From Chloroflexota bacterium (lineage in GTDB: Bacteria; Chloroflexota; Anaerolineae; Anaerolineales; Villigracilaceae), in assembly GCA_016213105.1 (NCBI GenBank), contig JACRBN010000019.1, forward strand, positions 248,001-312,000: DNA of 64,000 bases, in the 5' to 3' direction. Shown piece by piece: positions 1-64,000 of this stretch. A program made the position numbers and the translations under genes. The notes beneath the pieces were generated by a model. The model saw only the letters and a list, made by a program, of their open reading frames with translations. It was not told the DNA's origin and did not search any database. Position 1 is the first letter of the stretch, and each line of letters begins with the position of its first letter.

Positions 1-126
1 GATGTCGCCTTGAGATTGGACAGGGATATCCTCATTTCCCGGCAGATTGAACATCAACAGCGCCATGACGCCCAGCAGCGCGATGGTTATGACAAGAACC
101 GTTTTTCCTGTTGGTAGTCGCTTCAC
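1..126 (-). CDS. N-terminus of a membrane-anchored or exported protein (partial, runs off left edge)
   Basis: A GTG codon at 124-126 preceded by an AAAGG-type ribosome site opens a frame that stays open to the window edge (42 codons). The visible residues are a basic start (VKRLPTGK) and a hydrophobic stretch of about 20 residues (VLVITIALLGVMALLMF), followed by polar sequence. This reads as an uncleaved signal anchor or a signal peptide. The gene lies 51 bp downstream of the deacylase gene on the same strand, so the two may be cotranscribed. The body of the protein is outside the window and its function cannot be called. Confidence 0.55.
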   Translation of the reverse strand, partial: MKRLPTGKTVLVITIALLGVMALLMFNLPGNEDIPVQSQGDI

Positions 127-177
127 GAGGCCTTTCCCTTTGTATCGAAATCCTCTACCTTACAGACTGCTGGATGG

Positions 178-1212
178 TTATTGGAATTCCCCCAAAAACG
201 CCACGACATTATCGCCCAGCGCGTCGTTGTTGTAGCCGCCTTCCATGATGACTGCCGTGGGCAGGCGCAGTTCTGCGATGCGCGCGCCGATCTGGCGGAT
301 GCCCTCGCGCGTGATGTGGATGCGGCCGAGCGGGTCGTCGGTGTAGATGTCCATGCCGGCCGAGATGACCAGGGCCGTGGGCTGGAACTCGCGGATCAAA
401 TGCAGCGCATCGTTCAGGGCCGCAAGGTAGGCGTCGTCGCCCGTCCCGGCCGGCAGCGGGAAGTTGTGATGGAAGCCCAGCCCTGCACCCGCGCCGCGCT
501 CCTCGGCGTAGCCCGCGTAGTAGGGATACTCGAAGGCCGGGTCGGCGTGGAGCGAGATGCTCAACACGTCTGCGCGCTCGTAGAAGATGTCCTGGGTGCC
601 GTTGCCCGCGTGATAGTCGATGTCGAGTAGGGCTACCTTTCCGTGCGCGCTCAGCCAGTTTGCAGCGATGGCGGCATTGTTGAAGTAGCAATAGCCGCCG
701 CAGTGTGACCGGCCCGCATGGTGACCGGGTGGGCGGCACAGGGCAAAGGCGGACGAGGCATGGGTGACTTCCTGGGCGGCGGATAGGGCGCAATGGGCGG
801 AAGCCAGCGCAGCAGCGTAGGTGCCTTCCACGATGGGCGCGCTCAAATCCATCATGTAGTAGCCCGCGCGCCCGAGGATGGATTTCGCGGGATGCGCCTG
901 TCCGCGCAGGGCGAAGGTGGCGGGCAGCAGCGCGGATTTGTCGTCCGCGCCGGCCACTTCGGGTTCGGCGGCCAGCCAGTCGCCCCAGGCCGCAGCGAGG
1001 AAGTCGACGTAGCCGCGCTCATGCACCGCCAGGATCGGGTCCAGGCCAAAGTCGGCGGGCGGATGCACCTCGGCCCAGTCCGTCTTTTGCAGGGCGGAGA
1101 GAATCCGCGCGGCGCGCTCGGGCGACTCGAAGTTCGGTACGCGCACCCCGCCGTCGAAGACTTCGAAGGCGGGCGCGTGTTGGAAGTGGGTATCGGAGTA
1201 AAATATATTCAT
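178..1212 (-). CDS. Histone-deacetylase-family amidohydrolase (acetylpolyamine amidohydrolase type)
   Basis: 344 aa, close to the usual size of bacterial class II HDAC-like enzymes. These zinc enzymes hydrolyse acetyl-lysine or acetylpolyamine amides in the cytoplasm. The signature is visible: PPGHHAGRSHCGGYCYFNN gives the catalytic His164/His165 pair, LLDIDYHAGNG gives zinc ligands Asp199 and His201, and SAGMDIYTDDPLG gives the third acidic ligand. The opening NIFYSDTHFQHAP resembles acetylpolyamine amidohydrolases more than AcuC, but the substrate cannot be fixed from sequence. It is divergent from the nitroreductase gene, with 45 bp between the two starts, so the promoters must overlap. 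Confidence 0.85.
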   Translation of the reverse strand: MNIFYSDTHFQHAPAFEVFDGGVRVPNFESPERAARILSALQKTDWAEVHPPADFGLDPILAVHERGYVDFLAAAWGDWLAAEPEVAGADDKSALLPATFALRGQAHPAKSILGRAGYYMMDLSAPIVEGTYAAALASAHCALSAAQEVTHASSAFALCRPPGHHAGRSHCGGYCYFNNAAIAANWLSAHGKVALLDIDYHAGNGTQDIFYERADVLSISLHADPAFEYPYYAGYAEERGAGAGLGFHHNFPLPAGTGDDAYLAALNDALHLIREFQPTALVISAGMDIYTDDPLGRIHITREGIRQIGARIAELRLPTAVIMEGGYNNDALGDNVVAFLGEFQ

Positions 1213-1257
1213 GGTAAGACCATTTTACCCGCAAGCATCATGGCAATGGAGGATCAC

Positions 1258-1815
1258 ATGGATGTCATTCAAGCCATTCAAGGCAGACACACCGTCAGCA
1301 AGGTCAAGCCCGATGCGCTTCCGCGCGAGATGATCGAGCAGTTACTTCACGCCGCCGCGCAGGCCCCGAACCATCACAAGGTCAGGCCGTGGAGATTCGT
1401 GGTATTGACGGGGGAGGGGCGCGCGCGTTTGGGCGGGGCGATGGCCGCCTCCCAGGGTGAACGTCAGCCCGACCTGCCGCCCGAGGCCCTCGACAAAACC
1501 CGCGCGTTGCCGCTGCGCGCGCCCGTGGTCATCGCCGTGGGTGTGGACAAGCCCACGGAGCCGCGCATCCTCGAGATCGAGAACGTAGCCGCCGCCTCGG
1601 CCGCCTGCCAGAATATGCTGCTGGCCGCGCACGCGCTGGGGTTGGGCGCGATCTGGCGCACGGGCGAGTGGGCGCGCGACCCGCTGGTCAAGCAGTTTCT
1701 GGGCTTCGAGGCCGACCAGCATTTGATCGGCTTCCTCTACGTGGGCTGGCCCGAGTTCGCGGCAGAGTACGCCGAACGGCCAGGTTTCGAGGACCGCACG
1801 GTCTGGATGGAGTGA
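1258..1815 (+). CDS. Nitroreductase family protein (FMN-dependent)
   Basis: 185 aa. The start at 1258 was chosen over in-frame ATGs at 1240 and 1246 because GGAGG (1248-1252) sits 5 bp before it. The sequence fits the small nitroreductases of the YdjA type: MDVIQAIQGRHTVSKVKPDALPRE at the start, the AAAQAPNHHKVRPWRFVVL FMN-binding segment, and a GLGAIWRTGE motif near the end. Such enzymes reduce nitroaromatics, quinones or flavins with NAD(P)H as cytoplasmic homodimers. The physiological substrate is unknown. A strong hairpin follows the stop codon. Confidence 0.85.
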   Translation: MDVIQAIQGRHTVSKVKPDALPREMIEQLLHAAAQAPNHHKVRPWRFVVLTGEGRARLGGAMAASQGERQPDLPPEALDKTRALPLRAPVVIAVGVDKPTEPRILEIENVAAASAACQNMLLAAHALGLGAIWRTGEWARDPLVKQFLGFEADQHLIGFLYVGWPEFAAEYAERPGFEDRTVWME

Positions 1816-1821
1816 GATGTT

Positions 1822-1848
1822 GTAGCGCAAGATGCCATCTTGCGCTAC
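1822..1848 (+). terminator. Hairpin terminator after the nitroreductase gene
   Basis: A 13-bp perfect inverted repeat (GTAGCGCAAGATG and its complement) is followed by TGTTTTAG. It begins 6 bp after the stop codon. The T run is short, so termination may be partial. The palindrome may also belong to one of the dispersed repeat families of this genome. Confidence 0.6.
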
Positions 1849-1935
1849 TGTTTTAGGGACATCGCGCTGAGCGAAGCGGGAAATTTTCGCTCCTGGCGAA
1901 TCTACGATCCAGCGGGAGCGATAATTCAGGGGAAA

Positions 1936-2415
1936 TTATGGTTTCGGTTCGAACACAAATAGCGCGATCTCGCGCCCGGCGCGCAGCCGGTACGCCTCAT
2001 AGCCCGCATAAAAGGAAACAGCCTCGTGCCAGCAGGCCTCGCGTTCTGCGCCGCGGACTTCCCTGGCGGTGTATGCGCGCGTCACCCCGTTCCGCGTCAG
2101 GCTGGCGCTGGGATGGGCGCGCAGGTTGTAGACCCAGGCGGGATGATGCGTCTGCCCGAAGTTCGAGCCGATCAGGAGGTAGCCCTCCCCGCGCGGGATG
2201 CCGACCAGCGGCGTGGTGCGCGGCAGTCCGCTTTTGGCGCCCGTGCTGACCAGCAGCAGCGTGGGCAGGCCCGCCAGCAGGCTGACCAGCGTGTGCCTGT
2301 TTCCGCTCAGACGGAAGACGGCGCGGTCGATGGGCGGCAGGACGCGCAGCAGAATCCACGAGCCTCCGCGCGAGGCGGCCAATTGCTGGATCAATTTTTG
2401 CAGGCGGATGGGCAT
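1936..2415 (-). CDS. Deazaflavin (F420)-dependent oxidoreductase / DUF385 family protein
   Basis: 159 aa. The start at 2415 (MPIRLQKLIQQL) overlaps the upstream phosphodiesterase stop as TAATG, which implies translational coupling. The core GAKSGLPRTTPLVGIP, then YLLIGSNFGQTHHPAW and YNLRAHPSASL, is the hallmark of the DUF385/Ddn split-barrel family, many of which use F420H2 to reduce quinones or nitro compounds. A hydrophobic LLAGLPTLLLV precedes the barrel. Cofactor use (F420 versus FMN) is inferred from the family; no F420 biosynthesis gene is in this window. Confidence 0.8.
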   Translation of the reverse strand: MPIRLQKLIQQLAASRGGSWILLRVLPPIDRAVFRLSGNRHTLVSLLAGLPTLLLVSTGAKSGLPRTTPLVGIPRGEGYLLIGSNFGQTHHPAWVYNLRAHPSASLTRNGVTRAYTAREVRGAEREACWHEAVSFYAGYEAYRLRAGREIALFVFEPKP

Positions 2416-3293
2416 TACCTTCTCCCCAGCACTTCGAGCATGATATCGGGACGGTCGGTGATGATGCCGTCCACGCCCCACTCGATGTACAGTTTCATTT
2501 GTTCGGGGTCGTCGATCGTCCACGGCTCGACGGCCAGTCCGCGTTCGTGCGCCGCGCGGACGAATGTTTCAGTCATGACCGTGATGCCGCTCGATTCCTC
2601 GGGCACTTGCAGGGAATGGAATGGGGGCGAATACAGGCGCCCCAGGAAGGGTTTGGTCATCAGCACGAAGGCCGTGGTCTCGCTCCTCGCGCTGGAGGTG
2701 GCCACCTCGGGGCATTCCGCGCGGAATTCCTCCAGCCGTTCATCGTGGAAGGAGGCCACCAGCACCCTGTCCTGCATGTCATATTGGCGGATCAACGCGC
2801 AGAAGGGCCTGGCCATCGACGCATCCGTCTTCTTGATCTCGATGGTCATGCGCTGGCCGGGGAAGGCCTGGAAGATCTCCTCCAGGGTCGGGACCGTGAT
2901 GCCCTGTCCGCGATAGGGGAAGGTCTGCCCCTCGTCGGGCGACCAGTCGTAGCCGGCGTCGAGCTGTTTCAACTCGGCCAGCGTCAGCGACTCGATCCCG
3001 CCCGAGCCGTCGGTGGTGCGGTCGACGGTCTCATCGTGCATGGTCACGAGCACGCCGTCCCGCGTGATGTGGATGTCCATTTCGAGCACATCCGCGCCCA
3101 GGTCGGCGGCGTGTTGGAAGGCGAAGAGCGTATCGCCAGGCCACAGCCCGTCGCCGCCCTGGTGGGCGATGACCAGCGGACGCTCCGCGTTTTGGTAGTA
3201 GGGGTGCGCAGGCGCGCGGCGCGAGACCAGCATGGCCAGTCCCAGCGCGGCGGCGAGTACGATCAGAACGATCTGCCAGACTTTAAGTTTCAT
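2415..3293 (-). CDS. Membrane-anchored glycerophosphodiester phosphodiesterase
   Basis: 292 aa. An N-terminal transmembrane helix (about residues 6-24, VLIVLAAALGLAMLV) is followed by a GDPD TIM barrel. VIAHQGGDGLWPGDTLFAF aligns with the family's AHRG..PENT motif but has Gln in place of the usual Arg and GDT in place of ENT. MDIHITRDGVLVTMHD supplies the metal-binding acid and second catalytic His. The C-terminal GVDGIITDRPD is typical. It should hydrolyse glycerophosphodiesters to glycerol-3-phosphate and an alcohol, probably outside the membrane. It is first gene of a pair with the DUF385 gene. Confidence 0.85.
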   Translation of the reverse strand: MKLKVWQIVLIVLAAALGLAMLVSRRAPAHPYYQNAERPLVIAHQGGDGLWPGDTLFAFQHAADLGADVLEMDIHITRDGVLVTMHDETVDRTTDGSGGIESLTLAELKQLDAGYDWSPDEGQTFPYRGQGITVPTLEEIFQAFPGQRMTIEIKKTDASMARPFCALIRQYDMQDRVLVASFHDERLEEFRAECPEVATSSARSETTAFVLMTKPFLGRLYSPPFHSLQVPEESSGITVMTETFVRAAHERGLAVEPWTIDDPEQMKLYIEWGVDGIITDRPDIMLEVLGRR

Positions 3294-3443
3294 GGTTCCT
3301 CCAGGCGAATGGACGCTATTGTATCAAAAGCCCATTGTGGATTTATGATCCGCGGCGCTTCGGGTTTGTCCAAAAGCCGAATAAGAATTGACACCCGTCC
3401 GCTTTTCACGTAAAGTTAATCAATCATTTTCATGGAGGCAGAT

Positions 3444-3896
3444 ATGTTTGCAATTCGGTTCCTGTCGGAAGGCGGCGTCGATACCAGCCTGACCCCGGTA
3501 TTGCTGGTGTTGTTCGGCTTTTTCTTTTTGATGGTCATCATCGGGTGGCTGGTCAGCAAGTACAAACCGACTCAGCCCGAGGCCCAGCCTGTGGCTCAAG
3601 CGTCCAGTCATGGACACGGCGACGATCACGCGCACGAGGAAAAGATGGCCGACGACCTGATCGTGCTGGAGGGCATCGGCCCGAAGGTGGCCAGTGTTCT
3701 GAACACGGCGGGCATCGTTTCGTTTGCAGACCTCGCGAAGGCAGATCCCGCCGAGGTGCAGAAGATCCTCGACGCGGCGGGCTTGCAGATGATGAATCCC
3801 GCCGGCTGGATCGAGCAATCCAAACTGGCGGCCGCGGGTGACAAGGAGGGCCTGGCTAAATTGCAGGCCGAACTCAAGGGCGGGCGCAGGAAGTAG
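3444..3896 (+). CDS. Small membrane-anchored helix-hairpin-helix protein
   Basis: 150 aa. The ATG at 3444 is preferred over 3432 because GGAGG (3434-3438) lies 5 bp before it. One transmembrane helix (about residues 14-37, LTPVLLVLFGFFFLMVIIGWLV) is followed by a His-rich linker (SSHGHGDDHAHEE). The last domain is of DUF4332/HhH type: LIVLEGIGPKVASVLNTAG, then FADLAKADPAEVQKIL. Such domains usually bind DNA or act as protein contacts, and occur at the end of ribosomal L21-like or membrane proteins. The His-rich loop could bind metal. No specific function is known. Confidence 0.7.
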   Translation: MFAIRFLSEGGVDTSLTPVLLVLFGFFFLMVIIGWLVSKYKPTQPEAQPVAQASSHGHGDDHAHEEKMADDLIVLEGIGPKVASVLNTAGIVSFADLAKADPAEVQKILDAAGLQMMNPAGWIEQSKLAAAGDKEGLAKLQAELKGGRRK

Positions 3897-3904
3897 AAAA
3901 AATG

Positions 3905-3927
3905 AAGGCTCCCAACACGGGAGCCTT
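3905..3927. terminator. Bidirectional hairpin terminator between convergent genes
   Basis: AAGGCTCCC and GGGAGCCTT form a 9-bp stem with a 5-nt AACAC loop. A-rich sequence lies to the left and T-rich sequence to the right. It is 8 bp after the stop of the plus-strand gene and 11 bp before the end of the minus-strand gene, so it can serve both. Confidence 0.8.
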
Positions 3928-3938
3928 TCGCTTTATTA

Positions 3939-4448
3939 TTAGAAGAAGAAGTAACGGGCGGTGGCCATGAAAGCCGTCGCCAGGATCAGCGACCAGGCAT
4001 TTATGGGGGAGATGATGCCCAGGGTTTTGCGGATGGCCGAGATTTGGGCGAGCTGTTCGAGGGTCGGCTCCCCCTTGATTTGCGCGCCGATCTTTCCAAG
4101 CATGCTGTTGTTGCGGCCGATCATGATGCCAACCACGAATGCGATCAGACCGAAGACGGCGCCGATGCCAAAGCCCAGGCCCGCCCCTGACTTCATCCAT
4201 GCGGAGGTAAAGCCGTTGGAGTCGATCCAGTACAGAATGACTCCCGCCAGAAGCGTGGCGCCGCCTGTCGCCGCCATCATGGTTTGGATGCGCGTCCTGC
4301 TCATCAGGTGCTGGATGAATCTCTGGCCCGCATCGGCGGTGGCGCCTGCAGCGGGCAGGATGTAGAAATTCAGCATCAAGGCGGATCCGACCCAGAACAC
4401 GCCTGAAAAAACGTGGATGAGTCTCAGAATCAACACAATAAAGTTCAT
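3939..4448 (-). CDS. Integral membrane protein, DUF2269/CopD-like
   Basis: 169 aa. The start at 4448 (MNFIVLILRLIHVFSGVFWVG) is preceded by GGAG on the minus strand; the long upstream extension of the frame is not coding-like. Four hydrophobic helices are visible, with the HVFSGVFWVGSA motif in helix 1 that is shared with CopD and DUF2269 proteins. Helix 1 carries a His that in related families may ligate haem or metal. A second protein of the same type lies near 56 kb. Function is unknown. Confidence 0.65.
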   Translation of the reverse strand: MNFIVLILRLIHVFSGVFWVGSALMLNFYILPAAGATADAGQRFIQHLMSRTRIQTMMAATGGATLLAGVILYWIDSNGFTSAWMKSGAGLGFGIGAVFGLIAFVVGIMIGRNNSMLGKIGAQIKGEPTLEQLAQISAIRKTLGIISPINAWSLILATAFMATARYFFF

Positions 4449-4606
4449 GGCGTCTCCTGTGGTACCAATAAATACGACAGATTTACTCCATTTTACAGGA
4501 TTGGCCTGCTGAAAGCAATATATGCGAACAAACCCATTCCACGCGTCCCGCTCCCGCTGACGGTTTCTTTGTGATGGGGACATCTTTTTATCGTGACAAT
4601 GTTCAC

Positions 4607-4635
4607 TTGCTGGCAGGAATAATCAGGCCTATATT
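4607..4635 (+). promoter_or_regulatory. Candidate sigma-70-type promoter for the amino-acid ABC importer operon
   Basis: TTGCTG at 4607-4612 and TATATT at 4630-4635 are separated by exactly 17 bp and lie 57 bp upstream of the substrate-binding protein start. A small CCGCC/GGCGG hairpin lies in the predicted leader. Neither hexamer is perfect, so this is a moderate call. Confidence 0.45.
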
Positions 4636-4692
4636 GGAAATAACCGCCACAGGCGGTGGATTCGCATCCCTAAACTTTCTGAAAGGATCGTT

Positions 4693-5484
4693 ATGAAACG
4701 GATTTTGGTTCTAGTCTCTTTGCTGGTCGTGCTCAGCCTCGCGCTGACTGCGTGTGGCGCGCCCAAGGCCGCCAATCACCTGGAAGCTGTCAAGCAGGCG
4801 GGTGTGATCAAGGTGGGAACCTCGGCGGATTATCCGCCCTTTGAGTCGGTGGATGAAAGCGGCAACAAGGTCGGCTTCGATATCGAACTGATGGCCGAGA
4901 TCGCCAAGCGCCTCGGTGTAGAACTCGAATGGGTCGACATGCCCTTCGACAGTCTGATCGCGGCCGTGCAGGAAAACAAGATCGACGCCTCCATCTCCGC
5001 CTTCAACTACAGCGAAGAGCGCGACCTGACCATCGACTTCTCGGACGCCTACTACACCTCCGAGGACGCCTTTGCGGTGGCCGAGGGCTTTGCAGGCGCC
5101 ATCGTCAACCCTGAGGATGTCGTGGCCTACAAGATCGGCGTGCAGACCGGCACCACCCAGGATACCTGGCTGACCGACCTGGTCACGGCTGGTACGCTCT
5201 CCGAAGATAACCTCTTCCGCTACGACCGCGCCGACCAGGCCATGCTCGACCTGAAGAACGGCCGCGTTGAAGTGGTCATGGCCGACAAGGTTCCCGCCGA
5301 AGCCCTGCTCAAGCAGATCGGCGGACTGAAGATCGTGTACACGGGCGTGCTCTCGACCGGCCCGATGAACATCGTCCTCCCCGAGGGCGACGTGGAACTC
5401 CAGCAGGCCATCAATGAGATCATCAAGCAATTGCAGGATGAGGGTTTCATCGACGCGCTGGCTGTGAAGTACTTCGCCGAGTAA
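4693..5484 (+). CDS. Polar amino-acid ABC transporter substrate-binding lipoprotein
   Basis: 263 aa. The start follows GAAAGGATCGTT. A lipoprotein signal peptide ends at the lipobox LTACG (Cys21). The mature part begins VKQAGVIKVGTSADYPPFE and continues with DIELMAEIAKRLGVELE and DASISAFNYSEERDLTIDFSDAY, the standard pattern of the SBP_bac_3 family (HisJ/GlnH type). It binds an amino acid at the outer face and delivers it to the two permeases encoded downstream. Ligand identity is not decidable from the sequence. It is first gene of a four-gene operon. Confidence 0.92.
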   Translation: MKRILVLVSLLVVLSLALTACGAPKAANHLEAVKQAGVIKVGTSADYPPFESVDESGNKVGFDIELMAEIAKRLGVELEWVDMPFDSLIAAVQENKIDASISAFNYSEERDLTIDFSDAYYTSEDAFAVAEGFAGAIVNPEDVVAYKIGVQTGTTQDTWLTDLVTAGTLSEDNLFRYDRADQAMLDLKNGRVEVVMADKVPAEALLKQIGGLKIVYTGVLSTGPMNIVLPEGDVELQQAINEIIKQLQDEGFIDALAVKYFAE

Positions 5485-5529
5485 GCGAATTTTGGCAAGG
5501 GCGGACATCGTCCGCCCCTGCGCAACCCC

Positions 5530-6171
5530 ATGGACAACACCTTCTTTTCCTACATCATTCAGGGAACCGCCATCACGGTTGCGGTGACTCTCATCGCGCT
5601 TCCGTTTGGCCTCATCATCGGCCTGCTGATGGCGCTGCTCCATACCTACGGGGGAAAGGCGCTCAACCGTTTTGCCGCGGCCTACAGTCTCTTGATGCGC
5701 GGCGTGCCGCCGATCGTTTTGCTATTCATTTTATATTTCGTTCTTTCAGGGGAGATCAACCTCTCGTCGTTCTGGGCAGGCTCGCTTTCGCTGGGGATCG
5801 TCAGCAGCGCCTACCAGATGGAAATCCTGCGCGGGGCTTTGCTGTCCGTTGGCGGCGGGCAGATGACGGCCGCCCGCGCGGTGGGCATGAGCCGCATCCA
5901 GGCCATCCGCTACATTGTGCTGCCTCAGGCCTTGAGATTGGCCATCCCGCCCTGGTCGAATGAGGCCTCCATCGTTTTGAAGGATTCTTCGCTGGTATAC
6001 GCGCTGGGTGTGCCCGAGATTTTGCGCCGCGCCCAACAGCTTTCCGCCAATACGCAGCAGCCGTTTCTCGCCTTCGGGACGGCGGCCCTAATCTATTTCG
6101 TTCTGGTCTTCGCGACCAACCGCGCCCTCGATTACCTCTCGGAGCGCACCAAACTTCCCACCCATCCATGA
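5530..6171 (+). CDS. Amino-acid ABC transporter permease 1
   Basis: 213 aa with about five transmembrane helices. The family EAA loop is visible ([26 protein letters not shown]), which contacts the ATPase. [21 protein letters not shown] matches the HisM/GlnP permease N-terminus. It lies 45 bp after the binding-protein gene. Together with the second permease it should form a heterodimeric channel. The stop codon overlaps an alternative, less likely start of the ATPase gene. Confidence 0.9.
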
Positions 6172-6182
6172 CGGAGGCGAAC

Positions 6183-6959
6183 ATGCCTGAAATCATCCTC
6201 GAAGCCCGCAACCTGACCAAAGTCTATGGTCAGAATACCATCTTCAAGAACATCAACCTCAAGGTCAAGGAAGGGGAGGCGATTGTCATCATCGGCCCAA
6301 GCGGGACGGGCAAGAGCACCCTGCTGCGCTGCATGAACCTGCTGACCAAGGCCGACGGCGGCCAGATCCTCCTGGATGGGGAGGATATTACGGCCAAAGG
6401 CTACAACGAAGACAAAGTCCGCTCCCATGTCGGCATGGTCTTCCAGAACTTCCTGCTTTTCAATCACCTGACGGCGTTGGACAACGTGATGATTGGCCTG
6501 ACCCGGGTCAAGAAACTGCCGCGCGACCAAGCCGTCAAAAAAGCGATGGAGGAACTGCGCCGCGTGGGCCTGCTCGACCGCGCCGACCATTACCCAGGTC
6601 AACTCTCGGGTGGACAGCAGCAGCGCGTGGCGATTGCCCGCGCCCTGGCCATGGACCCGCGCGTCATGCTCTTCGATGAACCCACCTCCGCCCTTGACCC
6701 CGAGCTGATCGGCGAGGTGCTGGGCGTGATGGAGAAGCTGGCGCGTGACCGCATGACCATGCTGGTGGTCACGCACGAGATGGGCTTTGCCCGCGAAGTG
6801 GCTGACCGCATCGTCTTCATGGAAAAGGGCAGCATCGTCGAGGAAGGCTCGCCCGACGACCTGTTCTATCATCCCAAGAACGACCGCACGCGCGAATTCC
6901 TGTGGAAGATCACCGAGTTGTACGGCAAGAAGGAAAAGGAGCAGGGCGGGAAATCATGA
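6183..6959 (+). CDS. Amino-acid ABC transporter ATP-binding protein (GlnQ/HisP type)
   Basis: 258 aa. ATG 6183 was chosen because GGAGG (6173-6177) lies 5 bp before it; an upstream ATG at 6168 overlaps the permease stop. Walker A is GPSGTGKST, the ABC signature is LSGGQQQR and Walker B is [15 protein letters not shown], followed by the switch His in VVTHEMGFA. It powers import of the substrate captured by the lipoprotein. ATPases of this subfamily act as homodimers on a permease pair. Confidence 0.93.
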
Positions 6960-7636
6960 GCGATTTCTTCAGCTTTTTCCTGCGCTTCCTGCCCGACCTG
7001 ATGCGCGGCGCGGGCATGACCGTCCTGCTGACCATCGAAGGCTTGTCGGCGGGCTTCGTGCTCGGCCTGCTGGCCGCGCTGGCGCGCACCTACGGCGGCA
7101 AGTTCTGGCGCGGATTGGCGGTGGGCTACATCGAACTCTTCCGCGGCACGCCGCTGCTGGTGCAGTTGTTCCTCATTTATTATGGCCTGCCTGGGCTGGG
7201 CATCACGCTCTCGCGCGAACTCTCGGCCTTCCTGGCGCTGGGACTGAACAGCGGCGCCTACCAGGCCGAGTACCTGCGTGGCTCCCTGCTGGCCATCGGC
7301 GAAGGCCAGATGATGGCGGGACGCGCCATCGGCCTCTCGCGCTGGAAGACCATCTGGCACGTCATCCTGCCGCAGGCGCTGCGGCTGGCGATCCCCGCCT
7401 GGTCGAACGAACCCGTCTCGCTGCTCAAATCCACGGCGGTGGTCTTCCTCATCGCGGTGCCCGAGTTGATGGCCAAGGCCAAGGCGATTGCGGCCAAGAC
7501 CTACGACCCGATTGCATCCTATCTGGCGGTGGCGATTGTCTACCTGGCGATGGTGTATCTGCTCGACCTGGTGCTGCGCTGGATGGAGAGCAGCACACGC
7601 ATCCCAGGCTTCGAGATGGAAGGGAAGAAAGCCTGA
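6956..7636 (+). CDS. Amino-acid ABC transporter permease 2
   Basis: 226 aa. The start ATG overlaps the ATPase stop as ATGA, so translation is probably coupled. The sequence [40 protein letters not shown] and [20 protein letters not shown] are classical HisQ/GlnP features, the last being the EAA loop. It is a paralogue of permease 1 and is last in the operon, ending just before a perfect terminator hairpin. Confidence 0.92.
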
Positions 7637-7644
7637 ACGAACGC

Positions 7645-7672
7645 AAAAGTCGGAGCGAATGCTCCGACTTTT
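7645..7672 (+). terminator. Rho-independent terminator of the amino-acid importer operon
   Basis: A perfect 12-bp stem (AAAAGTCGGAGC / GCTCCGACTTTT) with a GAAT loop ends in TTTTTTA. It begins 8 bp after the last permease gene. The A/T tails on both sides allow it to act for the convergent HEAT-repeat gene too. Confidence 0.88.
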
Positions 7673-7699
7673 TTATGCTGCTCAAATTGAAAATTTGAG

Positions 7700-8842
7700 C
7701 TACGATTTTTTATCCAGCGCTTCCCGGGCCAGCGCGGAGAACTCACGGTCGGCGCGGTTGTTGACGATGTCCCTCAGCGCAGCTGCGGCGCGCGGATCGC
7801 GCAGTCCCGCCAGGGAGAGGATGGCCTGCCTTTGCACGATGCGCTCGGGGTCTTGCAGCATCCCGACCAACAGCGGGGAGACGCGCGGATCCTGGATCAT
7901 GCCCAGGCCCAGGATGGCGTGTTCGCGCACGTCCACTTCGGGATGGCGCAGCCCCTCGGCCAGGAAATCGACGGCGGGGGCGCCCATTTTTCCCAGGGCC
8001 AGGGCGGCCACACGGCTGACCTCATGGTGCAGGTCGTACAGGGCCATACCCAATTCCTCGACCGCGCGCAGATCCTTGAGTTCGCCCAGCACGATGGCCG
8101 CGAATTTGCGCACCGTGCCCTCACGGTCGGCCAGGGCCTCGATCAACGGCTCGACGGCCGACGCGCCCATCTTCTCGATGGCTTCCAACAGGTCGCTGGC
8201 GGCCTGTTCGCGCCCGTACCACCAGAACGAATCGCGCAGGGCTTCCATCAGGTAGGGCAGCGCCGCGGTGTGATGCGTTTCGCCCAGGGAGCGCGCGGCG
8301 GCCTGGCGCACCTCGATCTCCTGATCGTCGAGCAGCAGGCCCGCGATATCATCGAACGTGGATGGGTCGCGGAATTTCCCGAGCGCCAGCGCGGCCCAGG
8401 TGCGCACCTCAGGCTCGGGATCCTTCAGCGCCCTGAGCAGGTGCGGGATGACCTGTGGGTCGCCGATCAGGCCCAGCGCGGCGGCGGCGCGGGCGCGGAC
8501 GGTATAAAACTCGCCCTGCAGCGCGTCCAATAAGGGAGGCACGACGGAGCGGTCCTTGATCTGCGCCATGACGTCCGCCACCTGAACGCGCATGAGCGGA
8601 TGTGCGTTTTGCAGGCTGTGAACCAGGGCGGGGATGGCGGCAGGTCCGATGCGGGCGAGGAGACGCCCGACAATCGGAGGCAGGTTCGGGTCGCGACTCT
8701 GCAGCGCTTCGACCAGGGCGGGTGCGGCGTCCCCCCCAAGGCGGAGCAACTCCTGGGCTGCCCGCTCCCGTTTGGTTGGGTCGGTCAACTGCCCGATCCA
8801 CTTCTTTGCTTCGGTATGAGGTCCACCTGTGAGCCAATTCAT
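7700..8842 (-). CDS. HEAT-repeat protein (PBS-lyase type repeats)
   Basis: 380 aa composed almost wholly of about ten tandem repeats of roughly 31-35 residues. Each has the pattern of two helices around VxPLLxALxD and VRxxAAxALGxIGD; for example VVPPLLDALQGEFYTVRAR and RVSPLLVGMLQDPERIVQR. No signal peptide or catalytic motif is seen, so it is probably a cytoplasmic scaffold. Repeats of this kind also occur in phycobilin lyase-related proteins, but nothing here suggests photosynthesis. It is divergent from the pyruvate dehydrogenase operon. Confidence 0.82.
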   Translation of the reverse strand: MNWLTGGPHTEAKKWIGQLTDPTKRERAAQELLRLGGDAAPALVEALQSRDPNLPPIVGRLLARIGPAAIPALVHSLQNAHPLMRVQVADVMAQIKDRSVVPPLLDALQGEFYTVRARAAAALGLIGDPQVIPHLLRALKDPEPEVRTWAALALGKFRDPSTFDDIAGLLLDDQEIEVRQAAARSLGETHHTAALPYLMEALRDSFWWYGREQAASDLLEAIEKMGASAVEPLIEALADREGTVRKFAAIVLGELKDLRAVEELGMALYDLHHEVSRVAALALGKMGAPAVDFLAEGLRHPEVDVREHAILGLGMIQDPRVSPLLVGMLQDPERIVQRQAILSLAGLRDPRAAAALRDIVNNRADREFSALAREALDKKS

Positions 8843-8903
8843 ATCTCTATTTTACACCCTTGGAACCCGATAGAAATTGATTGAAAATTGGACTATGATT
8901 ATC

Positions 8904-8912
8904 TGATATAAT
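8904..8912 (+). promoter_or_regulatory. Extended -10 promoter upstream of pdhA
   Basis: TGATATAAT is a perfect extended -10 (TGnTATAAT), 76 bp before the E1 alpha start. No well-placed -35 is present (TTGAAA at 8881-8886 is 20 bp away), which fits extended -10 promoters that need little -35 contact. Confidence 0.5.
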
Positions 8913-8988
8913 GCCGCGTTTGATAATTTATGGGACACCGTCAGCAGCGTCTGACGTTGTTTATTGCGCCAGCTCAGCGGAGAAAATA

Positions 8989-9945
8989 ATGAAGAAGGAA
9001 CAATTGCTCGATTTGTATCACCAAATGGTTTTGATCCGCCGCGTGGAGGAACGCGGCGCCGAGTTGTATCAGGCCGGCAAGATTGGCGGCTTCATGCACC
9101 TTTATATCGGACAGGAAGCGGTTTCGACGGGGTTGATCGCGGCGCGCGAGACGCGTGACCGCGTCATTACGGCCTATCGCGACCACGGCGTGGCGTTGAA
9201 CTGCGGCATTTCCGCCAACGAAGTGATGGCGGAACTGCTCGGCAAGGCGACGGGCATGTCGAAGGGCAAGGGCGGGTCGATGCACATGGCGGACACCTCG
9301 AAAAACATGTGGGGCGGGCATGCCATCGTGGGCGGGCACCTGCCGATCGCCTCGGGCTTTGCGCTGGGCGACCAGTATGCGGGCAACGACAACGTCACGA
9401 TCTGCATGTTCGGCGACGGCGCGACCAATATCGGTTATTTCCATGAGGCGTTGAATCTCGCCAAAACCTGGGGCCTGCGTGTGCTGTGGGTGTGCGAGAA
9501 CAATCAGTATGGCATGGGCACGGCGGTTGAACGCGCCTCGGCTGTGACCGAGATCCGCCAGAAGGCCGAAGGTTATGGCATGAAGAATGGCCAGGCCAAC
9601 GGCATGGATGTGATGCAGGTCTACGAGGCTTCGAAGGCCGCCATCGACTATGTCCGCACGGAGGGCCAGCCGTACCTGCTCGAGATCGACACCTACCGTT
9701 TCCGTGGCCACTCGATGGGCGACCCCGAGCGCTACCGCAAGGCCGAGGAAGTCAAGCAGTGGCAGGAGAACGATCCCATCGGCATCTTCAACAAGTATTT
9801 GTTGGAGAAGAAGGTTGCTACCCGTAAGGTGCTGGATGAGATCGAAGTACGCGTGGAAGAGGAAGTGGCCAAGGCCATCGAGTTTGCCGAAGCCAGCCCC
9901 GAGCCGGCCTTGGAAGATTTGTTTACGGATATTTACGCGGATTAA
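8989..9945 (+). CDS. pdhA: Pyruvate dehydrogenase E1 component, alpha subunit
   Basis: 318 aa. The start at 8989 (MKKEQLLDLYHQMVLIRRVEE) is preceded by GGAG and matches the family N-terminus; the upstream extension is not conserved-looking. The thiamine diphosphate site is visible as GDGATNIGYFHEALN followed by ENNQYGMGT, and the regulatory loop as YRFRGHSMGDPERYR. It decarboxylates pyruvate with E1 beta and transfers the acetyl group to the E2 lipoyl arm. An acetoin or branched-chain substrate remains possible. It is first of three genes; no E3 gene is in this window. Confidence 0.88.
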   Translation: MKKEQLLDLYHQMVLIRRVEERGAELYQAGKIGGFMHLYIGQEAVSTGLIAARETRDRVITAYRDHGVALNCGISANEVMAELLGKATGMSKGKGGSMHMADTSKNMWGGHAIVGGHLPIASGFALGDQYAGNDNVTICMFGDGATNIGYFHEALNLAKTWGLRVLWVCENNQYGMGTAVERASAVTEIRQKAEGYGMKNGQANGMDVMQVYEASKAAIDYVRTEGQPYLLEIDTYRFRGHSMGDPERYRKAEEVKQWQENDPIGIFNKYLLEKKVATRKVLDEIEVRVEEEVAKAIEFAEASPEPALEDLFTDIYAD

Positions 9946-9951
9946 TTTCAT

Positions 9952-10037
9952 GTCATTGCGAGGGCGTTAGCCCGAAGCAATCTCCGTCTTAAATGAGGAG
10001 ATTGCTTCGTCGGGAAGAACGCCCTCCTCGCAATGAC
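9952..10037. repeat. Palindromic dispersed repeat (CATTGCGAG family), full copy
   Basis: GTCATTGCGAGG at the left and CCTCGCAATGAC at the right form imperfect terminal inverted repeats around a second inverted pair, AAGCAATCTCC and GGAGATTGCTT. The 86-bp element fills the gap between E1 alpha and E1 beta. A second full copy is at 62861-62947 and a half copy at 33970-34009. No ORF is carried. It would fold into a long hairpin in the operon transcript. Confidence 0.85.
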
Positions 10038-10050
10038 GTACGAGGAACAT

Positions 10051-11025
10051 ATGGCAAAAATTACAATGCGCGAGGCCATCTCGCAGGCTCTTATGGAAGA
10101 ATTGGATCGTGATCCCGCCGTCTTCATTCTCGGCGAGGAGGTGGGTGTCTGGGGTGGTACCTACGCTGTCACCAAAGGTTTTTATGACAAGTACGGCGCG
10201 GCGCGCGTCAAGGACACGCCCATCGCCGAAAATGCCATCATCGGCGCGGCCATCGGCGCGGCCATGGTGGGACAGCGTCCCATTGCGGAACTGATGACGA
10301 TCAACTTCGCCTTCTCGGCCATGGACTACATCGTCAACCAGGCCGCCAAGCTGCGCTACATGTTCGGCGGACAGTTCATGCTGCCGCTGGTCATCCGCGC
10401 GGTGGGCGGCGGCGGACGCCAGCTCGGCGCAACGCACTCGCAAACCCCCGACGCCATCTTCGCGCATTTCCCCGGCCTGAAAGTCGTCAGCCCGGGCACG
10501 CCCGAGGATGCCAAGGGTCTGCTCAAGTCGGCGATCCGCTCGAACGACCCGATCCTGTTCATCGAACATGCGACGATGTATCAAGTCCGCGGCGAAGTGC
10601 CCGAGGGCGAATATCTCATCCCGATTGGCAAATCCAAGGTGCAGCGTCCTGGCAAAGACCTGACCATCGTCACGTACTGCAAGGGCCTGGAGCTTTCGAT
10701 GAAGGCCGCGGATGAACTGGCGAAGGAAGGCGTCGAGGCCGAGATCGTCGACCTGCGCACCCTGCGCCCCCTCGACATGGAACCCGTGCTTGAGTCGTTC
10801 AAGAAGACCAACCGTGCCATCGTGGTCGAGGAAGGTTGGAAATCCTACGGGGTCGGCTCTGAGATCGTCAGCCGCATCTACGAGGAGGCCTTCGACTACG
10901 TCGACGCGCCCATCCTGCGCGTGGCGCAAAAGGAAGTCCCGCTTCCCTACAACCGCACCCTCGAACAGGCCGCGCTCCCACAGGTGGCCGACATCGTCGC
11001 GGCGGCAAAGGAGGTCTTGAAATAA
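10051..11025 (+). CDS. pdhB: Pyruvate dehydrogenase E1 component, beta subunit
   Basis: 324 aa. The start at 10051 (MAKITMREAISQALMEEL) is set by GAGGAA 5 bp upstream. ILGEEVGVWGGTYAVTKGF, DTPIAENAIIGAAIGAAMVG and LVIRAVGGGGRQLGATHSQ are typical E1 beta motifs. It completes the thiamine enzyme with the alpha subunit. The palindromic repeat immediately upstream means that its ribosome site sits just beyond a strong hairpin. Its stop overlaps the E2 start (TAATG). Confidence 0.9.
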   Translation: MAKITMREAISQALMEELDRDPAVFILGEEVGVWGGTYAVTKGFYDKYGAARVKDTPIAENAIIGAAIGAAMVGQRPIAELMTINFAFSAMDYIVNQAAKLRYMFGGQFMLPLVIRAVGGGGRQLGATHSQTPDAIFAHFPGLKVVSPGTPEDAKGLLKSAIRSNDPILFIEHATMYQVRGEVPEGEYLIPIGKSKVQRPGKDLTIVTYCKGLELSMKAADELAKEGVEAEIVDLRTLRPLDMEPVLESFKKTNRAIVVEEGWKSYGVGSEIVSRIYEEAFDYVDAPILRVAQKEVPLPYNRTLEQAALPQVADIVAAAKEVLK

Positions 11026-12293
11026 TGGCTGAAACTATCAATATGCCCAAACTCGGTTTTGATATGGCCGAGGGCCTGCTCGTCCGCTGGGTCAAGCAGG
11101 TGGGTGAGAATATCAACAAAGGCGACGTGCTGGCCGAGATCGAAACCGACAAGGCCACCGTCGAAGTCGAATCCTCGGCGAGCGGTGTTGTGCTGCAATT
11201 GATCGTCGACCAGGACACGATGGTCCAGGTCAACGCGCCGATTGCGGTGGTGGGGGAGGCGGGGGAGAAGGTGGCAGTGGCTTCGCCGTCAAAGGTCGAA
11301 GGTCAAAAGTCGGACGTTGAACGTTTAACGTTGGATGAAAAGCCCGTGCCCCAGTCCGCCCCGACGGTTGCTCCCGTTGCCCAGGCATCCGCTCCGCTGG
11401 AAACGGGTCCCGTTAAAGCCAGCCCGCTTGCGAAGAAGATTGCCCGCGACCAAAAAGTGGATCTGTCCAAGGTTCAAGGCACTGGTCCCGGCGGACGCAT
11501 TGTCCGCAAAGATATTGAGTTGGCGCTTGCTTCTGGTCAAAAGTCAAAGGTCGAAAGTCAACCTGCAAAGCAAGTTGCGCCCAATTACCAATTACCAACT
11601 ACCAATCACGAAGACCAAGTTGTTCAAACTACCAAGTTACGCCAGGCCATCGGCCGCCGTTTGGTTGAATCGAAAACCACCATCCCGCATTTCTACGTCA
11701 CGCACGAATTCAAAATGGAAGCGCTGCTGGAGATGCGCAGGCAGATCAACGCCTACCTGCCCGAGAATGAAAAAGTCTCGGTCAATGACTTTATCCTCAA
11801 GGGTGTGGCGCTCTCGCTGCGACAATTCCCCAACCTGAACGCGACCCTGCGTGGCACCGAGATTGTCCAGTTCGGCCACGTCAACGTCGGTGTGGCGGTG
11901 ACCGTCCCTGGCGGCTTGATGACCGTGGTCGTCAAGGACACCGACCAGAAGACGCTGCGCCAGATCTCTGGCGAAGTCAAGTCTATGGCTGCGCGCGCCC
12001 GCGATGGCAAGGTCAAGCCCGAGGACGTGGACGGCTCGACCTTCTCCACCTCCAATCTCGGTATGTACGACGTCGAGGATTTCATCGCCATCATCAACCC
12101 GCCCGAGGCGGCGATTTTGGCGATCGGTTCCGCGCGGGAAGTCCCCGTGGTGGACGGCGGGCAGGTCAAGGCAGGCTGGCGCATGAAAGCCACCATCTCC
12201 GTCGACCATCGCGTCAGCGATGGGGCCGAGGCGGCCCAATTCATGCAGGCGCTGGCGGGGTTCCTCGAAAATCCTGTCAGAATGTTGGTGTAA
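11025..12293 (+). CDS. pdhC: Dihydrolipoamide acyltransferase (E2) with repeat-derived linkers
   Basis: 422 aa. Domain order: lipoyl domain 1-80 with modified Lys43 (EIETDKATVEV), linker, peripheral-subunit-binding domain about 133-168 (SPLAKKIARDQKVDLSKVQG), linker, catalytic domain about 195-422 with active-site DHRVSDG near the C-terminus. It forms the core of the pyruvate dehydrogenase complex. Both linkers contain DNA matching intergenic repeats (11288-11334 and about 11536-11640), which are read in frame. Domains on either side look intact, so the enzyme should be functional. Confidence 0.9.
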   Translation: MAETINMPKLGFDMAEGLLVRWVKQVGENINKGDVLAEIETDKATVEVESSASGVVLQLIVDQDTMVQVNAPIAVVGEAGEKVAVASPSKVEGQKSDVERLTLDEKPVPQSAPTVAPVAQASAPLETGPVKASPLAKKIARDQKVDLSKVQGTGPGGRIVRKDIELALASGQKSKVESQPAKQVAPNYQLPTTNHEDQVVQTTKLRQAIGRRLVESKTTIPHFYVTHEFKMEALLEMRRQINAYLPENEKVSVNDFILKGVALSLRQFPNLNATLRGTEIVQFGHVNVGVAVTVPGGLMTVVVKDTDQKTLRQISGEVKSMAARARDGKVKPEDVDGSTFSTSNLGMYDVEDFIAIINPPEAAILAIGSAREVPVVDGGQVKAGWRMKATISVDHRVSDGAEAAQFMQALAGFLENPVRMLV

Positions 12294-12299
12294 AAAACA

Positions 12300-12330
12300 A
12301 ACTTCCGAAGTCGCACAGACTTCGGAAGTT
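12300..12330. terminator. Terminator hairpin after the pyruvate dehydrogenase operon
   Basis: A perfect 13-bp stem (AACTTCCGAAGTC / GACTTCGGAAGTT) with a GCACA loop is followed by TTCTTTT. It separates convergent genes. The same core palindrome recurs at 38898-38928, where it interrupts a reverse-transcriptase gene, so it behaves as a repeat as well. Confidence 0.8.
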
Positions 12331-12364
12331 TTCTTTTGTAAGCACTTGCAAGCGATAGGGGAAG

Positions 12365-12943
12365 CTATCTGCAATTAGCCGATACGGATAATTCCACCGC
12401 TTCCGATTTGCCCGCCGCATTGATGGCCTGGATCGTATAAAGAGCCATTTGGGTGGGACGCTTGTAGGGGGTCGTAAAGGTGAGGACATCCTTATACGTC
12501 GTGGTATCCGCATCCAGGGTCGCCAGGAGTTTTCCGTCCTTGAGCAGCTCGAAGGCGGTCTCGTTGCCCGATCGATCCTCCCAGGTCAGGTTGGCTACGA
12601 ATACGAATTTGTACACGGTGTAGGAATTGGCGACAACCTTCGTGCAACTGGCGCTTCCCACAAGGTTCGCGGGCGCGTTGGGCAGGGACAGCGCCGCCGT
12701 GGCGGTCGGGGGTTCCACCAAAGGCGGGGCGGAGGTCTCGGTCGCAACGGGTTGCTGCGCCGCCACCGTCAGCGCCACGAATGTGGCCATCTGATCCTGG
12801 GCCTGCTGGGTTGCCGCGCTCATGTCAGGGGCGGTGGTGGGCGGAACCGATATGGCCGTAGGGGCGGCAGGGGAGCCTGTTACCGTGCAAGCCAGGATAA
12901 CGAAAATTACCAGTGTCAAACCAAGCGCGCGATTTCTGTTCAT
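12365..12943 (-). CDS. Secreted lipoprotein with a fibronectin-III-like domain
   Basis: 192 aa. A signal peptide with lipobox ILAC (Cys19) is followed by a Pro/Thr/Ala-rich low-complexity linker of about 70 residues. A C-terminal beta-sandwich candidate (about 95-190) follows, with ANLTWEDRSGNETAFELLKDG and YTIQAINAAGKSEAVELSV, a pattern of fibronectin type III domains. It is likely surface-exposed and anchored to the cell envelope. Proteins of this build are common in Anaerolineae, but its role is unknown. Confidence 0.7.
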   Translation of the reverse strand: MNRNRALGLTLVIFVILACTVTGSPAAPTAISVPPTTAPDMSAATQQAQDQMATFVALTVAAQQPVATETSAPPLVEPPTATAALSLPNAPANLVGSASCTKVVANSYTVYKFVFVANLTWEDRSGNETAFELLKDGKLLATLDADTTTYKDVLTFTTPYKRPTQMALYTIQAINAAGKSEAVELSVSANCR

Positions 12944-13184
12944 ATATTCCTTCCTTTCTTGATAAAGGGGTATCGGATTTATTATACAATAAACTGGTAG
13001 TGTAATAACAGAGACGGTGTGTTAGCTGTTAGCCCATCGGTCACAGGTTAAGGTTATTGGGGCCCAAGTCAAGGGCAAATTGTGGCAATTTCAATACCTT
13101 CGTCAAAATTTATCAGACCTAATTTCGTGGGGCGGATTGGCAATCCGCCTGCCGTATCTGGCGCTCGCAGCCGAAGGTCAAAAA

Positions 13185-13226
13185 CTGGCGAAGTTCCCTG
13201 AAAATCCCGTGTAAATGCTGGTGTAA
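13185..13226 (+). pseudogene. Remnant of the C-terminal end of a second E2 gene
   Basis: Reading CTG GCG AAG TTC CCT GAA AAT CCC GTG TAA ATG CTG GTG TAA gives LAKFPENPV*MLV*. The intact E2 gene ends LAGFLENPVRMLV*, encoded by very similar DNA. An in-frame stop replaces the Arg codon. Like the real gene it is followed at once by a CTTCGG-type terminator. This looks like a diverged duplicate of the operon's 3' end, about 0.9 kb downstream of the original. Confidence 0.55.
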
Positions 13227-13230
13227 AAGA

Positions 13231-13262
13231 AAACGTCCGGAGTCGAAAGGCTTCGGACGTTT
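13231..13262 (-). terminator. Terminator of the phosphotransferase gene
   Basis: AAACGTCCGGAG pairs with CTTCGGACGTTT (12-bp stem with one G-T pair). Read on the minus strand it ends in TTTTCTTTT, 27 bp after the stop of the phosphotransferase gene. Confidence 0.75.
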
Positions 13263-13289
13263 GTCATCTTGGAATTCAAGAACCAGCGA

Positions 13290-14264
13290 TCAGTTGGCCT
13301 TCAGCCATTCCATGGTCGCGCCGAGATACTGTCGGGAGAAATTGAAGACACCATCGGTATCGTAGTTGCGGTAGAAACATTCCGTGTGCATCACCAAGGC
13401 CAGGTGCAGCGCATACAGGTGATTGCGTTGTTCCTCGGCGGCGGTGAAGGATGTCTTGCCGTAGCCGCGCATGCTGGCTGTGACGCTGTCGCTGAACTGC
13501 CTGAATTGAGCCTCCATCAGCGGCTCGGCCCAGAACGCGCGCTCGAAGTCGATGATGCCGGTGATCCTGCCGTCGCGGACAAAGAAATTGGGATTCCACG
13601 CATCCCAGTGGACCAGGCAGGACGTGGTAATCTCTTCCAGAGCGGGGGCGTGTTTCTGGATGGCGGCGCGAATTTCGTTGTAGCCGAAGTCGAAGACCAC
13701 GTTCTTGCGGGCAGCGTCTTCCAGCACGGATTCCACGATCTTGATGTAGGCTTCCTTCCAGGTCTGCGCGCGCAGGTCGGGGTTGCCGTCGTAGCCGAAG
13801 TAGGTACCTGAAAAACCGTTGATCTCACGGATGATCCCGCCGATGTGAAACTCGACCGCCTCCTGCGTTTCGGCGGGCAGGCCCGCTTTGACGTGTTCCA
13901 GGTTGTCGCCGTGGATCTTTTCCATGAAGAAATAGTCCGCATCGCACAGGTCGTGGGCGTCGTCGAAGAAGTAGATCTCGGGCACGGGGATAGCGAGATT
14001 TTGCCTGACCAGCCGCATGGATGCCACCTCGGTCGCCATGATGTTCTTTTCATAGATCATCACTTCCGCATCCAGCGGCGGCGCGATCTTGAGGATGACC
14101 TCGCGCCCGTCGGCCAGCCTGACTTCATAGGCCGCGTTGAACCAGCCCTGCTTCAGTTCGGTAACCGCATCTTCACCGTTTGCCAGGCCCAGACCGTTAA
14201 AGGCGCGGGCGGCCATGCTTTCGATCTGTGCGCGGGTCTTTTTGTTTTTGGTTTTGCTTTCCAT
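13290..14264 (-). CDS. Aminoglycoside-phosphotransferase-fold kinase (APH family)
   Basis: 324 aa. The kinase fold is recognised by LVHWDAWNPNFFV, the Brenner-type HxDxxxxN catalytic loop, and by IIDFERAFWAEP, the metal-binding DFE-like motif. VILKIAPP supplies the ATP-anchoring Lys. Such proteins phosphorylate small hydroxylated molecules (choline, homoserine, sugars, aminoglycosides) in the cytoplasm. An antibiotic-resistance role is not supported by context; the neighbour is a beta-glucosidase gene on the same strand. An alternative start lies at residue 18. Confidence 0.8.
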   Translation of the reverse strand: MESKTKNKKTRAQIESMAARAFNGLGLANGEDAVTELKQGWFNAAYEVRLADGREVILKIAPPLDAEVMIYEKNIMATEVASMRLVRQNLAIPVPEIYFFDDAHDLCDADYFFMEKIHGDNLEHVKAGLPAETQEAVEFHIGGIIREINGFSGTYFGYDGNPDLRAQTWKEAYIKIVESVLEDAARKNVVFDFGYNEIRAAIQKHAPALEEITTSCLVHWDAWNPNFFVRDGRITGIIDFERAFWAEPLMEAQFRQFSDSVTASMRGYGKTSFTAAEEQRNHLYALHLALVMHTECFYRNYDTDGVFNFSRQYLGATMEWLKAN

Positions 14265-14347
14265 GTTTGACTCGTTTTGCGAAGTGTGAAGTTGGCCTGC
14301 TGAACCTTCGGAAAAGTTCAGCAGGCCGTATGGGATGATACGAAGTC

Positions 14348-16585
14348 TTACCCGACCACCTCGAACTCAGCCTGGAGCGTGGCCAGCGAGTCGGCGCCGA
14401 CCCACAGATCGAAGGCGGCGGCGTCCTGAGTCCACTGGCTGGCGTTCGTGCTCCAGTAGCCGAGTTCAGCGGGACCCAATTCGAAGGTTACGGTTTTGGT
14501 CTCGCCTGGCTGGAGGGTGAGGCGCTCGAAGCCTTTCAGTTCGCGCATCGGGCGCGTATCGGCGCCCCAGCGCTGGTGGATGTAAAGCTGGGCCACCTCG
14601 TCGCCGGGGACCTTGCCCGTGTTGGTCACATCCACGCTGACAGTCATGCTGCCGCCCAGCTTGACCTGCGGCATGGACACCTTCAGGTTGGAGAACTCGA
14701 AGGTCGTGTAGCTCAGGCCGTGGCCGAAGGGATAGAGCGGCGTGGGCAGGCCGTCCCAGTAGCGCGGGTTGTACATGGGGCTACCCTCGGGCGAGTGGGT
14801 CGTGTTGCGCGCGTAATACAGCGGCGCATGACTGCCCTTGCGCGGGAAGCCCACCGGCAGTTTGCCGCCCGGGACCGCATCGCCGAACAGGATGTCGGCC
14901 ACGGCGTTGCCGCCCTCGCTGCCGGGCTCCCAGGCTTCGAGGATGGCGGGGATGTGCCCGGCGGCCCAATTGACGCTCAGCGGGCGGCCGTTCAGCAGCA
15001 CCAGCACGACCGGCTTGCCCAGCGCCGCGACGGCCTGGAGCAGTTCCTCCTGGCGGCCGGGCAGGTCGAGCGAGGCGCGCGAGGCGGCTTCGCCGGACAT
15101 CAGGTCGGTTTCGCCCAGCACCATGATGACCTGGTCGGCGGCGCGGGCGGTCTCGACGGCGGCCTGGAAGGCGGCGTCTGCTTCTTCCGGGGTCTCGGGT
15201 GGTTTCGGGGAATATCCGGCCATCATGCTTTCGAACCAGGAGGGGATGTCGCGGCGGATCTCGGGGCCGGGGGCATAGGTCACTTCGGCGTTCGGCAGTT
15301 TGGCGCGGACGCCCGCCAGTACGGTCACGGCGGCGGGTTGGTGGCCGAAGACCATCCACGAGCCTTCAGTGGCGGACTTGTTGTCTGCCAGCGGGCCGAT
15401 CACGGCCACTTTCTGGATGTCCTTCTGGAGCGGCAGCAATCCGCCCTCGTTCTTGAGCAGCACCATCGAGCGCTGCGCCGCCCAGCGCGAAACTTCGCGG
15501 TGATCGGGGCGGGCGAGCACCTGCTCCAGCAGGCCTTCGTCCGCGTAGGGACGCTCGAACAGCCCCATCCTGAGCTTGAGCGCCAGGATCGGGCGCACCA
15601 GTTCCTCGACCTCGGCCTCAGACAGGTCCCCTTTGGCGACCAGGTCGGCGGCGTTCTCGGTGTAGGTATAGCTGGACATGTCCATGTTGAGGCCGGCCTT
15701 GAGGCCGCGCAGGGCGGCGTCGCGGCGGTCTTTGGCATGGCCCTGGATGACCATGTTGCCGACCGCGAAGGCATCCGAGACCACGAAGCCTTCGAAGCCC
15801 CATTCCTCGCGCAAGACCTGGCGCATCAACCAGCGGTTGCCGCTGGCGGGGACATCGTTCAGATCCATGTAGGCGCTCATGAAGGTGGCCACGCCCGCAT
15901 CCACGGCGGCCTTGAAGGGCGGCAGGACGGTGTTGCGCAACTGGGTTTCGGACAGAAAGACAGGGTCGTAATCGCGGCCGGCGTCCGAGTAGCCGTAGCC
16001 GGCGAAGTGCTTGGCGCAGGCTAATACGCGCTCAGGGTCGGCCAGGTCATCGCCCTGGAATCCGCGCACCTGGGCGGCGGCCATCGCCGCGCCGAGGTAC
16101 GGGTCCTCGCCCGCGCCCTCCACGATGCGGCCCCAGCGGGCGTCGCGGCAGATGTCAATCATCGGGCCGAAGGTCCAGTGCAGACCCGCGGCGCGGGCTT
16201 CCCGGGCGGCCACCGTCTGGGATTTCTCGGGCACGGACGGGTCCCACGAGGCGGCCATCGCCAGCGGCACAGGGAAGATGGTGTGGTAGCCGTGGATCAC
16301 GTCCAAGGCGAAGAGCAGCGGGATGCCCGAGGGGCTTTCCTCGACGGCGATCTTTTGCAGCTCGTTGAATTTTTTCGTGTCATTCAGCCACAGCACCGAC
16401 CCCGCCCCGCCCGCGCGGATCTGGTCCTCAGCCCTTGGGCCTGGGGCAAACTCCGCCCCGCCGACCTGGTTGAGCTGCCCAACCTTTTCTGCAAGGCTCA
16501 TCTTTGCCAGCAGCGCATCCACGCGCTGGGCGACTTCCGCCTCGGAGATGGAAGTGGTTCTGCCAAATTTTCTTGCCTTGTTCAT
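14348..16585 (-). CDS. Glycoside hydrolase family 3 beta-glucosidase (BglX-like)
   Basis: 745 aa. The start at 16585 (MNKARKFGRTTSISEAE) has an AAGGAGA site; the longer frame upstream is not coding-like. Domains: GH3 N-terminal barrel with RDARWGRIVEGAGEDPYLG and the nucleophile Asp in FVVSDAFAVGNM, GH3 C-terminal sandwich, and a fibronectin-III-like tail (VAQLYIHQRWG). No signal peptide is present, so it should act in the cytoplasm on imported oligosaccharides, releasing glucose or a similar sugar. It probably forms a unit with the phosphotransferase gene downstream. Confidence 0.9.
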   Translation of the reverse strand: MNKARKFGRTTSISEAEVAQRVDALLAKMSLAEKVGQLNQVGGAEFAPGPRAEDQIRAGGAGSVLWLNDTKKFNELQKIAVEESPSGIPLLFALDVIHGYHTIFPVPLAMAASWDPSVPEKSQTVAAREARAAGLHWTFGPMIDICRDARWGRIVEGAGEDPYLGAAMAAAQVRGFQGDDLADPERVLACAKHFAGYGYSDAGRDYDPVFLSETQLRNTVLPPFKAAVDAGVATFMSAYMDLNDVPASGNRWLMRQVLREEWGFEGFVVSDAFAVGNMVIQGHAKDRRDAALRGLKAGLNMDMSSYTYTENAADLVAKGDLSEAEVEELVRPILALKLRMGLFERPYADEGLLEQVLARPDHREVSRWAAQRSMVLLKNEGGLLPLQKDIQKVAVIGPLADNKSATEGSWMVFGHQPAAVTVLAGVRAKLPNAEVTYAPGPEIRRDIPSWFESMMAGYSPKPPETPEEADAAFQAAVETARAADQVIMVLGETDLMSGEAASRASLDLPGRQEELLQAVAALGKPVVLVLLNGRPLSVNWAAGHIPAILEAWEPGSEGGNAVADILFGDAVPGGKLPVGFPRKGSHAPLYYARNTTHSPEGSPMYNPRYWDGLPTPLYPFGHGLSYTTFEFSNLKVSMPQVKLGGSMTVSVDVTNTGKVPGDEVAQLYIHQRWGADTRPMRELKGFERLTLQPGETKTVTFELGPAELGYWSTNASQWTQDAAAFDLWVGADSLATLQAEFEVVG

Positions 16586-17085
16586 GAGAATCTCCTTTTT
16601 GGATTTCGTCTTCGTGTTAATGAAAAATCGGAGCGCAGACATTCGCCTGCGTTTGCCGCTGGAATGTCCGCAGCCTGTGTCCCGCTTCCACCCGCGAGAG
16701 CAGGGCAGCCGCGCAGGAAACCCTATGTCAGGGGCGGCAGTTTTTATTTTGCAACGCTGTCCATGATACATTAAACCAGGTAGGTAAGTTAGTAATTTAA
16801 TGTCTCAAAATAGCTGACAGACGGCAGGCTTTTCTTGTGCTGATTAACGATTTGGGTGTATTTCAAATGAGTTGAAAGAAAGCCGTGTTGCGTGTTTCGT
16901 GTTCCGTTTGTAAGGCTCAACTGAACTGAAACACACTCATAAGAAATGCGCCTGCTGTTTTATAATCATTTAGGTTTTCGAAAAGTCCCCCGGTTCAAGG
17001 AGGTCCATCAGCCGATGACATCTCTAACAAGATTGGGTTCGATCCAACGTTCCTTCAGTATTTAATCAACTCATGGAGACCGATT
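16586..17085. other. 500-bp intergenic region between divergent genes
   Basis: No coding potential was found. The right half is A/T-rich and includes TATAAT at 16961-16966, a possible -10 for the membrane protein at 17086 with a poor -35 (CATAAG). A short CTGCGTTT...GCAGC-rich stretch near 16640-16740 looks like degraded repeat DNA. Confidence 0.4.
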
Positions 17086-18036
17086 ATGAACAATTCTGCA
17101 ATAACGACATCCAAGACACAGGGCGTACTGGGAGGTATGCCGACCTGGTCTGAGAAGACTCAATTCTTCAAGACACAACGCTGGTTCCGCATCATGGTCT
17201 CGGTGGTGATCATCCTGTGGCTGATCCTGATCGGCTGGGTTGTCACAGCCGATATTCAGGATGCGAATGCGCTGCCGCTGGCGGTGGGCGCCAACCTGAC
17301 CCTCGTGCTGGCTCCCGTGCTTGCCGCCTCGGCTGCCGTCGAGCGCACGCTGGAGAGCCTGTTCAACATGCTCGAAAACAGTTGGCGCACGATGGTCGCC
17401 TACCTGGGACGCGGCTTGCGCTGGTTGAAAAGCGCCGAGGTGGAAGTGCAGCAGGCCCGTCAATTCCTGGCGGATGCTTCGGAAAAATACAATGCGGAAT
17501 TGCAGCAGATCGAATTCGGCGCAGAAGCCTCCGCCGCCACGCTGGCGGACCAGATCAAGCTCAGGATCGACTCGGCCAACAAGCTCATGGCCCTGGCCCA
17601 GGTCCGCCTCTCGGCCGCCGAGGCAAACCTGGCCTCCGTCACGGATTCGGACAGTTACGTCAGCGCCAAGGCGGCGGCTTCCATCGTGCTGGGCCTGATG
17701 CTGGGCGTCATCATCGCCGCCATCGGCCAGTTGCAGATGTTCGCCATGCTGGGCATTGGTGTCGTCCCGCCGCATATCGACGTGCTGATCACGGGCCTGG
17801 TCATCGGCAGCGGCTCCTATCCTGTCCACTCACTGGTGGGTCTCCTCCAGCAGGGCAAGAATGCCGTGGACAGCGCCAAGGATTACCTGAACCGCCTGTC
17901 CCCGCAGGCAGAGGCGTCCAAGCAAAGGATCACCTCCACGCAGACGCCCAGCGAGGGCGGCCCCGCCCAGGTTCAGCAAACCGTGACGGAAACCATCACT
18001 GCCAAGTCCAAAGAGGAAACACCTTCCAACCCATAG
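17086..18036 (+). CDS. Integral membrane protein of unknown function
   Basis: 316 aa. Hydrophobic helices are seen at about residues 31-54 (MVSVVIILWLILIGWVV), 63-85, 195-220 (IVLGLMLGVIIAAIGQLQMF) and 227-250 (VLITGLVIGSGSYPVHSLVG). A soluble Ala/Glu-rich helical segment (about 105-190) lies between helices 2 and 3. The C-terminus is polar and Thr/Gln-rich. The last two helices with GSGSYPVHSLVG resemble bacterial proteins annotated only as hypothetical. No enzyme motif is present. Confidence 0.65.
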   Translation: MNNSAITTSKTQGVLGGMPTWSEKTQFFKTQRWFRIMVSVVIILWLILIGWVVTADIQDANALPLAVGANLTLVLAPVLAASAAVERTLESLFNMLENSWRTMVAYLGRGLRWLKSAEVEVQQARQFLADASEKYNAELQQIEFGAEASAATLADQIKLRIDSANKLMALAQVRLSAAEANLASVTDSDSYVSAKAAASIVLGLMLGVIIAAIGQLQMFAMLGIGVVPPHIDVLITGLVIGSGSYPVHSLVGLLQQGKNAVDSAKDYLNRLSPQAEASKQRITSTQTPSEGGPAQVQQTVTETITAKSKEETPSNP

Positions 18037-18183
18037 AGGCATGGCGCCGTTTGCTTTCAAATCAAGTTAAGGAAGTGGGGTGGGCTGTGAAGTCCGCTCC
18101 ACGTTTTATTTAACTGAACGATGACAATGTTTTATACTGTGCCGAAAATCCCAAACCCATTCATGCAGATCAGAGGAATTTCC

Positions 18184-18649
18184 ATGCCATCCTACCAGCC
18201 CATCCCGCCTGTGCGATTGACCCACCCCGAGTGGAGCAGGAATGCGGTCATCTACCAGATCAACACCCGCCAGTTCACGCCCGAGGGCACGTTCAAAGCG
18301 GCGGAGGCGCACCTTCCGCGCCTGAAGGAATTCGGCGCCGACATCCTGTGGCTGATGCCCATCAACGCGATCGGATTCAAGAACCGCAAGGGGTCGCTCG
18401 GCAGCCCATACGCCCTTTCTCTACCGTACATTGTTCAAGTGGGACGCTGAAAACGCTGATTGGCGCTGATAAAACGAAAAAAAGTCTGCGTTTTTCTGCG
18501 TCCCCGCGGGGTTTGTACGGTAGAGAGCCTTCCCTGAAAGCCTGTGCCACGGTCAATACACGGATTACATGAGCGGCCGATCCGTGACGGTTTCGGCGGA
18601 GATGCGCTTCGATCTCGCCCCCTGGGAGTTTCGAATCTTCGTGAAGTAG
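18184..18649 (+). pseudogene. Remnant of a GH13 alpha-amylase gene, internally deleted
   Basis: ATG 18184 follows an AGAGGAA site. The first 74 residues are a clear GH13 start: WSRNAVIYQINTRQFTPEG, LPRLKEFGADILWLMPINAIG, KGSLGSPYA. The sequence then breaks off after GSPYA. The C-terminal end reappears in another frame at about 18560-18649, read as YTDYMSGRSVTVSAEMRF and LAPWEFRIFVK, then TAG. Some 350 residues, including the catalytic acids, are missing. A 109-bp element with inverted ends sits at the junction. The product cannot be active. Confidence 0.8.
18418..18526. mobile_element. 109-bp MITE-like element with 13-bp perfect inverted ends
   Basis: TCTCTACCGTACA (18418-18430) and TGTACGGTAGAGA (18514-18526) are perfect terminal inverted repeats. 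The inside (GCTGATTGGCGCTGATAAAA ... TCTGCGTTTTTCTGCGTCC) resembles the common non-coding CGCAGATTAACGC repeat type. The right end TTTGTACGGTA recurs at the end of a longer related element at 38937-39052. It sits exactly where the amylase gene is broken. Confidence 0.7.
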
Positions 18650-18660
18650 TTGACCCCATG

Positions 18661-18689
18661 AAAGCGGAGCTGGTAACGGGCTCCGCTTT
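18661..18689. terminator. Terminator hairpin between the amylase remnant and the beta-helix gene
   Basis: AAAGCGGAGC and GCTCCGCTTT form a perfect 10-bp stem, followed by TTTTTATT on the plus strand. It lies 11 bp after the remnant's stop and directly abuts the end of the convergent gene. Confidence 0.8.
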
Positions 18690-18690
18690 T

Positions 18691-21543
18691 TTATTGCGGC
18701 AGGTAATACTCGATCACCAGCACAGGGCGGTTCGCCAGCGTGGCCGTATCCCCACAATAGAACTTGATTGTGTCCGCGCCCATATCATCGTTGTCATCGA
18801 CCAGGAAGCGCAGGCGGAATTGCGTCGAGCCTGCCTTGTTGATGTGCGGCAGCGCCGCCTCGCTCATCTCCGCGGAGAACCAGTTGTCCGCTGGCGTGTT
18901 GAAAATAATGCCCGCCGCATCCAGGCTGGCTGCGGCCTGGAAATCCGTCACCTGCAGGGCGGCCAGCCCAAAGGTTCCGCCTTTGATGTCCACGACCAGG
19001 GCCTGGTGGGTATTGAATGGGTCGGTGCCCGTCACGCTCAATTTTTTGATCTTGAGCGTGGCGCGGAAGATGACCGCGTCATCGGGCAGGGCGGAAGTGT
19101 TGAAGTCAAGAATGGTGCGGAACTGGTGATCTTCGGCATTGTCCCCTACATAGGTGGTGGCGGCCGTGGCGTCGATCCCGCCGCCGATATTGCCGTTCTC
19201 GCCCGCTTCGATCACGTACCCGTCGTTGGTCTTGTTGGAAGTAAAGGTGACCGAGACCAATTCGATGGGCGCGGATTTAATCACCGCATAGGCCTCGCCC
19301 GAGATGAACTCCCCGTTGCCTGGTCCCGCGCCCCCCAGCGGGTTGCCCGCTGAATCGAGGATGCTGTCATCGTCCCTGACCTTCAATCCAATGCCGCCGT
19401 CCTGGCTGCCCGTGTTCACCGACAGGGTATAGACGTCCCCGCCGCCGCTGATTGCCGTCACAGACGCGTCTGTCAGGCCGCCGCTGAGGACCAGCTCGAA
19501 GTCGTTCAGGTCCACGCCGTTGACGGCTTCCGAAAACCTGACCTCGAAATCCACGCTCTCGGCATTGGTGGGATTCCCGCCCACGCGCAGCACCGACGTC
19601 ACGCTGGGGGCGCGGTCGAAGGCGGACTCGAAGGCTCCGAGGTCAGGCGCGTTGCCCTGGAAGTCGTCATCGATGCCCGGGACCAGGATGCCGCGGTCAA
19701 CGTTGGGGCTGGTCGCTTGCAGGCTGAAGTCCCCGCCTGTCGGGTTGACGAAGCCGGGCGCAGACTCGTGCCCGTGACATTCCAGGGTGGTGGCGAAGCA
19801 TAACTCCGCGATGGTGTTGTAGGGAACGTTTTCCCACTTGAAATGCGCGCCGCTGGTGCGCGTGGTGTACCAGTTGTCGTAATCCCACGAGTGGCCGGTC
19901 GACCCCGCGAAGGGTTCCTCGAAGGCGAAGCCGTTGCCCTGGAAGATGTTGTTGCGCATGGTCACATTATGCACGGGGCGGATCATGCTCATGGCGTTCA
20001 GGTTGGCGGCATTCGTCCAACTGGTGTTGTGATAGATCAGCGCGACGCCGTCGGAGGACAGGTCCCATTTGAAGCTGGTGCCCGTGTAGTTGGTGATCTG
20101 CGAGCGCAGCACCCAGACGGGGCCCTGGGTGACGGGCGCCAGCGAGACGCCGACCAGTGTCGAGTCGATCAGGTTGTCGCGGAAGCGGTGGTTGACGCAG
20201 GCGCCCTCAGGTTCGAGCGCGTCGTCGCCGATCTGGTGGATGTGGTTGTCATACACGTCAACATCCAGCGCCACGGCGTAATTTTCGAGGGCCGAAGACG
20301 CGGAGGAGCCCGTGTAGATCCCGTTGAAATAGTCGTGCAGATCGTTGCCGCGCACGATGGCCCCGATGTGGCCGCGCACGACGATGGCCGTTCCTTCCAT
20401 CGTGGTGCCCTTGACCGCATTCCAGGGCCACACACCCGCGGTCGGGTCAAAGATCTCGTTGTTCTCGATGCGCGTGTCGTTGCCTTGTTGTTCCGTGCCG
20501 TTCCAGTTGGTGTACACGCCCAATTGCATATTGTGGATTTGGTTGTCCCGCACCACCAGGTGCGAGGCGTTCCTGGCGCACACGCCGCAGCCGTCGATCA
20601 CGCCGTAGTAGCGCATCTCGAAGCCCTCGATCCAGATCCAGTCGCGGGCGTCCACGTCAAAGGCATGGTTGAAGCGCGGAATCTGCCAGGTGTGCCTGGA
20701 GGGGTCGTCCAGGCTGCGCACGTACAGTCGGCTGCTGTTGGCGCGCATATACCAGCCCTCGTTCATGCGCACCTTGTTGTGCCCGATCCCGTCCGTGATG
20801 CCTTTCATGTTGTCGTACAGGTAATAACGCTGACCGTCGCGCGCCAGGTATTTGGCGTAGGGCGCGCCCGTGTACCAGATTTTCCCCTTTTTGTAGACTT
20901 TCCAGATATCCCCGCTGAGGGTCTGCGAGCCGTCGAGGATGGCGCCGCTGCCCTCGGCCTTGACCTGGATCCACTTCCCATCCGCCCCCGAGGCTGGGAA
21001 CGTGACCGCTTCGTGATACACGCCGTCGGCGACCAGCACCTGCGTCCCGGGCGCGGCGTGATTCACGCCCTCCTGGATGGTCTTGTACGGCCTGGCCTGC
21101 GAGCCGTCGCCGCCGGCCGCCGCGTCGCCGTCGACGTGGAGGATCGTTATCGGTGTGAATTGGAGTTCTTTGGGCTGGGTGGTGGCTGTTCCGCTGACCT
21201 CGGTCATCCCATCCACGATCTTGATGTTGTACGTCGTGGCGGGTTCGAGACCAAACAGGCTGCCGGCCAGGCGCACGTTATTGCTGAGCGCGAGCGGATG
21301 ACCCGTATGCCAGTCCGCCTCGCCGCTTTTTTGGTACATCAGCGCGGCGGTCTTCGGCAGGCCGCTGCCGCTCACGATTACGCCGATGGTTTCGATGTTG
21401 GCGACCAGGTCGAGTTTGGTAAAGGTGGAGGTGCCTTGTCCGTGATTCGCCGCCAGGGCAGGGACGGCGAGTCCCAGGGACAGGGCCAATAGGGCGAACA
21501 GGGCAATTACTCGCGAGAGGGCCTTGAGAATTTTGGAATTCAT
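18691..21543 (-). CDS. Large secreted right-handed beta-helix protein
   Basis: 950 aa. A signal peptide (about 1-31, ending VPALAANH) is followed by a DUF1565-like entry motif (DGSQARPYKTIQEGVNHA) and a long parallel beta-helix with inverting segments such as RNASHLVVRDNQIHNMQLGV. An Ig-like domain (about 625-740, VDFEVRFSEAVNGVDLNDFE) and a C-terminal DNRLRE/CBM96-like domain (FRTILDFNTSALPDDAVIFR) follow. This architecture suits a surface or secreted polysaccharide-binding or lyase-like protein. No catalytic residues could be assigned. It lies downstream of the PqqD/HprK operon on the same strand, 145 bp away. Confidence 0.75.
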   Translation of the reverse strand: MNSKILKALSRVIALFALLALSLGLAVPALAANHGQGTSTFTKLDLVANIETIGVIVSGSGLPKTAALMYQKSGEADWHTGHPLALSNNVRLAGSLFGLEPATTYNIKIVDGMTEVSGTATTQPKELQFTPITILHVDGDAAAGGDGSQARPYKTIQEGVNHAAPGTQVLVADGVYHEAVTFPASGADGKWIQVKAEGSGAILDGSQTLSGDIWKVYKKGKIWYTGAPYAKYLARDGQRYYLYDNMKGITDGIGHNKVRMNEGWYMRANSSRLYVRSLDDPSRHTWQIPRFNHAFDVDARDWIWIEGFEMRYYGVIDGCGVCARNASHLVVRDNQIHNMQLGVYTNWNGTEQQGNDTRIENNEIFDPTAGVWPWNAVKGTTMEGTAIVVRGHIGAIVRGNDLHDYFNGIYTGSSASSALENYAVALDVDVYDNHIHQIGDDALEPEGACVNHRFRDNLIDSTLVGVSLAPVTQGPVWVLRSQITNYTGTSFKWDLSSDGVALIYHNTSWTNAANLNAMSMIRPVHNVTMRNNIFQGNGFAFEEPFAGSTGHSWDYDNWYTTRTSGAHFKWENVPYNTIAELCFATTLECHGHESAPGFVNPTGGDFSLQATSPNVDRGILVPGIDDDFQGNAPDLGAFESAFDRAPSVTSVLRVGGNPTNAESVDFEVRFSEAVNGVDLNDFELVLSGGLTDASVTAISGGGDVYTLSVNTGSQDGGIGLKVRDDDSILDSAGNPLGGAGPGNGEFISGEAYAVIKSAPIELVSVTFTSNKTNDGYVIEAGENGNIGGGIDATAATTYVGDNAEDHQFRTILDFNTSALPDDAVIFRATLKIKKLSVTGTDPFNTHQALVVDIKGGTFGLAALQVTDFQAAASLDAAGIIFNTPADNWFSAEMSEAALPHINKAGSTQFRLRFLVDDNDDMGADTIKFYCGDTATLANRPVLVIEYYLPQ

Positions 21544-21688
21544 GTTTTCCTTCTCTTGATTCTGGCAGCGCTAAATTCAAAATCGATCTGACATGTAAAA
21601 AGAAAAACGACGGTTTTCCCCTTGAATGACGCATCAACAATTCGATTATATAACAAAAGCGCAGGTCACAAATTGCGCTTTTCCCGAT

Positions 21689-22813
21689 TCAAATAATTTT
21701 TCGGATTGGCAGCCCCAGCAGCAGACGCAGCACACGGGCGCGATGCGCGACCTGCCCGTACCAGGCCCTGGACCCGCGCCTGATCCCGTAATACAGCCTG
21801 AGCCACCACTCCGAGGGCGGGCGGAACGTCTGCGCTACGAATCTTCCCAGGCCGACCTGTCGACTGCGTTCGAACTTCTCCTGCGGCCAGCCCTGCGGAT
21901 ATTGATTCACGCCTGCGGGTATTGGGCTTCGAGCAATGGGAATTGCACTACGCAAAGATTCTGGCAGCGGTGTGAGGCTGTAGAAGACATCCAGCCGTTG
22001 CAGCAGCTTCGTTTGTTGTGACCAGTCGATGCTCAGCGTGCGGCACTCGACCAGGCTGAGGAGGTCCGCGCTCCATTTGAGCTTCAGCGGCTTGTCGGTC
22101 CGCGCTTCGAAGAGATGACGGGTGAAATGCCGCGAGAGATACGCCAGGGTATCCATCGGCGCAGGGATAAGGACCATGCCGCCCTCGATCTGTATCGCTT
22201 GCGGCGGAGAGTCGAAGCCCGCAAACTCGTCATCGCGCGCGCGTGGATCGTAATGATGAAGTTCCACGTGGACGCGTAGTCCGTCGCGAGCGGGCGAATC
22301 AACCGTCAGCTCTTTGGGGGCAGGCCCATCGTCATGGGGCAGGGACGGCGTGGAAAATCCCGCCGCGTGGAGCAGCTCCAGCGCGGGGCGCAGCTCGTCA
22401 CGCTGAAGCAACAGGTCCAGGTCGCTGATCGGGCGCAGGGCGGGCTCGGGGTAGATGCTGTAGGCCAGGCCCAGCCCCTTGAGTACCAGCGGATGAATGT
22501 CCGCTGGTTGGAGCAGCGCAAGGATTTCAAGCAGTACCTGCGCATGGATCTGATTGTTGCGGTGGTGACGTAAATACAGTCCTTTGAGTGTACGCGTCAC
22601 ATCACTGGGAATCTCTGCGCCTGATTGCTGGATATGATGCCAGAGCAGCGGCGCCATGCCGTGGACTTCGGCTTGTGAGATGAGTTCCTGCCAGTCATCG
22701 AAATCCGCAAGCTGGTGCGCAAGCTCAGCGTAAAGCGCGTCGTGGCCCGAGGCGCGGGCGCATAGCGCCAGCAGGTGGTAGGGGACTAGTCCGCGAGAGT
22801 CTGGCCAAGCCAT
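21689..22813 (-). CDS. NTP_transf_5-type nucleotidyltransferase family protein
   Basis: 374 aa. The start at 22813 overlaps the kinase gene by 28 bp. The signature HPLVLKGLGLAYSIYPEPALR followed by PISDLDLLL provides the paired acids of the nucleotidyltransferase fold, and VHVELHHYD a further acidic position. This family (PF14907 type) accompanies PqqD- and HprK-related proteins in peptide-modification cassettes, but its reaction is not established. It is last of four coupled genes. The basic C-terminus (RRGSRAWYGQVAHRARVLRL) may be membrane-associated. Confidence 0.75.
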   Translation of the reverse strand: MAWPDSRGLVPYHLLALCARASGHDALYAELAHQLADFDDWQELISQAEVHGMAPLLWHHIQQSGAEIPSDVTRTLKGLYLRHHRNNQIHAQVLLEILALLQPADIHPLVLKGLGLAYSIYPEPALRPISDLDLLLQRDELRPALELLHAAGFSTPSLPHDDGPAPKELTVDSPARDGLRVHVELHHYDPRARDDEFAGFDSPPQAIQIEGGMVLIPAPMDTLAYLSRHFTRHLFEARTDKPLKLKWSADLLSLVECRTLSIDWSQQTKLLQRLDVFYSLTPLPESLRSAIPIARSPIPAGVNQYPQGWPQEKFERSRQVGLGRFVAQTFRPPSEWWLRLYYGIRRGSRAWYGQVAHRARVLRLLLGLPIRKII

Positions 22814-23619
22814 GTGGTGACGCTTTCGAGGTCGGAGTAGGTAATCTGCCAGGCGCGGACTTGTTTTGCCAGGCGCGAGGCGGCAGCCAGGCCGCCGTCG
22901 GCGAAGTTGCGCGCGTTGACCAGCCCATGCAGCAGGCGGAAGAGCGCGTCGGCAGGTTTGAGCGGCTCGACGCGCAGGCCCGTTTCGGGGACGTACCGCG
23001 GGAAGACCAGCACGCGCGGCGCGACCCGTTGGCACACCTCCGCGCCGAACAGGCTCGGGTCGATCCAGGTCGTGCCGTCGGCAAATTGCAGGCAACCGTC
23101 ATCGGGCAGATTTCCCAGCCAGCGCTGCCAGACGAAGGCTGATCCGCGTTTGAGCACGATCGAGCGCGGCAGGCCGGAGACGAAACCGTCTTCGAGGCAG
23201 ATGACTTCGTCGGTCAGGTAGTGGTAGCCGTGGGCGGCCAGCCAGGCCGTCAGCGTGGATTTGCCGCAGCCGCTTTCGCCGCACAGGATCAGGCCTCGGT
23301 CCAGGTGCGTCAGCGCCGCGGCGTGGATGACGGGGCCGAGGCTGGCGCTTCCGTTCAGGCGCGGGATGGTGTCCTGCATCAAATGAAACAGGACTTGCTC
23401 ACGGGTGAGTTGGGAAAACAGATCACCACCGTCGAGTGAGACATCGAAATGCGACTCGTCGAAGGTGGTGATGATATAGCTGGATGAAATGGAGCCTGCG
23501 CCGTCTAGGCAGTGCCTGAAATGGGTTCCCAATGCGGCGAGCAGGTCGGCGTGTGCGCTGCTGAAACGGACGCGGCTGCCGCCAAAGTGGATTGCAAACT
23601 CGTCGGCAGACACGCTCAT
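22786..23619 (-). CDS. HPr-kinase-related P-loop kinase
   Basis: 277 aa. The start at 23619 overlaps the PqqD stop as ATGA. A P-loop GESGCGKST (residues 114-122) follows VIHAAALTHLDRGLILC, and HYLTDEVICLE corresponds to the HprK Walker-B-like region. It lacks the regulatory N-domain of true HPr kinase. Related kinases in lasso-peptide clusters phosphorylate a precursor peptide, and HprK-related proteins recur beside PqqD-like chaperones. A substrate encoded in the same operon is therefore likely, but not proven. Confidence 0.78.
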   Translation of the reverse strand: MSVSADEFAIHFGGSRVRFSSAHADLLAALGTHFRHCLDGAGSISSSYIITTFDESHFDVSLDGGDLFSQLTREQVLFHLMQDTIPRLNGSASLGPVIHAAALTHLDRGLILCGESGCGKSTLTAWLAAHGYHYLTDEVICLEDGFVSGLPRSIVLKRGSAFVWQRWLGNLPDDGCLQFADGTTWIDPSLFGAEVCQRVAPRVLVFPRYVPETGLRVEPLKPADALFRLLHGLVNARNFADGGLAAASRLAKQVRAWQITYSDLESVTTWLGQTLAD

Positions 23620-23885
23620 TCGGCTTTCAGCGCGCCCCGCTCCACGAGAATCTGAATGGCCTCGGGCACGTCCCTGCGGATGTCCTCCTGCGACTCGGGA
23701 TAGGCCTCGCACAGCAGGGCGATGATCTCGTCCACGTTGCGCACGCCATCGCAAAGCTGCCAGATCAGGGCGGCGGTCGGGTTACTGTAAATGATCAGGC
23801 TGCGGGCGGGGTGGAGCAGGATGGTTTCCCCGTCGAGGGTTTCCATGTGAAATCCCTCGACGGGCGTGGGAATGAAAGCCTGCAT
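23616..23885 (-). CDS. PqqD-like peptide-recognition protein
   Basis: 89 aa, the normal size of PqqD. The segment ILLHPARSLIIYSNPTAALI followed by WQLCDGVRNVDEII is the family signature, with the conserved N.TA..IW.L.DG..T..EI spacing. PqqD folds are the winged-helix recognition elements that bind leader peptides for modifying enzymes. It starts 10 bp after the Tat-exported protein gene and its stop overlaps the kinase start, so all are expected from a single transcript. No classical short RiPP precursor was seen nearby. Confidence 0.82.
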   Translation of the reverse strand: MQAFIPTPVEGFHMETLDGETILLHPARSLIIYSNPTAALIWQLCDGVRNVDEIIALLCEAYPESQEDIRRDVPEAIQILVERGALKAE

Positions 23886-23895
23886 TGGCCTGGCT

Positions 23896-24750
23896 TTACG
23901 GGTTGAAGTCGGGGGTCTGGAAGATCTGCTCGTCGATGCCCGTGCCGTCGCTGGGATTTTCGAAACTCCAGGTGACGGTGATGGTGGAGTTGAACCAAAC
24001 ATTCGAATAAGTGACATCCACCGAGGCCTGGCCTGTATTGTCCGTCGCGACCGTGCCGGTGAGCGGATTGGGCGAATCGATGCCCGCGGGGCGGGGCAGG
24101 CCATTCCCCTCATCCAGGGTAACGGAGTAGCGCATCACGATCCCAGGGTCGGGCGGCGTGATCTGCACGGTGCTGGTGATGGTGATGGGGTCGCCTTCGA
24201 CATTGGTGTCGATTTCGGTATCAAGCCCGGCCTCCAGCGCATGGAGCACCGGCTCCGGCGTTTTGAAGACCTGGTCATCGGTGCCCGTGCCGTCGTCGGG
24301 ATTTTCAAAACTCCAGGTGACGGTGATGGTGGCATTGGGGCCGACTTCGGAGTAGGTGATGGGCAGGATGCCCGTTCCCCCTCCATTGGTAGTGACCGTG
24401 CCCGTGAGCGGATTGGGCAAATCGATGCCCGCGGGGCTGGACGCGCCGGCCGACTCTTGCAGCACGACCGAGTAGCGCATCACGATCCCCGAGTCGGGCG
24501 GCGTGATCTGCACGGTGCTGTTGATGGTGATGGGGGGCTGGCCAACGTTGAAGTCGATCATGGCATCATCGCCTGCCCGCAGGGTATGGATGATCTGCGA
24601 AGACTGCGCATGGGCTGGCAGCACGCCAAAATCCATGCCAGGCTTGGTCCACTTGTTGGGAAGGTTTGCCAGCGCGCCTGCTCCCGCGGCGGCTGCTAAA
24701 ATTTTAATGGTATCGCGGCGGGATAACCTGGTTGATTTTGGGTTCGGCAT
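23896..24750 (-). CDS. Tat-exported protein with two tandem Ig-like repeats
   Basis: 284 aa. The N-terminus SRRDTIKILAAAAGAGAL has a twin-arginine motif followed by a hydrophobic stretch, and ends near AHAQS. The rest is two homologous units of about 110 residues (about 53-165 and 166-284). Both contain STVQITPPD.GIVMRYSV, NPLTGTV and ITVTWSFENP.DGTG. The pattern suggests beta-sandwich domains. It is first gene of the operon with PqqD, kinase and nucleotidyltransferase, making it the natural candidate client of those proteins. Tat export would mean modification or folding occurs before export. Confidence 0.75.
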   Translation of the reverse strand: MPNPKSTRLSRRDTIKILAAAAGAGALANLPNKWTKPGMDFGVLPAHAQSSQIIHTLRAGDDAMIDFNVGQPPITINSTVQITPPDSGIVMRYSVVLQESAGASSPAGIDLPNPLTGTVTTNGGGTGILPITYSEVGPNATITVTWSFENPDDGTGTDDQVFKTPEPVLHALEAGLDTEIDTNVEGDPITITSTVQITPPDPGIVMRYSVTLDEGNGLPRPAGIDSPNPLTGTVATDNTGQASVDVTYSNVWFNSTITVTWSFENPSDGTGIDEQIFQTPDFNP

Positions 24751-24868
24751 CGATCCAATCTCCTCTTTGGTAATTTATACAAGCAGGGAGATTTTATCAT
24801 ATTGGCAGGTGCTGAGCAGAGAACCTTGCTCTCTGTTCAGTCTGGACTGCCTCTGGTTTAATATAGCC

Positions 24869-25618
24869 ATGACCATTCATCTGCTCAATTGCTTTACCGA
24901 CAATGCCCGCTGGCCGAGCAAACTCAAGACTGGCATGGTCTGCCTGCTGGTCGAATCGGACCAGGGCCTGCTCCTGCTCGACACGGGATTGGGCCTCGGG
25001 GACTACGCCAGCCCCACCTGGATGACCCGCCTTTTTCGCATTATCACCGTCATGCCTTTCGACCCCCGCGAGGCCGCCGTTCACCGCATCCGGGACCTGG
25101 GCTTCGATCCCGCGGATGTGCGCCACATCCTGCTCACGCACATGCACTTCGACCACGTCAGCGGGCTGCCCGATTTTCCGCAAGCCAAAGTCCACGTGCA
25201 TCGCCGCGAATACGAAGCCTTCACCGACGGGCGCATCGGTCTGTGGACCGAATACGCCTACATCCCGCGCTACATCGCACACCGACCCGAGGTTGCGCTT
25301 TATGATAAGGTGGACTCAAAGTGGTACGACTTCGATGCCATCCGCCTGCCCTTCGCGCCTGAAATGTACCTCATCCCGCTCTTCGGCCACTCGCAGGGGC
25401 ATTGCGGGGTTGCCATCCGCACGTCCGACGGCTGGTTCTTCCATGCCGGCGATTCCAGCGCGGTTTACAATGACAGCACGCCCAAATGGCTGATCCGCCT
25501 GGTGCTCGGACCGCACGATGCGCGCCTGCGGGCCTTCAAGCGGGAGCACCCCGAAGTCTTGATGTGCAACAGCCACATGTTCCCCGAATTCTTCAGCCAG
25601 CATCCCACCGTTTTCTGA
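24869..25618 (+). CDS. Metallo-beta-lactamase-fold hydrolase
   Basis: 249 aa. THMHFDHVSG gives the HxHxDH zinc motif (His91, His93, Asp95, His96), and FGHSQGHCGVAI and HAGDSSAVY the following His and Asp ligands. The N-terminus (LLNCFTDNARW) and overall form match the lactonase-like subgroup (AttM/AiiA-like). Quorum-quenching activity is possible but cannot be deduced. There is no Shine-Dalgarno site; TAATAT ends 4 bp before the ATG. It is divergent from the Tat-repeat operon and just upstream of an MFS gene. Confidence 0.85.
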   Translation: MTIHLLNCFTDNARWPSKLKTGMVCLLVESDQGLLLLDTGLGLGDYASPTWMTRLFRIITVMPFDPREAAVHRIRDLGFDPADVRHILLTHMHFDHVSGLPDFPQAKVHVHRREYEAFTDGRIGLWTEYAYIPRYIAHRPEVALYDKVDSKWYDFDAIRLPFAPEMYLIPLFGHSQGHCGVAIRTSDGWFFHAGDSSAVYNDSTPKWLIRLVLGPHDARLRAFKREHPEVLMCNSHMFPEFFSQHPTVF

Positions 25619-25634
25619 ACCAGCCTTCCGTCCC

Positions 25635-26798
25635 TTGACCTATATTTATCTCCTCATCGAATTCATCGACGAATTTGTCTTCGGCGTGGGCGAGACCGCC
25701 TGGCCGCTCATCCGCAGCGACCTGGGGTTGAACTACACCCAGATCGGACTGCTGATCAGTCTGCCGGGCATCCTGGCTGCCTTCATCGAGCCCTTCCTCG
25801 GCATCCTTGGCGACGTGTGGAAACGGCGCCTGCTCATCCTGGGCGGCGGGATTCTGTTCACAGTCTCGCTGATTCTCACAGCGACCAGTCACAGCTTCCT
25901 GCCCCTTCTGATTTCCTTTATCCTCTTCAATCCCGCCTCGGGCGCCTTCGTCAACCTGGCGCAGGCCAACCTGATGGACTCGGCCCCCGACCGCCACGAA
26001 CAAAACATGGCGCGCTGGACTTCGGCGGGCTCGCTGGGCAATGTGCTGGGACCGCTGGCGCTGGGCGCCTTCGTCTTCTTCGGCCTCGGCTGGCGCGGGA
26101 CATACGCCCTGCTGGCGGCGGTTTCCACGTTCTGCGTCATGGCCGCTTTCCGCTGGGTCCCGCGTGACCCCGCCTCCGCGGCGCATTTCCCCTCCTTTCA
26201 AGTCGTCTTCGACGGCTTCCGCGCGGCCTTTGCGGCCCTCAAGCGCGGCGACGTTTGGCGCTGGCTGCTCCTGCTCGAATTCTCGGACTTGATGCTGGAT
26301 GTCTTCCTTGGTTTCCTGGCCCTCTACTTCGTGGATGTGGTGCAGGTCGGCGAAACCCAGGCGGGCCTGGCCGTCACCCTCTGGCTGGTGCTTGGAATGC
26401 TGACCGATTTCCTGTTCATCCCCTTCATCGACCGCCAGCCTGACAGCATGAAGTTCATGCGCGTCACCGCCTTCCTTGAAATCCTGGCCCTGGCGTTCTT
26501 TTTGCTTATCCCGGGCTTCCTGCCCAAACTGGCCGCCATCGTGCTGGTCAACATCTTCAACACGGGCTGGTATCCCATCTTGAAGGGCCGCCTGTACTCG
26601 GCCCTGCCCGGCCAGAGCGCCAGCCTGATGGCCATCGGGGCTGTCACCACACCGCTGGGCAAACTGTTCCCCTTGCTCGTTGGCCTGCTGGCCGACCAGT
26701 TCGGCCTGGGCAACGCCATCTGGCTCTTGCTGTTGGGACCCATTGCGCTTATTATCGGACTCCCCCGCCGTCCTGAGCGGAGCCGCGAAGCGGCGTAA
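25635..26798 (+). CDS. MFS transporter with repeat-encoded C-terminus
   Basis: 387 aa, about 12 hydrophobic helices. The start is TTG at 25635, 16 bp after the upstream stop. GILGDVWKRRLLILGGG is the conserved MFS loop 2-3 motif. The substrate is unknown; the protein resembles uncharacterised members of the fosmidomycin-resistance/sugar exporter type. The last nine residues (RPERSREAA) and the stop codon are encoded by a CTGAGCGGAGC-family intergenic repeat (26768-26806), so the natural end was probably replaced by repeat insertion. Confidence 0.8.
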   Translation: MTYIYLLIEFIDEFVFGVGETAWPLIRSDLGLNYTQIGLLISLPGILAAFIEPFLGILGDVWKRRLLILGGGILFTVSLILTATSHSFLPLLISFILFNPASGAFVNLAQANLMDSAPDRHEQNMARWTSAGSLGNVLGPLALGAFVFFGLGWRGTYALLAAVSTFCVMAAFRWVPRDPASAAHFPSFQVVFDGFRAAFAALKRGDVWRWLLLLEFSDLMLDVFLGFLALYFVDVVQVGETQAGLAVTLWLVLGMLTDFLFIPFIDRQPDSMKFMRVTAFLEILALAFFLLIPGFLPKLAAIVLVNIFNTGWYPILKGRLYSALPGQSASLMAIGAVTTPLGKLFPLLVGLLADQFGLGNAIWLLLLGPIALIIGLPRRPERSREAA

Positions 26799-26814
26799 TC
26801 GAAGGAACAGTTGC

Positions 26815-28023
26815 ATGACCCCTTATAGTTTGTATCTCCACATTCCCTTTTGCAAACACCGCTGCGCCTACTGCGACTTCAATACCTACGCAGGCCAGGA
26901 AGATTCGATTCCCGCCTACGTGGACGCCTTGGTCCGCGAGATCGAATACGTTGGTTCGCGTCTCCCCTCGCCCTCTGGGAGAGGGGACGGGGGTGAGGGG
27001 GAAGCGCACACCGTCTTCTTCGGCGGAGGCACCCCTTCGCTGCTCTCTGGACCCCAGTTTGCTTCCATTATGGATGCGCTGCGCTCCGCCTTTGCCTTCA
27101 GCGCCGACGCCGAGGTCAGCATCGAGGCCAACCCGGGGACGATCTCGCCCGACAAGCTGGCCGCCATCCGCGCGGCGGGCATCAACCGCATCAGTTTCGG
27201 CGTCCAGTCGGCCAATACCGAAGAACTTCGCATGCTCGAACGCATCCACGATTTCTTCACGGTCATCGAAGCGGTTTCCACCGCCAGGCAGGCGGGCTTC
27301 GACAACCTCAACCTCGACTTGATCTACGGCCTGCCCGAGCAGACGCTCCAAACCTGGCAGAACACCGTCCAGCGCGTCGTCGACCTGCAGCCCGAGCACA
27401 TCTCCGCCTACGCGCTGACCCTCGAACACGGCACCCCTTTCGGACGCTGGGCCGCAAAAGGCCTGCTCCCGCTTCCCGACCCCGACCTGGCCGCCGAAAT
27501 GTACGAATGGGCCGACGACTTCTTCGAAGCGAACGGCTACGTTCAATATGAGATCTCGAACTGGGCGAGGAGTGTTGAACGTTCATTTGCCTGCCGCCAC
27601 AACCTGCAATACTGGCGCGGCCTGCCCTACCTGGCCTTCGGCGCGGGCGCACACGGCTATGCCAACGGCTACCGTTACTCCAACGTTTTGAGAATCAAGA
27701 CTTATATCGAACGGCTCCTTCAACCTTCGACCTTTGACCTGCAACCCTTCCCCCTCACCCCCGCCACCGTCAACCATCACCGCCAGACCGAAAGCGATGA
27801 CATGGGCGAATTCATGATGACCGGCCTGCGGCTCACAAGGGAAGGCGTCACGAACGCAGACTTCAGGTCCCGCTTTGGGCGCGGCTTGTTCGATGTCTAT
27901 GAAAAGGAAGCGGGGGACTTGATCCGTAAGGGCCTGCTGGAATGGACCGGCGAACGCCTGCGCCTGACCAGGCGGGGACGCTTATTGGGCAACCAGGTAT
28001 TCATGCAATTCATCGATGGATAG
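26815..28023 (+). CDS. hemW: HemW-like radical SAM haem chaperone with in-frame repeat inserts
   Basis: 402 aa. The radical SAM cluster motif is CKHRCAYCDF (CxxxCxxC). VFFGGGTPSLL, SFGVQSANTEELRMLERIHD and NLDLIYGLPEQTLQTW are HemW/coproporphyrinogen oxidase-like signatures. HemW proteins bind haem and deliver it to targets rather than oxidising coproporphyrinogen. Two insertions are unusual: residues about 48-63 (SRLPSPSGRGDGGEGEAH) and about 302-317 (LLQPSTFDLQPFPLT). Both are encoded by DNA matching repeats elsewhere in the window, in open frame. The start is ATG 26815; no strong ribosome site is seen. Confidence 0.82.
   Translation: MTPYSLYLHIPFCKHRCAYCDFNTYAGQEDSIPAYVDALVREIEYVGSRLPSPSGRGDGGEGEAHTVFFGGGTPSLLSGPQFASIMDALRSAFAFSADAEVSIEANPGTISPDKLAAIRAAGINRISFGVQSANTEELRMLERIHDFFTVIEAVSTARQAGFDNLNLDLIYGLPEQTLQTWQNTVQRVVDLQPEHISAYALTLEHGTPFGRWAAKGLLPLPDPDLAAEMYEWADDFFEANGYVQYEISNWARSVERSFACRHNLQYWRGLPYLAFGAGAHGYANGYRYSNVLRIKTYIERLLQPSTFDLQPFPLTPATVNHHRQTESDDMGEFMMTGLRLTREGVTNADFRSRFGRGLFDVYEKEAGDLIRKGLLEWTGERLRLTRRGRLLGNQVFMQFIDG
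26961..27001. repeat. GC-rich palindromic repeat inside hemW
   Basis: CTCCCCTCGCCCTCTGGGAG is followed by AGGGGACGGGGGTGAGGGG. This CTCTGGGAGAGGG...GGGTGAGGG form is a well-known dispersed non-coding repeat of bacteria. It is translated in frame between two conserved HemW segments. Its right arm recurs inverted at 27749-27764. Confidence 0.75.
27723..27764. repeat. Second repeat insertion inside hemW
   Basis: ACCTTCGACCTTTGACC is the exact complement of part of the repeat in the E2 linker (11288 onward). TTCCCCCTCACCCCCG is the complement of the right arm of the repeat at 26961-27001. Both are read in frame in HemW. Confidence 0.7.
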
Positions 28024-28061
28024 CTGGAACTTCCCTTTCCCTCCTTCTTCTTTTATCTCTT

Positions 28062-28982
28062 CTACTCTCCCCCCACTGCCCTCCAAATCGCCGGCGCAAC
28101 GTGCGTCAGGTCGCTCATGCCTGCCGTGAATTTTCCCCTCGCCTCGGGCGCGCCGATGACCAGCGCCGGCACGGGCGCGGAGGTGTGCCTGCGCACCGAG
28201 AGATCTTCCATGTTGCCGTGGTCCGAGGTCAGCAGGATCAGGCCCTCATCCAGGTTCCAGGTGTCGAGCAGGCCCGCCAGCACCCCGTCGAAGGTCTCCA
28301 GTTGGCGGACGGCCCAGGGCATATCCTGTTTGTGGCCGGCGTAATCGCTAGCCCAATATTCGAAGAAGGCGAGGTCATACTGCGCAGCCAGGGTGGATAA
28401 TTTTTCCCCGGCCTCTTTTGGCCCGTGGACCTGTACGTCGGGATAGCCGAGCATGTCCCGCCAGCCCTGGCCGGTGAAGTCGGCCGAGAGCCCGCGCCCC
28501 TCGAAGAAGTCCGCTTCCGTGAAGAGCGTCAGCCCCGCGTTGGTGACCGCCAGCGGAATGGACGAGTACAGCCGTTTGCCCGAGCCGATGCCGTCGAAGT
28601 AGCGCGGCGGGTAGGCGTTCAGCAGGGCGGAGGTTTTGCCCGCCGCCTGCATCCTCCCGAACAGACCGCCGTCTGCCAGCATGGAGGCCACCTCGGGGTT
28701 GGGTTTGGGACCGTAGTGATAACCCACCTCGGCCGGGATATTGCGCCCCGTCAGCAGCACGGCCTGGCCCGTGGCAGATTGCGGCGGGCCTTTCACGCCC
28801 AGTTCCGCGTCCAGGGCCAGCAGGGAGGCGCGTCCGTTTGCGAAGGGCGCGGAATCAGCCAGCAGCCTGCGGCCGTCGAGCAGGGCGCGCAGGGTGGGCA
28901 TGTCCGCGCGGGAGAAGGGATTGGTTTCGGGATCGTCGGCCCCCAGCCCGATGCCGTCTAAGAAGAGAAAGAGGACGCGCAT
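28062..28982 (-). CDS. Metalloenzyme-superfamily protein (phosphoglycerate mutase/alkaline phosphatase fold)
   Basis: 306 aa from the ATG at 28982 (MRVLFLFLDGIGLGADD); an ATG five codons upstream is possible. LFLFLDGIGLG provides the first metal-binding Asp, ATGQAVLLTGRN the position of the catalytic Ser/Thr, and LILLTSDHGNMED the late DHG metal ligands of the PF01676-type superfamily. The length is shorter than independent phosphoglycerate mutases. The reaction is unknown; related proteins are annotated as metalloenzyme domain proteins or peptidases. It may hydrolyse or transfer phosphate. Confidence 0.75.
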   Translation of the reverse strand: MRVLFLFLDGIGLGADDPETNPFSRADMPTLRALLDGRRLLADSAPFANGRASLLALDAELGVKGPPQSATGQAVLLTGRNIPAEVGYHYGPKPNPEVASMLADGGLFGRMQAAGKTSALLNAYPPRYFDGIGSGKRLYSSIPLAVTNAGLTLFTEADFFEGRGLSADFTGQGWRDMLGYPDVQVHGPKEAGEKLSTLAAQYDLAFFEYWASDYAGHKQDMPWAVRQLETFDGVLAGLLDTWNLDEGLILLTSDHGNMEDLSVRRHTSAPVPALVIGAPEARGKFTAGMSDLTHVAPAIWRAVGGE

Positions 28983-29006
28983 ACCGATAAACTCCATGTT
29001 GATTCA

Positions 29007-29072
29007 CGTTGAGCGCAGCCGAAACGCGCTTCGACTGCGCCATGCTAAAAATGCATGGCTCCGCTCAGCGCG
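29007..29072. repeat. CTGAGCGGAG-family repeat
   Basis: TTGAGCGCAGCCGAAACGCG and CGCTTCGACTGCGC are followed by CTCCGCTCAGCGCGAA. The inverted arms flank a short loop around CATGCTAAAAATGCATG. It overlaps the end of the methyltransferase frame. Related copies occur near 26768, 35398, 40912, 42816, 55617 and within folC at 62187. Confidence 0.65.
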
Positions 29073-29646
29073 AATTTTTCTGATACAAAAACCACGCCGA
29101 GGGATGGCTGCCGCGGTCCGAGCCGTCGCGGCGGTGGACGGGAGTCAGGTGCTGGTGGATCAACTCCAGGTCCGCTTCGCCCAGCCCGAACGAGGTCCCA
29201 GGCCCGTCGAGGGAAGCAGGCGCCTGGACGAATCCGTACATCAGCCAGAATCCGCCCGGGGCCAGGAGACGATCCAGTTCCCGCAGGTAGGCGGCGCGAT
29301 CCCCGATGTTGTGGAAACAGCCCATGTCGAGCGCCAGGTCGAAGGGGCCTTCGATGCCGTCGAGGCGGGTCGCATCGCCCACCCGCAGCTTGGCCTGGAT
29401 GTGCGCGGCGCGGGTCTTGCGGCGGGCCAGGGCGATGGCGCGCGAGGCGAAATCCACGCCCGTGACCGACCAGCCCGCCTTCGCCAGCGTGATGACGTTG
29501 GTGCCCGTGCCGCAGCCCAGGTCGATGGCGCGGCCGCGCGGGTGGGTGTCGATGAATTCAAACAGTTCGGGGGGGCTGACGCCCGTATCCCAGGGCGGGC
29601 TGCCGAAATACCAGAAATTGAAACGCAGGCGCTGGAACAGGTTCAT
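29065..29646 (-). CDS. Class I SAM-dependent methyltransferase
   Basis: 193 aa. AIDLGCGTGTNVITLAKAGW is motif I binding SAM, VTGVDFASRAIALARRK motif II, and FDLALDMGCFHNI motif IV. It belongs to the small thiopurine/tellurite-resistance-like methyltransferases; the substrate is unknown. The start overlaps the thioredoxin gene stop as ATGA. The last residues (about SAWFLYQKNSR) overlap the edge of a CTGAGCGGAG repeat, so the C-terminus may have been altered. Confidence 0.85.
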   Translation of the reverse strand: MNLFQRLRFNFWYFGSPPWDTGVSPPELFEFIDTHPRGRAIDLGCGTGTNVITLAKAGWSVTGVDFASRAIALARRKTRAAHIQAKLRVGDATRLDGIEGPFDLALDMGCFHNIGDRAAYLRELDRLLAPGGFWLMYGFVQAPASLDGPGTSFGLGEADLELIHQHLTPVHRRDGSDRGSHPSAWFLYQKNSR

Positions 29647-30125
29647 TTGAGCGCGTCACGCACCCTTTGTGGGTCGAGGGTTCCCACCTGCCGGTCGATC
29701 TCATTGCCCCCGCCGTCGATGAGGATGAAGGTGGGCGTGAAGCTGAAGCCGTAGACGGCGGTCAGTTCGCGCCCAATGGGATCCTGGATATTCAGGCGGA
29801 TAACCTTGAGCTGGCCGTCCAATTCCTTTTCGAGCGCATCCACGGCCGGCTGGATGGCGGTGCAGGCCATGCAGTAGGGCGACTGGAATTCGAGCAGCAC
29901 GGGCGTGCCGTTCCCGATCATCTCCAGCACCTCCCTGGAGCCGTTCATCAAGGTGGTCTGGCGCGGATGCAGGACGCTCCAGGCCAGCACCAGCCCGCCC
30001 AGGATGACCGCGAAGGCCAGGTAGTCGTTCCATTTGGGCTTGCGGGTGAGCAGGATCAGTCCGGCGACGAGCAAAAGCGCCATCGAGAGCAGGAGAAAGG
30101 AGTATTGATTAACGAAGGTGCCCAT
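29643..30125 (-). CDS. Membrane-anchored thioredoxin-family protein
   Basis: 160 aa. Two N-terminal transmembrane helices (about 8-26 and 34-52) are followed by a thioredoxin fold (about 60-160) with active site CMAC in FQSPYCMACTAIQP, and cis-Pro in FTPTFILIDGGG. The catalytic domain is likely outside the membrane, acting as a thiol reductant or disulfide exchanger. It is first gene of a pair with the methyltransferase and is divergent from the EF-G-like gene. Confidence 0.82.
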   Translation of the reverse strand: MGTFVNQYSFLLLSMALLLVAGLILLTRKPKWNDYLAFAVILGGLVLAWSVLHPRQTTLMNGSREVLEMIGNGTPVLLEFQSPYCMACTAIQPAVDALEKELDGQLKVIRLNIQDPIGRELTAVYGFSFTPTFILIDGGGNEIDRQVGTLDPQRVRDALK

Positions 30126-30186
30126 GAAATAACTCGGATGACAGATGTAATGTTGGGATTTGTGACTTTGAACGTGCCGGTGCGCT

Positions 30187-30215
30187 TTGACAATTCACTG
30201 GACTTCTTTTACAAT
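30187..30215 (+). promoter_or_regulatory. Near-consensus housekeeping promoter of the EF-G-like gene
   Basis: TTGACA at 30187-30192 and TACAAT at 30210-30215 are separated by exactly 17 bp. It is 42 bp upstream of the ATG. The same hexamers and spacing recur in the toxin-antitoxin promoter near 60.8 kb, which supports TTGACA/TACAAT as the main sigma factor consensus in this genome. Confidence 0.85.
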
Positions 30216-30257
30216 CACGCAACTGGCTTTATCCCATCTAAGGAAGGGTTCGTGTCC

Positions 30258-32342
30258 ATGAAAGAGTATACCACCGAGTTTCTCCGCAACGTTGCACTGG
30301 TCTCGCACGGCGGGGCTGGCAAAACCATGCTGGCGGAGGCATTTTTGCACGTCACGGGGGCGACCACCCGCCTCGGCAAGGTTGAGGACGGGACGACGGT
30401 TTCCGATTATGATGACGAGGAAACCCGTCGAAAACTTTCGATCTACTCCAGTGTGATTCCCATCGAACACCGCGATCACAAGATCAACATCATTGACGCG
30501 CCGGGCTACACCGATTTCGTGGGCGAGACCATCTCGGCCCTGAGTGTGGCTGACGGCGCGATCATTTTGGTGGATGCGGTTTCCGGCATCGAAGTGGGCA
30601 CCGAACTGGCCTGGCGCTACGCTGACGAGTTCAACCTGCCGCGCTTCTTCCTGATCAACAAGATGGACCGCGACAACGCCGATTACGAAAAGACTTACGC
30701 CTCCGTGGAGGAATTCATCCGCACCCGCGGCAAGCGCGCCCTCCAGGTGCATCTGCCGATTGGCGAGAAGCAGGCATTCAAGGGTGTGGTGGATATCATC
30801 GGCATGAAGACCTACCTGGGCGATGGCAAGACCACGGGCGAGATTCCCGCCGATTTGAAGGATGCCGCCGAAAAGGCGCACTTCGTTCTGGTGGAAGCCG
30901 CCGCGGAAGGCGAAGACGCCCTGATGGAGAAGTACCTCGAAAATGGCTCCCTCACCGACGCCGAAATGGTGCGCGGTTTGGAAGATGTGGTCTACGCTGG
31001 TGATTTCGTCCCCGTGTTCTGCGCGGCGGGCGGACATGAAATCGGCGCGCTCGCACTGCTGAACGACATCATCGACCTGCTGCCCTCCCCGCTCGCCGCT
31101 GTCAAGCGTACGGCCCAGGGCAAGGGCGGCGAGGAGGAAGCCCTCACGCCCTCAGACAATGCCCCACTGGCCGCCTACGTGTGGAAGACGACCGCCGACC
31201 CCTTCGTCGGCAAGATGACCTATTTCCGTGTGTATTCGGGCACGATCCCGGCGGAAGGCCACCTCTGGAACCAGAACAAGGGCGCGGATGAGCGCATCTC
31301 GGGCCTGCACCTCCAGCGCGGCAAGGATGCCATCGCGATCAAGACCATCCACGCGGGCGACATCGGCGCCGTCTCCAAGCTGACGGTTACCGCCACCGGG
31401 GACACCTTCTGCGATAAGAGTCACCCCGTCACGATCCTTGGGCCGAAATTCCCCGCCGCGTTATACCAGGTGGCTGTTTCCCCCAAAACCCAGGCCGACG
31501 CCGCCAAGATCACCCCAACCCTGACCCGTCTGTGCGAAGAGGATATGACCCTTTCCTGGCACAATGAAAGATCCACAGGCCAGACCATCCTGCAAGGCAT
31601 GGGCGATCAGCACATCGACGTGGCCATCCATCGCGCCCAACTCAAGTTCCAGGTGGGCCTGGTGACGATGGAACCGAAGGTTCCCTATCGCGAAGGTATC
31701 ACCCGCAAGTCCGCGGCTCAATACCGCCACAAGAAGCAGTCCGGCGGTTCGGGCCAGTTCGGTGAGGTGCATCTGCGCATCGAACCCTACCCCCAGGGCG
31801 ACTTCGAATTCGCCGATGAACTGGTCGGCATGAACCTGTCCAAATCGTACCTGGCCCCCATCGAAAAGGGCATCAAGGCCACGCTGGAACATGGCGCCTT
31901 CGCGGGCTATCCGATGAGCAACGTCAAGGTCATCGTGTACGACGGCAAGGAACACCCCGTCGACTCGAAACCGGTCGCCTTCGAAATTGCGGGCCGCGAG
32001 GCCTTCAAGCTGGCCGTGCAGGATGCCGGCCCCGTGCTCTTCGAGCCGATCATGATGGTGCGCGTGTTCGTCCCGGATGCCCACATGGGCGACGTGATGA
32101 GCGACCTCAACACCCGCCGCGGGCGCGTGCAGGGCACCGAGACCGAACGCGGGACGACCACCGTCATGGCGCACGTGCCGCTGGCCGAAATGTTGCGCTA
32201 CACCACCCAGATCCGCTCCATCACGGGCGGGCGCGGCTACTTCACCATGGACTTCGACCACTACGAGACAGTCCCGTCCAACATCGCTGCCCCGATCATC
32301 GAGGCGCACAAGAAGGAAATGGAAGCCAGGAAGGAAGAGTAA
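30258..32342 (+). CDS. Elongation factor G family GTPase (EF-G/FusA2-like)
   Basis: 694 aa, full length for EF-G. G1 is SHGGAGKTML rather than the usual AHVDAGKTT, G3 is DAPGYTDF and G4 is NKMD. Domains II to V follow, including GSGQFGEVHLRIEP and the C-terminal GRGYFTMDFDHYE. The altered G1 and sequence style fit the paralogous EF-G-like (FusA2) group, whose role in translocation, recycling or stress is not uniform. A GTG at 30252 in frame is an alternative start, closer to AGGAAGGG. It is transcribed alone from a strong promoter. Confidence 0.85.
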   Translation: MKEYTTEFLRNVALVSHGGAGKTMLAEAFLHVTGATTRLGKVEDGTTVSDYDDEETRRKLSIYSSVIPIEHRDHKINIIDAPGYTDFVGETISALSVADGAIILVDAVSGIEVGTELAWRYADEFNLPRFFLINKMDRDNADYEKTYASVEEFIRTRGKRALQVHLPIGEKQAFKGVVDIIGMKTYLGDGKTTGEIPADLKDAAEKAHFVLVEAAAEGEDALMEKYLENGSLTDAEMVRGLEDVVYAGDFVPVFCAAGGHEIGALALLNDIIDLLPSPLAAVKRTAQGKGGEEEALTPSDNAPLAAYVWKTTADPFVGKMTYFRVYSGTIPAEGHLWNQNKGADERISGLHLQRGKDAIAIKTIHAGDIGAVSKLTVTATGDTFCDKSHPVTILGPKFPAALYQVAVSPKTQADAAKITPTLTRLCEEDMTLSWHNERSTGQTILQGMGDQHIDVAIHRAQLKFQVGLVTMEPKVPYREGITRKSAAQYRHKKQSGGSGQFGEVHLRIEPYPQGDFEFADELVGMNLSKSYLAPIEKGIKATLEHGAFAGYPMSNVKVIVYDGKEHPVDSKPVAFEIAGREAFKLAVQDAGPVLFEPIMMVRVFVPDAHMGDVMSDLNTRRGRVQGTETERGTTTVMAHVPLAEMLRYTTQIRSITGGRGYFTMDFDHYETVPSNIAAPIIEAHKKEMEARKEE

Positions 32343-32364
32343 GTCCAAACTGGTGCTGTATTCA

Positions 32365-32394
32365 AAGTCCCGAGGCGCTTGCTTCGGGACTTTT
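32365..32394 (+). terminator. Terminator of the EF-G-like gene
   Basis: AAAGTCCCGAGGC pairs with GCTTCGGGACTTT (13 bp, one G-T pair) around a 4-nt loop and is followed by TTTGTTG. It lies 22 bp after the stop codon. Confidence 0.85.
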
Positions 32395-32404
32395 TGTTGT
32401 GCAT

Positions 32405-32496
32405 TGTGTCATGCTGAGCCGCGATAGCGGCGAAGCATCTCCCCACAACCGATGAGATCCTTCGGACGCGAAAACACGCGTTCTCAGGATGACACA
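32405..32496. repeat. 92-bp palindromic dispersed repeat (CATGCTGAG family)
   Basis: TGTGTCATGCTGAG and CTCAGGATGACACA are near-perfect terminal inverted repeats; inner arms are GAAGCATCT and AGATCCTTCG. This sequence form is a widespread non-coding bacterial repeat. It sits between the EF-G terminator and the sulfur-carrier gene and carries no ORF. Confidence 0.8.
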
Positions 32497-32538
32497 AGGG
32501 AAGCCGGGAGGGGGGCTGGAGGGGGGTAAAATATCCTC

Positions 32539-32811
32539 ATGCCCAACGTCCGCTTTCCCAGTTTGATGAAATACTACGTGAACAACCAAAGCGAGATCAG
32601 CGTGCCCGCCGCCAGCGTGGCGGAACTGGTCGAGGCGATCCTCGCGCAGTATCCCGCCCTGCGTCCGCACCTGTACGACGCGGAGGGCAGCCTGCGCCGA
32701 CACTTCAACATCTTTGTCAACGGCGCGAATATCCGTGACTTGAACGGCATGGACACGCCCCTCACGGAGGTGGACAAGGTGATTTTTATGGCTTCCGCGG
32801 CTGGAGGATAA
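32539..32811 (+). CDS. Ubiquitin-like sulfur carrier protein (MoaD/ThiS family)
   Basis: 90 aa, ending in the essential Gly-Gly (ASAAGG). FNIFVNGANIRDLNG and LTEVDKVIFMASA match the MoaD/ThiS beta-grasp fold. The C-terminal Gly is adenylated by the E1-like enzyme encoded 1 bp downstream and then carries a thiocarboxylate. The recipient pathway could be molybdopterin, thiamine, cysteine or thionucleoside synthesis and cannot be fixed here. No ribosome site is visible; TAAAAT ends 6 bp before the ATG, so the message may be leaderless. Confidence 0.87.
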   Translation: MPNVRFPSLMKYYVNNQSEISVPAASVAELVEAILAQYPALRPHLYDAEGSLRRHFNIFVNGANIRDLNGMDTPLTEVDKVIFMASAAGG

Positions 32812-32812
32812 A

Positions 32813-33967
<1,155 letters not shown>

Positions 33968-33969
33968 CC

Positions 33970-34009
33970 GTCATTGCGAGGAGGAGCGGAGCGACGACGA
34001 AGCAATCTC
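33970..34009. repeat. Half copy of the CATTGCGAG palindromic repeat
   Basis: GTCATTGCGAGGAGGAGCGG continues to GAAGCAATCTC. This matches the left arm of the elements at 9952 and 62861; the complementary right arm is absent. It begins 2 bp after the E1-rhodanese stop codon. Confidence 0.75.
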
Positions 34010-34082
34010 ATGTTCGTGGAAAGCGGAAAGAGGAAAGAGTTTCGCCCTTGTCTTGAGCTTGTGAACGCTGAACGGAGGCAAC

Positions 34083-35384
34083 ATGACATCCAGGTCGATC
34101 TTTTCAGGTTTTCTCACGGGGCTGTTGACTTGCCTGCCCCTGTGGTTGATCATGCACGACGGCTGGTCCGAACGGCTGGAGCGCGGGGCGCTGACCTCGT
34201 CGGCGCTGGAGATCGTGGCCTGGCTGTCGATTCTGTTCTTCATCCCGCTGGGCGGATTCCTCTCCGCCAAATGGAATTGGGCGGGGACGCGCGCCCAGTC
34301 TGCGCGTACCGGAGCCGTGGCGGGACTGGTGACAGGCATGCTGGCCTACGTGCTGGTCGGCGCGGCGGGCATGGGCGTAATGGGCAACCTCGACATGCTG
34401 AACTTACCCGAAAATTACGTGGCTTCGCAACAGACGGGGGCGAATCATGTCTACCAGGCGCTCATCTCCACGGCTTATTGGGTCTATCTGGGCTTTTGGG
34501 GCTTCCTGCTGGCGGGATCCGCCCTGGGCGCGGCGGGCGGATGGATGGCGGGCGCGGGCCAGGGCTGGGGCAAAGCGCCCGTTCCCAAAGAGGAATGGCT
34601 GCTGCGTCTGCCCTTTTATTTGCTGCTCTTTTCAGGCTGTTTCCATTACGCGCTGACGGCGGCTTTTTTTGGCGCCTTCTCCGAGTCGCTTTACAACTCA
34701 AATGCCCTCACCTTTCTGCCGGCCGACCTGCTGACGAGCGCAGGGGATATTCTTTTCCTGAGCCTGACCACGTCCCTGTTGACCCTGCTGCTGCCCCAGG
34801 CGGCCTGCCTGGGCTGGATGCTGGCCGCCTGGAAATACAGGCGCTTCCGCGGGTATTATCTTTTTGGACTGCTGGCGGCGGTGATCAGCCTGGCGGTCAC
34901 CCTCCGCTCGATTGACTTCGACCTGGGCAGGTATTTCGTCGGGGCGCTGGGATTTTGCCTGCTGACCGCCTTCACCTGGGGAGTGGCGCGGGAGACGGAA
35001 CGCCCCTCCGAGCCTGCCCGCCATTCCTTCGGCGATTGGATCGTCTTCCTGCTCTGGCAGGGCTTGCTCTCGGGCGCGCAGGCCTTTGTCGGGCTGATTC
35101 CTTTCGCGCTGTCAGCCTCCCTGTTGACGGTCGGAAACATGTCCACCCTGCTGGACCAGGGCGGGGTGGTGGACAGCATTCCGACCCAGCTCAACAATGT
35201 CTTCTCGATCCTGTTGAGTGCGGGCCTGATCCTGATGACCCTGGGCGGCCTGGGCGGATTGTTCACCGCCTGGATCGTCGCCTTCGTGCGCAAGTTTTTC
35301 TTCTACCCCGAGTTCTTCAACCGCGCTGGCCTGGACACGGAATGGAATCATCCGTCCCGCGAGATCAGCGAACAGGTCCCGTGA
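34083..35384 (+). CDS. Polytopic membrane protein of unknown function
   Basis: 433 aa, about ten hydrophobic helices, with Gly-rich packing segments (GAVAGLVTGMLAYVLVGAAG, LILMTLGGLGGLFTAWIVAF). Small soluble loops only; no transporter or enzyme motif is recognised. The start ATG is preceded by CGGAGGCAAC, a good ribosome site. A terminator follows about 80 bp after the stop. It appears monocistronic. Similar large hypothetical membrane proteins with YrzE-like halves are frequent in Chloroflexota (family knowledge, uncertain). Confidence 0.65.
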   Translation: MTSRSIFSGFLTGLLTCLPLWLIMHDGWSERLERGALTSSALEIVAWLSILFFIPLGGFLSAKWNWAGTRAQSARTGAVAGLVTGMLAYVLVGAAGMGVMGNLDMLNLPENYVASQQTGANHVYQALISTAYWVYLGFWGFLLAGSALGAAGGWMAGAGQGWGKAPVPKEEWLLRLPFYLLLFSGCFHYALTAAFFGAFSESLYNSNALTFLPADLLTSAGDILFLSLTTSLLTLLLPQAACLGWMLAAWKYRRFRGYYLFGLLAAVISLAVTLRSIDFDLGRYFVGALGFCLLTAFTWGVARETERPSEPARHSFGDWIVFLLWQGLLSGAQAFVGLIPFALSASLLTVGNMSTLLDQGGVVDSIPTQLNNVFSILLSAGLILMTLGGLGGLFTAWIVAFVRKFFFYPEFFNRAGLDTEWNHPSREISEQVP

Positions 35385-35464
35385 GACTGAAACCCTACGT
35401 CCTGAGCGGAGCGCAGCGCAGTCGAAGGACAAGGGAATGAAAGATGAAAGAGGAAAGAGGAAAG

Positions 35465-35492
35465 AATCTCCCGTCAGCCGTGATGGGAGATT
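35465..35492 (+). terminator. Terminator after the polytopic membrane protein
   Basis: AATCTCCC and GGGAGATT form an 8-bp stem with a 12-nt loop, followed by TTGTTATAA. Its 3' edge runs directly into the TATAAT of the next promoter. Confidence 0.65.
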
Positions 35493-35496
35493 TTGT

Positions 35497-35502
35497 TATA
35501 AT
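35497..35502 (+). promoter_or_regulatory. Candidate -10 box of the first TIR-FGE gene
   Basis: TATAAT, 33 bp before the ATG. A matching -35 is not clear. The second TIR-FGE gene has TATAAT in the same position relative to its ATG (36855-36860), so the two leaders are alike. Confidence 0.5.
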
Positions 35503-35534
35503 CTCCTCATCACATTACCCCGTGGGACAATTTC

Positions 35535-36827
35535 ATGAGCCGAAAATTACGTGTCTTCCTTTGCCATGCCACCGAAGATCGCCCCGCCGCAAGCGAGTTG
35601 TACCAGAAACTCGCCGCCGAGCCGTGGATCCAACCGTGGATGGACACGGAAGACCTGCTGCCTGGACAGGATTTCGACTTGGAAATATACAAGGCCCTGC
35701 GCGATTCGGATGCCATCCTGATTTGCATGTCGCAGACCTCGGTGAGCAAGTCGGGTTATCTTAACAAGGAAATCCGCCGCACGTTGGATATTGCCGATGA
35801 AAAGCCCGAAGGCTCGATTTACATCATTCCCGTCAAGTTCGATGATTGTATTCCCTCGTTTGAGCGCCTGAAGAAATATCAATGGCTCGAGTACTTTGCG
35901 CCCAACGCACATGAAAAACTGCTCAAGTCCCTGCGCCTGCGCGCGGAGGTATTGAAGATCGAAACCGCTGTGAAGCAAACGCCTGCCCCAACTCCCAAGA
36001 CTGTCATAGATGATGGACTTGACCTCTATCGCTTCATCGAAATCCCGCCGCAGCCGAACTCGAAGGTGGATTATCCGTTTTGGATTGGAAAATATCCTGT
36101 TACCAACGCGCAATACGAGCGGTTTTTGAACGCGCCCGATTATGCCAACCCTGTCTATTGGCTGGAATTTCCGAAATTCGATGAGAAATGTCAGCCGATG
36201 GGAGATTGGGGTAAAGCAGGCGTGGATTGGCTGCGCGAAGAATTGAAGAAGGCAAACTCTAAAGTATTATTGCCGCGTTATTGGGATGATAAGAATGTAG
36301 GAAAATCCAATCCCAATAACCCAGTTGTAGGAGTCTCATGGTATGAAGCCTGTGCGTATGCAGAATGGTTGTGTCAGAATTGGGAGAGACAGCCAGAGGC
36401 CAGAGCTAATCCAACTTTGAAACCACGATCTATCCGCATGCCATTAGAGAGTGAATGGATCCTAGCGGCGGGTGGAGATGTACCCGAAGACCGCTATCCG
36501 TGGGATGAGCTTGGCCAGGTGACGACCTCTTTGAAGGAAGTCTTAAGGCGGGCTAACGTCCGTGAAGGTGAGATCGGGCATACCACGTCCGTAGATGCGT
36601 ACCCGCTCGGAAGAAGTTCCTTTGGGGTGATGGATATGGTGGGCAATGTATGGGAGTGGCAGGTAAATTGCCAAGATAGGAAGACAGGCTGGGTGCGTCT
36701 GCGAGGTGGCTCGTGGAGTGACCGGGAAGGTGAAGTCTGCGTTTCGATCTGCGACACTATCCACCCACTTAACAGAAGTTTCGGTCTCGGGTTTCGAGTA
36801 TTGGCCCTACAAGGTGAAATTTCGTAA
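35535..36827 (+). CDS. TIR-domain protein fused to an FGE-sulfatase-fold domain (soluble)
   Basis: 430 aa. The TIR domain (about 1-140) begins RKLRVFLCHATEDRPAAS, includes the BB-loop-like MDTEDLLPGQDF and has the candidate catalytic Glu79 in LNKEIRRTLD. The FGE-sulfatase fold (about 165-430) is marked by YPVTNAQYERFL, VVGVSWYEACAYAEWL, RMPLESEWILAAGG, GNVWEWQV and RLRGGSW. The two Cys of a working formylglycine oxidase are absent. No membrane segment. TIR domains of bacteria often cleave NAD+ in immunity; the FGE domain may be the sensor. Its C-terminus is not repeat-like or Asn-rich. Confidence 0.82.
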   Translation: MSRKLRVFLCHATEDRPAASELYQKLAAEPWIQPWMDTEDLLPGQDFDLEIYKALRDSDAILICMSQTSVSKSGYLNKEIRRTLDIADEKPEGSIYIIPVKFDDCIPSFERLKKYQWLEYFAPNAHEKLLKSLRLRAEVLKIETAVKQTPAPTPKTVIDDGLDLYRFIEIPPQPNSKVDYPFWIGKYPVTNAQYERFLNAPDYANPVYWLEFPKFDEKCQPMGDWGKAGVDWLREELKKANSKVLLPRYWDDKNVGKSNPNNPVVGVSWYEACAYAEWLCQNWERQPEARANPTLKPRSIRMPLESEWILAAGGDVPEDRYPWDELGQVTTSLKEVLRRANVREGEIGHTTSVDAYPLGRSSFGVMDMVGNVWEWQVNCQDRKTGWVRLRGGSWSDREGEVCVSICDTIHPLNRSFGLGFRVLALQGEIS

Positions 36828-36854
36828 AGGTGTTTTAGAATATCTGAAGTCTTG

Positions 36855-36860
36855 TATAAT
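36855..36860 (+). promoter_or_regulatory. Candidate -10 box of the second TIR-FGE gene
   Basis: TATAAT in CTTGTATAATATCTTC, 33 bp before the ATG, the same distance as in the first TIR-FGE gene. The -35 region is weak. It indicates separate transcription of the second gene despite the 65-bp gap. Confidence 0.5.
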
Positions 36861-36892
36861 ATCTTCATTCCATCTTTGTGCGGGACACCTAC

Positions 36893-38575
36893 ATGAGCCG
36901 ACCGTTGCGCGTTTTTCTCTGCCATGCGTCACAAGACAAGCCAGCCGTCTGGAGGCTGCACCGTTACCTGAAACAGCACGGCGTCCAACCGTGGCTGGAC
37001 CAGGTGGATTTGCTGCCAGGCCAAAACTGGGAAGTGGAAATCCCGAACGCGTTGGCTGCCTCGGATGTGATTCTCGTTTGCCTCTCGAAAAATTCCGTGG
37101 ATAAGGAAGGCTACGTTCAAAAGGAAATTTCTTTCGCTTTGGACAAGGCCCTGGAGAAACCCGAAGGCACGATCTTTGTCATCCCCGTAAAACTGGAAGA
37201 GTGCGACATCCCCAAGCGCCTGAGCCGCTATCAGTGGGTGGACTTGTCCCGCGCGGATGGCCGCAAGCGCCTGCTGATGGGTTTGAACAAAAGAGCCTCC
37301 GACCTGGGCGCGGAGGTCTCGCCTGTAGTGCTGGAAGATGTGCGCCAGAGGAAGACGGCTCCCAGACCTGCTGCATCGGATATTGCTGAAAGTGAAAAAG
37401 CAGAACAGGAAGCTAAAGAAACCGCAGAGCGCGAAGCCACAGAGAAAGCCGCGCGCGAAAATGCTGAGCGGGAAGAGAAAGAAAAGGCAGAACGCGAAGC
37501 TGCTGAGAAAGCTGCTCTCGAAAAAGCCGAGCGGGAAGAGAAAGAAAGGACAGTCCGCGAAACCGCCGAGAAAATCTTGCGTGAGAAAAACGCACGGGAA
37601 GCGGCGGAAAAGATAAAACGGGAGCAGGCTGTACAATCCATACCGCTCGGAGAGAAACCTTCGGGAAAGTCTGCCCCTGCCCAAATTTCGAATAGGAAAC
37701 CAACAAAGCCAAAAATCCCCGTGTGGGTGATGGGCCTGCTGGCGCTGGGATTAGTTTCCTTGTCTGTGTGGGGCATGTCTCGATTCATTACGCCATTTGG
37801 AATCGGCTCTACCATGATTGGCGAAGACGGCATGACATTGATGTATGTGCCAGCGGGTGATTTCCTCATGGGCTCCACCGACGCAGCTTCTTGGGCTTCC
37901 AGTGATGAAAAGCCCCAACATACTGTGACCCTGGATGCCTTCTGGATCGACCAAACCGAAGTAACCAATAAAATGTATTCCTTGTGTGTAAGTGCAGGCG
38001 TATGTAACGAGCCTTCCAACAACAGTTCTTCCACTCGTTCCAGCTATTACGGTAATTCCGAGTTTGATGATTATCCTGTTCTATACGTGGACTGGAACAT
38101 GGCCAGGACCTATTGCCAATGGGCGGGACGCGACCTGCCCACCGAAGCGCAATGGGAAAAGGCCGCGCGCGGCACGGACGGGCGTATCTATCCCTGGGGC
38201 AATGACTTTGACTGTCACAAGGGAAATTTCGATGACGAGACCCAAATCGACAGTTATGTTGTGCCTGGGGGAGAAAATTGCGATGGCTTCCCAGAGACGG
38301 CCCCCGTTGGGAGTTTCACGAGCGGACAAAGTCCTTATGGCGCGTATGACATGGCAGGCAATGTTTGGGAATGGGTACGGGATTGGTATGATGAAACCTA
38401 TTATCAAAATTCACCCTTGGCGAACCCGTTTGGGCCTGACTCGGGCCAATACCGAGTGCTGCGGGGCGGCTCGTGGAACAGCATCAATAGCAACACGCGC
38501 TCTGCCTACCGCTACAGGGCCGGCCCAGCGAATTCGTACAGCAACCTCGGTTTTCGTTGCTCCCGCTCACCCTAG
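36893..38575 (+). CDS. TIR / coiled-coil / transmembrane / FGE-sulfatase protein with a DGR-like variable C-terminus
   Basis: 560 aa. ATG 36893 (MSRPLRVFLCHASQDKPAVW) matches the paralogue's start. TIR 1-140 with candidate catalytic Glu78 (VQKEISFALD); Ala/Glu/Lys/Arg coiled coil 166-248; transmembrane helix 276-298; FGE-sulfatase fold 310-560 with VDWNMARTYCQWAGRDLPTE, EAQWEKAARGTDG and YDMAGNVWEWVRDW. The end, RGGSWNSINSNTRSAYRYRA then GFRCSRSP, is the position of variable regions in diversity-generating retroelement targets. The topology puts the FGE domain outside and TIR inside, suggesting a surface sensor coupled to an NADase. Ligand and activity are unproven. Confidence 0.82.
   Translation: MSRPLRVFLCHASQDKPAVWRLHRYLKQHGVQPWLDQVDLLPGQNWEVEIPNALAASDVILVCLSKNSVDKEGYVQKEISFALDKALEKPEGTIFVIPVKLEECDIPKRLSRYQWVDLSRADGRKRLLMGLNKRASDLGAEVSPVVLEDVRQRKTAPRPAASDIAESEKAEQEAKETAEREATEKAARENAEREEKEKAEREAAEKAALEKAEREEKERTVRETAEKILREKNAREAAEKIKREQAVQSIPLGEKPSGKSAPAQISNRKPTKPKIPVWVMGLLALGLVSLSVWGMSRFITPFGIGSTMIGEDGMTLMYVPAGDFLMGSTDAASWASSDEKPQHTVTLDAFWIDQTEVTNKMYSLCVSAGVCNEPSNNSSSTRSSYYGNSEFDDYPVLYVDWNMARTYCQWAGRDLPTEAQWEKAARGTDGRIYPWGNDFDCHKGNFDDETQIDSYVVPGGENCDGFPETAPVGSFTSGQSPYGAYDMAGNVWEWVRDWYDETYYQNSPLANPFGPDSGQYRVLRGGSWNSINSNTRSAYRYRAGPANSYSNLGFRCSRSP
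38461..38572 (+). other. Candidate DGR variable region (VR) at the 3' end of the TIR-FGE gene
   Basis: Within RGGSW...GFRCSRSP at least eight codons (AGC, ATC, AAT, AGC, TAC, TAC, TAC, AGC) are each explained by adenine-only change from an AAC codon, and intact AAC codons lie between them. This is the mark of adenine-directed mutagenesis from a template repeat. No template repeat was found in the window, so direct proof is missing. FGE folds naturally carry RGGSW...RSAYR...GFR, so part of the pattern is family conservation. Confidence 0.6.
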
Positions 38576-38621
38576 TCCTGAAATGCTGGTTTCTGGAATT
38601 CTGAAAAACTGAAGCGGGGGT

Positions 38622-38642
38622 CTGGGGGGCTTTGCCCCCCAG
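38622..38642 (+). other. GC-rich hairpin downstream of the candidate variable region
   Basis: CTGGGGGGC and GCCCCCCAG form a perfect 9-bp stem with a TTT loop, 47 bp after the TIR-FGE stop. DGRs carry such a stem-loop just beyond the variable region that is needed for retrohoming. The same GGGTCTGGGGGGC sequence type also occurs as a generic repeat, so the assignment is tentative. A second inverted repeat (GTTAAAAAT / ATTTTTAAC, 38645-38669) overlaps the reverse-transcriptase start codon. Confidence 0.5.
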
Positions 38643-38651
38643 CGGTTAAAA

Positions 38652-38915
38652 ATGGGCAAAATTTTTAACTACCTCTACGACAAGATCTGCAGCCCCCTGA
38701 ATATTTGGTGGGCCTATAAAGACGCGGCGCGCGGCAAGCGCTATACGCCCCCAGTGGCTTCCTTCGAGTACGATCTCGAAAAAAATCTGGTCGAGATCGG
38801 GCAGGAATTGAAAGAGGAAACGTATCAGGTGGGAGGGTATCACAGTTTTCTGATCGCCAAGCCCAAAAGAAGGCTGGTGAATGCCCCGTTAAACCCAGAC
38901 TTCGGAAGTCTCTGA
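38652..38915 (+). pseudogene. Truncated reverse-transcriptase gene (DGR/retron-type N-terminus)
   Basis: 87 codons. The start MGKIFNYLYDKICSPLNIWW, then AYKDAARGKRYTPPV, FEYDLEKNLVEIGQELKEET and YHSFLIAKPKRRLVNAP follow the N-terminal pattern of DGR and related reverse transcriptases (AYRKA.RGKR, L..EL....Y..GPY..F.I..PK.RLI.A). A normal protein would continue for about 300 residues with the YxDD active site. Here the frame ends eight residues later in a terminator-like repeat (38898-38928). It starts 76 bp after the TIR-FGE stop, the usual DGR order. It is non-functional. Confidence 0.78.
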
Positions 38916-38928
38916 GACTTCCGAAGTC
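38898..38928 (+). terminator. Terminator-like palindrome that truncates the reverse-transcriptase gene
   Basis: GACTTCGGAAGTC and GACTTCCGAAGTC form a 13-bp stem around TCTGA, followed by TTTTCC. Its core is the same palindrome as the pyruvate dehydrogenase terminator (12300-12330), implying that this cassette is spread as a repeat. Confidence 0.7.
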
Positions 38929-38936
38929 TTTTCCAC

Positions 38937-39052
38937 GGTACATCGTGGAAATAGGACGCAGATTAACGCGGATGGACGCCGATTTTATTGAATCTTTCCG
39001 CGTGCATCCGCGCTCGTCCGCGTCCCATGCAGGTTTTGTACGGTACAGAAGC
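38937..39052. mobile_element. MITE-like element with CGCAGATTAACGCGG arms
   Basis: Long imperfect inverted arms, GGACGCAGATTAACGCGGAT to the left and ATCCGCGCTCGTCCGCGTCC to the right, with ends near CACGGTACAT and TTTGTACGGTACAG. The right end shares TTTGTACGGTA with the 109-bp element in the amylase remnant. No transposase is encoded. It lies just beyond the break in the reverse-transcriptase gene. Confidence 0.65.
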
Positions 39053-39182
39053 GAAGTCTTTTGATTGCCTTTTTCGTGTGCCTTCGTGTTCTTCGTGGAA
39101 AAAATGTTGCTTCCATTCTTCACAAGGTTTTCTGATCGCAGTGGGAAATTGAGATTACAATCAAATCGAAACTTGGAGGCTC

Positions 39183-40874
39183 ATGAAACAATCCCTGCTG
39201 CGCGCCCGTTACTGGCGCATTGTCGCATTCTTCGCCTGGGTCACCCTGGGCTTTATCTACTGGGAGTTGATCCTGCCGCGCATCTTTCTGCGCGGGTTGA
39301 CCCGCCGCACCCGCTCGAAGCGCATGAAGGGGATCGCGGTGCGTTTCCGCGCGCTGGCCATCCGCATGGGCGGGGTCATGATCAAGGTTGGGCAGTTCCT
39401 CTCCTCGCGGCTGGACGTCCTGCCGCCCGAGATCACCGAGGAATTGGCTGGCTTGCAGGATGAAGTCCCCGCCGAGGACTTTGCCGCCATCCGTGCCAAG
39501 GCCGAGGCCGAGCTGGGTTCCCGCCTCGACCTGAAATTTGCCGCCTTCGACGAGACGCCCCTGGCTGCCGCCTCGCTGGGACAAGTCCACCGCGCCCAGC
39601 TCCTGCCGGCGGATGCCGAGCGCATCGGCTTCGGGAACGTGGTGGTCAAGATCCAGCGTCCGCACATTGAGCAGTTGGTGGAGGTCGACCTCTCCGCCCT
39701 GCGGCGGGTGGGCGGCTGGCTGGAGAAGTACCGCCCCGTGCGCGAGCGCGCCGACGTGCGCGCCCTGGTCGAGGAATTCTCCGCCACCGTCCGCGAGGAG
39801 TTGGATTACCTGGCCGAGGGCAGCAACGCCGAGACCTTCGCCGAAAATTTCGCGGACGATGAAAACGTCCACGTGCCGCGCGTGGTGTGGAGTCACTGCA
39901 CGGGGCGCGTCCTCACGCTCGAAGACGTCTTCGCCATCAAGATCACCGACTACGACGCCATCACCGCAGCAGGCATCGAGCGGGGCGAAGTGGCGAATCG
40001 ACTGTTGTCCACCTACCTCAAGCAGATCTTCGAAGACGGATTTTTCCACGCCGACCCGCATCCCGGCAACCTGTTCGTCACCCCGCTCGAAAAGGATGCG
40101 GACGGAAAGCTCGCCTGGAAGCTGACCTTCGTGGATTTCGGCATGGTCGGACGCATGCCCGAGCATCTGCGCGAAGGCCTGCGCGAGTTGATCATCGCCG
40201 TCGGTACGCGTGACGCCGTACGCACGGTCAAGGCCTACAAGCTGCTGGATGTCCTGCTGCCCAGCGCCGACTTGAAGTTGATCGAGATGGCCGAGGCCCA
40301 GCTCTTCGACCGCTTCTGGGGCATGAGCATGAGTGAGCTGCGCTCGATCAATCACGCCGAGATGATGCAGTTCGCCTTGCAGTTCCGCGAGCTGATGTAC
40401 AACATGCCCTTCCAACTGCCCGAGAATTTGCTGCTGCTTGGAAGAACGGTCGCCATTTTGAGCGGCATGTGTACGGGCCTGAATCCCGACTTCAACCTGT
40501 GGGAGCAGATCGGCCCCTACGCGGGCAAGCTGGTCTCGGATGAAAAGGAAGGCACTTCCACCTTCGACACCATCCTGAATGAAGCGGGCAACCTGTTCAA
40601 GCTGCTGTTGGCCCTACCTGGTCGCGCCGACCGCGTGTTGACCCTGGTGGAGCGCGGCGAATTGAACGTGCAGATGCCGCTGGTCAACCGTCAGATCGCG
40701 TACGTGGAGCGGGCGATTAACCGCCTGACGGGCGGGTTGATCTTCGTCGGTTTGCTGCTGGCGGGAGTGGTTCTGTATCCCTCGAATGAGATGCTGGCGT
40801 ATATCCTGATGGGTGGCGCGGGGCTGGACTTGCTCTATACCCTCTTCTTCATCCGCCGCAGGAGGATCATATAG
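39183..40874 (+). CDS. ABC1/UbiB-family atypical kinase
   Basis: 563 aa. The family KxGQ motif is in MIKVGQFLSSRLDVLPPEI; AAASLGQVHRAQL is the Ala-rich loop, FFHADPHPGNLFV the catalytic loop and FVDFGMVGRM the metal-binding DFG-like motif. Two C-terminal transmembrane helices (about 515-555) anchor it. UbiB/COQ8 proteins are membrane ATPases that support quinone or lipid metabolism. TTGGAGG precedes the ATG. It is transcribed alone; no quinone gene is adjacent. Confidence 0.88.
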   Translation: MKQSLLRARYWRIVAFFAWVTLGFIYWELILPRIFLRGLTRRTRSKRMKGIAVRFRALAIRMGGVMIKVGQFLSSRLDVLPPEITEELAGLQDEVPAEDFAAIRAKAEAELGSRLDLKFAAFDETPLAAASLGQVHRAQLLPADAERIGFGNVVVKIQRPHIEQLVEVDLSALRRVGGWLEKYRPVRERADVRALVEEFSATVREELDYLAEGSNAETFAENFADDENVHVPRVVWSHCTGRVLTLEDVFAIKITDYDAITAAGIERGEVANRLLSTYLKQIFEDGFFHADPHPGNLFVTPLEKDADGKLAWKLTFVDFGMVGRMPEHLREGLRELIIAVGTRDAVRTVKAYKLLDVLLPSADLKLIEMAEAQLFDRFWGMSMSELRSINHAEMMQFALQFRELMYNMPFQLPENLLLLGRTVAILSGMCTGLNPDFNLWEQIGPYAGKLVSDEKEGTSTFDTILNEAGNLFKLLLALPGRADRVLTLVERGELNVQMPLVNRQIAYVERAINRLTGGLIFVGLLLAGVVLYPSNEMLAYILMGGAGLDLLYTLFFIRRRRII

Positions 40875-40911
40875 TTCCTTCGCCCCGCCTGCACTGGGCC
40901 GCAGACACACG

Positions 40912-41012
40912 TGAGCGGAGCTACGTTAGCGGCGCAGTCGAAGGGCAAATTACCTGAGATTTATGCGTTTCGACTGCACTCGCCTGACGGCTCGCTCCGC
41001 TCAACGCGAACA
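40912..41012. repeat. CTGAGCGGAG-family inverted repeat
   Basis: GAGCGGAGCTACG...GCAGTCGAAGGGC on the left and GTTTCGACTGCACTCGCC with GCTCCGCTCAACGCGAA on the right form an inverted pair of about 100 bp. It fills the gap between convergent genes. Confidence 0.7.
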
Positions 41013-41028
41013 AATAGGTTAAAAGCAA

Positions 41029-41053
41029 ACCGCCCCGTCATCGACGGGGCGGT
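41029..41053 (-). terminator. Terminator of the small charged protein gene
   Basis: ACCGCCCCGTC and GACGGGGCGGT form an 11-bp stem with a 3-nt loop. Read on the minus strand it ends in TTGCTTTTAA, 6 bp after the stop. Confidence 0.8.
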
Positions 41054-41059
41054 GGTCTT

Positions 41060-41287
41060 CTATGCGGTCTTTTGTTTTTCCGTGTGTTCGAGCGCGGAGT
41101 CGATCATGCTGCGGAAGGCCAGCAGCATCTCCTTGCGGGCATTGCGCCTGTGCTCCAGGACGCCTGGCGGCAGCAGCGCTTCGAAGCCCTTGCGCATCTC
41201 ATCACGCGCGGCGCGCAGGTGTTCGCGCGCTTCGGACGGAATTTGTTCTTCGTACGACTTGCGGGTGCGGGAGGTTTTCTCGGCCAT
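41060..41287 (-). CDS. Small charged helical protein of unknown function
   Basis: 75 aa. The start at 41287 (MAEKTSRTRKSYEEQ) has AAGGAG 7 bp upstream; the longer frame is spurious. The body is Arg/Glu/Ala-rich and predicted helical: EHLRAARDEMRKGFEALLPP, then EHRRNARKEMLLAFRSMID. The two halves are similar to one another, suggesting an internal repeat with RxARxEMxxxFxxxx. It may be a nucleoid- or ribosome-associated factor, but this is a guess. Followed directly by a strong terminator. Confidence 0.7.
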   Translation of the reverse strand: MAEKTSRTRKSYEEQIPSEAREHLRAARDEMRKGFEALLPPGVLEHRRNARKEMLLAFRSMIDSALEHTEKQKTA

Positions 41288-41345
41288 ATTTTGCTCCTTG
41301 TTTCTGACCTCATTATAGCGCACCGCCGCCCGAACTGCAAACCGT

Positions 41346-41410
41346 CCTGGAGTCCAACGTCTCCTGACGTTGGCGCGAACGCTCCAAAGTCTGGAGACTT
41401 TGGACTCCAG
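41346..41410. repeat. Complex palindromic repeat (CTGGAGTCC family)
   Basis: Outer ends CCTGGAGTCC and GGACTCCAG are complementary. Inner arms CCAACGTCTCCTGACGTTGG and CCAAAGTCTGGAGACTTTGG are each self-complementary. A diverged copy is at 45496-45555. No coding potential. Confidence 0.7.
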
Positions 41411-41461
41411 ATTCATTGAAGCGTAACTTAGAACATCCATTCGGGTTATGATATTCAACGA

Positions 41462-41479
41462 GATTGGCGTTTGCCAATC
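41462..41479 (+). terminator. Hairpin with T-run in the leader of the DUF1761 gene
   Basis: GATTGGC / GCCAATC with a GTTT loop is followed by CTTTTTATT. It lies 25 bp before the ATG, so it could be an attenuator or the terminator of an upstream unit, although no plus-strand gene precedes it closely. Confidence 0.45.
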
Positions 41480-41504
41480 CTTTTTATTGCCAAAGGAGGC
41501 TGAA

Positions 41505-41930
41505 ATGGATTTTAGCAGTATCAACTGGTTGGCTGTCATCGCCTGTGTCGTGGTCAGCGTGATCAGCGGCTCGCTCTGGTACAACCCCAAAACGTTCTTC
41601 CCCATCTGGTGGAAGGGCATCGGCAAACCCGAAGGTTCCCAACCTGGTATGGAAAACATGGGCATGACCTGGGGCCTGACCGTGCTTTCGTCCCTGGTGC
41701 AGGCCGTGTTCATGGCATTGTTTGTCACGGCCATGGGCAGCATGACGGGCGGCGCGACGCTGGTTTCGGGCGCGACGGCTGGCTTCATGCTCTGGCTGGG
41801 ATTCGTCGCCCCCACCTATATGGTCAACAAATTATTCGCGGGCCACGGCCTGAAAGTCTGGGCCATCGAAGTTGGCAATCACCTGGTCAACTTCGTGCTC
41901 TTCGGAGCCATCCTGGGCGCGTGGCATTAA
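41505..41930 (+). CDS. DUF1761-family integral membrane protein
   Basis: 141 aa. The ATG at 41505 follows AAAGGAGG by 5 bp. Four hydrophobic helices; the N-terminal SGSLWYNPKTFFPIWWKGIG and the later GFVAPTYMVNKLFAG and NHLVNFVLFGAILG are characteristic of DUF1761 membrane proteins. No biochemical role is known. It is followed by two small genes in the same direction, 65 bp away. Confidence 0.78.
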   Translation: MDFSSINWLAVIACVVVSVISGSLWYNPKTFFPIWWKGIGKPEGSQPGMENMGMTWGLTVLSSLVQAVFMALFVTAMGSMTGGATLVSGATAGFMLWLGFVAPTYMVNKLFAGHGLKVWAIEVGNHLVNFVLFGAILGAWH

Positions 41931-41995
41931 GCCTCAACACAAAGTAAAATAGGCGGACGGCGCAAGCCGTCCGTTTATTTGTTAAGGAGAGAGAA

Positions 41996-42355
41996 ATGAC
42001 CTACGATGACGCGCAAGCCTGGCACGCTGCCGAAGAGTTCGGCATGACGATTTACTATGTCTTTCTATTGAAGAAGGGTCCCACTTGGACTCCCGATGCC
42101 ACGCCCGAGGTTGAAGCCTTGCAGGCCGAACACCTGGCCAACCTGCGCCGCCTGGGCGAGGAAGGCAAGCTGGTCCTGAATGGCCCGCTGCTGGATTCGT
42201 TCCAACTCAGCGGCGAGATCCGCGGCATCGGCGTGCTCAAGGCCAAGTCCCTGGCCGAGGCGCAGGCATGGATCAGCACCGACCCGATGGTCAAGGTCGG
42301 TCGTCTTATTTTCGAACTACACACCTGGATGGTGGGCAAAGGAGTATTGCCATGA
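41996..42355 (+). CDS. YciI-like protein
   Basis: 119 aa. The ribosome site is AAGGAGAG. YYVFLLKKGPTW, ALQAEHLANLRRLGEEGKLV, LNGPLLD and SLAEAQAWISTDPMVKVGRL follow the YciI ferredoxin-like fold, with the conserved His-Asp-type active-site area (AEHLANL) and the DPM segment. YciI proteins are thought to be small hydrolases or dehydrohalogenases. The first 16 residues are an extra N-terminal extension; a start at Met17 is possible. Its stop overlaps the acetyltransferase start as ATGA. Confidence 0.8.
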   Translation: MTYDDAQAWHAAEEFGMTIYYVFLLKKGPTWTPDATPEVEALQAEHLANLRRLGEEGKLVLNGPLLDSFQLSGEIRGIGVLKAKSLAEAQAWISTDPMVKVGRLIFELHTWMVGKGVLP

Positions 42356-42807
42356 CACTTCACATCCGTTTTTACCGCGCCGACGATTTCGGCCCCGTCA
42401 CACGCCTGTGGCGGCGCGCCCGCGAGGTTGCCACACCCGAACTGACCGCCCGCATGGGCTATTCCTTCGCGATGGATCAGGCCCATTTTTCCGGGCACAT
42501 CGTGGCCTCCTGTGACCTGTGGGTGGTCGAGAAGGACGGCGTGGTTGTGGCCTTCATGGGCATCAAGAAGGACTTCATCGATTACCTGTACGTCGATCCC
42601 GACCATCACCGCCAGGGCATCGGGCAGTTCCTGCTCGAGCACGCCCGTGACCTGTCGCACGATCATCTGTGGCTGTACACCCACGTTGCCAACCACATGG
42701 CGCGCGCCTTCTACGAGAAGAACGGCTTCGTGGCCGAAAAGTTCGGCCTCAGCCCCGCGCCCGAAAACGAACCCGACGTGGAATATCACTGGCACCATTC
42801 GTCCTGA
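42352..42807 (+). CDS. GNAT-family N-acetyltransferase
   Basis: 151 aa. IRFYRADDFGPVTRLWRRAR is the typical start. DYLYVDPDHHRQGIGQFLLE is motif A for acetyl-CoA binding (HRQGIG), and NHMARAFYEKNGFVAEK motif B. It resembles the YhbS/PhnO-like acetyltransferases; the acceptor is unknown. It is translationally coupled to the YciI gene. A CTGAGCGGAG-family repeat (about 42816-42865) follows. Confidence 0.87.
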   Translation: MTLHIRFYRADDFGPVTRLWRRAREVATPELTARMGYSFAMDQAHFSGHIVASCDLWVVEKDGVVVAFMGIKKDFIDYLYVDPDHHRQGIGQFLLEHARDLSHDHLWLYTHVANHMARAFYEKNGFVAEKFGLSPAPENEPDVEYHWHHSS

Positions 42808-42815
42808 TGATCTTC

Positions 42816-42865
42816 GCGCTGAGCGGAGTGAGGACATGCTCTTGTCCGAACGAAGCCGAAGCGCA
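42816..42865. repeat. CTGAGCGGAG-family repeat, single arm
   Basis: CGCGCTGAGCGGAGTGAGGA and GAACGAAGCCGAAGCGCATC frame a short centre. It begins 9 bp after the acetyltransferase stop. Confidence 0.55.
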
Positions 42866-42891
42866 TCAATCTGGTAAAGGTCAAACCTCCC

Positions 42892-43986
42892 ATGCGCCCC
42901 ACCTATCTTGAAGTCAACCTTACCCAGCTTCAGCGCAATCTTGAAGCCATCCGCGCGCACGTGGCGCCCGCCAAAGTGCTGGCCGTGGTCAAGGCCAACG
43001 CCTACGGCCACGGCGTGGATGGCGTGGCCCCCTTCCTCGAACCGTTTGCCGACTACCTCGGCGTGGCGCTGGTGGAGGAGGGCATTCACCTGCGCGAACT
43101 GGGGATTACCAAACCGATCCTGGTGATGGGCGGGACTCTGGCCGACCAGCTGCCCGCCTTCCTCGAACATGACCTGACCCTGACCGCTTCGTCCCTGGAC
43201 CTGTTGCTGGCCGCCGACCGATTGGCCGAATCCACGGGGAAGTGTCTGCGCGCCCACCTGAAGATCGACACGGGCATGGAACGCGTGGGCGTGCGCGACA
43301 CGGAAGCGGAGCCATTCATAGAGAAATCAATTGCGTGTAGTCACTTGAGCGTGGAGGGGATTTATACGCATTTGGCCAACTCCGAGATGCCCGATCTGGT
43401 CCACGCCCGCCTGCAATTGGAGCGCTTCCAGGGTGTGCTGGCGTTGTACGACAAACTGGGCGCGCCGCCGCCCATCTGTCACCTGTGCAACTCGGGCGGC
43501 ATCCTGCAATTGCCCGAGGGACACCTCGACATGGTGCGGCCCGGCATCATGCTCTACGGCTATTATCCCGGTGGGGACGTGCAGCGCACGGTGGAGATCC
43601 AGCCCGCGCTGACCTGGCGCTCGCAGGTGGTCTATTCCAAGATCACTCCGCCCGGGCGGCCGGTCAGCTATGGGTCGTTGTGGCAGGCCGAAGCCCCGAC
43701 CCGCATTGTCACCGTTCCATGCGGCTATGCGGATGGCTACTTTCGCCGCATGACGAACCAGGCGCGGGTCGTCATCCGCGGCAAATCCTACCCGCAGGTG
43801 GGGCGCATCTGCATGGACCAGTTCATGGTCGACGTGGGCGCGGACGAGGTGCAGGTCGGCGACGAGGTCATCCTGCTGGGGCAGGGCATATCCGCCGACG
43901 ACCTTGCGCTGTGGGCCGGCACGAACAATTACGAGCCGCTGACCAACATCAGCGCGCGCGTGCCGCGTGTGTACGTGAGCGGGTAG
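42892..43986 (+). CDS. alr: Alanine racemase
   Basis: 364 aa. The PLP-binding Lys lies in AVVKANAYGHGVDG, and the second catalytic Tyr region is seen in VSYGSLWQAEAPTRI and GYADGYFRRM. GRICMDQFMVDVG is the conserved C-terminal domain motif. It supplies D-alanine for peptidoglycan, using PLP in the cytoplasm. The start follows AAACCTCCC, which gives no good ribosome site. Followed 38 bp later by the lipoprotein signal peptidase gene, giving a cell-envelope cluster. Confidence 0.93.
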   Translation: MRPTYLEVNLTQLQRNLEAIRAHVAPAKVLAVVKANAYGHGVDGVAPFLEPFADYLGVALVEEGIHLRELGITKPILVMGGTLADQLPAFLEHDLTLTASSLDLLLAADRLAESTGKCLRAHLKIDTGMERVGVRDTEAEPFIEKSIACSHLSVEGIYTHLANSEMPDLVHARLQLERFQGVLALYDKLGAPPPICHLCNSGGILQLPEGHLDMVRPGIMLYGYYPGGDVQRTVEIQPALTWRSQVVYSKITPPGRPVSYGSLWQAEAPTRIVTVPCGYADGYFRRMTNQARVVIRGKSYPQVGRICMDQFMVDVGADEVQVGDEVILLGQGISADDLALWAGTNNYEPLTNISARVPRVYVSG

Positions 43987-44024
43987 AGTACAATAGTCAG
44001 GCGATTCCAAACTAGAGGTGTTTC

Positions 44025-44570
44025 TTGAAGCGATTGACGCGAGATTATTTGGTTCTGGCGCTGGTGGTGAGTGTGATCGTGGCGCTCGACCAGTGGACGA
44101 AATGGCTGGTGCGCACGAATATTCCCTATGCAGGCTCCTGGCTCCCGACGGGCTGGGAATGGCTCGAACCGTATGCGCGCATTGTGCATTGGTACAACAG
44201 CGGCGCGGCCTTTGGCATGTTCCAGCAGGGCGGCGGGGTGTTTGCCATCCTGGCAGTGATCGTGGTGATTGCCATCATTTATTATTTCCCGCGCGTGGAG
44301 GATGACGACTGGCCCCTGCGCCTGGCGATGGGCATGCAGCTGGCGGGCGCGCTCGGCAACCTGATCGACCGCCTGATCCTGGATGGCAAGGTGACGGATT
44401 TCATTTCGGTATGGACTTTCCCCGTGTTCAACGTGGCCGATGCCTCCATTACAATGGGGGTGGTGGTGCTGGTGCTGGGTGTGTGGTGGAAGGAACGCCA
44501 CGATAAGAAGATGGCGGCGCAGACCGTCAGTCCACCCGTGGAAGAACAGATTGGTGAACCCCGTGAGTGA
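44025..44570 (+). CDS. lspA: Lipoprotein signal peptidase (signal peptidase II)
   Basis: 181 aa. The TTG start is set by GAGGTG 4 bp upstream. Four transmembrane helices. VALDQWTKWLV, the HWYNSGAAFGMF box, LAGALGNLIDR with the first catalytic Asp, and TFPVFNVADASITMG with the second catalytic Asp are diagnostic. It cleaves prolipoproteins after lipid modification; this genome encodes several lipoproteins in this window. The stop overlaps the pseudouridine synthase start. Confidence 0.94.
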   Translation: MKRLTRDYLVLALVVSVIVALDQWTKWLVRTNIPYAGSWLPTGWEWLEPYARIVHWYNSGAAFGMFQQGGGVFAILAVIVVIAIIYYFPRVEDDDWPLRLAMGMQLAGALGNLIDRLILDGKVTDFISVWTFPVFNVADASITMGVVVLVLGVWWKERHDKKMAAQTVSPPVEEQIGEPRE

Positions 44571-45486
44571 TCAGGTTTTTGTTTATACGTTCGACAGGGA
44601 AACGGCAGAGCGGCTCGACAAGTTTTTGGTCGGCTGCCTGCCTGATTTTTCGCGCGCCCGTTTGCAGGGCCTGATCCAGGAAGGCTTTGTGCTGGTGAAT
44701 GGCCTGCCTGCCAAAAAGTCGGGGCAGATGATCGAGGCGGGGATGCAGATCGATGTGCGCATCCCCCCGCCCCTCCCCACCGGACTGGTGGCCGAGGAGA
44801 TTCCGCTCGACATCATTTTCGAGAATGACGACCTGATGGTCGTGAACAAGCCTGCGGGCATGGTCGTGCATCCCGCCGCGGGACACAGTTCGGGAACGCT
44901 GGTCAATGCCGTGCTGGGATACGATCCCGAGTTCGGCGAGATCAGCGGTGAGGAACGCCCGGGCGTCGTCCACCGCCTGGACAAGGAAACCTCGGGCCTG
45001 ATCGTGATGGCCAAGAACGATGCCGCCCACCGCTGGCTGCAGGATCAATTCCGCCTGCGCAAGGTGGAGAAGACCTATCTGGCCCTGGTGGACGGCGCTC
45101 CGCCCACACCGACCGGCCGCGTGGAAGCCTCGATTGGCCGCGACCCGAGTCACCGCAAGCGCATGGCTGTCCAGCCGCCCGGCAAGGGACGCGAGGCGGT
45201 CAGCGAGTACAAGACCCTCGAATCGTTCAAGTCGACCACACTGCTCGAATTCCACCCATTGACGGGACGCACGCACCAGATCCGCCTGCATTGCGCGTTT
45301 CTGGAATGTCCCATCGTGGGCGATAAGATCTATGGCCGCAAGAGCCAGTCCGTGGAGTTGGACCGCCACTTCCTGCATGCGGCCCGCCTGAAGATCACCC
45401 TGCCCGGCGAGAAGAAACCCCGCCTGTTCGAAGCGCCGCTGCCCGATGAGTTGCAGGCGGTGCTGGATGAGTTAAGAAACAAGTAA
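44554..45486 (+). CDS. RluD-type ribosomal large-subunit pseudouridine synthase
   Basis: 310 aa from GTG 44554 (a GTG at 44563 is an alternative). The S4 RNA-binding domain (about 20-75, RLDKFLVGCLPDFSRARLQG) precedes the catalytic domain with the invariant Asp in HRLDKETSGLIVMAK. LEFHPLTGRTHQIRLHCAF and the C-terminal HAARLKITLP follow the RluD family. It converts specific uridines of 23S rRNA to pseudouridine. It overlaps lspA by 17 bp, a very common pairing in bacteria. Confidence 0.92.
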   Translation: MNPVSDQVFVYTFDRETAERLDKFLVGCLPDFSRARLQGLIQEGFVLVNGLPAKKSGQMIEAGMQIDVRIPPPLPTGLVAEEIPLDIIFENDDLMVVNKPAGMVVHPAAGHSSGTLVNAVLGYDPEFGEISGEERPGVVHRLDKETSGLIVMAKNDAAHRWLQDQFRLRKVEKTYLALVDGAPPTPTGRVEASIGRDPSHRKRMAVQPPGKGREAVSEYKTLESFKSTTLLEFHPLTGRTHQIRLHCAFLECPIVGDKIYGRKSQSVELDRHFLHAARLKITLPGEKKPRLFEAPLPDELQAVLDELRNK

Positions 45487-45495
45487 CCCTGCGAT

Positions 45496-45665
45496 CCTGG
45501 AGTCGAAAGTCTCCCGACTTTCGATACGCTCAAAAGTCTGGAGACTTTTGAGTCCAAATCAAGTGACCCTGGAGTCGAAAATCTCGTGACCTTCGCTACG
45601 CTCAAGCCGCTGGATTTGCAAATCCAGCGGGAGCCTTGGCTCGCGGCGGATTTGGTATCCGCCGC
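45496..45665. repeat. Cluster of palindromic repeats
   Basis: A CTGGAGTC-family element (45496-45555, related to 41346-41410) is followed by a partial second copy and two short perfect or near-perfect palindromes: CCGCTGGATTTG with its complement (45607-45630), and GCGGCGGAT...ATCCGCCGC (45643-45665). All lie between rluD and the aldolase gene. No ORF or clear promoter is seen. Confidence 0.7.
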
Positions 45666-45695
45666 ATGAGAGTCCAACCTAAAAAGGAAGTTTTC

Positions 45696-46733
45696 ATGGA
45701 ATTCATTGACCTGCGTTCCGATACCGTCACCCAGCCCACGCCCGAGATGCGTGCGGCCATGGCCAGCGCCCAGGTGGGCGACGATGTTTTCGAAGATGAT
45801 CCCACCGTCAACCGCTTGCAGGAGATGGCCGCGGCCATGCTCGGCAAGGAGGCGGCGCTCTTTGTCGCTTCGGGCACGATGGGCAACCTGCTGGCGCTGC
45901 TGACCCACTGTCAGCGCGGGGATGAGACCATCGTCGGCGACCAGTCGCACATCTACCTCAACGAGGCGGGTGGGATGTCGGCGTTGGGCGGGATTCATCC
46001 GCACCCGGTCAGGAATCAAGCCGACGGCACGCTGGCCCTGGAGGACATCCGCGCCGCGATTCAAATGGAGGATGTGCATCACACCATCACGCGCCTGGTC
46101 TGCATCGAAAATACCCAGAACATCTGTGGCGGCGTCCCGCTGACCGTTGACTATACCCGCCAGGTCGGCGAGCTGGCGCACGCCAACGGCCTGTCCCTGC
46201 ACGTCGACGGGGCGCGGCTGTTCAATGCGGCGGTGGCGCAAAACGTCTCGGCGCAGGAATTGGTCGCGCCGGCGGATTCGGTCATGTTTTGTCTGAGCAA
46301 GGGATTGGCTGCGCCCGTCGGGTCCATGCTGGTGGGCACGGCGAAGTTCATCAAGCGCGCGCGTCACCTGCGCAAAATGGTCGGCGGCGGGATGCGCCAG
46401 GTGGGCGTCCTTGCGGCGGCGGGCATTGTCTCACTCGAGTCGATGATCGAGCGGCTGGATGAGGATCACGCGCGGGCGAAGCGTCTGGCCGAAGGGCTGA
46501 GTCAGGTCAAGGGCATTGTCATCGACAAGGGTTCCCCCCACACCAACATGGTGTACTTCGATCTGGCGCAGGATGCCCCTCTGAACGCCGAGCAGATCAT
46601 GAACAAACTCAAGGAGCGCGGCATTCTGGTCGGTCCCGAGAGCTACACCCGCTTCCGCCTGGTGACACATTGCTGGATCGACGATGCGGGCGTGGAGCGG
46701 ACCGTGCAGGCGTTTGCGGACGCGCTGCGCTAA
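45696..46733 (+). CDS. ltaE: Low-specificity L-threonine aldolase
   Basis: 345 aa. ATG 45696 has AAGGAAG 8 bp upstream. [20 protein letters not shown] and [20 protein letters not shown] are the family N-terminus; [13 protein letters not shown] and the PLP-binding Lys in [16 protein letters not shown] follow. It cleaves L-threonine or L-allo-threonine to glycine and acetaldehyde. The gene converges on the GGDEF gene with a 4-bp overlap of stop codons, so there is no terminator between them. Confidence 0.93.
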
Positions 46734-48301
46734 ACGCGCATTTTCTCCCAGTGTTCGGGGGCGGGTTCGATCTGGTTGCGGCCGCGTTCCTTGGCAATAT
46801 ACAGGCGGCGGTCGGCCAGGTCGACCAGTTTCATGATCTCGTCGGCTTCATCGGGGAATTGGGCGATGCCCTGGCTGAGGGTGGGCGCAGGGATGTTCTT
46901 GTGGCCCGCGCTGCTGATCTTCAAGACCGCCATGCTTTCATGGATGCGCTGCGCCACGCGCTGGGCCTGTCCGCCATTGGCGCCCAGCAGGGTGATGGCA
47001 AATTCCTCGCCGCCCCAACGCCCAACGATGTCCGTATTCTTGATGTGGCTGCTGATCGTCCCGCATAACGCAGTCAGGATTTCGTCGCCCGCCAGGTGGC
47101 CGTAGGTATCGTTGTATTGCTTGAAATAATCCACATCCAGCATGATCAGGCTGAGGGGGCGTTTTTGGAGCTGGGCCTGCTCGGCGCAGGCTTTCAGTAA
47201 ATTCAGGAAATGTCCATGGTTGAAGACACCCGTCAAACCATCCAGTTGGGATTGCTTTTCCACCTGGGCATGATGGAAGGTATTATCCAGCGCGAGCGCG
47301 GCATGTTGGGCCATGTTGTTCATCAGTTCCATGTCGCTGCGGTCGAAGGCATTGGGCTGGTAGGAGGCGAAGGCAATCACGCCCTTGACGTGGATGCCGT
47401 TGATCGGGACGCCCATCCACGAGAGGCTGGTCTTCTCCTTGCCGACGATGACCTGGTCCACGCCGCTCAGGTCCAGGTTCCGCCGCAGGTCAGGCAGGAA
47501 TAATTCCTTTTGGTTGCGCACCACCCAGCCCGAGAGGGTGCCCTCCATCTTGATCTTCACATCCCTGAAATATTCACCATCGTCATACAACAGACTCAGT
47601 CGGATCTCGTCCCCTTCCGCCAGGCCGAAGAAATAGCTGTCGGCGGGCAGCGCATTGGGAATGGTTTCATTCAACAGGTTGAGCACCTGCTCCGTTTCGA
47701 GGGAGGAGGTGATCTTGCGGCTGAATTCGTTGATGATCTTCAGGCGGTTGATATTGCGGGTGGTGAGCTTTTTGAACTGGTGGATGGCCTCGTTGGCCAC
47801 GGCGGATACCAGCGTGGCGCCCAGCAGGCGCGGCCAGTGTGCGGGTTTGCCGATGTCTGGCAGGTTGAACAACACCAGGGTCAGGGTGATGCTGATCAGG
47901 ATGAAATTGGCGGGTTTGCGGTCGGCGATGATCGAGGCGGTCAGGCACAACAACACCATCAATCCGCCGAGATATGCGTCGACGGTCTTGGGTAAAAAAC
48001 TCGCCGCGAGGATGGCTGCGCCCACCTCGACGACCGCGTAGGTCCAGACCAGGGCGGGCTTCATCTGCCAGGTTGTGACCAGAGAAAAGTGAAAATAAGC
48101 CAGGGCCAGGCTGTTCCCGACGCAATAGGCCAGGAGAATGCCGTGCGAAAGTGAATTTATCGATGGGTTGGTCAGACCGTTATACAGCATGACCATCAGC
48201 AATAAAATGCTCGCCACCCCCGAGGGAATGACGGGGATCTGTTGTTCCTGGGGCGTGAATCCCAGGTTTTCCAGGCGCTCCTTGATGGGCCTATTTGGCA
48301 T
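46730..48301 (-). CDS. Membrane diguanylate cyclase with GAF sensor domain
   Basis: 523 aa. Start at 48301 (MPNRPIKERLENLG). About five transmembrane helices (25-175), then a GAF domain (about 200-340, VLNLLNETIPNALPADSYFF), then GGDEF (about 355-515) with QLDGLTGVFNHGHFL and the active-site loop WGGEEFAI. It should make c-di-GMP from GTP. Its start overlaps the 3' end of the HD-GYP gene by 11 bp, so synthesis and breakdown enzymes are cotranscribed. Confidence 0.9.
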   Translation of the reverse strand: MPNRPIKERLENLGFTPQEQQIPVIPSGVASILLLMVMLYNGLTNPSINSLSHGILLAYCVGNSLALAYFHFSLVTTWQMKPALVWTYAVVEVGAAILAASFLPKTVDAYLGGLMVLLCLTASIIADRKPANFILISITLTLVLFNLPDIGKPAHWPRLLGATLVSAVANEAIHQFKKLTTRNINRLKIINEFSRKITSSLETEQVLNLLNETIPNALPADSYFFGLAEGDEIRLSLLYDDGEYFRDVKIKMEGTLSGWVVRNQKELFLPDLRRNLDLSGVDQVIVGKEKTSLSWMGVPINGIHVKGVIAFASYQPNAFDRSDMELMNNMAQHAALALDNTFHHAQVEKQSQLDGLTGVFNHGHFLNLLKACAEQAQLQKRPLSLIMLDVDYFKQYNDTYGHLAGDEILTALCGTISSHIKNTDIVGRWGGEEFAITLLGANGGQAQRVAQRIHESMAVLKISSAGHKNIPAPTLSQGIAQFPDEADEIMKLVDLADRRLYIAKERGRNQIEPAPEHWEKMRV

Positions 48302-51300
48302 GGAGAAAATCCGCCCTGCCTTCCTTGACCAGCCTTTCGAAAACAACCACGATCTCCGGGTCGAACAGGTTCCCCGCCTCCTCCCGCAGGTAGGCAATGG
48401 CCTCCTCGTTCGAGATGCGCTTGCGATAGGGCCGATTGCTGGTCAGCGCGTCGAAGGCATCCACCACCGCGAAGGCGCGCGCCAGGACGGGAATTTCCGC
48501 GCCCTTCAATCCAATCGGATATCCGCTCCCGTTCCAGCGTTCCTGGTGATAGCGGATGACGGGCAGGGTCTCCTGCAGGAAGGGAATGCCCTCCACGATG
48601 CGCGCGCCGATATCGGGATGCTGGCGCATGCTGGCCCATTCCTTTTCGGTGAGCGGACCCGGCTTGTGCAGGATGTTGTCGCTGATGCCGATCTTGCCAA
48701 TGTCGTGCAGCAGCGAGCCGCGTTCCAGGGCCTTGAGCTGTTGGGCGGGAAGTTTCAACATCTCGCCCAGGCAGACCGCCAAATGGCTGACGCGGGCGCT
48801 GTGTCCCTCCGTTTCGCGGTCGCGCGCGTCCAGCGCCGACATGAGGGCGACCAGCGTGTTGTCGTAGGCCCGTTCCAGTTCGCGGTAGGCCGCTTCGATC
48901 TCGTGGGCCTGCCGGCGGGATTCGACCAGCAGGATGGCGCGTTCCAGCGCCAGGGCGGCCTGGTTGGCCAGGGTTTGCAAGTCGGCGGGACTGCCCGATT
49001 TGTATCCGCGAATTTCCTGGACCGTCAGCCAGAGCACGCCATACTTTCGCATCGGCGTTTGGATCGGCAGGCACACCCGCGAGAAGTGCTGGTCGATGGA
49101 CTGGTAGATGACCCGTCCGCTGCGCATGACCTTGTCGATCATGTCCATCGGGTGGTTGGGTTCGGGTCGGACGCCGCCCGCGTCGACTTCGAGTTCGGCT
49201 TCGATCTCGCGATCGCTGTTGAAGAGTACGATGCCCGTGACGACCGCCTGGGCCAGCCTGTGCGCCATCTCCGCGATGTGACGCGCAGCCTCGCTCAGTT
49301 CCTCCGCCTGGATGATCTGGTAGCTCAACTCATACAGCAGGCGGGTGGTGCGCAGGGTGGCGCGCAGTTCCTGTTGCAGCCAGACGCTCTCGATGGCGGC
49401 GGCCGCCTCGGAGGCCAGCAGGCGGGCCAGCGCCTCGTCATTCTCGGTGAAGAAGACCTCCCCCTGTTTGCCGAAGGCCAGGATCGAGCCGATGTTCAGG
49501 CGGTGCAGGCGGATGGGCACCACCAGCAGGCTGCGCAGTCCGTTATGGTCGATCTCGATACTGGACCTGTGGGAGTATTTGCGAATGTCGCGCACGCGGA
49601 AGGGTTGCAGCGCGGTCATGCTGGCCCGCAGCAGGGAATCGCGGTTGGTGTCGTTATCGAGCGATTCCAGCAGGCGCGGCGCCTGGCCTGAATGGGCCTT
49701 CTGGGTCAGGTTCCCCTCGCGGTCGAACAGCAGCGAGACGTAGGTGAAGCGCGACTCCAGCGTCCGCCGCGCGATGGTGGCGATCTCCTGCACGGTGGCT
49801 TCGGGGTCGATCATGGTGGTCAGGGAAATGCCCGCCTGGATCAGCTCCATCAGGCGATACTGGTAACTCGAGCGTTCCCAGGCCCGCACCAGTTCCATGC
49901 TCATGGTTTCGGCCAGCGCCACGTCCGAGCTGGAAAAGGCATTGGGGTGGTCGCCGATGATCTCGATCACGCCCTTGATGTGACCCGTATAGATGAGGGG
50001 AATGACGATGCACGATCCCGAGGCTTCATCTTTATTCAACTTGATGTAGTTTGGGTCCAGCCGCGTGTCATAGCTCACCTGCGTCTTGCGGGTGCGCGTG
50101 ACGCGCCCGAGGATGCCCTGGGTGATGTTTTGCCGGTATCCGGGCGGCACGTGGTGCAGCATCCGCCCGGCCGTGGCCAGGGCCACGTACTCCCGTCTTT
50201 CGGGTTCGTGCAGATACAGGCAGATGTAACTACTGGGAATGGCCCGTTCGAGGGTATTGATCGTCAACTGGGCCGCCACGGGTTGGTCGAGCTGGGCCTC
50301 CAATTGCTGGCTGAGTTCGGCCAGCAGGGTCAGTTGTTCGGTGCGGCGCTTCTCTTGGGCCAGTTGACGGGTCAGGGCGTTGATCTGGTCAGCCTGGGCA
50401 TCCAGGCGCGTGCGCAGTCCGCTGCGGGTGAGCGCAAAGGGCTTGATGTAGCGATCCACGCGCCGACTCCACGGACTGGACTGGAAATCATCGTCGCGCA
50501 TCAGGCCGTTGATCGTCATGGACACGGTCAGGACGCCATAGACGACCAGGCAGGTTCCCAGGTTGAACAGGATGAAGCTGACTTCGTGGATCTTGAGGGC
50601 GGTCAACGGAACTTCCATGGCCAGCAGCGATTGGTCGATGACGTCCAGCAGGGCGGTGAGAAATCCAGCCATGATGCACAGGGTGACGCTCGCGAACAGC
50701 AGCAGGCGTTTTCCCAGCACGTCGCTTTCGGGCAGGACAATGCCCGTCCAGGGGATGGCTGGGTCGGCCAGTAGGACCGTGACGAGCAGGATGGGCGCCA
50801 ACAGGTTGGGCAGGCTCGGTATTCCCAGGAAGACCAGGATCCAGAGCAGCCAGGGAATGACCGGCGTTTTTTCCAGGATCCAGTTCACCTGCAGGTTGGG
50901 TTTGAAAAGGGTCAGCCCCGCTGCCAGCGACGAGCCGAGGAAGGTGGCGGCCAGCAGGTATTGAACGTGGGCATACGCGTGGTACAGCGGCGCGCCGTCA
51001 GTGGGCGGGTGAATGAGCAGGAAGAAGCCCGTCATCGCGTTGGCCGTCAGAAGCGAGCCGATGATGATGGTCCCATCGAAACGCCCCTTGCCGTCATGGT
51101 GGATGAGAGTCGCCAGGTGCGCGGCGATCACGGCGGAGATCAGGATCCCTTCGATATACAGGCCCGCCCGCAGATAGAGCCAGGTCAACAGGCCCAGCAT
51201 GGCGCTGCTGAGCAGCAGCAGGCTGCGGCTCTGGCGGGCCTTGGCCGGGATGAGGAGCGCCATGGCGTTGGCCAGCGCCGACAGAATAAAAAGAACCCCC

Positions 51301-51437
51301 AGGGTCAGGGTTGACCAGTCACTGAGAGTTCCAAGCAGAACCTGCATATGCAAGGGAAGCAGGAGGAAGGCTCCCCCTGCGAGCCAAAGGATTCCAGCTG
51401 CCACTATGCCGAGGGTGAATACGGATCGATGCCTCAT
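48291..51437 (-). CDS. Multi-GAF HD-GYP c-di-GMP phosphodiesterase
   Basis: 1048 aa. About eight N-terminal transmembrane helices (to about 320), a coiled coil, then three GAF-like domains (about 365-520, 530-690, 700-850) and a C-terminal HD-GYP domain (about 860-1045). The latter has GHSARVSHLAV, LLHDIGKIGISDNILHKPG and RYHQERWNGSGYPIGLKG, the complete metal and GYP motifs. It is predicted to hydrolyse c-di-GMP in response to signals sensed by the GAF modules. First gene of the pair with the GGDEF cyclase. Confidence 0.9.
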   Translation of the reverse strand: MRHRSVFTLGIVAAGILWLAGGAFLLLPLHMQVLLGTLSDWSTLTLGVLFILSALANAMALLIPAKARQSRSLLLLSSAMLGLLTWLYLRAGLYIEGILISAVIAAHLATLIHHDGKGRFDGTIIIGSLLTANAMTGFFLLIHPPTDGAPLYHAYAHVQYLLAATFLGSSLAAGLTLFKPNLQVNWILEKTPVIPWLLWILVFLGIPSLPNLLAPILLVTVLLADPAIPWTGIVLPESDVLGKRLLLFASVTLCIMAGFLTALLDVIDQSLLAMEVPLTALKIHEVSFILFNLGTCLVVYGVLTVSMTINGLMRDDDFQSSPWSRRVDRYIKPFALTRSGLRTRLDAQADQINALTRQLAQEKRRTEQLTLLAELSQQLEAQLDQPVAAQLTINTLERAIPSSYICLYLHEPERREYVALATAGRMLHHVPPGYRQNITQGILGRVTRTRKTQVSYDTRLDPNYIKLNKDEASGSCIVIPLIYTGHIKGVIEIIGDHPNAFSSSDVALAETMSMELVRAWERSSYQYRLMELIQAGISLTTMIDPEATVQEIATIARRTLESRFTYVSLLFDREGNLTQKAHSGQAPRLLESLDNDTNRDSLLRASMTALQPFRVRDIRKYSHRSSIEIDHNGLRSLLVVPIRLHRLNIGSILAFGKQGEVFFTENDEALARLLASEAAAAIESVWLQQELRATLRTTRLLYELSYQIIQAEELSEAARHIAEMAHRLAQAVVTGIVLFNSDREIEAELEVDAGGVRPEPNHPMDMIDKVMRSGRVIYQSIDQHFSRVCLPIQTPMRKYGVLWLTVQEIRGYKSGSPADLQTLANQAALALERAILLVESRRQAHEIEAAYRELERAYDNTLVALMSALDARDRETEGHSARVSHLAVCLGEMLKLPAQQLKALERGSLLHDIGKIGISDNILHKPGPLTEKEWASMRQHPDIGARIVEGIPFLQETLPVIRYHQERWNGSGYPIGLKGAEIPVLARAFAVVDAFDALTSNRPYRKRISNEEAIAYLREEAGNLFDPEIVVVFERLVKEGRADFLHAK

Positions 51438-51574
51438 GGAGAATTAGCACTAGGATAGCATAAGAAGGATTTTTTTACTACCTTTTTCCCGCCCGACGAT
51501 TCTGTTGTGGTACAATTCGCCGCCGGGCGTAGTACCCTTCGTCCGCAAAACTCAATTCCGAAAGGGCTTAAAAA

Positions 51575-52126
51575 ATGAAAGTATTGCTTGTCAAGGACGT
51601 TTACAAACTGGGCCGCGCCGGCGAAGTGAAGAAGGTTGCCGACGGTTATGGCCGCAACTTCCTGCTGCCGCAAAAGCTGGCCGTGCTCGCCACCCCGGGC
51701 GCGCTCAAGCAGGTCGATAAGATCAAATCCCAGGCTGAGATTCGCCGCACCCAGCTCAACAGCGAACTCAAGGGCTTGGCCGACCAGATCAGCGGCGTGG
51801 AACTTTCCTTCGCCGCCAAGGCTGGCGAGACCGGCAAGTTGTATGGTTCCATCACCACCGCCGACGTGGCGACCGCCCTGCAGGAAAAGGTGCGCTTCGA
51901 AGTCAAGCGCCAGCAGGTGGACATGCAGCCGATCCGCGAACTGGGCGAATTCACCGCTCACGTCCGCCTGACCATCGACCTGATGCCCGAGATCAAGATC
52001 ATTGTCCATCGCGAAGGCGAAGCGGCTGCCGAGGATGAAAAGTCCAAGCGCAAGGGCAAGAAGGCCGAAGAGGCCGCGCCCGCCGAAGCCGCCCCTGACG
52101 AGACCAGCGAAGCCCCCCAGGCTTAA
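51575..52126 (+). CDS. rplI: Ribosomal protein L9 with acidic/basic C-terminal extension
   Basis: 183 aa. MKVLLVKDVYKLGRAGEVKK then VADGYGRNFLLPQKLA is the L9 N-terminal domain; the C-domain runs to about 150. The last 33 residues (KSKRKGKKAEEAAPAEAAPD...) are a charged, Ala/Glu-rich tail absent from typical L9 (about 150 aa). L9 binds 23S rRNA at the base of the L1 stalk. A TACAAT at 51511-51516 may be its -10. Two overlapping alternative hairpins follow the gene. Confidence 0.93.
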   Translation: MKVLLVKDVYKLGRAGEVKKVADGYGRNFLLPQKLAVLATPGALKQVDKIKSQAEIRRTQLNSELKGLADQISGVELSFAAKAGETGKLYGSITTADVATALQEKVRFEVKRQQVDMQPIRELGEFTAHVRLTIDLMPEIKIIVHREGEAAAEDEKSKRKGKKAEEAAPAEAAPDETSEAPQA

Positions 52127-52182
52127 GGTTCCCCAGAATGCCCACATCACCGGTTCAGCCCATTTGGGGGAACCGGTGATGT
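52127..52182 (+). promoter_or_regulatory. Mutually exclusive hairpins between rplI and the RodZ-like gene
   Basis: GGTTCCCC (52127-52134) can pair with GGGGAACC (52167-52174), while ACATCACCGGTT (52144-52155) can pair with AACCGGTGATGT (52171-52182). The two share AACC and so cannot form together. Neither is followed by a good T-run. This could be an attenuator-like switch or only overlapping repeats. Confidence 0.4.
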
Positions 52183-52204
52183 CGTATTAGCGTACAATAT
52201 CCCC

Positions 52205-54220
52205 ATGTCCGACTCCCTCGGCCAACGACTCAAATTTGCCCGCCAGGAACGCCGCCTCTCCGTCGAGCAGGCGGCCGAGGCCACGCGCATCCGTCCGCAC
52301 TACCTCCAGGCGCTGGAGGCGGATGATTATTCCGTCATGCCGTCCAGCGTGCAGGCGCGCGGATTTTTGCGCAACTATGCCTCCTTCCTCGGCCTGGATT
52401 TGCAGTCCATCCTGGATGAGCTTCAGGCTGCGCGGCCGCAGGAGCAGGTCAGCGGCCCCCTGCCGCAGGTGGATCTGGCGCCCTCCGCGCCCGAAGCGCC
52501 CGAGCGCCCCGCCGTGGAGGAACCCGCCCGACCGCCCCTCTGGCGCTCGTGGCTGGGACGCCTGCGCAGGCCTGAGCCATCGCCCGAGCCTGACTCCGTT
52601 CCCGTCCCGCCCCCGGCGGAGGAGGCGCCGCCCGCGCCCAAACCTGTGATCGTGGAAGAAGCGCCGCCTCCCCTCTCCGCCCTGAGCGATGAACCGACGC
52701 AGCCCCTGTCGCCCGCGCCGCTGGACCTGGAGCCGGCCCCCAAGCCCCGCGGCCGCAGGAAGAAGGCCGAGGAAGCCGTTGAGCCTCCGCCGCCCGCCCA
52801 GGAGCCGTCCACGCGCAAACGCCGCACGAAAAAGGTGGTGGAAGAGGTGCCTGCCGCGCAGGAGCCGATCACCCGCGTGCGCCGCAAAAAGAAGATCGAA
52901 GAACCTGAACCCCTTGCCGAGCCGCAGGCCATCCTGCCCGAGCCGAGCGAGGTTGAAGACCTGGCTGCTGAGCCGCCGCAGGTCGAGTCTCCCGCTGAGG
53001 CGGAGAGTCCGGCCGTTGAGGCGGAGCAGGCCGATGTCCAGGGGGGTGGGGAAGTACGTCCCAGCCTGTTCGCGCGCGTGGGGGCCTGGTTCGCATCCAT
53101 TTCGGCGCGGAGCTTCCGCAAAAAGGCGGCGCCTGAATCCGCTCCCGAGGCGGAGACCGCGCAGGCTGAACCCTCTCAAACGCCCGAGCCGCCTGTTCAG
53201 CCCGCACCTGAGGAGGCCGTTGTTGAATCGGCCGAACCGACCGAGACGGCCGAGGAGATCTTCGCCGAGATCGGCGGGCAGTTGCGCAAACGCCGCGAAC
53301 TGCTCAGCCTGACCCTGGAGGAGATCGAACGCCACACGCATGTGCGGGCGGTTTTTGCGAAGGCGCTCGAAGAGGGCAATTTCGAACAACTGCCCTCGAT
53401 GGTGCAGACGCGCGGCATGTTGACCACCTATGGCACCTTCCTCGACCTGGATACGGACGCCCTGCTGCTGCGCTTTGCCGATGCGCTGCAAGCCGGGCAC
53501 CGCGCGCGCTACCCCGGGAAGACCAGCGGCGAACGCAAGCCGACCCTGGTCAGCTCGACCCTGCCGTCCCTGCGCAGTTTCATGGCGGGCGACGTGCTGT
53601 ATGGCCTGGTCATTGTGCTGGTGATGCTGGTGCTGGTGGTGTGGGGCCTGGGGCGCGTCTTTGCCCAGCAGGCCGAACGGGTGGCCCTGCCGACCGCACC
53701 CTCCATCGCGGATGTGCTGGTGGGCACGCCCCTGCCAACCAGCGTGCAGGAGGTGACCCTGATCCCCGCCGCCGACACGCCCTTCGCCCTGGCCGAGACG
53801 GGCACCCCCGAAGCCACGCTCGAACTCCCGACGCCCAACCTGAACATCAACGTTGCGTTGAACATCATCGCCGCCGAGCGCACCTATATGCGCGTGCTGG
53901 TGGATGGGCAGGAGGTCTTCAACGGGCGCGTGCTGCCTGGCAACGCCTATCCGTTCGAAGCGGTGGAAAGCATCCAGGTGTTGACGGGAAACGGCGCCGC
54001 CCTGCGCGTGACCTACAACGGACGCGACATGGGCCTGCTCGGCACGTTCGGCGAAGTGGCGGATTTTATTTACACTGTCGATTCCATCATCACACCCACC
54101 CCACCCGCCCCGCCGACGGCCAGCAGCACCCCCAACATCACGGCCACGCCTTCGCCCACCCCGTCGCCGACGCCCACCCAGCCTCCTGCGCCCACTTCCA
54201 CGGCCACGCCGCAAAGCTGA
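52205..54220 (+). CDS. RodZ-like membrane protein with two HTH domains
   Basis: 671 aa. HTH_25 domain 1 (about 1-68, SLGQRLKFARQERRLSVEQA, RPHYLQALEADDYSVMPS) is followed by a Pro/Glu/Ala-rich linker of about 270 residues with scattered basic KRRTKK patches. A second HTH_25 domain (about 349-425, GGQLRKRRELLSLTLEEIER) follows, then one transmembrane helix (about 462-487), a DUF4115-like beta domain (about 545-625, MRVLVDGQEVFNGRVLPGN) and a Pro/Thr tail. RodZ links MreB to the envelope; duplication of the HTH is unusual. TACAAT ends 6 bp before the ATG, with no ribosome site. Confidence 0.85.
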   Translation: MSDSLGQRLKFARQERRLSVEQAAEATRIRPHYLQALEADDYSVMPSSVQARGFLRNYASFLGLDLQSILDELQAARPQEQVSGPLPQVDLAPSAPEAPERPAVEEPARPPLWRSWLGRLRRPEPSPEPDSVPVPPPAEEAPPAPKPVIVEEAPPPLSALSDEPTQPLSPAPLDLEPAPKPRGRRKKAEEAVEPPPPAQEPSTRKRRTKKVVEEVPAAQEPITRVRRKKKIEEPEPLAEPQAILPEPSEVEDLAAEPPQVESPAEAESPAVEAEQADVQGGGEVRPSLFARVGAWFASISARSFRKKAAPESAPEAETAQAEPSQTPEPPVQPAPEEAVVESAEPTETAEEIFAEIGGQLRKRRELLSLTLEEIERHTHVRAVFAKALEEGNFEQLPSMVQTRGMLTTYGTFLDLDTDALLLRFADALQAGHRARYPGKTSGERKPTLVSSTLPSLRSFMAGDVLYGLVIVLVMLVLVVWGLGRVFAQQAERVALPTAPSIADVLVGTPLPTSVQEVTLIPAADTPFALAETGTPEATLELPTPNLNINVALNIIAAERTYMRVLVDGQEVFNGRVLPGNAYPFEAVESIQVLTGNGAALRVTYNGRDMGLLGTFGEVADFIYTVDSIITPTPPAPPTASSTPNITATPSPTPSPTPTQPPAPTSTATPQS

Positions 54221-54254
54221 CGCCGCGCATCCTTCCCTTTATAGGAATTCACTC

Positions 54255-55601
54255 TTGTCGAAAAATACCTTTCACCTTGTTTCCCTGGGCTGCGCCAAAA
54301 ATACCGTTGACTCTGATTCGATGGCGCAGCTGCTTTTGAACGACGGCTACCGCATGGTGGACGATCCCGGCCGCGCCAGCGTGCTGATCGTGAATACCTG
54401 CGGCTTTATCGGTCCCGCCAAGCAGGAATCCTTCAACGTGCTGCGCGAGCTGGCCGGCGGCAAACGCGACGGCCAGGTGCTGATCGCGGCGGGCTGCCTC
54501 ACCCAGCGCTACGGCGCGGAGGTGGCGCAGCAGGTCCCCGGCGTGGATGGGGTGCTGGGCACCCGCCGCTGGATGGACATCGTGCAGGTCGTGCGCGAAC
54601 TGCGCGCAGGGCCGCACCCCGAGCCGCTCTATCACCTGCCAGAGGCGGCCACCGTCGGCGCGGACGAAGGCGGCGCACTGCGCGCCTCGATTGCGGGGGC
54701 CAGCGCCTACCTCAAGGTGGCGGATGGCTGCCGCCGTCCGTGCGCCTTCTGCGCCATTCCGCTCATCAAGGGCACGGCCGTCAGCCGTCCGCTGGAGACA
54801 ATCATCGCGGAGGCCAAAAGCCTGCGCGATGACGGCATCCGCGAGCTGATCCTGATCGCGCAAGACACGACAGATTACGGCCACGACCTGGGCATGAAGG
54901 ACGGGCTGGCGGCGCTGCTCGAAGCCCTGACGACCCAGGTCCCCGACCTGGACTGGATCCGCGTGATGTACGCCTACCCGGGCTACGTCACCGACCGCCT
55001 GATCGACGTGATGGCCTCGCAGAAACAGGTGCTGCCCTACCTCGACATGCCGCTCCAGCACGCGCACCCGAAGACACTGGCGCGCATGAAGCGTCCCGCC
55101 AACATCGAATGGGTGCATAACACGCTGGCGAAGATGCGCGCGAAGATTTCGGATTTGTCCATCCGCACCACTTTCATCGTCGGCTATCCGGGCGAGACGG
55201 ACGAGGAATACCAGGCGCTGGTGGATTTTGTCGAGGCGACGCGTTTCGACCGTGTGGGCACCTTCCAGTTCTCGTTCGAGCCTGGCACCACCTCCGAGCC
55301 GCTCGGCGACCCGATCCCCGCCGAGGTCAAGCAGGAACGCTACGAACACCTGATGGAATTGCAGCAGAATATTTCCTTGCAGGTCAACCAGTCCTACGTC
55401 GGCAAAACGCTGGACGTGCTGGTCGAAGGCTTCGATAACGGCATCTCGATTGGGCGTTCCTACCGCGACGCGCCCGAGATCGACGGCCTGGTGCTGATCG
55501 AGGGCAAGGCCAAAATCGGGCAGATCGTTCCCGTCCGCATTACGGGCGCGATGGCCTACGACCTGACCGGTGTGCTGGACAAGGGACCGATTCGAATCTA
55601 A
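54255..55601 (+). CDS. rimO: Ribosomal protein S12 methylthiotransferase RimO
   Basis: 448 aa. Domains: UPF0004 with three Cys (LGCAKNTVDSD, NTCGFIGPA, AAGCLTQRYG), radical SAM with CRRPCAFCAIP, and a C-terminal TRAM domain (about 375-448). ASAYLKVADGCRRPCAFCA and PYLDMPLQHAHPKTLARMKR are characteristic of RimO rather than MiaB. It adds a methylthio group to an Asp of S12 using SAM and two iron-sulfur clusters. It starts 34 bp after the RodZ-like gene, a pairing common in many phyla. Confidence 0.93.
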   Translation: MSKNTFHLVSLGCAKNTVDSDSMAQLLLNDGYRMVDDPGRASVLIVNTCGFIGPAKQESFNVLRELAGGKRDGQVLIAAGCLTQRYGAEVAQQVPGVDGVLGTRRWMDIVQVVRELRAGPHPEPLYHLPEAATVGADEGGALRASIAGASAYLKVADGCRRPCAFCAIPLIKGTAVSRPLETIIAEAKSLRDDGIRELILIAQDTTDYGHDLGMKDGLAALLEALTTQVPDLDWIRVMYAYPGYVTDRLIDVMASQKQVLPYLDMPLQHAHPKTLARMKRPANIEWVHNTLAKMRAKISDLSIRTTFIVGYPGETDEEYQALVDFVEATRFDRVGTFQFSFEPGTTSEPLGDPIPAEVKQERYEHLMELQQNISLQVNQSYVGKTLDVLVEGFDNGISIGRSYRDAPEIDGLVLIEGKAKIGQIVPVRITGAMAYDLTGVLDKGPIRI

Positions 55602-55616
55602 TGCCTGCCCACTGTC

Positions 55617-55750
55617 CGCCCTGAGCGGAGCCGCGCGTTCTGTGCGCAGCTCAGTCGAAGGGCGGGGTGGCTTGGAACCAAACCATTTTTGGAACCCTTG
55701 CGCTTCGACTACGGGGCGGAAGAGCGCCGCCCCTCCGCTCAGCGCGAATG
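55617..55750. repeat. CTGAGCGGAG-family inverted repeat with inner duplicated arms
   Basis: CGCCCTGAGCGGAGCCGCGC and GCTCAGTCGAAGGGC on the left are mirrored by GCGCTTCGACTACGGGG and CCCCTCCGCTCAGCGCGAA on the right. The pair folds into a long cruciform. It lies between convergent genes. Confidence 0.7.
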
Positions 55751-55756
55751 ATCAGC

Positions 55757-55795
55757 ATACAGAACGCCCAACCGTGAAGGTTGGGCGTTCTGTAT
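55757..55795. terminator. Strong bidirectional terminator hairpin
   Basis: A 17-bp perfect stem (ATACAGAACGCCCAACC and its complement) with a GTGAA loop. It lies between rimO and the convergent CopD-like gene, with A/T-rich flanks (AATGATCAGC and TCCCTATG) but weak T-runs. Confidence 0.75.
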
Positions 55796-55798
55796 TCC

Positions 55799-56305
55799 CT
55801 ATGAGGCTCGGGCCAGGGCGGTGGCCGCCAGGATCAGGGCGGAGAGCAACAGGTTGATGCGCAGCAACAGGTTTTCCCTCCGTTGCAGGCGCGCCAATTC
55901 CCCCGGGTCGGCTTTCTCGGCGCGCAGTAGTCCGCGGTGGATGGCAGGGAGCACCTCCCAGGTCTGGATGGCGCTGACCACCACCATCACCACCGACAGC
56001 GAGTGCTTGACCAGGATGGCGATGGACCACTGTCCGCTGGTGGAGAGGAAGCCGTCATAATGCGGGTTGGCGCTCAACTGGAACAGGCCCGTGGCGGCCA
56101 GCAATCCCATGCTGAACCAGGCAATCGGTTCCAGCCGCTTTTGCATTGCCGCCAAAACGGCCAGTTGATCGAATGGTTTGAGTGTCTGCCGAATGGCGGG
56201 CAGGAACAGGATCGAGATCGCGATCAGGCTGCCGATCCACGCCACAGTGGCGAGCATGTGCAGCCAGTAGATCAGCCCCAGCGCCCAAAAGGGAATGGCT
56301 GGCAT
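55799..56305 (-). CDS. CopD-like integral membrane protein
   Basis: 168 aa. Start at 56305 (MPAIPFWALGLIYWLHMLAT). Four hydrophobic helices. IYWLHMLATVAWIGSLIA in helix 1 and LVKHSLSVVMVVVSAIQTW carry His residues placed as in CopD/DUF4149-type proteins that may bind copper or haem. It is related in form to the 3939-4448 protein. It is last gene of a row that starts with the SDR gene; the gap to the preceding gene is 7 bp. Confidence 0.72.
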   Translation of the reverse strand: MPAIPFWALGLIYWLHMLATVAWIGSLIAISILFLPAIRQTLKPFDQLAVLAAMQKRLEPIAWFSMGLLAATGLFQLSANPHYDGFLSTSGQWSIAILVKHSLSVVMVVVSAIQTWEVLPAIHRGLLRAEKADPGELARLQRRENLLLRINLLLSALILAATALARAS

Positions 56306-56312
56306 GGCTCTG

Positions 56313-57305
56313 CTACTGTTCGCTTGGGATTTCAGTTGGGACCGAGGTTGGCACTTCGGTCGGAATTTCCGTCGGGATCTGTGTGGGCGGGTAGCAACTC
56401 TGGTAGGCCTGGTTGAAGTGCTTCGAGGCCACATCGTCCAGGCTGCCGATGGTCGAGGCATTCTGGAATTGGACTACGGCCTTGCACATCTCGTCGCGTT
56501 CGAACAGCCAGTCGCCGTAGCGCATGGAGGCGTAGTAATACCTCTGGCTGGCAGTCATCGTGCCGTCCCACATGCCGGGCCAGCCCGAGTACACCTGGCT
56601 CAGGTAATTCACCGCCTCCTCCCAGTTTACGCCCCAGAAACTGGAGGCGACCAGGTAGGCGCGCGCGCCCTCCCGCAGGCCGTTGGCGTTCTTGTCCAGC
56701 GGGGCAAACCGCTCGGCCAGGGTCAATTCGTAGATGCCGCCCTCCAGGTTGCCCTGTTGGACGATCAGGTCATAGCCGTAGTTGCGCAGGACGAAATAGT
56801 ACATGCCGTCCACCTGGCCGGTCTTGTAGCCGGGGTCGGCCTTGCGCACCTCGTCCAGGGCGACCAGGGCGTTGACCCAGTCCTTGGCCGCAACCAATTG
56901 CTGGGCCTGGGTGAAGATGCCTTCAGCACCGGTCGGGTTGGGGGTGGGAGACGGCGGCGGCGTGGAAGTGGGGGTGGGAACGGTCAGCATGACCAGGATC
57001 TCGGTCAGCTTTTGGGAGGCGCCCGGGTAATTCGGGTCGTTGCTTATGATGAATTCCAGGCGCTGTTTGGCGGCCTCGTAGCGGCCGAACTGGATGTCCA
57101 CCAGCGCATATTGGAATTGCTCGGTCAGTTGCTGGGTGATGACGCTTTCAGAGGCGGCCTGGCGGTCACCGATGGCGAGTTGATACCCGCCATACGTGCT
57201 GATGGCCAGCAGGGCCACCACCCCCAGCACGGATAGGAGATTTCCCAGCCAGCGGGATGGTTTTTTGACTTTGATGGGTTGTGTGCTTTCGGTGGTTTCG
57301 GACAT
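56313..57305 (-). CDS. Membrane-anchored TPR-type protein
   Basis: 330 aa. One transmembrane helix (about 18-42, WLGNLLSVLGVVALLAISTY) is followed by TPR-like helices: LTEQFQYALVDIQFGRYEAA, KQRLEFIISNDPNYPGAS, and AKDWVNALVALDEVRKADPG. A Pro/Thr linker interrupts the repeats, and the tail (PTEIPTEVPTSVPTEIP) is Pro-rich. It is probably a cell-surface assembly factor. Placed between murJ and the CopD-like gene, in the same operon with gaps of 7-21 bp. Confidence 0.72.
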   Translation of the reverse strand: MSETTESTQPIKVKKPSRWLGNLLSVLGVVALLAISTYGGYQLAIGDRQAASESVITQQLTEQFQYALVDIQFGRYEAAKQRLEFIISNDPNYPGASQKLTEILVMLTVPTPTSTPPPSPTPNPTGAEGIFTQAQQLVAAKDWVNALVALDEVRKADPGYKTGQVDGMYYFVLRNYGYDLIVQQGNLEGGIYELTLAERFAPLDKNANGLREGARAYLVASSFWGVNWEEAVNYLSQVYSGWPGMWDGTMTASQRYYYASMRYGDWLFERDEMCKAVVQFQNASTIGSLDDVASKHFNQAYQSCYPPTQIPTEIPTEVPTSVPTEIPSEQ

Positions 57306-57326
57306 GAGCGCGATTATACTCCAGGT

Positions 57327-58832
57327 CTACAGCTTGAAGAGCAGGCGCGCCTCGCGCCAGACCAGCGCCAAAGCGACCAATCCGCCGATGCTCATGCCCA
57401 GCAGGGCGGTCAACACCGCGGAGCCGGGGATGTACAGCGCCAGCAGGTAGGAGATTGCCCCCCCGACCAGGGCCGCGACCAGACCCTTGGCCACCGCTCC
57501 GCCCACGCGGATTGGCTCGTGGGTGCGGTTGGACAGCCAGGTGAACAGGACGATGGCCTCGATCAGCACGGCGATCTCGGCGAAGGCGATGAGGGGGGCG
57601 CCGATATCCTTGAAGAAGGTCACGGCCGTGATGCCAATGCCGAGGAAGATGACCAGCCGCAGCCCGACGGCATACAGCGGGTACAGCGGTTCCTTGCGGG
57701 CATAGAACGAACGCGCCGCCACTTCGTGGATGACGAAGCCGGTCAGGGTGAGCAGGTAGGCGCGGGTGGAGGCTGTCAACAGGGCGGTGCCAGCCTCGTC
57801 GAAGCCGAAGACCGCCCGCACCAGCGGATGGATGCCCGCCGCCATCACGGCCGCGATGGGCAGGGTCACGGCGATCAGGAACTGGAGCGCCTTCTCGATG
57901 GTCTCGCGGAAGCGGGTCCAATCTCCGCGCGCGGCGTATTCGGAGATGGTCGGCAGCAGGGCGGTGGCCAGCGCCGTCCCGATGATCGTCTCGGGCACCT
58001 GCATGACCATCCAGCCGTAGGTCATCGACGTGACTGCGCCGACCTGGTCGAGGCGCGAGGCCAGGTTGTCGCGCGCCAGCACGATGAGCTGGATGCCGCC
58101 CATCGTCAGCAGGCGCGGAGCCATCAATTTGAGAGCCTCGATCAGGCCCGAGTTGCGCAGGTCGAGGGAGGGCGTCCAGCGGAATCCAAACTTGAACAGG
58201 CCGGGGATTTGAATGAGCAGGTGCATCGCCGCCCCGATAACGACCCCGTACACCAGCCCGTGGATGCCATACTTCGGCACCAGGAAGATTGCCCCGAAGA
58301 TCTGCCCGATGTTATACATGGTCGGCGCCAGGGCGGGCAGGATGAAATGCTGGTTGGCCTGCAGGGAGGCCATTACCAGGCCGCTGATCGAGAAGATGAT
58401 CGTGCCAAGCAGGTTGAGGCGCATCAGGTCGGCCAGCAGGGTGCGCTGTTCGGCGCCAAAGCCGGGCGCGATGCCAAGCTCCGCGTCCACGATTGGTTGG
58501 GCGAAGATGGCGATGACCAGCGCGAAGGAACCCGTCACCAGGAAGGCCACATTGGCCACGCGCGAGAACAGGTCCCAGGCCGCGGCGCGATCCTTGCGGG
58601 TCAGATACTCGGTCAACAGGGGGATGAACGCCATCGCCAGCGCGCCGCCCGAGATCAGGGCGAACAACACGTCGGGCAGGTTGTTGGCGGCATTGAACGT
58701 GTCGAGCATCTCCACCGAATCGGCATACTGCCGCGAGATGATGCCCGCGCGCACGAAGGCCAGGATCTTATCAATAAGGAAGAAGAACCCGACAATGAGC
58801 GCGTTACGGCTCAGCTTGGAAAGTTTATTCAT
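57327..58832 (-). CDS. murJ: MurJ/MviN-family lipid II flippase
   Basis: 501 aa, about 14 hydrophobic helices. AFVRAGIISRQYADSVEMLD, FNAANNLPDVLFALISGGAL and AFIPLLTEYLTRKDR correspond to the conserved N-terminal MurJ region, and LLPTISEYAARGDWTRFRET to the mid-protein motif. It flips lipid II for cell-wall synthesis, although related MATE-like flippases of unknown cargo exist. The start overlaps nothing; a zinc-ribbon gene ends 3 bp upstream. Confidence 0.85.
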   Translation of the reverse strand: MNKLSKLSRNALIVGFFFLIDKILAFVRAGIISRQYADSVEMLDTFNAANNLPDVLFALISGGALAMAFIPLLTEYLTRKDRAAAWDLFSRVANVAFLVTGSFALVIAIFAQPIVDAELGIAPGFGAEQRTLLADLMRLNLLGTIIFSISGLVMASLQANQHFILPALAPTMYNIGQIFGAIFLVPKYGIHGLVYGVVIGAAMHLLIQIPGLFKFGFRWTPSLDLRNSGLIEALKLMAPRLLTMGGIQLIVLARDNLASRLDQVGAVTSMTYGWMVMQVPETIIGTALATALLPTISEYAARGDWTRFRETIEKALQFLIAVTLPIAAVMAAGIHPLVRAVFGFDEAGTALLTASTRAYLLTLTGFVIHEVAARSFYARKEPLYPLYAVGLRLVIFLGIGITAVTFFKDIGAPLIAFAEIAVLIEAIVLFTWLSNRTHEPIRVGGAVAKGLVAALVGGAISYLLALYIPGSAVLTALLGMSIGGLVALALVWREARLLFKL

Positions 58833-58835
58833 GGC

Positions 58836-59012
58836 CTAATGTTCGGCGGGCGGCGTGACTTCCATGCCGGGCAGCTTCTCGGCCAGCACCTGCGGCTTGT
58901 GGATCAACAGCGGCAGGCATTGTGGGCAGATGTGCTGCTCCCCACCTTTGAAGTTCAGGTTCAGCAGGGGAATTTGTTCTTCAGTGCGGTCGCAATTCAA
59001 ACAAGTGTGCAT
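58836..59012 (-). CDS. Small zinc-ribbon protein
   Basis: 58 aa. ATG 59012 (MHTCLNCDRTEEQIPLLNLN) is preceded by GGAG 5 bp upstream. Two CxxC pairs (CLNC and CPQC, residues 4-7 and 30-33) should bind one zinc. The short tail is Pro/Glu-rich. It lies in an operon between the SDR and murJ genes. Function unknown; such proteins may be adaptors or transcription-associated factors. Confidence 0.7.
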   Translation of the reverse strand: MHTCLNCDRTEEQIPLLNLNFKGGEQHICPQCLPLLIHKPQVLAEKLPGMEVTPPAEH

Positions 59013-59051
59013 GATGTCTCCAATCATCAATCGCAAATCGTCAATCGTAAA

Positions 59052-59843
59052 TTACATCGTGCCCTTGTACATCCCGCCGTCCACGTTTAGCATCACGCCC
59101 GTGATGTAGGATGCGGCCGGGGAAACGAGGAAGGCGGCGGCGTTGGCGAACTCTTCGGGATGCCCCAACCGCCCGAGCGGACTCTGCTCCGACTGCTTGC
59201 GGATCTCCTCCTCGACCGTGGACTTGTTCGCCGTTGCGCGGGCGGTCATCAACTCTGTGACCCGTTCCGTTTCCGTCCAGCCCGGCAGGATCGAGTTGAC
59301 GCGGATGCCCTCCCGCCCCAGGTCGAGCGCCAGCGACTTGGTCAGGCCGATCGTCCCCGCGCGGATGCTGTTCGAGAGCAGCAGGTTGGCGATGGGCTGC
59401 TTGACCGACATCGACGTGACGGTCAGGATGCTGGCCGCCGACGACTTGCGCAGGTGGGGCAGGGCGGCCTGGATCAGCCGCACGTGCAGCATCAGGCACA
59501 GGTCCACGCCTTTTTGCCAGGCGGCCTCGTCGAGCGTGTCGATGCCCCCGGGCGGAGGTCCGCCCGCGTTGGTGATGAGGATGTCCAGCCCGCTGAAGGC
59601 CTCCACGGTCTGTGCGACCAGCTTCGCGGGCATCTCAGGCAGGCTCACATCCCCCGCCAGCCCAATGACCTGCGCGCCTGTTTCCTTTTGCAGCTTCTCA
59701 GCCACGGCTTGAATCCTGGCTGCGTCCCGCCCGTTGATGGCGACCTTGCAGCCTTCTTTTGCAAGCGCCAACGCAGTGGCGTAGCCCAGTCCGCGGGAAG
59801 AGCCGGTGACCAGGGCGCGTTTGTCTTTGAGTCCTAAGTCCAT
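59052..59843 (-). CDS. SDR-family oxidoreductase lacking the YxxxK motif
   Basis: 263 aa. The NAD(P)-binding GSSRGLGYA and the ITNAGGPPPG motif are present. Catalytic Ser is in TSMSVKQP, but where YxxxK is expected the sequence is LSNSIRAGTIGLTK, lacking Tyr and Lys. This is typical of an atypical FabG-like subgroup with unknown chemistry. The C-terminal YITGVMLNVDGG is standard. Start follows GGAGAC. It is first in the operon leading to murJ, 39 bp before the zinc-ribbon gene. Confidence 0.82.
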   Translation of the reverse strand: MDLGLKDKRALVTGSSRGLGYATALALAKEGCKVAINGRDAARIQAVAEKLQKETGAQVIGLAGDVSLPEMPAKLVAQTVEAFSGLDILITNAGGPPPGGIDTLDEAAWQKGVDLCLMLHVRLIQAALPHLRKSSAASILTVTSMSVKQPIANLLLSNSIRAGTIGLTKSLALDLGREGIRVNSILPGWTETERVTELMTARATANKSTVEEEIRKQSEQSPLGRLGHPEEFANAAAFLVSPAASYITGVMLNVDGGMYKGTM

Positions 59844-59860
59844 TGTGTCTCCTTTATTTC

Positions 59861-59890
59861 GTTGAACGTTAAACGTTTAACGTTCAACGG
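59861..59890. repeat. 30-bp perfect palindrome, related to the E2 linker repeat
   Basis: CGTTGAACGTTAAAC and its exact reverse complement are joined with no loop. A diverged form, ACGTTGAACGTTTAACGTTG, is in the E2 linker at 11314-11333. It sits in the 48-bp gap between the DUF503 and SDR genes. Confidence 0.8.
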
Positions 59891-59891
59891 G

Positions 59892-60173
59892 TTAGATGAT
59901 TTCGATTTTCGTATCCCAGACATCCCCATCTGTCCAGTTCGCGTCCACCCATTTTGCCACACTTTGCAGGGATTGTTCCAGCACAATTTTGTCCGAATTG
60001 AGCATGGCGCAGCCGATGACCGCCTCGCTCCATTTGTCTTGCAAATCCATCTCCGCCACCGAGACGTTGAACTCACAGCGCAGACGGGACATCAACGGCT
60101 TGATGCGTCCGCGCTTGTCCTTGAGGGAGAAACAGGCGGGCAGGTGCAGGTGAAAGGTGAGGGTGGCAATCAT
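59892..60173 (-). CDS. DUF503 (YlxP-like) protein
   Basis: 93 aa, the full family length. IATLTFHLHLPACFSLKDKR, IKPLMSRLRCEFNVSVAEMD and WSEAVIGCAMLNSDKIVLEQ are conserved DUF503 motifs. In other bacteria the family lies in ribosome-maturation operons (near rbfA or infB) and may bind RNA. Here its ATG overlaps the RelE stop as ATGA, making it the third coupled gene of a toxin-antitoxin operon. Confidence 0.85.
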   Translation of the reverse strand: MIATLTFHLHLPACFSLKDKRGRIKPLMSRLRCEFNVSVAEMDLQDKWSEAVIGCAMLNSDKIVLEQSLQSVAKWVDANWTDGDVWDTKIEII

Positions 60174-60448
60174 TTTGATTCGCGGTATACGCCCCCGCGT
60201 GGGCCAATTTCAAGGACGAGAATGATTAGTTGTTCGTCTTCGATGGCGTAGATGATGCGCCATTCGCCGACACGGATTCGATACAGATTTTCGTAGCCCA
60301 AGATATTCTTATATCCCTGCGGACGCGGATCGTTTTTTAGCTCGCGGATGGCAAGGCGAATACGTTCCAGAATGCTGCCATTCAGACGCTTGAGCGCCTT
60401 TTCTGCCTTGCGATGGATGATGAGTTTCCAGCCCCCAGGCTCGGTCAT
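60170..60448 (-). CDS. RelE/ParE-superfamily toxin
   Basis: 92 aa. IHRKAEKALKRLNGSILERI, AIRELKNDPRPQGYKNILG and NLYRIRVGEWRIIYAIEDEQ fit RelE toxins: basic surface, central Arg residues and the YRIRVGEWRIIY strand. RelE toxins cleave mRNA on the ribosome. It is coupled with the antitoxin by an ATGA overlap. It appears intact. Confidence 0.88.
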   Translation of the reverse strand: MTEPGGWKLIIHRKAEKALKRLNGSILERIRLAIRELKNDPRPQGYKNILGYENLYRIRVGEWRIIYAIEDEQLIILVLEIGPRGGVYRESK

Positions 60449-60729
60449 TTTACTTCTCCGCTGCCTTCCAACTCGTCATCGACTTCATCCCAGGCGCGAG
60501 CCACAGACGGGTCGCGCTTCCACTCTTCATAGGCGGCGGCGGCTTCACGTACCGCACGAAATTCCTCCATCTGTTGCTGGAATTCTGCGTAATCGATGGC
60601 GGGAATCAGCACCGCCACGCTCTTGCCGTTGCGTTCGATGATCACATCCCCCTTGCCCGCCAACACCTGATCGAGCAGGTCGCGAAAGCGGGTGCGGGCC
60701 TCGCTGCTTTTAACAGTAATATTGGACAT
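60445..60729 (-). CDS. Phd/YefM-family antitoxin
   Basis: 94 aa. TVKSSEARTRFRDLLDQVLA and DVIIERNGKSVAVLIPAIDY are characteristic of the Phd/YefM N-terminal DNA-binding fold. The acidic C-terminal part (EEFRAVREAAAAYEEWKRDP) would neutralise the RelE toxin. GAAGGAG lies before the start. It should repress its own promoter through the palindrome immediately upstream. Confidence 0.88.
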   Translation of the reverse strand: MSNITVKSSEARTRFRDLLDQVLAGKGDVIIERNGKSVAVLIPAIDYAEFQQQMEEFRAVREAAAAYEEWKRDPSVARAWDEVDDELEGSGEVK

Positions 60730-60750
60730 TTTCTACTCCTTCGTACGAAC

Positions 60751-60786
60751 TGTACAAATTGTACAATTTGTACAAAGGACTGTCAA
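60751..60786 (-). promoter_or_regulatory. Toxin-antitoxin promoter overlapped by a 24-bp palindromic operator
   Basis: On the minus strand, TTGACA (60786-60781) and TACAAT (60763-60758) are separated by exactly 17 bp. A perfect 24-bp palindrome (60751-60774) covers the -10 and half of the spacer. It contains three TGTACA hexamers spaced 9 bp apart, suited to cooperative binding of Phd/YefM dimers. A dimer there would block RNA polymerase. Confidence 0.85.
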
Positions 60787-60817
60787 GCAACTCAATTCAG
60801 GGTCGGCATCATTTTTT

Positions 60818-61327
60818 TTAGAACCAATGCAAGGCAACAGCGATTATCAATAACAAGGCTGTTCCCCAAGAAACAACCATGAAAAAAGCTCCCATTGGTT
60901 TTGCAGGGGCGCCATTAAAAAGGATTGAAAGGATCGGGTGTCGGCCTATATATTCATCTCGCTGGTACATAAAAAAGCCGCTACATCCGTTCAAGAATAG
61001 GACTGGCACACATATCCACAATAGAAAACCATTAAAGTCAATATTGGCGTTGGTGTAATGGATGATCAAAAAGATGAGCGCTGGCCATAAGAAACTCAGA
61101 TATGTTGGCAACACTGTTGGATGGAGAAAAATGCGCCCTAATTCGCGCATCGTTTTTGGAAATGGATTTAATATCGTAATGATGAAGGCTGCTAAAAATA
61201 CTCTGACCCAGAAGTCCGAGACAGCATCCGATTTTGGCAAAAAGGATGGCAGGAAAAAGCCTCCCAAAAGTATTCCCAGCGCTATTTTTACAAACAGCAG
61301 TAAATTCTTTGAATTGTCGAACTTCAT
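60818..61327 (-). CDS. Small AT-rich membrane protein
   Basis: 169 aa. Start at 61327 (MKFDNSKNLLLFVKI) with GAGGAA upstream. Five hydrophobic helices (about 10-28, 37-55, 68-90, 97-118 and 145-168); a motif HPTVLPTYLSFLWPALIFLI is noted. The coding DNA is markedly richer in A/T than its neighbours, including rare TTA and ATA codons, which hints at recent acquisition. No homologous family is recognised. Confidence 0.65.
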   Translation of the reverse strand: MKFDNSKNLLLFVKIALGILLGGFFLPSFLPKSDAVSDFWVRVFLAAFIITILNPFPKTMRELGRIFLHPTVLPTYLSFLWPALIFLIIHYTNANIDFNGFLLWICVPVLFLNGCSGFFMYQRDEYIGRHPILSILFNGAPAKPMGAFFMVVSWGTALLLIIAVALHWF

Positions 61328-61444
61328 TTTTCCTCGTATCGTCTTTTTGAACTTCCCATCCTGCCAACTCCCAAACCCAACTCCCCGAATCCGCCTCCCG
61401 ATTCCCAATTTACCAATTCCCAATCACCCATTACAATCTCTTCC

Positions 61445-62857
61445 ATGGACACTGAACAAAATTATAACCTCGCCCTTGATTACCTGTATTCTTACATTGA
61501 TTATAGCCTGAGACAAGCCTCGGAGATCGCCAGGGCTGAATTCAACCTCGATCGCATGTTCGCGCTGCTGAACCTGCTGGGAAATCCGCACCAGGCGTAT
61601 CCCATCATTCACGTGGCGGGGACGAAGGGGAAGGGGTCGACGTCGGCGCTGTGCGCGTCGGCGTTGCAGGCGGCGGGCTACAAGACGGGATTGTACACGT
61701 CGCCGCATCTGCTGGACTACGCCGAGCGGATTCAAATCGACGGGCAGCCGATCTCGCACCAGATGCTGATCGATCTGGTCGAGGAGGTCAAGCCCTTCGT
61801 GGCGCAGGTCGAGAAGCTGACCACCTTCGAGATCACCACGGCGCTGGCCTTCCTGGCCTTTGCCAAACAGGGCTGCACGGCGGCCGTTTTCGAGGTCGGC
61901 CTGGGCGGACGGCTGGACGCGACCAACGTGGTCACTCCGCGCGTGTCGGTCATCACCTCGCTCTCGATGGATCACATGACTGTGCTGGGCGACACCCTGG
62001 CCAAGATCGCGGGCGAGAAGGCAGGCATCATCAAGGACGGTGTGCCCGTGGTCTCCGCGCCGCAAAAGTATGAGGCGCTCGAAGTTCTCCTGCGCGTAGC
62101 CAATTTGAAGAACACAGAAGTTACCCTGGTGGGTAAGGATGTGACCTTCGAGCCAGTCCATCACACGCTGGAGGGGCAGATTTTCGCCCTGAGCGGAATG
62201 ACGAGCGAAGCGAGGAATGTAGTCGAAGGGCAGGGAAGCGAAGGAAGAGGAGATTTGATAACCCATCCTTCGACTGCACTCCCTGGCGGTCGCTCCGCTC
62301 AGGACGAAGGATTGTTGATAACCCTTCCCCTGCTCGGCGGCCACCAACTCGTCAACGCGGCCACGGCCTATGCGGCGCTCAAAGTCAGCGGGTTGAAAAT
62401 CCCTGATGAGGCTATCCAACGCGGCTTTGCTCAGGTAAAATGGCCTGCCCGCTTCGAGGTTGTCCGCCGTGAGCCGCCCGTGATCTTCGACTCGGCTCAC
62501 AACGATGACTCGTTCGCCCGCCTGCGCGAGACGCTCGAAACCTATTTCCCTGGCAAAAAGGTATATCTCATTTTCGGCGCATCCGAGGACAAGAACATCC
62601 CGGGCATGTTCCGCGAAATGCAGCCGAAGATCGAGCGATTGATCGTGACGCGCGCGAATCACCCGCGGGCGCTGGAGCCTGGGAAAATCCAGGGGTTGGC
62701 CGACCAGGCTGGGGTCCAGAGCGAGGCGGTGACACCCGTCGAGGCGGCTTTGGCGCGGGCGTTGGAATTGTCCGAAAAAGATGGTAGCATAGTGTTATCC
62801 GCAGGCTCGATGTTCGTGACCGCCGAAGTCATGGCGGCGTGGAAAAAATATTATTAG
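61445..62857 (+). CDS. folC: Folylpolyglutamate synthase/dihydrofolate synthase with in-frame repeat insertion
   Basis: 470 aa. HVAGTKGKGSTSALCASAL is the P-loop and AAVFEVGLGGRLDATNV the conserved substrate motif; IIFDSAHNDDSF-type DSAHN follows in the C-domain. It adds glutamates to folate and converts dihydropteroate to dihydrofolate. Residues about 248-290 (SGMTSEARNVVEGQGSEGRG... to ...SAQDEGLLI) are encoded by a CTGAGCGGAG inverted repeat and have no counterpart in the family. TACAAT ends 7 bp before the ATG, without a ribosome site. Confidence 0.88.
   Translation: MDTEQNYNLALDYLYSYIDYSLRQASEIARAEFNLDRMFALLNLLGNPHQAYPIIHVAGTKGKGSTSALCASALQAAGYKTGLYTSPHLLDYAERIQIDGQPISHQMLIDLVEEVKPFVAQVEKLTTFEITTALAFLAFAKQGCTAAVFEVGLGGRLDATNVVTPRVSVITSLSMDHMTVLGDTLAKIAGEKAGIIKDGVPVVSAPQKYEALEVLLRVANLKNTEVTLVGKDVTFEPVHHTLEGQIFALSGMTSEARNVVEGQGSEGRGDLITHPSTALPGGRSAQDEGLLITLPLLGGHQLVNAATAYAALKVSGLKIPDEAIQRGFAQVKWPARFEVVRREPPVIFDSAHNDDSFARLRETLETYFPGKKVYLIFGASEDKNIPGMFREMQPKIERLIVTRANHPRALEPGKIQGLADQAGVQSEAVTPVEAALARALELSEKDGSIVLSAGSMFVTAEVMAAWKKYY
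62187..62313. repeat. CTGAGCGGAG-family inverted repeat within folC
   Basis: CCCTGAGCGGAATGACGAGC...GTAGTCGAAGGGC on the left and CCTTCGACTGCACTCCC...GGTCGCTCCGCTCAGGACG on the right are inverted arms. TTGATAACCC occurs after each arm. The insertion keeps the folC frame open. Confidence 0.75.
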
Positions 62858-62860
62858 TAT

Positions 62861-62947
62861 GTCATTGCGAGGGCGGTGCTCTTCGCCCGAAGCAATCTCC
62901 GTTTATACGGGGATTGCTTCGTCGGCTTACAGCCTCTTCGCAATGAC
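62861..62947. repeat. Palindromic dispersed repeat (CATTGCGAG family), full copy
   Basis: GTCATTGCGAGGGCGG and CTTCGCAATGAC ends with inner arms CGAAGCAATCTCC and GGATTGCTTCG, as in the copy at 9952-10037. It fills nearly the whole gap between folC and lon, leaving just the ribosome site. Confidence 0.85.
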
Positions 62948-62958
62948 AGAGGACTCAT

Positions 62959-64000
62959 ATGAACCCAAACGACTGGAACGACGACGAAGAAGAAGATAAT
63001 TTCAACCTGGCGCTTTCCCAGCGCACCGAGGAACTGTACCGCATCCCGAACCGCGAGGTGGGGGCGGATGGGTTGATCGAGGCGGTGGTGCTGCCGCTGC
63101 GCGACCTGGTCATCTTCCCGCGCATGGTCACGCCGATCTTTGTGGGCCGCGAAGGCTCGCTGCTGGCGGTGCAGGATGCCCAGCGCCGGGATCAGACCGT
63201 CATCGGCCTGACGCAGAAGGATCCCGAACTCGAAAACCCCGGCGTGGACGACTTCCTGCCCGTGGGTGTTGAGATGGCGGTGGGGCGGTTGTTGCAAATG
63301 CCCGACGGCTCGTACTCCGCGCTCGTGCAGGGACGCCGCCGTTTGGAGATCGTCGAATTCGTCAAGACCCAGCCGTACCTCAAGGCGCGCGCGCGGGTCA
63401 TCTTCGAGCCGACCACGGCCGACCGCCAGACCCAGGCGCAGATGCGCACCGCTCTCGACCTGTTCGACCGCTGTGTGCAGCTCGACCGCTCCATCCCCGA
63501 AGAGGCGCACCTGTTCGCCTTGAACATATCGGAGCCGGGCTGGCTCTCGGACATGATCGCCACCTCACTCTCGCTAACCTATGACACCAAGCAGGCCCTG
63601 TTGTTGATGCTCGACCCGAAGAGCCGCCTCCAGCACCTGAACACCATCCTGGCCCAGGAGGTGGACGTGCTCGAACTCGAGGACGAGATCCACGCCAGGG
63701 TGCAGAACGAGGTCGACCGCAGCCAGCGCGAGTTTTACCTGCGCGAGCAAATGAAGCAGATCCAGAACGAGCTGGGCGAAGGCGACATCTTCACGCGCGA
63801 CGCGGCCGAGTTGAAGACCAAGATCGAGGCCGCCAACCTGCCCGAGGAACCCCGGGCCGTGGCGATGAAGGAGCTCGACCGTCTCAACCAGATGCCGCCC
63901 ATGGCGCCCGAGGTCAGCATCATCCGCACCTACATCGACTGGATCCTCGACCTGCCATGGACGAATTCCACGGCCGATAACCTGGATGTGAAGAACGCGG
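62959..64000 (+). CDS. lon: Lon protease, N-terminal part (runs off right edge)
   Basis: The open frame starts at ATG 62959 (MNPNDWNDDEEEDNFNLALS) after GAGG and continues to the edge, 347 codons. LIEAVVLPLRDLVIFPRMVT and PIFVGREGSLLAVQDA are the Lon substrate-binding domain; REFYLREQMKQIQNELGEGD is the helical segment before the ATPase. The acidic N-terminus is an extension. The ATPase and Ser-Lys peptidase domains lie beyond the window. Lon degrades misfolded and short-lived proteins, antitoxins of the Phd/YefM type included. Confidence 0.9.
   Translation, partial: MNPNDWNDDEEEDNFNLALSQRTEELYRIPNREVGADGLIEAVVLPLRDLVIFPRMVTPIFVGREGSLLAVQDAQRRDQTVIGLTQKDPELENPGVDDFLPVGVEMAVGRLLQMPDGSYSALVQGRRRLEIVEFVKTQPYLKARARVIFEPTTADRQTQAQMRTALDLFDRCVQLDRSIPEEAHLFALNISEPGWLSDMIATSLSLTYDTKQALLLMLDPKSRLQHLNTILAQEVDVLELEDEIHARVQNEVDRSQREFYLREQMKQIQNELGEGDIFTRDAAELKTKIEAANLPEEPRAVAMKELDRLNQMPPMAPEVSIIRTYIDWILDLPWTNSTADNLDVKNA

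Follow-up and report, generated by a model that had tools for sequence, protein, structure and literature searches.

The stretch of DNA analysed here, called the window, has 64,000 nucleotides (G000:C17:248001-312000) and belongs to a draft genome of 5.39 Mb that is 97.55% complete. Its forward strand carries the target gene (ATG at 36893, stop codon at 38573-38575), which encodes a protein of 560 aa formed by a TIR domain, a long helix, and an FGE domain. By comparison with Pfam, the N-terminus was assigned to TIR_2 (7.2e-28) and the C-terminus to the FGE-sulfatase/C-type-lectin-like domain (4.6e-57), a C-terminus of the kind present in targets of diversity-generating retroelements (DGRs). 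Among PDB entries the FGE domain matched TvpA (2y3c, 4.4e-15), and formylglycine-generating enzymes more strongly (best 2.6e-40). The match of the TIR domain to the TIR protein 3h16 was weak (0.00076), with the residues Q-K-E aligned, and we take the Glu to be the catalytic residue. A shallow AlphaFold2 model of the full protein was also weak (mean pLDDT 67.9, pTM 0.42; pLDDT below 50 at residues 515-550, over the variable repeat described below), with the long helix 161-247 well predicted. The helix 278-296 had low confidence in the model and, being hydrophobic by eye, was read as a possible membrane anchor. A TIR-FGE paralogue lies upstream on the same strand (35535..36827; Pfam TIR_2 4e-23, FGE-sulfatase 1.1e-33), and at its 3′ end neither the CTG array described below (window scan) nor a DGR-type variable repeat (by eye) was detected.

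The stop codon of the target is followed, on the forward strand, by an array of five CTG units spaced 8-7-8-8 nt (38578..38611) and then by a GC hairpin, CTGGGGGGC-TTT-GCCCCCCAG, with a 9-bp stem and a 3-nt loop (38622..38642). The hairpin had been reported by the initial annotation, made from the sequence alone, at 47 nt after the stop; its presence and stem length stand, and the distance is corrected to 46 nt. A strict scan for perfect stems found a GC-rich hairpin at the corresponding place in 13 of 21 loci, including the window. Next comes an ORF (38652-38915, forward strand) whose codons 1-78 (38652..38885) are, by homology to intact relatives of about 358 codons, those of a DGR reverse transcriptase (RT). 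Beyond codon 78 the sequence is unrelated to intact RTs, in agreement with the earlier placement of the cut near residue 80, and the locus thus holds codons 1-78 only of the RT expected in a complete DGR. A perfect 15-bp palindrome with a 3-nt spacer (38897..38929) starts 11 nt past the last homologous codon and opens a dispersed repeat that reaches approximately 39051; a query with 38895-39180 matched 24 places of the own genome, counting its own position.

A gap-free alignment to the template repeats (TRs) of four relatives, L038-L041, located a probably frozen variable repeat (VR) at 38454..38567 on the forward strand, at the end of the target gene. These relatives show the DGR order of target, hairpin, RT, Avd, and TR, with an Avd-like gene present, and their own VR/TR pairs differ almost exclusively at adenines (A/other mismatches of 12/0, 12/1, 11/0 plus 13/0 in two segments, and 20/0). 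That order and parts at the window locus match a DGR, as first proposed, is borne out by the same layout of target, VR, hairpin, and RT start in the four relatives. For the test of adenine bias we used the columns with A, or with one other base, in all four TRs, 28 columns being variable among the TRs. The window VR was changed in 12 of 29 invariant-A columns and in 3 of 57 invariant non-A columns (Fisher one-sided p = 7.5e-5), and the 12 ordered TR-versus-TR pairs used as controls were all negative (p 0.81-1). The variation of the VR therefore falls where the TR has A, as judged against the TRs of relatives, which also answers the proposed search for a template repeat: relatives do have TRs, from which the window VR differs chiefly at adenines. 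At the codon level, the claim that changes of AAC at adenines account for the C-terminal codons AGC, ATC, TAC, and AAT holds for the first three (seven codons); AAT is no adenine change of AAC, and the TRs of L038 and L040 already read AAT there. A further four codons (GCC, GGC, TCG, and CGC) have another base at a position where the four TRs agree on A. In the own genome, a DNA query with 38400-38660 detected no template repeat and matched only itself and 40 nt at the VR start of a second locus, L005, in agreement with the earlier statement that no template remains. The accessory gene was likewise said to be missing, and Avd gave no tblastn match in the 64-kb window, the search having covered the window and the fetched loci.

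The nature of the RT remnant was addressed through its relatives. It matched the PHROG 1423 reverse transcriptase (E 7.8e-20), and over its 78 codons it was 74-81% identical to L036, L037, L038, and L039 and 65-74% identical to the RTs of L038-L041; the RT of L039 is intact and that of L038 has one stop codon. In a contig search the 78-codon fragment also matched three loci, of Anaerolineae isolate fen_1038, Anaerolineaceae isolate Bin_61_36, and Anaerolineales isolate Zod_Metabat.883. One may suppose that the fragment derives from a retron, a group II intron, or another RT, and that the A-rich C-terminus of the target reflects ordinary divergence. The fragment alone had no Pfam or NCBIfam match and hit the PADLOC RT models weakly (0.00014, and RT_UG19 at 0.011), which would leave some room for such an origin; on the other side, its full-length relatives lie in loci with TR, VR, and Avd, and the controls lack the adenine bias, which is significant in the window VR, so that we consider this explanation extremely improbable. 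The best PDB match of the intact RT of L039 was 8ub7 (4.6e-46), ahead of group II intron (5.6e-23) and retron-type (5e-22) entries, and we take 8ub7 to be the RT of the BPP-1 DGR. On this match and that to PHROG 1423, a retron or group II origin was rejected, and the identification of the fragment as a DGR-type RT N-terminus is upheld by full-length relatives that adjoin Avd and TR. Compared with six relatives, codons 1-78 showed dN of 0.09-0.24 with dS saturated or 1.66, as did the intact copies among themselves, and there was no relaxed selection. Taking into account the low dN together with the saturated or high dS, the truncation looks recent from the codon comparison.

The chromosomal place of the locus was compared with G001, the only other examined genome of the genus (locus L089). 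The two are collinear up to 33966 and again from 39149, with other genes between in G001. The block 33967..39148 of the window, which contains a membrane-protein-like ORF, the two TIR-FGE genes, and the RT remnant, is thus absent at the syntenic place, only 35411-35497 matching G001; this means either gain of the block by one of the two lineages or its loss from the other. No full DGR was found at the syntenic position of a related genome, G001 lacking the block. Elsewhere G001 has 18 places that resemble the TIR or FGE parts, no match to the window RT fragment, and, among the matches listed, one distant RT match to profile A1, a profile built from five RT sequences and searched over 152 genomes of the window's family. 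Since the break adjoins a repeat that occurs elsewhere in the genome as well, the truncation could be an assembly misjoin at that repeat, the real chromosome having an intact DGR. We regard this as very unlikely: the contig continues for 48 kb past the break and is collinear with G001 from 39149, the missing 3′ part of the RT appears on no contig of the own genome at E 0.001 (A1, among the matches listed), and the genome contains a second remnant.

At E 0.001, PF00078 (RVT_1) had no match in the own genome, and profile A1 found only two fragments among the matches listed, with codons 1-78 and 1-50, the former in the window and the latter in the second remnant, L005 (G000:C16). Here the RT codons 1-50 stand behind a TIR-FGE gene, separated from it by a CTG array and a 6-bp hairpin. 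Against the TRs of L042 and L043 its VR was changed in 16 of 30 shared A columns and in 5 of 78 others (p = 2.6e-7). The DNA flanking L005 on either side matches L043 in the same order, and at that place L043 has an intact DGR. The shared order is a PIN-type-toxin-like ORF, the target, the RT, and a glyQS-like gene; the reading of the first as a PIN-type toxin and of the last as glyQS is our assumption. The RT fragment of L005 is continued by a copy of the start of the glyQS-like gene (L005:7090-7172 against L043:10210-10289), which is 75.6% identical to the start of L005's own glyQS-like gene, and one extra gene (7294-9213) precedes the latter. All these comparisons give good evidence that L005 decayed in place.

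A different history can be proposed for the window, in which this place never had a complete DGR to which the RT fragment belonged: target, hairpin, and RT start would have been copied from elsewhere as a cassette and the VR diversified in trans by a DGR at another site, in the past or at present. Trans targets do exist in the family, as L181, on another contig of G073, is one of the TR of L040, from which it differs over 69 bp by 12 mismatches, all of them at A; in L052 the RT start is fused inside the following FGE gene, suggestive of duplication; and the absence of the block from G001 is also compatible with a cassette. These points are countered by the own genome, in which no RT or TR for trans action was found (for A1, among the matches listed), and by L005, whose context, that of the intact DGR of L043, favours decay in place there. 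With the genome at 97.55% completeness a trans-acting RT could sit in the missing part, and we hold the cassette history to be unlikely.

Remnants of this type recur in the family. Relatives of the RT fragment were found in 46 of 152 family genomes, own included, and matches to profile A1 in at least 81 of the 152, some of which look like other RT types. Among the matches listed we hand-picked 16 early-stopping RT 5′ fragments, with the start at codons 1-14, leaving out contig-edge fragments with longer RT (for example, G055:C14 and G045:C335), RTs continued in another segment, and other RT types. For 13 of the 16, in 12 genomes, the contig continues for 500 bp or more past the break, and in 12 of these the RT ends no later than codon 106 of 358 (binomial p = 4.3e-6, with uniform breaks as the expectation). 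The plain reading is that of repeated deletion sparing the 3′ end of the target. RT fragments without the RT start also occur (L104, L106, and L107).

Considering the evidence as a whole, the locus is, with high confidence, the remnant of a chromosomal DGR that decayed recently, and its target is a TIR receptor, probably membrane-anchored and probably frozen. To judge from the relatives, the complete DGR would have had a TR downstream of avd, whose transcript served the RT-Avd complex as template for a cDNA with errors at adenines. This cDNA would have taken the place of the VR, at the 3′ end of the FGE region, the target being marked by the hairpin together with the VR 3′ end. The diversified FGE tip would face the exterior and the TIR domain the cytoplasm, so that ligand binding could trigger TIR signalling. 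Later, the part from RT codon 79 through avd and TR would have been lost, in one or several steps of deletion, with the break beside the dispersed palindromic repeat. The receptor would now keep one fixed specificity, since neither PF00078 nor, among the matches listed, A1 revealed an intact DGR RT in the own genome; the earlier suggestion of a frozen receptor is supported on the same ground. An immune-type receptor that was probably once hypervariable would thus have been apparently frozen by loss of its mutator. The recurrence of similar 5′ remnants of RTs among family members raises the question of the point at which a lineage gives up the diversification of a sensor and settles on a single version.

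The CTG array between stop codon and hairpin is absent from the initial annotation. It is the sole chain of at least four CTG at 7-8 nt spacing on both strands of the 64-kb window, and its alternation of 7 and 8 nt is missed by a fixed 8-nt period. In 71 oriented loci (499 kb) there were 56 chains of at least four CTG on the RT strand and a single one on the opposite strand, against an average of 0.6 in mononucleotide shuffles. Thirty-seven of the chains were within 350 bp upstream of the RT and the rest further upstream or downstream, the downstream ones being in part a different repeat; a period-7 ACTGATC-like repeat, distinct from the array, follows some RTs. VR/TR pairs were available in 41 of the 71 loci, and a CTG chain followed 30 of 45 VR ends and 0 of 44 TR ends; per locus, 28 of 41 had it after the VR and 0 of 41 after the TR. 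With any 3-mer as the unit, at least four units were found in 32 of 42 VR tails, 1 of 42 TR tails, and 1.1% of dinucleotide-shuffled VR tails. All tail counts exclude one low-complexity pair in L152, and the any-3-mer count also L210 and tails shorter than 80 nt; VRs split by indels contribute two VR ends to the 30/45 and any-3-mer counts. When degenerate units were allowed, five was the commonest number in 55 tails (VR tails and remnants), with 22 of 55, counts above five being partly blurred by the hairpin. The trans target L181 is also followed by the array.

Outside the family the signal was weaker, with chains after 9 of 25 VR tails and 2 of 24 TR tails in other families of the phylum, several of them with CTT-type units by eye; in other lineages CTT/CCCTTT-like units were likewise seen by eye. 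Of 21 phage and plasmid loci, 20 gave 27 VR/TR pairs (one pair, in ANMV-1, doubtful), and chains of at least four YTG followed 6 of the 27 VRs and 0 of the 27 TRs (shuffles 0.1%). All six cases are phages, some of them close kin and thus not six independent cases; no plasmid locus reached four units, and a BPP-1-like phage had two. A search with the array pattern matched 36 of the 152 family genomes. In some of these the reversed-pattern control exceeded the pattern (41 and 115 against 1 and 3 in G030, 44 and 79 against 0 and 7 in G025), an excess that we think comes largely from simple repeats; in the own genome the pattern gave 1 match and the control 0. As the pattern is unspecific in repeat-rich genomes, the case for the array rests on the comparison of VRs with TRs. 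An FGE gene end lay directly before the array in 22 of 24 loci, these being the array loci kept out of 30 after L166, L168, L171, L172, and L174 (simple repeats) and L169 (unlike the array) were dropped by eye.

Its position just after the VR makes the array a candidate for an extended form of the IMH element, and its occurrence after VRs, hardly ever after TRs, and after a trans target suggests the same. On these sequence comparisons we give roughly even chances to the pyrimidine-rich array of 7-8 nt period between VR and hairpin being a cis-element of DGR targets, maybe an extended IMH directionality element. Avd of BPP-1 is a pentamer. As a bold mechanism, each array unit could be bound by one protomer of a ring-shaped Avd oligomer, which would license the VR, and not the TR, as homing site. 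If functional, the array would allow DGR targets, also orphan and trans ones, to be recognised by sequence, and would offer a new handle on VR/TR discrimination, relevant to DGRs as tools of protein evolution; remnants that keep the array, like that of the window, could again be landing sites should a DGR arrive. In the consulted excerpts of the open-licence PMC literature, those of PMC3240598 and PMC4891356 included, we found no description of a 7-8 nt array between VR and hairpin.

According to the sections consulted of PMC3240598, the BPP-1 DGR and the relatives of the window locus are alike in the VR at the target 3′ end, the GC hairpin, RT, Avd, and TR. The IMH of BPP-1 is described there as a GC stretch plus a 21-bp part with 5 mismatches to the TR that sets the direction of transfer, and the hairpins of the phage DGRs as having a stem of 7-10 bp and a 4-nt GRNA loop, 4-34 bp after the VR. 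The window hairpin also follows the VR, but it has a TTT loop and starts farther away, 54 nt past the aligned VR end (38567 to 38622), with the CTG array in the gap, unlike those of the phage DGRs described there. In BPP-1 a swapped 4-bp spacer was still active and longer spacers were gradually less so (PMC3240598); a long spacer with needed sequence would therefore differ from that of BPP-1, which was exchangeable.

Degenerate DGR loci and TIR-bearing DGR targets are already known: the consulted part of PMC10907252 (PNAS 2024) describes, in Thiohalocapsa PB-PSB1, loci whose machinery is missing or pseudogenized, and CLec/FGE targets of which some have TIR or transmembrane domains. In the parts seen of PMC8867640 and PMC8144416 nothing was found on degenerate or TIR-bearing DGRs. 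The connection between DGRs and immune-type signalling through TIR, put forward as new for this locus, therefore exists, but it had been published and is less new than was hoped. The window locus resembles the degenerate loci of PB-PSB1 (PMC10907252, as excerpted) in having a DGR target with key machinery missing. It differs from them in belonging to Anaerolineae (Chloroflexota) and in its TIR-helix-FGE layout, and, as far as that text goes, each class in PB-PSB1 keeps one complete locus, whereas no intact DGR RT was found in the window genome.

The FGS/FGE-DGR conflict systems of PMC7159879, in the portion available to us, have DGR-diversified FGE domains in NTPase-centred, ternary arrangements, with vWA fused to FGS. 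From the same portion, TvpA (Treponema denticola variable protein 1, 2y3c) is an FGE-like DGR variable protein, to which the target corresponds in the FGE domain only. Common to those systems and the window is a DGR-diversified FGE domain tied to conflict-system proteins; in the window the TIR domain sits in the FGE protein itself, whereas the systems described in that portion of PMC7159879 are centred on an NTPase instead.

Between the stop codon of the TIR-FGE target and the hairpin, five CTG triplets spaced by 7-8 nt were found (38578-38611). Comparable CTG arrays lie 3′ of the variable repeats (VRs) in related diversity-generating retroelements (DGRs), and hardly ever 3′ of template repeats (TRs). 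A repeat of period 7, ACTGATC-like and unlike the CTG array, was seen after or downstream of the reverse transcriptase (RT) in five loci of the family (L124, L138, L134, L099, and L055).

In tandem with the target there is a TIR-FGE paralogue (35535-36827) which has no CTG array; it is possibly a target that became frozen earlier, or else simply a paralogue. In another DGR-related locus, L052, a 28-codon RT start is joined to the next FGE gene (L052:1-570) and the junction is a short GC-rich stretch common to both, a fusion which suggests tandem duplication of targets.

A palindrome on GACTTCGGAAGT is located at 38897-38929, 11 nt beyond the point where homology to intact RTs ends, and additional copies of it exist elsewhere in the same genome; a second palindrome on GACTTCGGAAGT is present in the window at 12299-12331. 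This genome also carries another decayed DGR whose target is TIR-FGE (L005:5122-7178, on contig G000:C16), and at its RT break a duplicate of the start of a glyQS-like gene was present.

When VRs and TRs were aligned in the relatives L038 and L040, the VR was in both cases 3 bases longer than its own TR, and therefore VR length is able to drift from that of the template.
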